A stretch of 20,072 bases of DNA from a virus. Positions 1 through 20,072 of the stretch are shown here, piece by piece. The translations under genes and the position numbers were made by a program. The notes under the pieces were generated by a model, which made no database searches, was not told the DNA's origin, and saw only the letters and a list, made by a program, of their open reading frames with translations. Position 1 is the stretch's first letter. The number at the start of each line of letters is the position of its first letter. The stretch is taken from the IMG/VR virus record IMGVR_UViG_3300009002_000068, positions 1 to 20,072 of that record, one strand, 5' to 3'.

Positions 1-1
1 G

Positions 2-535
2 ACAGCTAAAGTCGAAACTGTTTCTACATCTGACATACCAGATGTTGACTTGACACCAATGCGTGTCTTGTTTGACCCATTCCAAAAGAACTTCATCTTC
101 GAGACCCAAGGCAATATAAGCAATTTCCAGTTGCGTGTTGGATATAAAGCAGGTACAATCTCTAAGGTCGGAGATATCCGTGTGTATCTTGAGGGCAGAC
201 AAAAGGGTGCTGATGTTCAATTGGGTTCTGTATCTGCGCAACTATTCCCTGAACTGGCTGCTCAGAATGGATTTGATCTAAAGTCTGATAAGACTAAGAT
301 TATGAACAATCCTATGAAATACCTAAATACAACGTTGCCTAAACTATTGAAGAAGTCATTTGTAATTGATAAGGTTTCCCCTTTCCCGACATCTGAAGTG
401 CAATTGAAGGCTGGTGCTTGGTTAACATACTATCTCGAGATCCTAGCAGAAAGCGATCCAGATATACTGAAGAGTTGTTATTACTCGGCTATAAAGAAAA
501 ACGACTTTTCGTCAATACACTGTAAGGTTTATTAA
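2..535 (+). CDS. Unknown phage protein, 5' end missing
   Basis: The reading frame is open from the window's left edge (first full codon at base 2) to TAA at 533-535, so the N-terminus lies outside the window. About 177 residues are visible. A TTG at 50 is in frame, but nothing marks it as the start, because coding potential continues upstream of it. The protein is mixed alpha/beta in appearance. It has strand-like stretches early, a lysine-rich middle (KLLKKSF) and a hydrophobic aromatic segment (WLTYYLEIL) near the C-terminus. It has no membrane segment and no motif I recognise. The next gene starts four bases after the stop, so it is probably cotranscribed with the head-interior genes that follow. 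Function unknown. Confidence 0.75.
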   Translation, partial: TAKVETVSTSDIPDVDLTPMRVLFDPFQKNFIFETQGNISNFQLRVGYKAGTISKVGDIRVYLEGRQKGADVQLGSVSAQLFPELAAQNGFDLKSDKTKIMNNPMKYLNTTLPKLLKKSFVIDKVSPFPTSEVQLKAGAWLTYYLEILAESDPDILKSCYYSAIKKNDFSSIHCKVY

Positions 536-538
536 TAG

Positions 539-850
539 ATGAAATCTTTTATACAGTTTAATGAGTCAGCAAGTATCAAATGGAAGAAAGTTCCAGATGG
601 ATATGGTGCAGGCAACAAGAAAGTATTCAAACACGTTTCCCCAGATGGTAAGTATGAGATCCGTCTATCTGGTATGGATTCTATGAGAAAGAACAAAGAT
701 GGCAGTCAGAAAGTAATGCCTACATTGTTCGATAATACTAAAGTAGGAGGCGATAAGCCTCGGCATCCAGTTACGGCATATAAAAATGTTGGCGTGGCTA
801 AGAAAGAAGCCCAGCGATGGCACGATGAGCACTATAATGAAAAAATTTAA
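539..850 (+). CDS. Small basic phage protein, possible internal head protein
   Basis: A 103-residue hypothetical protein starting at ATG 539, four bases after the preceding stop. It is rich in Lys/Arg and ends in a helical K/H/E segment. Its N-terminus, MKSFIQFNES, has the pattern Met-Lys-x-aromatic-x-x-Phe followed by Glu. This resembles the short peptide that targets T4 internal proteins into the prohead, although the Glu is one residue early and F-N-E is not a good L/I-x-E cleavage site. The gene overlaps the next one by 14 bases (ATG at 837), which suggests translational coupling. No enzymatic motif is visible. A role as a packaged DNA-binding protein is inference only. Confidence 0.7.
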   Translation: MKSFIQFNESASIKWKKVPDGYGAGNKKVFKHVSPDGKYEIRLSGMDSMRKNKDGSQKVMPTLFDNTKVGGDKPRHPVTAYKNVGVAKKEAQRWHDEHYNEKI

Positions 851-2060
851 TTCATTCTTAATTGAACAAAAAAATACACATATGACGCATCTTGAGGATG
901 CCGTACTTTATGGGGGTGTGAAAGGTGCAAGACAAGCTATCAATCTTCTACGCAGCATGCGTGATATGCTTTCGGGCAGTTCTTCTCGTGGTGTTTCTAC
1001 TACTGTTAAGTGGGATGGCGCTCCTGCTATTTTTGCTGGACAAGATCCTCGTGACGGCAAGTTCTTTGTGGCAAAAAAGGGAGTCTTTAATAAAAACCCT
1101 AAAATCTACAAGAGCGCTGAAGAGGTAGATGAAGACACTAGCGGTGACTTGGCAGTTAAACTGAAGCTCGCTCTGAAACATTTACCCGACCTTGGAATCA
1201 CTGGTGTGTTACAGGGTGACTTTCTATTCAGTAAAAGCGACTTAAAGAACGAAACAATAGACGGTGAAAAGGTTACAACATTCCACCCAAACACAATTGT
1301 ATACTCTGTTCCTAGTAAATCAGAAATGGGTAATGCAATCCGATCAGCTAAGATTGGTATTGTTTGGCATACTGTATACAGTGGCTCGTCATTTGAGACA
1401 ATGAAAGCATCATTCGGTCAGAAGATATCTGAAAAGCTAAGACCATCTAAAGACGTTTGGTATGTTGACCCTGAGTTCACAGATGTATCTGGTAAAGCTA
1501 CATTCACAGACAAAGAAAATAAAGCAGTAACCAAGTATATTAGTGATGCAGGCAAGGTGTTTAGCAAACTAGATTCCAAGACTATGAATGCGATCTCCGA
1601 GAACCCAGAGTTGATTCGTCAGATTACAGTACACTTCAACACTAAGGTAAGAGCAGGACAAAAGGTTACAAACGTTAAGTCTCATGTGAAGGATCTTGTC
1701 AACCACATTACTGGCTTCTATGCTAAGGAAGCTGATAAGCGCAAGACACCAAAGGGTAAGAAAGTCCAGACCGATAGGCGTGACGAGATACTAAAGTTCT
1801 TTTCTAATGCTAATGTTAAGAACCTTGAAAATATCTTCTTGCTGATGAATGCGCTAATCGATGCTAAAGAAATGATTATAAATAAAATGGATCAGGCAAG
1901 TAACATTGATACATTACTCAGAACCAAAGATGGATTCCAAGTAACTGCTCCAGAAGGTTATGTTGCTATCGACAATGATGGCAGTGCGCTGAAGCTAGTG
2001 AATAGAATGCAGTTCAGTCATGCTAACTTCTCTGACAACTACATTAAAGGTTGGAGTTAA
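837..2060 (+). CDS. Ligase/nucleotidyltransferase-like phage protein with capsid-targeting-like N-terminus
   Basis: I chose ATG 837 (407 residues) because the product then begins MKKFNSFLIEQ. This matches the T4 internal-protein targeting pattern M-K-x-[YF]-x-x-F-[IL]-x-E. Upstream in-frame starts would lie wholly inside the preceding gene. Motifs of the covalent nucleotidyltransferase (ligase) superfamily are visible in order: motif I K58-W-D-G61, a motif III-like GVLQGDFLF around 123-131, motif IV E373-G-Y-V-A, and motif V-like L-K386-L. About 240 mostly helical residues separate motifs III and IV, far more than in T4 RNA ligase 1. I recall this protein from marine T4-like phages as a domain of unknown function (possibly DUF6267). 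Ligase chemistry and head packaging are both inference. Confidence 0.8.
   Translation: MKKFNSFLIEQKNTHMTHLEDAVLYGGVKGARQAINLLRSMRDMLSGSSSRGVSTTVKWDGAPAIFAGQDPRDGKFFVAKKGVFNKNPKIYKSAEEVDEDTSGDLAVKLKLALKHLPDLGITGVLQGDFLFSKSDLKNETIDGEKVTTFHPNTIVYSVPSKSEMGNAIRSAKIGIVWHTVYSGSSFETMKASFGQKISEKLRPSKDVWYVDPEFTDVSGKATFTDKENKAVTKYISDAGKVFSKLDSKTMNAISENPELIRQITVHFNTKVRAGQKVTNVKSHVKDLVNHITGFYAKEADKRKTPKGKKVQTDRRDEILKFFSNANVKNLENIFLLMNALIDAKEMIINKMDQASNIDTLLRTKDGFQVTAPEGYVAIDNDGSALKLVNRMQFSHANFSDNYIKGWS
1877..1884 (+). promoter_or_regulatory. Internal TATAAATA motif, probably incidental
   Basis: An exact T4 late-promoter octamer lies inside the ligase-like gene, about 280 bases upstream of the next gene start. 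A second copy at 2067, in true intergenic sequence, is the better promoter candidate. This one may be chance in AT-rich coding DNA. Confidence 0.2.
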
Positions 2061-2066
2061 AGATAT

Positions 2067-2074
2067 TATAAATA
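2067..2074 (+). promoter_or_regulatory. T4-type late promoter motif TATAAATA
   Basis: An exact TATAAATA sits just after the ligase-like gene, in the 103-base gap before the ATG at 2164. T4 late promoters consist of this octamer and are read by a phage sigma factor with the sliding clamp. Transcription would start near 2080 and give a leader of roughly 85 bases before the large nucleotidyltransferase polyprotein gene. Nothing else was recognised in the gap except a Shine-Dalgarno-like AAGGG at 2149-2153. Confidence 0.6.
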
Positions 2075-2163
2075 CACTTATAAAAGCGACATCTCTATTA
2101 TACCTCTAATCTGAGATAAGTCAACCACTAATTTAACACGTTAAGCCCAAGGGAAACACGTAC

Positions 2164-4302
2164 ATGTCGAAAGTAGTATTCACATTCGGAAGGATGAATC
2201 CGCCAACTATCGGTCACCAAAAGCTGGTTGACAAGGTTGAGGCGATTGCTAAGAAAGAAAAAGCGCCCGCAAGGATTTATCTTTCACACACCCAGAATAA
2301 TAAGAAAGATCCTCTCAACTATGCTGAGAAGATTAGTTTCGCCCGCAAAGCATTCGGTAAAACAGCATTCCAATCAAAGTCTAAGACAATCTTCCAGATA
2401 ATGGCTGAATTGGATAAAGAGTTTGATGAAGTCATCATGGTTGTTGGATCTGATCGAGTTACCGAATTCAATGGTCTGCTCCAGAAGTATAATGGTAAGA
2501 ACTACGACTTCGACTCAATCAAAGTAGTCTCTGCTGGCGCACGTGATCCTGACGCAACTGGCGTTGAAGGAATGTCTGCATCTAAGCTAAGAGCAATTGC
2601 AGTTGAGGGCGACTTCGATACATTCAAGTCTGGTCTAGCAAAGAAATTAAGTGATCGTGATGCTAAAGATATCTATGACACTATCCGCTCTGTACTTACA
2701 GAAGACATGGACGAAGATAGAAAGCCATTAAGTATCTCTCAGCGTAAAGCTATTGGTCGTAGAATGAAGCGTCTTGCTCCAAAGATGCAGCGTCTTAAGA
2801 AGATCAAAGCCAAGAAGATGGCTAACACTGATGTGATTAAGAAGCGTGCCAACAAGGCTGCTATCGCTGTTATCCGCAAGAAAGTTGCGGGTGATCGTGG
2901 TAAGAACTATGCTAGTCTAGCGCCTACAGATAAGATCCAAGTCGACAAGCTAGTACAGAAGAAGTCATCACTCATTCCTAAAATTGCCAAGAAGCTATTA
3001 CCTAAAATCCGTAAAGCTGAGATCGAAAGATTGAAGAAAGCTCGTGGCGGTGTCAAGGAAGAGTTAGATTATGATGCGTTGTTTGAAGCTGTTGCTCAAG
3101 ACAAAGACATCAAAGACCGCGAAGGAACACAGCCAAAGAAATATCATAGTGGATTGTCTAAGTCTACCAAAGCAAAGCGTGACGCAGAATTCAAGAAAGG
3201 CGCTGAGAAAGATTCAGACGACCCGACAGCATATCCAGATAAGCATGCTGGCGATACTGGCGCTAAGACTAAACTCTCCAAACACACTAAGAAGTATCGT
3301 GATATGTTTGGTGAGGGTGAAGTTGACTCTGCTAAAGAAAAGATAGACAGAGAAAAGGCTTCTGATAAGAAAAAACATGACCGTATGTTGGATCGTGCCC
3401 GCACTTCAGACACTAAAGCTAAGAACCAAGAAGAATCTTTTGAGATCACCGAAGACTCAGCCACTGCGCTAAAGAAAAAGTCTGAGAAGTCTGGCATATC
3501 TCTTGGTATCCTGAAGAAAGTTTATAATCGTGGTATGGCTGCGTGGAAGACTGGACATCGTCCAGGAGCAAACCAACAGCAATGGGCATATGCTCGTGTA
3601 AACTCTTTCATTACTGGTGGTAAGACAAGAACTACTGGCGATGCTGACTTGTGGAAACAACACAAGGGTAATGTGAGCGAGTCTGTTGAGATGTTGGACG
3701 AGGTTCCTACGGGACAGCTGATCGCCAAGCTGAAGTCTAAGACTATCTCAAAGAATAAGTATCAAGCCGCATTGAGTGTTCTGAAGCAGGTTGTAGACCG
3801 CAAGAAGAAAGAAGCTGGTAAAGACCCCATGAAGCACGGTGTTGTTTATTATGCTGGTGTTGTGGCGCGACAATATAATGGTGTTAATCCGCGTGTTCTT
3901 GCGAATATGTATACAGACCTTGAAGAAGCTGCTGGTGAGTTTGGTACTGATGCACTGACCAAGAAGTATAAGAAAGACACTCCGTGTCAAGAAGATTGCG
4001 CTGGCATGTATGAAGATTTAGTGGTTGAAGCTGCTGAGTATAAAGGAAGAAAGGTTGAGTTGAACAATCCTTTCAGACTACCGTCAGGATCGAAAAAGAA
4101 ATTTGGCGTGTATGTTAAGAATGACAAAGGTAATGTGATTAAGGTTACGTTTGGTGATCCAAATATGGAAATCAAACGAGACGACCCGAAACGTAGAGCA
4201 GCATTCAGATCAAGACACGATTGCGAAAACAAAAAAGACAAAACAACAGCTGGGTATTGGTCATGTTACCAATGGCGTGCTGGCGAAAAAGTTGATAACT
4301 AA
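2164..4302 (+). CDS. HIGH-motif nucleotidyltransferase fused to a string of phage head-type domains
   Basis: A 712-residue modular protein. Residues 1-180 form a cytidylyltransferase/NMNAT-like domain: the N-terminal strand VVFTFGR, T15-I-G-H18 as the (H/T)xGH nucleotide-binding motif, and S138-A-S-K-L-R143 as the C-terminal signature. The substrate is unknown. Then come a very basic helical segment (about 186-296), a Gly/Lys-rich domain ending DMFGE (about 321-384), a domain with RGMAAWKTGHRPG and RVNSFITGGK (about 433-502), a helical segment (514-588) and a C-terminal domain (626-712). I recall these as phage domains of unknown function (possibly DUF5872, DUF5824 and DUF6321, from memory). 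Sequences of the form L/I-x-E lie at the borders: LTE 178-180, LFE 306-308, ITE 428-430, LDE 511-513 and LEE 586-588. They resemble prohead-protease sites. It is preceded by the late promoter at 2067 and followed by a related modular gene. Confidence 0.85.
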   Translation: MSKVVFTFGRMNPPTIGHQKLVDKVEAIAKKEKAPARIYLSHTQNNKKDPLNYAEKISFARKAFGKTAFQSKSKTIFQIMAELDKEFDEVIMVVGSDRVTEFNGLLQKYNGKNYDFDSIKVVSAGARDPDATGVEGMSASKLRAIAVEGDFDTFKSGLAKKLSDRDAKDIYDTIRSVLTEDMDEDRKPLSISQRKAIGRRMKRLAPKMQRLKKIKAKKMANTDVIKKRANKAAIAVIRKKVAGDRGKNYASLAPTDKIQVDKLVQKKSSLIPKIAKKLLPKIRKAEIERLKKARGGVKEELDYDALFEAVAQDKDIKDREGTQPKKYHSGLSKSTKAKRDAEFKKGAEKDSDDPTAYPDKHAGDTGAKTKLSKHTKKYRDMFGEGEVDSAKEKIDREKASDKKKHDRMLDRARTSDTKAKNQEESFEITEDSATALKKKSEKSGISLGILKKVYNRGMAAWKTGHRPGANQQQWAYARVNSFITGGKTRTTGDADLWKQHKGNVSESVEMLDEVPTGQLIAKLKSKTISKNKYQAALSVLKQVVDRKKKEAGKDPMKHGVVYYAGVVARQYNGVNPRVLANMYTDLEEAAGEFGTDALTKKYKKDTPCQEDCAGMYEDLVVEAAEYKGRKVELNNPFRLPSGSKKKFGVYVKNDKGNVIKVTFGDPNMEIKRDDPKRRAAFRSRHDCENKKDKTTAGYWSCYQWRAGEKVDN

Positions 4303-4314
4303 GGAATCTAAGAA

Positions 4315-7107
4315 ATGAACCTAGCGAACACAATAAAAGTAATGCAGCTCAGACAGCTTCAGGAAGCAGAAGAAGCTGCTAAGTATCCGCACGATATGTA
4401 TGATCCAGAAACTGGCGAGAAAGAAGTTGCTAATAGCGAAGCAGAGCACAAAGCCCTTGCTGCTAAAGGCTACACTCACGAGAAGCCTGAAGATGATCTT
4501 AATGAATCATTCGAAGAAGCAATGGTCGATCTTGAAGAAGCAAGGATCAAAGCGTCTGACTATGAAGCTACTTCTGAGAAATCAAAGTTTGGCGGACATA
4601 GAGCTAAGGTCGTACATAAGACTAAGGGGCATACGATGTGGCTAGGTGCTGCGGGATTTAAGACACCTAAAGCTGCTAAAGCTGCTGCTGATGCGTATCT
4701 TTCAGGATATGCAATAGGTAGTGAGAAAGGTGCTCAGAGAATGCTGGATGCACATATTAGGAATAACAAAAAGAATTTAGTTGATCCTAGTGTTTTAGAT
4801 GAAGCTGTTGCTCTTTCTGAAGAGATTCGATTTAAAGCTGGTGATATGCCTAATAGCGATCTACTCAATGCCATAGAAAAATTGAAAGGTCTAAAAGCAA
4901 AGGCTGAGGGCGAAAAGAAAAAGTTCAGTGATCCCACTTTAATCGATTCAGTTGAACAACTGATCATTGGGTTAGAAATGGGAGTTAAGGCTGGCGAAAA
5001 GGCAGAAAAACAGGCATCTAAATTTATCGCACAAGCTGCTTCTGTTATGAATAAAGCATTTGCTCTTGCAAAAAGAAAGCAGCATTTGTTGAACTCTTTT
5101 GAAGCAGAAGGTGATCAACTTGACGAAGCCTTTAATATTGAAAAAGGCACTAATGTTAAAATGAAAGCTGGTAGTGATAAAGATCTATATGGTACAGTGA
5201 TCAAACAAGTTAAAGTGAACGGTAAGCCTGCAGTAACAGTTCAATGGAAAAATGGTGTAAAGGGTAATTTTAGAATGGACCAATTTGCAGCTGTAAGTAT
5301 GGATAGAAAAGCAGACTATCAAGTTAAAGATGACGGTGTTCGTTTTGAACAGAAAGAGTCTGTTGAACTTGACGAAGCATACCAACAGTTCACAGATAAG
5401 ACTCCTAATTGGGGTGAAGATCAAGCAATAACATTCGGTCGTAAGAAAGGTTATAAAGAAGTTGCTGTAATGAGCGATAACAATAGTAAACACCCAATGG
5501 TACTATTTGCTCTAGATTCTGGTGATAAGAATTACATCAAAGGTTCTAATGTAAAGTCTGGTGAAACTGTATTCAGATATGCCACAAAGATTAGCATTGC
5601 TGGTGACATCTTTCCACTTGTGAAAGTTAATATCGCCAAAGGAATCTACTATAATCTAACTCAAGAGTCTTCAGAGGGTACTATTGAAGATGCTAAGTTC
5701 GAGAATAAAGGCGTTAAGCTAAAGTTCTTCCGTTCTCTTGAAGGCGCGATCAAAGAGTCTGTTGAATTAGATGAAGCTAAATTTGGCGATAACGATCTTG
5801 TTCATATTGCTAAAGCAAATGTGCGTGGAAATAATAATCCAAAGACTGATAAAATTGTTGGCTATAGTAAAGCACCTAAAAATCCAAACAAGTTTCCTGA
5901 TCCAAAATCGGGCGCAAACTCTATAATGCGTATCGCTGATGCGAAGAAAAAAGGATTTAAGATCGAAAGTGCAGAACTCAATGAAGATTACTTCATAGTT
6001 CAATACTACGATAAGAAAGGTAAAGCCGACACAACTAAGTTCTCTAAGTTTGATGATGCATCAAAAGCTAAGAAGTATCTTGATCGTGCAAATAAAACAA
6101 GCAAAGAGGGTGAATATAAGATGTTAAAAGTTAAAGGTGCAATGGAAGGTCTTGAAGAAGCAAACGTCTTCGGAACGCAAGACAATTATGGTTCTAGTGA
6201 CTCATTGCTTGCTGCTGTAAACGCTGTTGTTTCTGGACAAGCTGAAACTGTTGAAACAACAGTTGAAGATCAGAACGAAATCATCGAGAATGGCTCAGAT
6301 GAAATTGTTGAGTCGGCTGATCTTGAAGAAGCATTCGCTAGTTTTTCTGTACCAATCCCTGCGCAAACACTAAGCGGTAAGAAGATTGGTGGTGGTAAAA
6401 CTCCTATTGTCGTGAAAGCTAGAACAGCAAGAGAAGCAATCCAAAAAGCTGCTAAGCAATTAGGTGTTGATTTCAAAATGCTGAAGACTGGCAAGGTGAT
6501 GAAAGAAGATAACACTAATGACGACTCTGATGACGGTGAAGGTCTTGATAAAGTCCAACCTAAAGCTGTGAAGAAGAAGTTTAAGGATCGTAAAGACCAA
6601 GACATCGACAACGATGGTGATGTAGACGATTCAGACAAGTTCTTACACAAGAAGCGCAAGGCAATTTCTAAGGCTATTTCTAAAGATGAGTCTAAAGAAG
6701 AAGATAAGAAAGATGTTAAGTCTGGTAAGAAAGAAAAGGTTGACATTAAACCTAAACTAGATGAAGCTGCCTTCAAGAGCAAGTATGGCTCGCGTTGGGA
6801 AGCTGTAATGGAAGCAACTATCAAACGTTTGGTAGAGCAACAAGAGCTTAATGAAAAGTTCACATTACTGAAAGATAAAGATATCGCTCCATTAGTATTG
6901 GCATTAAAGGATAACATCTCTGTAGAGTTGAAAGATCCTAAAAATAACAACTTGCTTGTTACAATGCAGACAACTGATGATGGTGTTCAGGTTAAGTATA
7001 AGACAGGTCGCAATACCAAAGTCGGTACTGAGAGAAGTCCTATGCCTGCCATTAGGAGCGCAGTTAAGTTCTTGAAAGCTAAAGAGTTGGCGTTCAGAGA
7101 ACTATAA
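4315..7107 (+). CDS. 930-residue polyprotein-like head protein with repeated LDEA/LEEA linkers
   Basis: A long hydrophilic protein of many short domains with no membrane segment. At least 12 L-x-E tripeptides lie in acidic linkers: after residues 17, 64, 75, 163, 271, 354, 487, 557, 615, 672, 817 and 847. Eight are followed by Ala (usually LDEA or LEEA), and KESVELDEA occurs twice identically (347-355 and 480-488). The T4 prohead protease gp21 cuts after L/I-x-E, so this could be a precursor cut into pieces of about 10-145 residues. Pieces of note are a basic domain with GHRAKVVHK (76-163), SH3-like beta domains (272-354 and 355-487) and an Asp-rich EF-hand-like loop at 763-774. The N-terminus is helical and carries an early LQE site. 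The start at ATG 4315 follows an AAGGAA ribosome site, 12 bases after the previous gene. Scaffold or internal head protein is the likely role; processing is inference. Confidence 0.85.
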   Translation: MNLANTIKVMQLRQLQEAEEAAKYPHDMYDPETGEKEVANSEAEHKALAAKGYTHEKPEDDLNESFEEAMVDLEEARIKASDYEATSEKSKFGGHRAKVVHKTKGHTMWLGAAGFKTPKAAKAAADAYLSGYAIGSEKGAQRMLDAHIRNNKKNLVDPSVLDEAVALSEEIRFKAGDMPNSDLLNAIEKLKGLKAKAEGEKKKFSDPTLIDSVEQLIIGLEMGVKAGEKAEKQASKFIAQAASVMNKAFALAKRKQHLLNSFEAEGDQLDEAFNIEKGTNVKMKAGSDKDLYGTVIKQVKVNGKPAVTVQWKNGVKGNFRMDQFAAVSMDRKADYQVKDDGVRFEQKESVELDEAYQQFTDKTPNWGEDQAITFGRKKGYKEVAVMSDNNSKHPMVLFALDSGDKNYIKGSNVKSGETVFRYATKISIAGDIFPLVKVNIAKGIYYNLTQESSEGTIEDAKFENKGVKLKFFRSLEGAIKESVELDEAKFGDNDLVHIAKANVRGNNNPKTDKIVGYSKAPKNPNKFPDPKSGANSIMRIADAKKKGFKIESAELNEDYFIVQYYDKKGKADTTKFSKFDDASKAKKYLDRANKTSKEGEYKMLKVKGAMEGLEEANVFGTQDNYGSSDSLLAAVNAVVSGQAETVETTVEDQNEIIENGSDEIVESADLEEAFASFSVPIPAQTLSGKKIGGGKTPIVVKARTAREAIQKAAKQLGVDFKMLKTGKVMKEDNTNDDSDDGEGLDKVQPKAVKKKFKDRKDQDIDNDGDVDDSDKFLHKKRKAISKAISKDESKEEDKKDVKSGKKEKVDIKPKLDEAAFKSKYGSRWEAVMEATIKRLVEQQELNEKFTLLKDKDIAPLVLALKDNISVELKDPKNNNLLVTMQTTDDGVQVKYKTGRNTKVGTERSPMPAIRSAVKFLKAKELAFREL
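5353..5379 (+). repeat. Linker repeat KESVELDEA, copy 1
   Basis: Encodes residues 347-355 of the polyprotein-like gene. The peptide is identical to copy 2 at 5752. The first 14 bases match exactly, while the Leu and Asp codons after them differ, so the peptide rather than the DNA appears to be conserved. A related ESVEMLDEV occurs in the upstream gene at residues 506-514. Confidence 0.8.
5752..5778 (+). repeat. Linker repeat KESVELDEA, copy 2
   Basis: Encodes residues 480-488 of the same protein, identical in amino acids to copy 1 at 5353 but with synonymous changes in its second half. It separates a beta-rich domain (355-487) from the following basic segment. Confidence 0.8.
6601..6636 (+). 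other. EF-hand/dockerin-like calcium loop in the polyprotein
   Basis: Residues 763-774 read DIDNDGDVDDSD. Acidic residues occupy loop positions 1, 3, 5, 9 and 12, with Gly at 6, as in canonical EF-hand and dockerin calcium loops. Basic helical sequence flanks it on both sides. Calcium binding is inferred from the motif alone. Confidence 0.6.
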
Positions 7108-7113
7108 AGAATA

Positions 7114-7142
7114 TGGCAGCTATAAAATTGGTGTAGCTGCCA
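7114..7142 (+). terminator. Intergenic hairpin, 9-bp stem without U-tract
   Basis: TGGCAGCTA at 7114-7122 pairs perfectly with TAGCTGCCA at 7134-7142 across an 11-base loop. It begins seven bases after the polyprotein stop codon. No run of T follows, so it is not a standard intrinsic terminator. It could act as a 3'-end stabiliser, a processing site or a weak terminator between the head-interior gene and the next structural gene. Confidence 0.5.
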
Positions 7143-7162
7143 CCAAGTTGATTATGAAAACT

Positions 7163-7170
7163 ACTAAATA
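7163..7170 (+). promoter_or_regulatory. Late-promoter-like motif ACTAAATA
   Basis: A one- to two-base variant of TATAAATA lies 35 bases upstream of the structural gene at 7205 and just after the hairpin. A late start here would give the small structural proteins their own transcript. The match is imperfect, so this is tentative. Confidence 0.4.
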
Positions 7171-7204
7171 GAAGTAATAACAAATATATCTTAGGAGAAA
7201 TAAG

Positions 7205-7681
7205 ATGAGTTTATGGGGAAATAAAGACAGCAAAACCACAGTAGGCACATGTGCTGTTACTACTGCTGGTGCTGTAACTGGTGCGTCAAGCGCAGTTTTA
7301 ACCGACTATAAAGTTGGTGACTTCTTGCGTGTTGGTGCTAACGATTATGTATTCACTGCTATCGCCGATGCGTCAAACGCAACTGTTCGTTCAGCAACTG
7401 GTTCTACAACTATTCCAGCATCTTCTGCTGCTGCATACGAAGTATCTGAGAAGCCATTGTCTACTGTTTATTCAGAAAACATTGATGCTGCTTCGATCTA
7501 CGGTGCTGACACTACTGAAGTTGGTATTACTGGCGAAGGTAAGAGCGTTGCTCATGCTGGTTGGGTTAAGCGTACACCTGGAACTGGTGGTCGTAATGGT
7601 CGTGTTCAGTATGAAACGTTAGTTGCTATGGGTTCTATCTCTGGCGATGCTGCCGATGATACTCAATTAGCTGATTCATAA
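7205..7681 (+). CDS. Small virion structural protein
   Basis: A 158-residue protein with a strong AGGAG ribosome site seven bases before the ATG, which suggests high expression. The N-terminus MSLWGNKD, many Ala/Thr/Gly/Ser residues, and the C-terminal block HAGWVKRTPGTGGRNGRVQY followed by ETLVAMGSI match a family I recall from marine T4-like phages as virion-associated. It has no catalytic motif, signal peptide or membrane segment. The small-residue composition with regularly spaced strands fits a beta-rich capsid decoration or tail component; which one cannot be told from the sequence. It follows a hairpin and a late-promoter-like motif and precedes another small structural gene by 12 bases. 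Confidence 0.8.
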   Translation: MSLWGNKDSKTTVGTCAVTTAGAVTGASSAVLTDYKVGDFLRVGANDYVFTAIADASNATVRSATGSTTIPASSAAAYEVSEKPLSTVYSENIDAASIYGADTTEVGITGEGKSVAHAGWVKRTPGTGGRNGRVQYETLVAMGSISGDAADDTQLADS

Positions 7682-7693
7682 GGATTATAGATA

Positions 7694-8014
7694 ATGGCTG
7701 ATAAAAAGGTTACAGCACTTACTGCTGCCACTTCGGTGTCGAGCGACGACCTTTTTATGGTTGTTGATAATCCTGGATCTACGCCCTCTAGTAAGAAAGT
7801 CACGGTACAAAACCTTTTTGGTGCTGTACCGTCTGACTTAGCTATTGTTGCGGGTAAAAATTTACGCCTAACAAGTTCAACACCATCCACAAATAATCCA
7901 ACAACAACATCTCCAACGGTTGGTGCTGGATCTATTTGGTTTGATGCTGACTATATATATGTGGCTGTAAGCGCGACTGTCATCAAGAGAGCGGCACTGA
8001 GCGATATTACTTAA
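7694..8014 (+). CDS. Small structural protein, tail-fibre-head type
   Basis: A 106-residue protein. Its N-terminal half, with VTALTAATSVSSDDLFMVVD and KKVTVQNLF, is the repeat type often found at the start of phage tail-fibre or baseplate-attached proteins. The C-terminal half, with GSIWFDADYIYVAVSATVIKR, resembles a short beta segment seen near the ends of fibre proteins. It is much shorter than a full fibre, so it may be a stand-alone attachment or decoration subunit. An AAGGA sequence upstream serves as the ribosome site, and the gene follows the structural gene at 7205 by 12 bases. Structural role probable; exact position in the virion unknown. Confidence 0.7.
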   Translation: MADKKVTALTAATSVSSDDLFMVVDNPGSTPSSKKVTVQNLFGAVPSDLAIVAGKNLRLTSSTPSTNNPTTTSPTVGAGSIWFDADYIYVAVSATVIKRAALSDIT

Positions 8015-8031
8015 TTAATTGATGGAATTAT

Positions 8032-8418
8032 ATGTTTGACGATTTGACGGAAGATAACTTCCAAATGTTCGCTATGAAGTCATATACGAATCCCCACTGT
8101 ACGGATTTGTTAGAGTTTTATGACGACCTGAAGAGGATACGCTACATTAAAAGATTGTTCAGAAAGTATGAGCAATCAGGAGATCTTAAAGAAAGGTTGA
8201 TCATCAATCATATGGTTGTAATTTATAACATGTTTGAGAGTAGAGCTGCTACCAGAATGTTATTCTTGAAGCTGGAAGGGTATCTACATTACCTGAAGCC
8301 ATTCTTGCTCATGATGAATTACTACCCGACTGAACTTGGTTTGGTTGCAGGTAAAAGAATCATAGATAGTGAGATTGGGTTAGACGCACACATAGTAGAA
8401 ACGCTTAGGAAGATTTAA
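8032..8418 (+). CDS. Conserved phage protein, helical, function unknown
   Basis: A 128-residue, all-helical protein rich in aromatic and basic residues. Its MFDDLTEDNFQMFAMKSY start and the block LKERLIINHMVVIYNMFE recall a family present in most marine T4-like phages and annotated only as hypothetical (DUF7207, from memory). It has no signal peptide. Hydrophobic stretches such as LKPFLLMMNYY look like buried helices rather than membrane spans. Its stop codon overlaps the next start as TAATG at 8416-8420, so the two genes are probably translationally coupled and may work together. No catalytic residues are evident. Confidence 0.75.
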   Translation: MFDDLTEDNFQMFAMKSYTNPHCTDLLEFYDDLKRIRYIKRLFRKYEQSGDLKERLIINHMVVIYNMFESRAATRMLFLKLEGYLHYLKPFLLMMNYYPTELGLVAGKRIIDSEIGLDAHIVETLRKI

Positions 8419-8975
8419 TGGGCAAGATTACAGATTTACTCCTCGCGTACCAGTTCATCAAAAGGCTTACAACACCTTTTGAAAAGACTGATGCATTTAA
8501 GTTGGGGATTATAGACAAGAGCGGCAAGAAGATAAAGTCGCCTGAGACTACTGAAGAGAATAATGCTTATGGGTATTATGATCGGATGGTCTTCAATCTC
8601 AAAAAACTGCTTGAGAAAATTCCAGGAGGCAAAACTAAGTTTGCTTCCTATGCTGCTGCTTTGTTTCTCATTAAAGAAAGCCACACACAAACTGAATTCT
8701 CCGAAGAAGAAATGGTACAAGGGTTATACGAAGCTATGGATAAGATAGAAGAAAGCACAACAGAGCAAAAGGACTTCAATACACTATTCGAAGATGTTGC
8801 TGCCAATGCTACTGGTGCAGCTGTTGCTGGTACTGGTAATGATGTTGCTGACTTTAAAAAGCCAGACGCTCGCAAGAAAGACATGAAAGCGTTTTTGAAA
8901 CGTTATCTTGAACAGAAACAAAAGCGTGTTAAGATTAAAGAACGCAAAGACTTCATGAAGAAATTTGGACTATGA
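8418..8975 (+). CDS. Conserved phage virion-associated protein, function unknown
   Basis: A 185-residue protein. The N-terminal region carries TPFEKTDAFKLGIIDKSGK, then a helical part with LKKLLEKIPGGKTKFASYAAAL. The middle (about 110-150) is acidic and Ala/Gly-rich and probably flexible. The C-terminus is strongly basic, with FLKRYLEQKQKRVKIKERKDF and a final MKKFGL. I recall similar proteins across marine myoviruses, usually labelled hypothetical or structural. A flexible linker joined to a basic tail would suit DNA or scaffold contact inside the head, but that is inference. It is coupled to both neighbours: TAATG with the gene before and ATGA with the gene after. Confidence 0.75.
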   Translation: MGKITDLLLAYQFIKRLTTPFEKTDAFKLGIIDKSGKKIKSPETTEENNAYGYYDRMVFNLKKLLEKIPGGKTKFASYAAALFLIKESHTQTEFSEEEMVQGLYEAMDKIEESTTEQKDFNTLFEDVAANATGAAVAGTGNDVADFKKPDARKKDMKAFLKRYLEQKQKRVKIKERKDFMKKFGL

Positions 8976-9841
8976 TAACTCAATCTGATTTAGATGCCGT
9001 TGAAAAATATGCCGATAGAATCTTCGCTAAAGTGGGGATTGATGTTGAGTTCACTCGACATTTTCTAGATCGTGCCAATGATGCTCGCAATAAAAAGGAT
9101 ATCAGTTCAGCCGAACTAATACGTCTATTCAAGAAAACATTTAAGAAACATGGCAAAGCTATACCAAAACTTGGTCCAGACGCTGAAGCTGTATTGAAAG
9201 ATATGCGAACGGACATCAACGTGCCTTTCGTACTGAACCTACGAAGAGGAGAGTTAGAGTTGGTGGCTAAGACAGTAATGCGTAAAAAGAATTTCAAGAC
9301 CCCTGATCCTGAGTTGGCTGTTGAGATGGCAAAGAATAACACTCCCGCTAAAGCTGGAAAGGACTTCAAGAAACTGTTCGAGACTAAAGCTCCAGTTCGA
9401 GGCACTCGCCCAACATCAGTATTGGCCAAGACTAGAGAAACATTAAATAAAGTCAATGAATTAAAATTCACTATACCGAATAAAGGCGATATTCCTCGCA
9501 ACAAGATGCCTCAGATCGAATCTGAAGATTACAAAGCCTATCTCCAGCATATGAAAAGAAAGGGTATAGTTGGAAAGGAAATCAAAGTTGACCCGAAGAA
9601 GCTAAAGGCAATACAATCAGAGTTCTCTGACAAGGGTGTTGTTATTTCCATCAGGAAGAATGACGACAAACCTATCCTCATCAGCAACGATAAATATGTG
9701 ATTGATGGTAATCATCGATGGTTGGCTGCTATAGCTACACGAAAAGATGCGATTAATGCGATACAATTTAACGCAAGCAAAGATCAAGTGTTAAGGGCAA
9801 CACTAGCATTCCCTAAAGTGGTATTTAAACAGCACGGATAA
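8972..9841 (+). CDS. Two-domain phage protein with ParB/sulfiredoxin-like C-terminus
   Basis: A 289-residue protein that starts in an ATGA overlap with the previous gene. Residues about 20-115 form a compact domain: FTRHFLDRANDARNKKDIS, then LIRLFKKTFKKHG, then INVPFVLN and a basic end KTVMRKKNFKTPDP. I recall this module in marine T4-like phages, and its layout is reminiscent of RelE/BrnT-like toxin folds, though that is only a resemblance. A lysine-rich linker follows. Residues about 200-270 look like a ParB/Srx domain, with a strand preceding V-I-D245-G-N-H-R249-W, the family's GxHR nucleotide-binding signature. ParB-like domains bind CTP or ATP and may act as nucleases or kinases. Which activity applies here, if any, is unknown. 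Confidence 0.75.
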   Translation: MITQSDLDAVEKYADRIFAKVGIDVEFTRHFLDRANDARNKKDISSAELIRLFKKTFKKHGKAIPKLGPDAEAVLKDMRTDINVPFVLNLRRGELELVAKTVMRKKNFKTPDPELAVEMAKNNTPAKAGKDFKKLFETKAPVRGTRPTSVLAKTRETLNKVNELKFTIPNKGDIPRNKMPQIESEDYKAYLQHMKRKGIVGKEIKVDPKKLKAIQSEFSDKGVVISIRKNDDKPILISNDKYVIDGNHRWLAAIATRKDAINAIQFNASKDQVLRATLAFPKVVFKQHG

Positions 9842-9844
9842 ATT

Positions 9845-10222
9845 ATGATTAAATTGTATGCATGTATCGCATTGATAGTGATACTTGGTGGTGTTGGTTA
9901 TGCCGCTAAGAGCTACTACAATGACACTCAGGATCGTATTCAACAGCTCGCAGAGAACAACGCGACATTGAAAGCTGCGGCTGAAGAGCAGCAAGCCACA
10001 ATAAACACTATGCAAGAAACTGCAGAAGTACAAGCCGCTCTGACCAAAGACCTAATGAAAAACCTTCAGAAAGCAGAAGCATACTCGGATGGATTGCTGA
10101 AGAAATTTAAGAAACACAACCTGACGTTGTTGAGTTTGAGAAAACCTGGATTAATTGAAAAGAGAATAAATGATGGTACAGTTAAGATATTTGCTGATCT
10201 CGAGTCTGATACTGCTAAGTAG
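9845..10222 (+). CDS. Inner-membrane spanin (Rz-like)
   Basis: A 125-residue protein with an N-terminal hydrophobic segment (about residues 5-21, ACIALIVILGGVGYAA) followed by a long polar coiled coil (about 27-95). This is the i-spanin layout of N-terminal signal anchor and periplasmic coil. The next gene, a lipoprotein, overlaps its 3' end by 53 bases in another frame, the classic Rz/Rz1 arrangement. I-spanins pair with an outer-membrane lipoprotein and fuse the two membranes in the last step of Gram-negative host lysis. It starts three bases after the previous stop. Identification rests on topology and gene arrangement, since spanins share little sequence. Confidence 0.75.
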   Translation: MIKLYACIALIVILGGVGYAAKSYYNDTQDRIQQLAENNATLKAAAEEQQATINTMQETAEVQAALTKDLMKNLQKAEAYSDGLLKKFKKHNLTLLSLRKPGLIEKRINDGTVKIFADLESDTAK

Positions 10223-10553
10223 TGGTTGCAGTTTTTTAAACAGACAACCAGAACCAGAGATCATCACAGTAACAAAGATTGTTAAGCCAATAATCCCTAT
10301 TGCGGAACGACCGAAGCAATTAGACCTATCGGACGTTGATTGGTATGTTGTTACTGAAAGAAACATGGAAGAGTTTCTTGAAAAGTTTGAGAAAGATAAT
10401 GGTGACATAGTATTCATGGCAATATCTGTTAGAGGCTATGAGAACATCAGCTTAAACCTTGCTGATCTAAGACGCTATATACTACAACAGAAAGAAATTA
10501 TTATTTACTATGAAGATTCGGTAAAGCCAAAAGAGGAAGAACCGACACAATAA
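10170..10553 (+). CDS. Outer-membrane spanin lipoprotein (Rz1-like)
   Basis: A 127-residue protein with a lipoprotein signal peptide: a basic start, the hydrophobic core LLISSLILLSSGC, and Cys20 as the lipidation site (LSSGC; Ser rather than Leu at -3 is slightly off consensus). A proline-rich stretch (PEPEI, KPIIPI) follows, typical of o-spanins. A compact C-terminal domain comes next, with WYVVTERNMEEFLEKFE and NLADLRRYI. It overlaps the i-spanin gene by 53 bases. At 127 residues it is longer than lambda Rz1, so the C-terminal domain may be extra. Either the first or second of the adjacent ATG codons (10170 or 10173) could be the start. Confidence 0.75.
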   Translation: MMVQLRYLLISSLILLSSGCSFLNRQPEPEIITVTKIVKPIIPIAERPKQLDLSDVDWYVVTERNMEEFLEKFEKDNGDIVFMAISVRGYENISLNLADLRRYILQQKEIIIYYEDSVKPKEEEPTQ

Positions 10554-10569
10554 CATTGAGAATTATATT

Positions 10570-11295
10570 ATGATACCAAAGATTTTATTGCAAGTTTCGA
10601 GAGAGCCTTTCCTTGATGAAGTTAATGCTGGATGGGCTGAACGAAATGGTTGTGGATGGAAGATAGACTGGTATGACGACGAAAGAATACTGGAGTATTT
10701 TGACGAAAATCCACTACCAGAATTCCCGAACATAGTAGATGTTTTTAATAGTTTCACAGGTGCGCATAAATCTGACCTGTTTAGATACTATTACTTGTAT
10801 TTGAATGGTGGCGTCTTTTGCGACTCTGATCTAATGCTAACAGGGGATTTATCTGAGCTGGATATAGATGGACACGATCATCTATTCACTGTGTGTGACT
10901 TGGATATGAATGTGAATGCTGAAGTGTCTCTTAATGGAGAGAACTTTCTTCTAGGTACGACAGTATTTAACGGGTTTATAGGTGCGAAGCCAAATAGTGA
11001 AATCATTTATGATGCTTTGGTGAATGCTTATACTACGACACCCGAAACATTGGATCAACATTATCTCTATTTTTGTCAAGAGATGTATCATATTATGGTC
11101 AAACATAAAGACAAATATGATATTAAGTTGTTTGAAGAGTATATGATCGGAGGAATCGATAATGTTTCTCACGTTATAGAGAGTGGTGTTGATGGTGCCC
11201 AAAACGTTATCGCAGTACACTTCTTTGAAGAAGATAAATATATACCATTCGATTACATTGAATATATAAAGAACATAAAAATAAATAAAGGATAA
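10570..11295 (+). CDS. DxD glycosyltransferase (GT32/Gly_transf_sug-like)
   Basis: A 241-residue protein starting MIPKILLQ, the usual opening of this family (the canonical form continues with I-W). The sugar-nucleotide-binding block reads KSDLFRYYYLYLNGGVF, then C-D85-S-D87, matching the conserved Asp-Leu-x-R-Y...GG-x-Y-x-D-x-D arrangement. The DxD pair coordinates a divalent metal and the nucleotide sugar. No membrane segment is present, so it would act in the cytoplasm. Its acceptor is unknown: it could modify phage DNA bases, virion proteins or host surface sugars. It sits between the spanins and the lipase, which weakly favours an envelope-related role. Confidence 0.8.
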   Translation: MIPKILLQVSREPFLDEVNAGWAERNGCGWKIDWYDDERILEYFDENPLPEFPNIVDVFNSFTGAHKSDLFRYYYLYLNGGVFCDSDLMLTGDLSELDIDGHDHLFTVCDLDMNVNAEVSLNGENFLLGTTVFNGFIGAKPNSEIIYDALVNAYTTTPETLDQHYLYFCQEMYHIMVKHKDKYDIKLFEEYMIGGIDNVSHVIESGVDGAQNVIAVHFFEEDKYIPFDYIEYIKNIKINKG

Positions 11296-11303
11296 CTAAG
11301 TAG

Positions 11304-12044
11304 ATGACCAATAAAACAGAAGCTGCAGCGTATCTTGCGCAGTCAGCATACCTTGACGCAGAAGCATTGAAGAGTCTCGACGGCTACAAGGGCAAGTTGA
11401 TTGACAGAAATGGTGCACAGGTATTGGTCGCTAAGAGTAAAAAAGAATTGTGGTTTGCGTTTCGGGGTACTGAACCAACAAAGCTGAATGACATAGCTGC
11501 GGATCTGAAAGTGACAAAGAATTCCGCTCTTGCTGGAGGTAAGGTACACTCAGGGTTTCAGGATGAACTCGATGAATTATGGGCTGATTGCTTAAAAGAG
11601 ATAGAAGCAAACAGTAAGTTAAAAACACCCAGAACAATCTATCTCACTGGTCATAGTCTCGGTGCTGCAATGGCAACAATCGCTGCGACACGTATTGAAG
11701 CTGAGTGTTTGTTTACTTTCGGTTCACCACGTGTTGGCGGTAAGCGATTTGTTCAAGAGCTTAAATGTCCACATCAACGATTTGTTAATAACAATGACAT
11801 AGTAACAAAAGTTCCACCACAAATACTCGGCTATGTGCATTGCGGCGAAGAGCGTTACTTCAATGCTTATGGTTGTGAGCGCAACCCAACATACTGGCAG
11901 AGATGGAAAGACTTCTTCCGTGGTACGTGGTCTGGATGGAAGCAAGGTAAGTTCTTTGATGCGCTTACTGATCATGGCATGCAGAACTATGTTGTTTTGT
12001 CTGTTGAAGCCTCGTTGAACGACATTGAAAAGGTTGACAAATAA
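11304..12044 (+). CDS. Class 3 lipase (alpha/beta hydrolase)
   Basis: A 246-residue protein with the full Lipase_3 pattern. Residues around FAFRGTEP give the oxyanion region, G116-H-S118-L-G is the nucleophile elbow, FTFGSPRVGG follows as in fungal-type lipases, D165 lies in NNNDIVTKVPP, and H224 lies in DHGM. The triad is therefore Ser118-Asp165-His224. It would hydrolyse acylglycerol or phospholipid esters. No signal peptide is visible, so it needs another route to its substrate, such as holin-type lesions or host lysis. It lies between envelope genes (spanins and a glycosyltransferase upstream, two membrane coiled-coil proteins downstream), which suggests a part in envelope breakdown. An alternative is feeding on host lipid. 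Enzyme class is secure; role is inference. Confidence 0.88.
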   Translation: MTNKTEAAAYLAQSAYLDAEALKSLDGYKGKLIDRNGAQVLVAKSKKELWFAFRGTEPTKLNDIAADLKVTKNSALAGGKVHSGFQDELDELWADCLKEIEANSKLKTPRTIYLTGHSLGAAMATIAATRIEAECLFTFGSPRVGGKRFVQELKCPHQRFVNNNDIVTKVPPQILGYVHCGEERYFNAYGCERNPTYWQRWKDFFRGTWSGWKQGKFFDALTDHGMQNYVVLSVEASLNDIEKVDK

Positions 12045-12045
12045 T

Positions 12046-12354
12046 ATGTATTGGTTTATACTAAAGTCTATTCTCGGATCTGTTGTCGGCAGTTCATTTT
12101 ATAATTGGTTTCAAGGCACAACTATGGGCATTTGGTTCCAGAAGCATGTTGATGCCTTTATGCAATATCTCGCTGTTAAGTATGATATTTCGCTCGCCAA
12201 AAAAGACGCCAAGTTTCGTAAGCAATACCCACTAATAGCTGATCGTTTAGAGGCTTTAGAAGAAGACTTAGAAACATTATATTCGATGCAAGCCAAAGAA
12301 ATTGCCGAATACTTGCGGAAACAGTCGGACAAACATTCTAAAGATAATAAATAG
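12046..12354 (+). CDS. Small membrane-anchored coiled-coil protein
   Basis: I chose ATG 12046, just after the lipase stop, giving 102 residues. A TTG at 12025 would add seven residues inside the lipase gene. The N-terminus, YWFILKSILGSVVGSSFYNWF, is a probable membrane anchor. A second amphipathic stretch and a charged coiled coil follow (LEALEEDLETLYSMQAKEIAEYL), ending in a lysine-rich tail. The TAG at 12352-12354 is in the same frame as the next gene. Together with the next protein it may form a holin or holin-accessory pair, but there is no diagnostic signature. Confidence 0.7.
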   Translation: MYWFILKSILGSVVGSSFYNWFQGTTMGIWFQKHVDAFMQYLAVKYDISLAKKDAKFRKQYPLIADRLEALEEDLETLYSMQAKEIAEYLRKQSDKHSKDNK

Positions 12355-12390
12355 AAGAAACAAATAAAAGACAAACTCACCAAAGCGATA

Positions 12391-12768
12391 GTGATTATGA
12401 GACAACGAGCAAAGAAAGCAGAACAGATTATTCTCGAGTCGGATGAGATCGTATCAGCAAAGATCGGATTAGACATGGACTTATTCACATTGCTCGAAGA
12501 GCGCAGAAAGGAAGCAAGAGATCAACAAGACATCTTGCATAAAAGGATCGGAAGTTTGCGCGAAGAATTACAGAAAGGTCTTGGCAACTCTCACAAAGAG
12601 ATTATGTCCGAGATCAAAGAGCTGAAGCAAGATCAGCGAGACCACGCTAGTGAAATGTCCGACCGAGTCGGTAAGCTAGAACAGTGGAAATGGCAAGCAG
12701 CTGGTGGCTTCAGCTTACTAGCATTCTTAATCACAGTAGTCGTCCCATATATTAAAGATCATATGTAA
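12391..12768 (+). CDS. Coiled-coil protein with C-terminal membrane tail, XhlA/holin-like
   Basis: A protein of up to 125 residues, predicted from GTG 12391 or ATG 12397. Neither has a good ribosome site. A long charged coiled coil (about 30-95) leads to KLEQWKWQAAGGFSLLAFLITVVVPYI, a single hydrophobic C-terminal span. A coil ending K-L-E-x-W-x-W before one membrane helix resembles the XhlA haemolysin/holin-accessory family and small proteins beside phage lysis genes. Its frame stays open back to the TAG ending the previous gene, so the two form one frame split by an amber codon. A role in membrane permeabilisation with the lipase and spanins is inference. Confidence 0.65.
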   Translation: MIMRQRAKKAEQIILESDEIVSAKIGLDMDLFTLLEERRKEARDQQDILHKRIGSLREELQKGLGNSHKEIMSEIKELKQDQRDHASEMSDRVGKLEQWKWQAAGGFSLLAFLITVVVPYIKDHM

Positions 12769-12775
12769 AAACTCC

Positions 12776-12804
12776 TTGTCTTATTGAGCTTTTTGTTGTA
12801 TAAT
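12776..12804 (+). promoter_or_regulatory. Sigma70-type promoter for the primase gene
   Basis: TTGTCT at 12776-12781 and a perfect TATAAT at 12799-12804 are separated by 17 bases. The conventional start point (seven bases after the last -10 base) is 12811, which is exactly the A of the primase ATG. This marks the switch from the late/lysis block to DNA-metabolism genes. Confidence 0.7.
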
Positions 12805-12810
12805 GAGTAC

Positions 12811-13839
12811 ATGAGTAATTATATTGAATCAAAATACCTTCATCTTCTCTCTTCTCAGCTAGAGCAATTCAAGCGGAAGAACGATAACCTATACAACTTT
12901 CGGTGCCCATATTGTATGGATTCTCAAACGAATCTAAACAAGGCGCGTGGTTATGTGTTTGTTAAAGAGAGTTCCTATATATTTAAGTGTCATAACTGCG
13001 GCATGGGCGCAAGCGTCAGCAACCTTATAAAACACGTCAGTCCTCATCTCTATAAAGAATATACTATGGAGAAATTCAAGGATGGGGGTGGTCACAGAGC
13101 AGCTAATACTACTCCCCTGCCAAAGAAAACTAAGACAGAGTTCCACTTCAAGAAGAAAGCGAACTATCTCAAAACACCGCTGGGTAAGCTGAAAAAGGTC
13201 TCTCAACTGCCTCCAACACACCGAGCCAAACAATATATTTTAAGTCGTGCTATCCCTACTAAGTGCCACTACAAACTTTTTTATGCTCCTAAATTCTACG
13301 AGTTCGTTAATGCTTGTGTGAAAGATAAGGTTCCCAACATCACTAAAGATGAGCCAAGAATCATCATTCCTTTTATAGATAAGAATGACAACTTGATTGG
13401 GTTTCAGGGCAGAGCAATAGGCAAGTCCGATCTGAAGTATGTAACCATAATGATTGATCCTGATGCGCCGAAGATATTTGGGCTAGATACTGTAGACTAC
13501 CGCAAGCCAGTCTATGTTGTTGAAGGACCAATTGATAGTATGTTCGTTGATAACGCAATTGCGATGGCTGGAGCTGATGTGAGTGGCATTAATGCTGCAG
13601 CTGAGTATGTCTTTGTGTATGATAATGAACCAAGAAGCAAGGAAATAGTAAGACGTATTGAAAAGACGATACTTGAGAATCATTCGATTGCGTTGTTCCC
13701 AAATAGTGTGAAAGAAAAAGACATTAATGACATGATACTGTCTGGTAAGTGTGTCGATGAGATTCAAAGTATTATAAGTAATAACACCTTCAAAGGATTG
13801 TCCGCGAAGGCTAAACTGAGTGAGTGGAGAAAGATTTAA
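12811..13839 (+). CDS. DNA primase, T4 gp61-like
   Basis: A 342-residue protein from ATG 12811. A TTG at 12784 lies upstream of the -10 box, so it is unlikely. Residues 32-63 form a zinc-binding domain, with C32-P-Y-C35 and C60-H-N-C63. The Toprim catalytic core follows, with E238 in VVEGPIDSM and D271-N-E273 in FVYDNEP, and a conserved GFQGRAIG strand before it. It would make RNA primers on the lagging strand with a replicative helicase, which is not seen in this window. Length and domain order match T4 gp61. No ribosome site precedes the ATG, and the promoter geometry predicts a leaderless mRNA. Its stop codon abuts the ATG of thyX. Confidence 0.9.
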   Translation: MSNYIESKYLHLLSSQLEQFKRKNDNLYNFRCPYCMDSQTNLNKARGYVFVKESSYIFKCHNCGMGASVSNLIKHVSPHLYKEYTMEKFKDGGGHRAANTTPLPKKTKTEFHFKKKANYLKTPLGKLKKVSQLPPTHRAKQYILSRAIPTKCHYKLFYAPKFYEFVNACVKDKVPNITKDEPRIIIPFIDKNDNLIGFQGRAIGKSDLKYVTIMIDPDAPKIFGLDTVDYRKPVYVVEGPIDSMFVDNAIAMAGADVSGINAAAEYVFVYDNEPRSKEIVRRIEKTILENHSIALFPNSVKEKDINDMILSGKCVDEIQSIISNNTFKGLSAKAKLSEWRKI

Positions 13840-14520
13840 ATGCATGTAAAATTAGTGTCGTATTCGGCAGCAGTGGATGGTTTATTTGGTGAGAATGAGA
13901 ATCCTGATTTATTAGAAATGATCGCGTACTGTGCGAGGGTTTCTAATCCTGCCAATCAGTTCAACAATGAGACTTCAGAGAAGTTGGTAAAGTATCTAAT
14001 CAAACACCAACATTGGTCTCCTTTAGAGATGGTCAGTGCGTGTATGATGATCGACACGACAAGAGATATTGCACATCAGATTGTGCGTCATCGTTCTTTC
14101 TCTTTCCAAGAATTCAGCCAGCGTTATGCTACGCCTGATGAAATGGGATATCCTTATGTTCTGCGTGAAGCGCGACTACAGGATGATAAGAACCGTCAGA
14201 ACAGTGTTGACACTAATGATGAGTCATTAAGGCGCGATTGGGTCGCTGCTCAGAAAACCGTTATCGCTGCATCTCAGAGAGCATATGACTGGGCAATAAA
14301 AGCGGGCATCGCGAAAGAGCAGGCGAGAGCAGTACTCCCAGAGGGACTTACTAAAACTCGACTATATATGAATGGCACTTTGAGAAGTTGGATTCATTAT
14401 ATTAATCTGCGTGCTGCTAACGGTACACAAAAAGAACACATGGAAATTGCTCGTGAGTGCGCATGCGCTATTGCTGAGATATTCCCCATGGCAAATTCAT
14501 TACTACAAGAACAAGAATAA
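13840..14520 (+). CDS. thyX: Flavin-dependent thymidylate synthase ThyX
   Basis: A 226-residue protein carrying the ThyX signature RHRx7S: R83-H-R85, then S93 and R95 in RHRSFSFQEFSQR. YLIKHQHWSPLEMV upstream and LPEGLTKTRLYMNGTLRSW downstream are also typical. The enzyme methylates dUMP to dTMP using methylenetetrahydrofolate, with FAD and NADPH as reductants, so no dihydrofolate reductase is needed. It begins directly after the primase stop codon and is followed 12 bases later by nrdA, forming a dNTP-supply operon. Length is typical and no key residue is missing. Confidence 0.96.
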   Translation: MHVKLVSYSAAVDGLFGENENPDLLEMIAYCARVSNPANQFNNETSEKLVKYLIKHQHWSPLEMVSACMMIDTTRDIAHQIVRHRSFSFQEFSQRYATPDEMGYPYVLREARLQDDKNRQNSVDTNDESLRRDWVAAQKTVIAASQRAYDWAIKAGIAKEQARAVLPEGLTKTRLYMNGTLRSWIHYINLRAANGTQKEHMEIARECACAIAEIFPMANSLLQEQE

Positions 14521-14531
14521 AAGGATATAAT

Positions 14532-16313
14532 ATGTTTGGGCTTCCTCGTCAGCATTTGGGTGTGAAAATTGATCCCAGCAAAGACAAAACAATGACAGAG
14601 CAAGCTGTCAAACTTCTAAAAGATTATTATTGCAGAGAAGACGAAAGCACGCCGCAAGAAGCGTTTGCTCGTGCTGCAGTAGCATTCTCGGCAGGAGATA
14701 AGAAACTTGCGCAAAGAATCTATGACGCTGCATCGAACGGTTGGTTTATGTTCTCATCACCAATTCTTTCTAATGCTCCGCTCAAGGGTGAAAAGGTTAA
14801 GTCATTACCTATCTCGTGTTTCCTAACATACGTCCCTGATACTCTAGAAGGATTAATTGATCACAGCGCAGAGTTGCGTTGGTTGTCAGTAAAGGGTGGT
14901 GGTGTTGGTGGTCATTGGTCAGACGTGCGTTCTGTTTCAGACGTAGCTCCTGGACCAATGCCGTTTTTACACACTGTAGATAGTGATATGACTGCGTATC
15001 GTCAAGGAAAGACCCGTAAAGGATCATACGCTTCCTATATGGACATCTCCCATCCTGATATCGTAGAGTTCATTAACATGCGCATCCCGACTGGTGATGT
15101 GAACCGTAAATGTTTGAACCTACATCACGCCGTGAATTTATCTGATAAGTTTATGCGTGCAGTTGGTGATGATGCTGTATGGGAACTAAAGGATCCAAGC
15201 AAAGAAGAAGTGCGTGATACTATTCGTGCACGTAAGTTGTGGGAACTAATTTTAGAGACTCGCTATCGTACAGGCGAACCATATCTAAACTTCATTGACA
15301 CTGCTAACAAAGCATTGCCTCAATCACAGAAAGATATGGGTCTTACTATCAAAGGTTCTAACCTGTGTAATGAAATACACCTAGTAACAAACGAAGAGCG
15401 TAGTGCTGTTTGCTGTCTATCTTCACTGAACTTGGAGAAGTATGATGAATGGAAAGATTCAACTGTTGTTGCTGATCTTATTCGTTTCCTTGACAACGTC
15501 CTGCAGTACTTTATCGACCACGCAGGGGAAGAAATCCACAGAGCAAAATACTCTGCTATGCGGGAAAGGTCTTTGGGTCTTGGAGCGATGGGCTATCACG
15601 CATACCTCCAGAAACACCGTATTGAATTTGAATCTGAAGAAGCAGTGTCAACAAACATAGAAATCTTCAAAAGCATCAAGCATCAAGCAGAAGTAGAGAC
15701 ATCAATCCTCGCTGCTGAACGTGGTGAATCGCCAGATATGGCAGGCACTGGTAAGCGTAATGCTCACCTGTTAGCTATCGCCCCCAACGCAAATAGTTCT
15801 TTGATTGGTGGAACGTCACCGTCAATTGAGCCGTGGAAAGCAAATGCGTTTACGTCTCGCACAAGAGCTGGCTCGCATCTAACTAAGAACAAGTATCTTG
15901 AAGAAGAGTTAGAATTGCTTAATATGAACACCGATGAAGTATGGTCTTCGATCATCACTGGCGGCGGTTCAGTACAGCACCTAGACTTCTTATCTGACCA
16001 CATCAAAGGCGTATTCAAGACAGCCATTGAGTTGGATCAAGATATGATTGTTATGCAAGCTGGTGATCGTCAAAAGTATCTGTGTCAAGGTCAGTCATTG
16101 AATATCTTCTTCCCGTCAGGAGCTACCAAAGATTACCTACATAAAGTACATTATAATGCTTGGCTTTACGGCACAAAAGGGTTATACTATCTAAGAACAG
16201 AAACATCTAACAAAGCTGAGAACGTTGCGTCTAAAGTAGCACGTGACCGATTAGCAGAATTTAGCGATACCACCGCAGACACTCAAGACGAGTGTGTGTC
16301 ATGTCAAGGTTAG
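14532..16313 (+). CDS. nrdA: Class Ia ribonucleotide reductase alpha subunit, no ATP-cone
   Basis: A 593-residue large subunit that reduces ribonucleoside diphosphates to deoxy forms. Key residues by comparison with E. coli NrdA are C96 (PISCF) and C294 (AVCCLSSLNL) as the redox pair, N277-L-C279-N-E281 as the thiyl-radical site, Y552-Y553 as the radical path, and C588/C591 in the C-terminal ECVSCQG shuttle. The N-terminus (MFGLPRQHLGVK) moves directly into the catalytic fold. The roughly 90-residue ATP-cone that lets dATP switch off cellular NrdA is absent, and the protein is about 170 residues shorter than E. coli NrdA. It has a good AAGGA ribosome site and is followed nine bases later by nrdB. 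Confidence 0.96.
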   Translation: MFGLPRQHLGVKIDPSKDKTMTEQAVKLLKDYYCREDESTPQEAFARAAVAFSAGDKKLAQRIYDAASNGWFMFSSPILSNAPLKGEKVKSLPISCFLTYVPDTLEGLIDHSAELRWLSVKGGGVGGHWSDVRSVSDVAPGPMPFLHTVDSDMTAYRQGKTRKGSYASYMDISHPDIVEFINMRIPTGDVNRKCLNLHHAVNLSDKFMRAVGDDAVWELKDPSKEEVRDTIRARKLWELILETRYRTGEPYLNFIDTANKALPQSQKDMGLTIKGSNLCNEIHLVTNEERSAVCCLSSLNLEKYDEWKDSTVVADLIRFLDNVLQYFIDHAGEEIHRAKYSAMRERSLGLGAMGYHAYLQKHRIEFESEEAVSTNIEIFKSIKHQAEVETSILAAERGESPDMAGTGKRNAHLLAIAPNANSSLIGGTSPSIEPWKANAFTSRTRAGSHLTKNKYLEEELELLNMNTDEVWSSIITGGGSVQHLDFLSDHIKGVFKTAIELDQDMIVMQAGDRQKYLCQGQSLNIFFPSGATKDYLHKVHYNAWLYGTKGLYYLRTETSNKAENVASKVARDRLAEFSDTTADTQDECVSCQG

Positions 16314-16322
16314 GAGAGAGAA

Positions 16323-17522
16323 TTGGACGTATTAATTTACAGTAAAAGTAATTGCCCATTTTGTGTTAAGGCAAAGTATTGGTTTGAAACACATGGTTAT
16401 CCTGTTCGTGAAGTTAAGCTAGATGATCAAGAACAACGTTTGGCGTTCTACCAGAAACTGCCGAACGCACGATCTGTACCGCAGATCTTTATTGATGATA
16501 AACACATTGGAACATATGACGACCTTATGAAGATTGCTGACACGCTAGTTAAGAAAGCTGGCGGTCTGCTTGAATTCTCTGAAACGTACAAACCATTCCA
16601 TTATCCTTGGGCTGTAGATATTACTACACGTCACGAAAAGGCTCACTGGATCGAAGACGAGATTGATCTCTCTGAAGACGTTACTGATTGGAAGATGGGT
16701 AAGGTTACACAAGTAGAGAAAGATTACATCACCAATGTACTGCGCTTGTTTACTCAGTCAGACGTTGCGGTTGGTCAGAATTACTACGATAACTTTGTTC
16801 CTAAATTTAAGAACAATGAAGTGCGTAATATGCTTGGATCGTTTGCTGCTCGTGAGGGTATCCACCAAAGAGCATATGCTCTACTGAACGAAACACTTGG
16901 TCTGCCTGACAGCGAGTATCATGCCTTTCTTGAGTATTCAGAGATGGCTGATAAGATCGACTTTATGACAGAGAATGATGTTACTACTATGCGTGGTCTC
17001 GGATTGTCGCTTGCTAAGTCTGTGTTCAACGAGGGTGTTGCGTTATTTGCATCGTTTGTAATGCTATTGAACTTCCAGCGTTATGGTAAGATGAAAGGCA
17101 TGGGCAAGGTTGTAGAATGGTCTATCCGTGATGAGTCGATTCACGTTGAGGGTAACTCTAAGCTATTCAAAGCATTCTGCGCTGAGCATCCACGTATCGT
17201 AGACGAAGATTTTAAGAAAGATATATATGAGATAGCACGACAAGCTGTGAAGCTAGAAGATAAGTTTATTGACCTTGCTTACAAGATGGGTGAAGTTGAA
17301 GGCTTAGACGCTGCAGAAGTAAAACAGTATATCCGCTATATAACAGACAGAAGATTGCTTCAGTTAGGTTTACGAACAAACTTCAGAGTAAAAGAGAATC
17401 CGCTTCCATGGTTGGAGTGGGTATTGAATGGTGCAGACCACACGAACTTCTTTGAGAACCGTGTGACTGAATATGAAGTTGCTGGTCTTACAGGAACGTG
17501 GGATGATGCATACGCATCGTAG
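16323..17522 (+). CDS. nrdB: Glutaredoxin-ribonucleotide reductase beta subunit fusion
   Basis: 399 residues starting at TTG 16323, supported by AGGAG at 16312-16316. Residues 1-75 are a complete glutaredoxin: C11-P-F-C14, then SVPQIFID with the cis-Pro loop, then the G-x-x-D region (GTYDDL). Residues about 80-399 are class Ia NrdB, with metal ligands E178 and H181 (EGIH), E237 (NEGVALF), and E271 and H274 (RDESIH). Y185 sits at the radical-tyrosine position (HQRAY). NrdB houses the di-iron tyrosyl radical that activates NrdA, while glutaredoxin re-reduces NrdA's C-terminal cysteines. The fusion delivers both to the holoenzyme. Such fusions are known in a few bacteria, such as Francisella. 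Confidence 0.94.
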   Translation: MDVLIYSKSNCPFCVKAKYWFETHGYPVREVKLDDQEQRLAFYQKLPNARSVPQIFIDDKHIGTYDDLMKIADTLVKKAGGLLEFSETYKPFHYPWAVDITTRHEKAHWIEDEIDLSEDVTDWKMGKVTQVEKDYITNVLRLFTQSDVAVGQNYYDNFVPKFKNNEVRNMLGSFAAREGIHQRAYALLNETLGLPDSEYHAFLEYSEMADKIDFMTENDVTTMRGLGLSLAKSVFNEGVALFASFVMLLNFQRYGKMKGMGKVVEWSIRDESIHVEGNSKLFKAFCAEHPRIVDEDFKKDIYEIARQAVKLEDKFIDLAYKMGEVEGLDAAEVKQYIRYITDRRLLQLGLRTNFRVKENPLPWLEWVLNGADHTNFFENRVTEYEVAGLTGTWDDAYAS

Positions 17523-17528
17523 AGAGGA

Positions 17529-17723
17529 ATGATGGAAGAAGAAGTAAAAAGCGAACCAACCTTGGTGTGTGAAGAATGTAGTAGTGAGTATCAAGTTGTC
17601 CTGTTGAATGATGACGACATCACGGATCCTCCACTATTTTGTCCATACTGTGGCGCTGAGGTTGATGTGTCTGAGATTATGCAATTTGATGATCTCGACG
17701 AGTTAGATTTTGAAGACGAATAA
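17529..17723 (+). CDS. Tiny acidic zinc-ribbon protein
   Basis: A 64-residue protein with two CxxC knuckles, C14-E-E-C17 and C38-P-Y-C41, 20 residues apart, as in zinc ribbons. The C-terminus is very acidic (FDDLDELDFEDE). A GAGAGG ribosome site precedes two tandem ATGs (17529 and 17532); either could be used. It lies six bases after nrdB and overlaps the next gene by 14 bases. Small zinc ribbons of this kind may bind nucleic acid or host polymerase, and an acidic tail suggests contact with a basic partner. The actual role is unknown. Confidence 0.75.
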   Translation: MMEEEVKSEPTLVCEECSSEYQVVLLNDDDITDPPLFCPYCGAEVDVSEIMQFDDLDELDFEDE

Positions 17724-18159
17724 CTATGTAAACCCTTGGATATATAAAGGCAGACCATACGACCCATCTGAAGAAGAGTTAAAGGAATGGGTCGGCTTTT
17801 GTTATCGCCTGACTGAATTGGAAACTGGCAAGATGTATGTTGGCAAGAAGTTCTTCTGGAAGCCAAAGACTCTGCCAGTAACCAAGACTCGCAAGCGCAG
17901 GGTTAAGACTAAAGTTCCGTCTGACTGGAAAGATTATTATGGATCCAGTGAGTCGGTTAAGCTGTTAGTTGAGAATGGTACGCCATTCAAACGTGAGATA
18001 TTACACCTAGCAAGAACAAAGGGTGAGTGTACATACTACGAGGCAAAGGAACAGTTTGGGAAAGATGTTCTTTTGCGGGACGAGTATTATAACGAGTTCA
18101 TCGGCTGTAAGATACATAGTAAGCATGTGAGTAAGTTGAAAGAAGAGTTCAAGTCTTAA
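17710..18159 (+). CDS. SegE-like GIY-YIG endonuclease-family protein
   Basis: Up to 149 residues. The only early in-frame start is TTG 17710, inside the zinc-ribbon gene, so the true start is uncertain. The conserved part opens NPWIYKGRPYD. A GIY-YIG-type core follows: G29-F-C-Y32 and M42-Y-V-G45-K-K, a basic loop (KTRKRRVKTK), WKDYYGSSESV, FKREIL, and YYEAKEQF, whose Glu matches the expected metal-binding position. I recall this as the SegE-like GIY-YIG family of T4-type phages. Position next to nrd genes is common for free-standing homing endonucleases, but many relatives may instead have ordinary phage roles. Confidence 0.75.
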   Translation: MKTNNYVNPWIYKGRPYDPSEEELKEWVGFCYRLTELETGKMYVGKKFFWKPKTLPVTKTRKRRVKTKVPSDWKDYYGSSESVKLLVENGTPFKREILHLARTKGECTYYEAKEQFGKDVLLRDEYYNEFIGCKIHSKHVSKLKEEFKS

Positions 18160-18177
18160 ATATATAATGAGGTTATT

Positions 18178-18900
18178 ATGAATAAAGATCCTGTGAAGTT
18201 GTTTATTGGTACGTCATCTAATGGTGAAGACGCATTGATTGAGATGGCGTATGAGTACACGTTGAGGAACAATTCCTTTCGTAGTATTGAAATTGTTTGG
18301 ATGCGTAAAACAGATGATCCTAATTCTTTCTGGCATGGCTTTGCTGATCAGAATTGGTCTACTCCATTCTCAGGATTCCGCTGGGCTATCCCCGAATACT
18401 GTAACTTTGAAGGACGAGCAATATACACTGATGTTGATATGTTAAACTTCCATGACATTGGTGAGTTGTTTGATATGGATATGGGCGACAATGTAATGCT
18501 TGCCCGAGACGGCACACGGTTTGGTGGTAAAGAGTTCTGTGTTATCTTATTTGATTGCTCTAAGTTTAAAGGTCAAAAGCCGTCAGCCCAATGGAAAGTC
18601 GATCCAACAGCACACCACAGGTTCATAAACTTTGTACAACAAGAGATACCCATCGGCACTTTAGACCCTGCATGGAATAGCCATGACGGTGATGTTGAGC
18701 CATTCAAACAAATACATTACACTCATATGCCAACCCAGCCATGGAAGCCGAAATGGTTTACTGGCGAAACTGTTGACCATCCTAAACACGAGCTGGTTGA
18801 GTTGTTTTGGGATAAAGTGGATGAAGCTGAAAATGAAGGATATCGTGTTGAAGATTATGCGGTTGATCGTGGTATACAATATGGGATTATCGGACAATGA
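18178..18900 (+). CDS. GT-A glycosyltransferase, family 8-like
   Basis: A 240-residue protein with a short alpha/beta N-terminus (VKLFIGTSSNGEDALIEMA) and the metal/sugar-nucleotide motif D85-V-D87 in FEGRAIYTDVDMLNF, as in GT8-type enzymes. A late HYTHMPTQPWKPKWF block resembles the acceptor or metal-binding histidine region of that fold. It has no signal peptide or membrane span. A GAGG ribosome site lies five bases before the ATG. It overlaps the next gene by four bases (ATGA), and that gene also looks like a glycosyltransferase-fold protein, so the two may act together. Acceptor unknown: phage DNA, virion protein or host glycan. Confidence 0.8.
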   Translation: MNKDPVKLFIGTSSNGEDALIEMAYEYTLRNNSFRSIEIVWMRKTDDPNSFWHGFADQNWSTPFSGFRWAIPEYCNFEGRAIYTDVDMLNFHDIGELFDMDMGDNVMLARDGTRFGGKEFCVILFDCSKFKGQKPSAQWKVDPTAHHRFINFVQQEIPIGTLDPAWNSHDGDVEPFKQIHYTHMPTQPWKPKWFTGETVDHPKHELVELFWDKVDEAENEGYRVEDYAVDRGIQYGIIGQ

Positions 18901-19532
18901 GTGACACAATAGTTATAGATGAAGAAAATCTTGATGGAATAGTGCAATGCAACCCAGTAGTATTTGCTGCCTGCGATAGTCTGTACTTCATGAAACATGG
19001 CGAAGCATTCGTCAGGTCGGTTACTGGTAGTGGTGGAATGCCTTGCCATGTACATATAGTGAATCCTTCTCCGATGGTATATGAAAGAGTTTCCTTTCTC
19101 ATGGATGATGTGGACGAGAAGTTTACATGTACATTTGAAGAACTAGACACTAATGGTATGACTGATGATGACCGTGTCAAAGAATATAAAAATTCAAAAC
19201 ACAAAAATTTGCCAGTTGTATTGGCTAATGCTGGAAAGGTGTTAGTTCTTAACATCGACTCAATTGTGATGAATACTATTGTCCTGCCTGATTCTTTGTT
19301 AGCTGTCTCTGGAGACTCAACAAACCCGAACACTAATGCGCTTTATATCGACAATAAAATACATGAGGTATCTAATGTGTTGGCTTGGTATGCTCATGAG
19401 CGCGAGAGGACTGGTATTGAGACCATAGAGCATATGGCTCTAGAACTTCATGATGAGATACAGTGGTTGGGGCAAGAGTTTATTAGCAATGGCGTTGATA
19501 AAACTAGTATGATAATGGCAATAGAGGAATAG
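18897..19532 (+). CDS. Glycosyltransferase-fold protein with degenerate DxD
   Basis: A 211-residue protein whose N-terminal half (VVFAACDSLYFMKHGEAFV, then HVHIVNPSP) looks like the first Rossmann half of a GT-A glycosyltransferase. KVLVLNIDSIV (D121-S-I) stands where DxD would be expected, so the second acidic residue is missing. The enzyme may be inactive, may use another ligand, or may regulate or present acceptors to the upstream DVD-containing glycosyltransferase, with which it is coupled by an ATGA overlap. The C-terminal part is helical and acidic. Family assignment is by resemblance only. Confidence 0.7.
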   Translation: MSDTIVIDEENLDGIVQCNPVVFAACDSLYFMKHGEAFVRSVTGSGGMPCHVHIVNPSPMVYERVSFLMDDVDEKFTCTFEELDTNGMTDDDRVKEYKNSKHKNLPVVLANAGKVLVLNIDSIVMNTIVLPDSLLAVSGDSTNPNTNALYIDNKIHEVSNVLAWYAHERERTGIETIEHMALELHDEIQWLGQEFISNGVDKTSMIMAIEE

Positions 19533-19534
19533 TC

Positions 19535-19672
19535 ATGGATATATTAAACTTGTTAGGAAATACATTAAGTTATGCGATGATTGGTCTTATGGTCACAAGT
19601 GTTATCGTTGGTGTGTTATATTTGATTGTGGTGACAGACATTGGCGTTGATCGTCGTAGAGGCAAGGACTAG
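19535..19672 (+). CDS. Tiny single-span membrane protein (45 residues)
   Basis: ATG 19535, with AGAGGA upstream, opens MDILNLLGNTLSYAMIG. A strongly hydrophobic helix follows (LMVTSVIVGVLYLIVV), then a polar basic tail DRRRGKD. The stop overlaps the next gene as TAGTG. One membrane span with a basic cytoplasmic end is predicted. Function unknown. A small toxin, holin-like protein or membrane-remodelling peptide are all possible. Confidence 0.6.
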   Translation: MDILNLLGNTLSYAMIGLMVTSVIVGVLYLIVVTDIGVDRRRGKD

Positions 19673-19824
19673 TGCGTTGGTGGCGATTATGGGCTAAGTC
19701 ACTGGGGGAGAAAGTCGGCAGTAAAGGCGAAGCTGACCTTGTAGCGTCCATAAGAACGGTGATTGTCCTTGTAAACTTTATTACATGCTTTGTTATCATA
19801 GCAGGGGTGATCCACCAATGGTAA
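19672..19824 (+). CDS. Tiny membrane protein (50 residues), GTG start
   Basis: GTG 19672 overlaps the preceding stop (TAGTG), giving MRWWRLWAKSLGEKVGSKG, then a hydrophobic helix VIVLVNFITCFVIIAGVI and the ending HQW. I recall short proteins of the same form (RLWAK..GEK..., then IRT..VLVN..TCF) in marine T4-like phages, annotated as hypothetical. The tight coupling with the 45-residue membrane protein suggests the two are made in equal amounts. Function unknown. Confidence 0.6.
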   Translation: MRWWRLWAKSLGEKVGSKGEADLVASIRTVIVLVNFITCFVIIAGVIHQW

Positions 19825-19847
19825 GCCAACTATTACCCAAATAACGC

Positions 19848-19876
19848 TTGCCTTTCACCCAAATGTGTAGTATAAT
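19848..19876 (+). promoter_or_regulatory. Sigma70-type promoter upstream of tRNA-Thr
   Basis: TTGCCT at 19848-19853 and TATAAT at 19871-19876 are 17 bases apart, the same geometry as the promoter before the primase. The start is predicted near 19883, eight bases ahead of the tRNA. It would also drive the partial gene downstream. Confidence 0.7.
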
Positions 19877-19890
19877 AACAACTTAACAAT

Positions 19891-19966
19891 GCCTCCTTAG
19901 CTCATTTGGTAGAGCAGCTGACTTGTAATCAGCAGGTGATCCGTTCGAATCGGATAGGAGGCTCCA
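19891..19966 (+). tRNA. tRNA-Thr (anticodon TGT)
   Basis: A 76-base cloverleaf with all stems perfect: acceptor GCCTCCT/AGGAGGC, D-stem GCTC/GAGC with a GG loop, anticodon stem GCTGA/TCAGC around CTTGTAA (TGT, reading ACA), and T-stem ATCCG/CGGAT around TTCGAAT. The discriminator is T and CCA is encoded (19964-19966). Phage tRNAs usually supplement codons used more by the phage than by the host; ACA is common in the genes here. Confidence 0.95.
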
Positions 19967-19981
19967 GATAAAGTGTGTCAG

Positions 19982-20072
19982 ATGAAAATAAAAATTGAGC
20001 TAGAAATTGATACTGAATCCCAGAGCGATATGGAAGCTATGGATGATTTAATTGAAATAATTGAACGTTTAA
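19982..20072 (+). CDS. Start of an acidic phage protein, cut by window edge
   Basis: ATG 19982 opens a frame that stays open to the right edge: MKIKIELEIDTESQSDMEAM, continuing acidic and helical for ten more residues. It lies 16 bases after the tRNA and is probably cotranscribed with it from the promoter at 19848. The ribosome site is weak. The visible 30 residues give no function. Confidence 0.55.
   Translation, partial: MKIKIELEIDTESQSDMEAMDDLIEIIERL

Follow-up and report, generated by a model that had tools for sequence, protein, structure and literature searches.

Phages are usually described as packaging internal head proteins that come from separate genes, and the locus studied here raises the question of whether one long gene can supply a series of such proteins, to be parted by a protease inside the head. 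The gene, an open reading frame (ORF) of 930 residues, lies in a 20-kb fragment without head genes, which we analysed as the whole virus record of 20,072 bases (the window), and a sequence-only reading had taken it for a polyprotein cut by a prohead protease. Our analysis supported that interpretation, with proteolysis and the release of a dozen proteins remaining inferences. The explanation that we prefer, with a probability of roughly two in three, is that the ORF encodes internal head proteins of a marine T4-like myovirus (Kyanoviridae-like) as a polyprotein that is built of cassettes and processed by the prohead protease.

Protease-like sites in the 930-residue ORF

The position and the length given for the ORF in the sequence-only reading were both correct (Table 1). 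L/I-x-E occurs 17 times in it, compared to 8.8 expected from shuffles (P = 0.004), while L[DE]EA occurs 8 times vs. 0.09 expected (maximum of 2 in 5000 shuffles) and L[DEN]E[ASG] 9 times vs. 0.26, so that the D/E-E-A context proved to be a signal beyond chance L-x-E, as had been proposed. When all ORFs were scored, this ORF was the sole outlier in the window (9 vs. 0.37), and its 955-aa ortholog was the sole outlier in the 133-kb relative G001 (8 vs. 0.46). We defined a strong site as [LI][DEN]E and counted the leader site LQE↓A additionally (arrows mark presumed cuts). Strong cuts would fall after residues 64, 75, 163, 271, 354, 487, 557, 615, 672, 817 and 847 (n = 11), and the leader site, after residue 17, brings the number to 12 altogether, in agreement with the at least 12 sites claimed. 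The picture of acidic linkers between mostly basic segments also held, in that the ten residues leading up to a site are acidic and 9 of the 11 inter-site bodies are net positive, the acidic ones being the first body and body 616-672. Even spacing of the sites, also invoked, is a weak argument, as pieces range from 11 to 145 aa in length.

Judged from its dN/dS against G001 (0.13), purifying selection acts on the gene. The two copies of KESVELDEA do differ in synonymous codons, those for Leu, Asp and Ala only, with their first 15 nucleotides identical, and the inference of selection on the peptide that had been drawn from this is weak. Across loci, linker DNA showed 3.0 differences per 21 nt vs. 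5.1 predicted from codon usage, and because this is closer than codon usage predicts, shared descent contributes. No Pfam domain was found above cut-off in the ORF, nor, with Pfam, any of the recognised conflict domains of polyvalent proteins (ParB, MPTase, ART, primase etc.).

Site position relative to folded parts was assessed using AlphaFold. The model of residues 545-625 (module 7 and its flanks) showed a beta-beta-alpha-beta arrangement with core blocks at pLDDT ~90, and with local residues 1-11 and 68-81 disordered. The cut after local residue 13 would fall at the edge of the fold and that after local residue 71 in the disordered tail, such that the two sites round module 7 lie outside the fold in this prediction. 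L-x-E tripeptides inside fold cores would have spoken against a cleaved polyprotein, and this was not the case for module 7, the only part for which the models allow a statement; the full-length model was too poor for the rest (mean pLDDT 38, four sequences), probably because only four sequences were available. All strong sites had pLDDT <50, but so did 76% of the chain, and we therefore did not use this as support. A fold search of module 7 gave no significant PDB match, and the best E in a viral library was only 0.02, with mostly small phage proteins among the matches.

Cassettes and their exchange at the sites

Table 1 Features of the window, with the putative cassettes of the 930-residue ORF
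Feature	Position	Strand	Remarks
Small protein, CTS-like start MKSFIQFNE↓S	539..850	+	
DUF6267 protein, CTS-like start MKKFNSFLIE↓Q	837..2060	+	likely true start 837; ORF opens at 786
Nucleotidyltransferase-domain protein, then further cassettes	2164..4302	+	DUF5824 module after FEITE↓D; MLDE↓V; DLEE↓A
Putative cassette polyprotein ORF, 930 aa	4315..7107	+	basis: site counts; dN/dS 0.13 vs. G001
Leader MNLANTIKVMQLRQLQE↓A, aa 1-17	4315..4365	+	motif M.L..TI[RK].M
Cassette 1, aa 18-75, YPHDMYDPETG..KGYTHEKPE	4366..4539	+	minor site LNE↓S at 64; end DLEE↓A
Cassette 2, aa 76-163	4540..4803	+	net +10; end VLDE↓A
Cassette 3, aa 164-271	4804..5127	+	helical; end QLDE↓A
Cassette 4, aa 272-354	5128..5376	+	end KESVELDE↓A
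Cassette 5, aa 355-487	5377..5775	+	end KESVELDE↓A
Cassette 6, aa 488-557	5776..5985	+	end ELNE↓D; not in L008
Cassette 7, aa 558-615	5986..6159	+	beta-beta-alpha-beta fold (AlphaFold); end GLEE↓A
Cassette 8, aa 616-672	6160..6330	+	acidic; end DLEE↓A
Cassette 9, aa 673-730, FSVPIPAQT	6331..6504	+	moved relative to G001
Cassette 10, aa 731-817	6505..6765	+	dockerin/EF-hand-like loop DIDNDGDVDDSD; end KLDE↓A
Cassette 11, aa 818-847, KYGSRWEAVMEATIKRL	6766..6855	+	end ELNE↓K
Cassette 12, aa 848-930, C-terminal	6856..7104	+	not in L008

We compared the ORF at the DNA level with three homologues (G001, L003 and L008), which have modules in common with it and with one another in differing order and set. 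Cassette gain, loss or exchange among the four produced 42 distinct breakpoints, which lay at a median of 4.3 aa from a strong site compared to 23 for random positions; 67% were within 6 aa of a site vs. 15% at random (P < 5e-5). In a wider protein set of 82 representatives the effect was weaker but clear (median 15 vs. 29), and the largest single peak of homologous stretch ends fell at offset 0 after E (39 ends). These results indicate that the L-x-E↓A sites are module joints at which cassettes are exchanged, and the expectation that homologues would keep the linkers and shuffle the domains was borne out. Some junctions are far from any strict site, e.g. residue 729. An alignment of many short fragments was set aside since it misplaced pieces, and a first segment clustering (family 'A') merged lysine-rich segments, such that breakpoint and profile tests were used instead.

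Individual exchanges can be read directly. Cassette 4, absent from G001 and with different neighbours in L008, is inserted between QLDE↓ and ↓AYQQ, where G001 reads an uninterrupted QLDE↓AYQQ, and cassette 9 lies near the C-terminal end of the 930-aa ORF but is the second cassette in G001. Other cassettes have crossed between genes: one with NPYKGK is part of the polyprotein in G001 but of the nucleotidyltransferase ORF in L003 and L008, and one with MGxFPQ is part of the polyprotein in L003 but of the nucleotidyltransferase ORF in L008. L069 holds one cassette in two tandem copies, each running from ↓ATAISYK to SVELDE↓, which is readable by eye although a BLAST self-search for internal repeats gave no output. 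Some modules recur as separate proteins with starts like a capsid-targeting sequence (CTS) or inside other ORFs. Cassette 1, with 16 distinct relatives, stands first in separate CTS-like proteins of L092, L062 and L074 and is internal in L116; cassette 2, not found in G001, L003 or L008, stands in L111 directly behind the CTS-like start MKNFKNFKTGLEE↓A. In a profile search for cassette 5, LDE↓A directly preceded it in 8 of 8 distinct matches, with varying upstream neighbours. Relatives of cassette 7 were found in L013, L018, L049 and phage C48C1, and cassette 10 has 48 distinct relatives and a match to phrog_22379 (E 3e-17).

Hints at module function were weak only, namely the loop in cassette 10 and HTH-like and RMF-like matches in relatives, the latter below cut-off. 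A Dockerin_1 match (E 0.0014) was obtained in the linker protein of L057 and not in the 930-aa ORF.

The ORF lacks the classical CTS start M-K-x-[FY] and begins instead with a 17-aa leader whose motif is common to the longest polyproteins (L003, L008, L013, L049, L068 and L116); among 9974 ORFs, the corresponding regular expression matched essentially only long polyproteins. The leader is a possible head-targeting signal, a role that we infer. As the classical start of internal proteins is not met, we describe the polyprotein as working like these proteins without classing it as one.

Linker proteins, phage group and protease

In a scan of 2.9 million viral contigs in which the sole criterion was DNA encoding E-S-V-E-L-D-E-A, we found at least 118 stretches compared to 12 for a scrambled peptide. 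The 79 linker ORFs obtained from the matches listed contained 265 sites vs. 40 in shuffles, and since ~79 sites are present by construction the fair comparison is 186 vs. 40; the clearest long linker ORF, that of L049, has 1417 aa. Among the matches listed, 63 of 78 linker loci carried T4-like markers and 15 carried none, and no control locus had any such marker (0/12). Markers of the DUF6267, nucleotidyltransferase, DUF7207 and gp61 type, like those of the window locus, were found at 44 of the 78 loci, head-cluster markers at 18 and both kinds at one. In T4, the genes for gp67 and gp68 occupy the slot between portal and protease, and at head-cluster loci holding both of these genes the linker ORF lies in that same slot (relatives there include L044, L057, L063, L072, L082, L115 and L121).

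The DUF6267 protein encoded next to the nucleotidyltransferase gene assigns the locus, by homology, to the marine T4-like phages: it matched 377 phage records, most of them from cyanophages, and the best matches listed include Phage C48C1, Stenotrophomonas phage DLP_6, Melnitz and HTVC008M. P-HM2, S-CAM3 and HTVC008M have in common, with variation, the gene order primase-helicase, DUF6267, nucleotidyltransferase, variable genes, gp61 and ribonucleotide reductase. A whole-protein search of isolate phages matched only Methylophilales phage Melnitz, weakly, and module-wise tblastn in isolate phages gave nothing useful. Synechococcus phage BUCT-ZZ01, which is grown on the laboratory strain S. elongatus PCC 7942, encodes a 612-aa protein (UTS51990) with 8 sites vs. 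1.9 expected and with cassettes that also occur in L049. Many genes of the DUF6267/nucleotidyltransferase cluster start with M-K-x-F-x-x-[FL]..E, resembling the T4 capsid-targeting sequence, a ten-residue signal that takes internal proteins into the head and is removed by gp21 after L/I-X-E (PMC9026906). The DUF6267 protein itself has a similar start in G001, L003, L008, C48C1 and DLP_6, and further examples are MKKFSEIIE↓A in Melnitz and MITFKKYLEE↓K in C48C1, a phage that encodes the DUF5824 module on its own as a CTS-like protein of 90 aa. M-K-x-F starts were found in 20 of 59 linker ORFs vs. 65 of 586 other ORFs.

The window record, which has no head genes, contains no protease, so the protease linkage rests on relatives. 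The search for a gp21-like protease that had been suggested was positive there: Peptidase_S77 was found in the 92%-identical relative G001 (E 3e-36), in G003 and in all six linker contigs of at least 96 kb. We have no baseline for long IMG/VR contigs, and the control contigs, which had none (0/9), were shorter (13-56 kb). In the G001 protease, LTE↓AK lies towards the N terminus and DLEE↓AK towards the C terminus; the G001 scaffold contains TDALDE↓ATV and the G001 capsid protein LLGE↓AAP, and comparable presumed sites occur in seven further relatives. In 24 presumed canonical sites, collected by hand and inferred rather than measured, P3 was L or I in 23, P2 was E in 8 and D in 2, and P1' was A in 17. 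The frequent D at P2 in linkers, compared to 2 of these 24, counts against the explanation that we prefer.

In L058, ESVELDE↓A and a cassette come after a prohead-core domain (phrog_1064 'prohead', E 1.4e-5), and L063, L082, L115 and L121 encode chains of 422-607 aa in which conserved N- and C-terminal parts surround variable cassettes. Such relatives, with cassettes in core proteins, are the best indirect argument for an entry of linker proteins into the prohead, albeit one from sequence comparison alone. We found no proteomics of the source phage or a close relative.

Proposed processing and cargo, and competing explanations

If the ORF is a processed polyprotein, one chain would be made and taken up by the prohead core through its leader or through linkers that bind the core, a route that is inferred. 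A gp21-type S77 serine protease would then cut after L-x-E, mostly L-D/E-E↓A, in acidic unstructured linkers, which we infer because of the motif, the linkage and T4 precedent. About a dozen small, mostly basic proteins would be released, though their number, like their packaging and function, is inferred, and by analogy with T4 internal proteins they would remain associated with the DNA and perhaps leave the head together with it. In evolution, the linker delimits a unit as well: cassettes from one L-x-E↓A to the next are gained, lost, duplicated or moved within the ORF, to the nucleotidyltransferase ORF, to prohead-core proteins or to a position alone behind a capsid-targeting start. T4 IPI-III and Alt offer the nearest parallel, being small, often basic head proteins cut after L/I-x-E, with diverse bodies behind a shared signal, and the window's neighbour genes have CTS-like starts (PMC9026906, PMC3012670). 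In T4, however, each has its own gene and one N-terminal cut (Alt also a C-terminal one), whereas here ~12 modules share one ORF with internal sites at which cassettes are exchanged.

The pieces might also be destroyed, the chain being a prohead-core substrate whose protease fragments mostly leave the head and whose modules serve core assembly only. T4 gp22, gp67 and gp68 are likewise cut several times per chain, into fragments that mostly exit (PMC9026906), and some linker proteins occupy the gp67/68 slot, one having the phrog_1064 core domain. We nevertheless consider this unlikely, as the modules are shuffled, conserved and mostly basic, one is confidently predicted to fold, and some are separate CTS-tagged proteins, closer to cargo than to disposable scaffold. 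The pieces here look conserved, folded and exchangeable, unlike the T4 core fragments.

That the protein is left uncut and injected whole, with linkers acting as flexible joints and recombination points, we find quite improbable: a flexible joint needs neither L at P3 nor E at P1, yet the joints keep the protease motif, with A or S at P1', though the modules change, and proteins of the same genomes that are presumed substrates of the protease contain this motif too. Linker DNA closer than codon usage predicts would fit recombination in the linker, and polyvalent proteins of 2-15 domains do exist (PMC5512222). Polyvalent proteins and P1 Dar resemble the ORF in being many-domain proteins of shuffled architecture, for which packaging and injection have been predicted or shown, and P1 DarB has a capsid signal; as far as the accessible parts of these sources go, their processing is limited or occurs via a built-in peptidase, and regular L-x-E↓A cassette linkers are not described (PMC5512222, PMC9024508).

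Even less credible is a non-virion, cytoplasmic early or middle protein with linkers for another protease or for none. As in related phages, the gene lies among nucleotide-metabolism and replication genes, in the DUF6267/nucleotidyltransferase cluster before gp61 and ribonucleotide reductase, and not between portal and protease in the head cluster, which this explanation would accommodate, but the same linker proteins do lie between portal and protease in other phages, and the window neighbours have T4-like capsid-targeting starts ending in L/I-x-E. An E-rich protein might show such sites by chance or through its composition, since L-x-E is short and shuffling alone yields 8.8, but this explanation can be dismissed given the ~90-fold enrichment of L[DE]EA, sites that predict breakpoints and a linker scan that finds one phage group in two loci, and it was excluded by the shuffles together with the proteome-wide comparison.

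The processed polyprotein also resembles the substrates of phiKZ gp175 and SPN3US gp245, gp21-related proteases that cut after Glu in many head proteins, with several cuts per propeptide in some. In the parts of those reports available, giant-phage ejection proteins differ in losing propeptides and in the motif (A-x-E or S/A/G-x-E), and release of many modules per chain is not described (PMC5694885, PMC10052503). Precedents exist for internal head proteins with their targeting sequence, and for core proteins and propeptides that are cut at several sites. The literature searched, which excluded subscription papers, contained no description of one ORF that yields many conserved modules and whose cassettes are exchanged at protease sites, and the polyprotein and cassette organisation appears new, its parts belonging with T4-type internal head proteins.

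A wider conjecture, to which we give slightly less than even odds, is that marine T4-like phages have a general cargo system in which the one short linker peptide ESVELDE↓A serves as protease site and recombination joint. Open-ended sets of small host-takeover or DNA-protecting proteins would then be put together in polyproteins as interchangeable cassettes, some of them inserted in prohead-core proteins; they would be packaged jointly at a fixed ratio, released within the head and injected as a group. If the polyprotein reading is true, it would represent a cargo-loading strategy resembling animal-virus polyproteins, and would account for phage proteins of unknown function that ordinary homology search sees only as fragments. 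Linker polyproteins offer a test of how the prohead protease chooses its sites, and the linker is a simple search key for many small proteins that are probably delivered into marine bacteria at infection.

Cassette rearrangements and the calcium-loop-like module

The most widespread module of the 930-residue polyprotein between presumed prohead-protease sites is cassette 10 (residues 731-817), with 48 distinct relatives. Its motif resembles, in sequence, a dockerin or EF-hand calcium loop, and the linker protein of one relative locus (L057) gave a Dockerin_1 match below the cut-off (E 0.0014). Residues 210-292 of another relative's ESVELDEA-type linker ORF (L069) hold one cassette in tandem, the near-exact copies both ending NESVELDE. 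The L018 cassette protein carries a second, internal peptide resembling the T4 capsid-targeting sequence, MKTFESLRGELTE (next residue A), after LIEE (next residue K), an arrangement that looks like an in-frame fusion with the gene of a tagged internal protein.

Features of the window and of relative loci
Feature	Location	Description
DUF6267 protein	window 837-2060	contains VKWDGAPAIF
Cassette 10 loop region	window 6505-6714	D-x-D-x-D-G-D-x-D-x-S-D, then basic helix-like stretch
ParB-like protein	window 8972-9841	ParB-like C-terminal half; PHROG ParB-like and phrog_2859 matches
Cassette protein	L018 3142-4656	second targeting-like peptide
Linker ORFs	L088 4633-6316; L071 3367-5050	contain MKYIKLFEKFTKEYQ
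UTS51990	L188 3999-5837 (ON615601)	612 residues, near terminase gene; same kind as window polyprotein

Two other proteins of the window

The DUF6267 protein's targeting-like start suggests an injected enzyme, and its tabulated decapeptide is reminiscent of the K-x-D-G motif of ligase- and capping-type nucleotidyltransferases. The ParB-like half likewise recalls, by sequence alone, domains of packaged polyvalent proteins; the N-terminal half of that protein also occurs in other proteins (L013, L014).

Occurrence in other phages

Neither head-cluster nor DUF6267/nucleotidyltransferase-cluster genes were found near the L088 and L071 linker ORFs, which possibly belong to a different phage group; the Peptidase_S77 (gp21-type protease) match on the 181-kb contig was weaker, in a 582-residue frame. 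UTS51990 is encoded by BUCT-ZZ01, a cultured cyanophage of S. elongatus PCC 7942, which offers a practical test bed.
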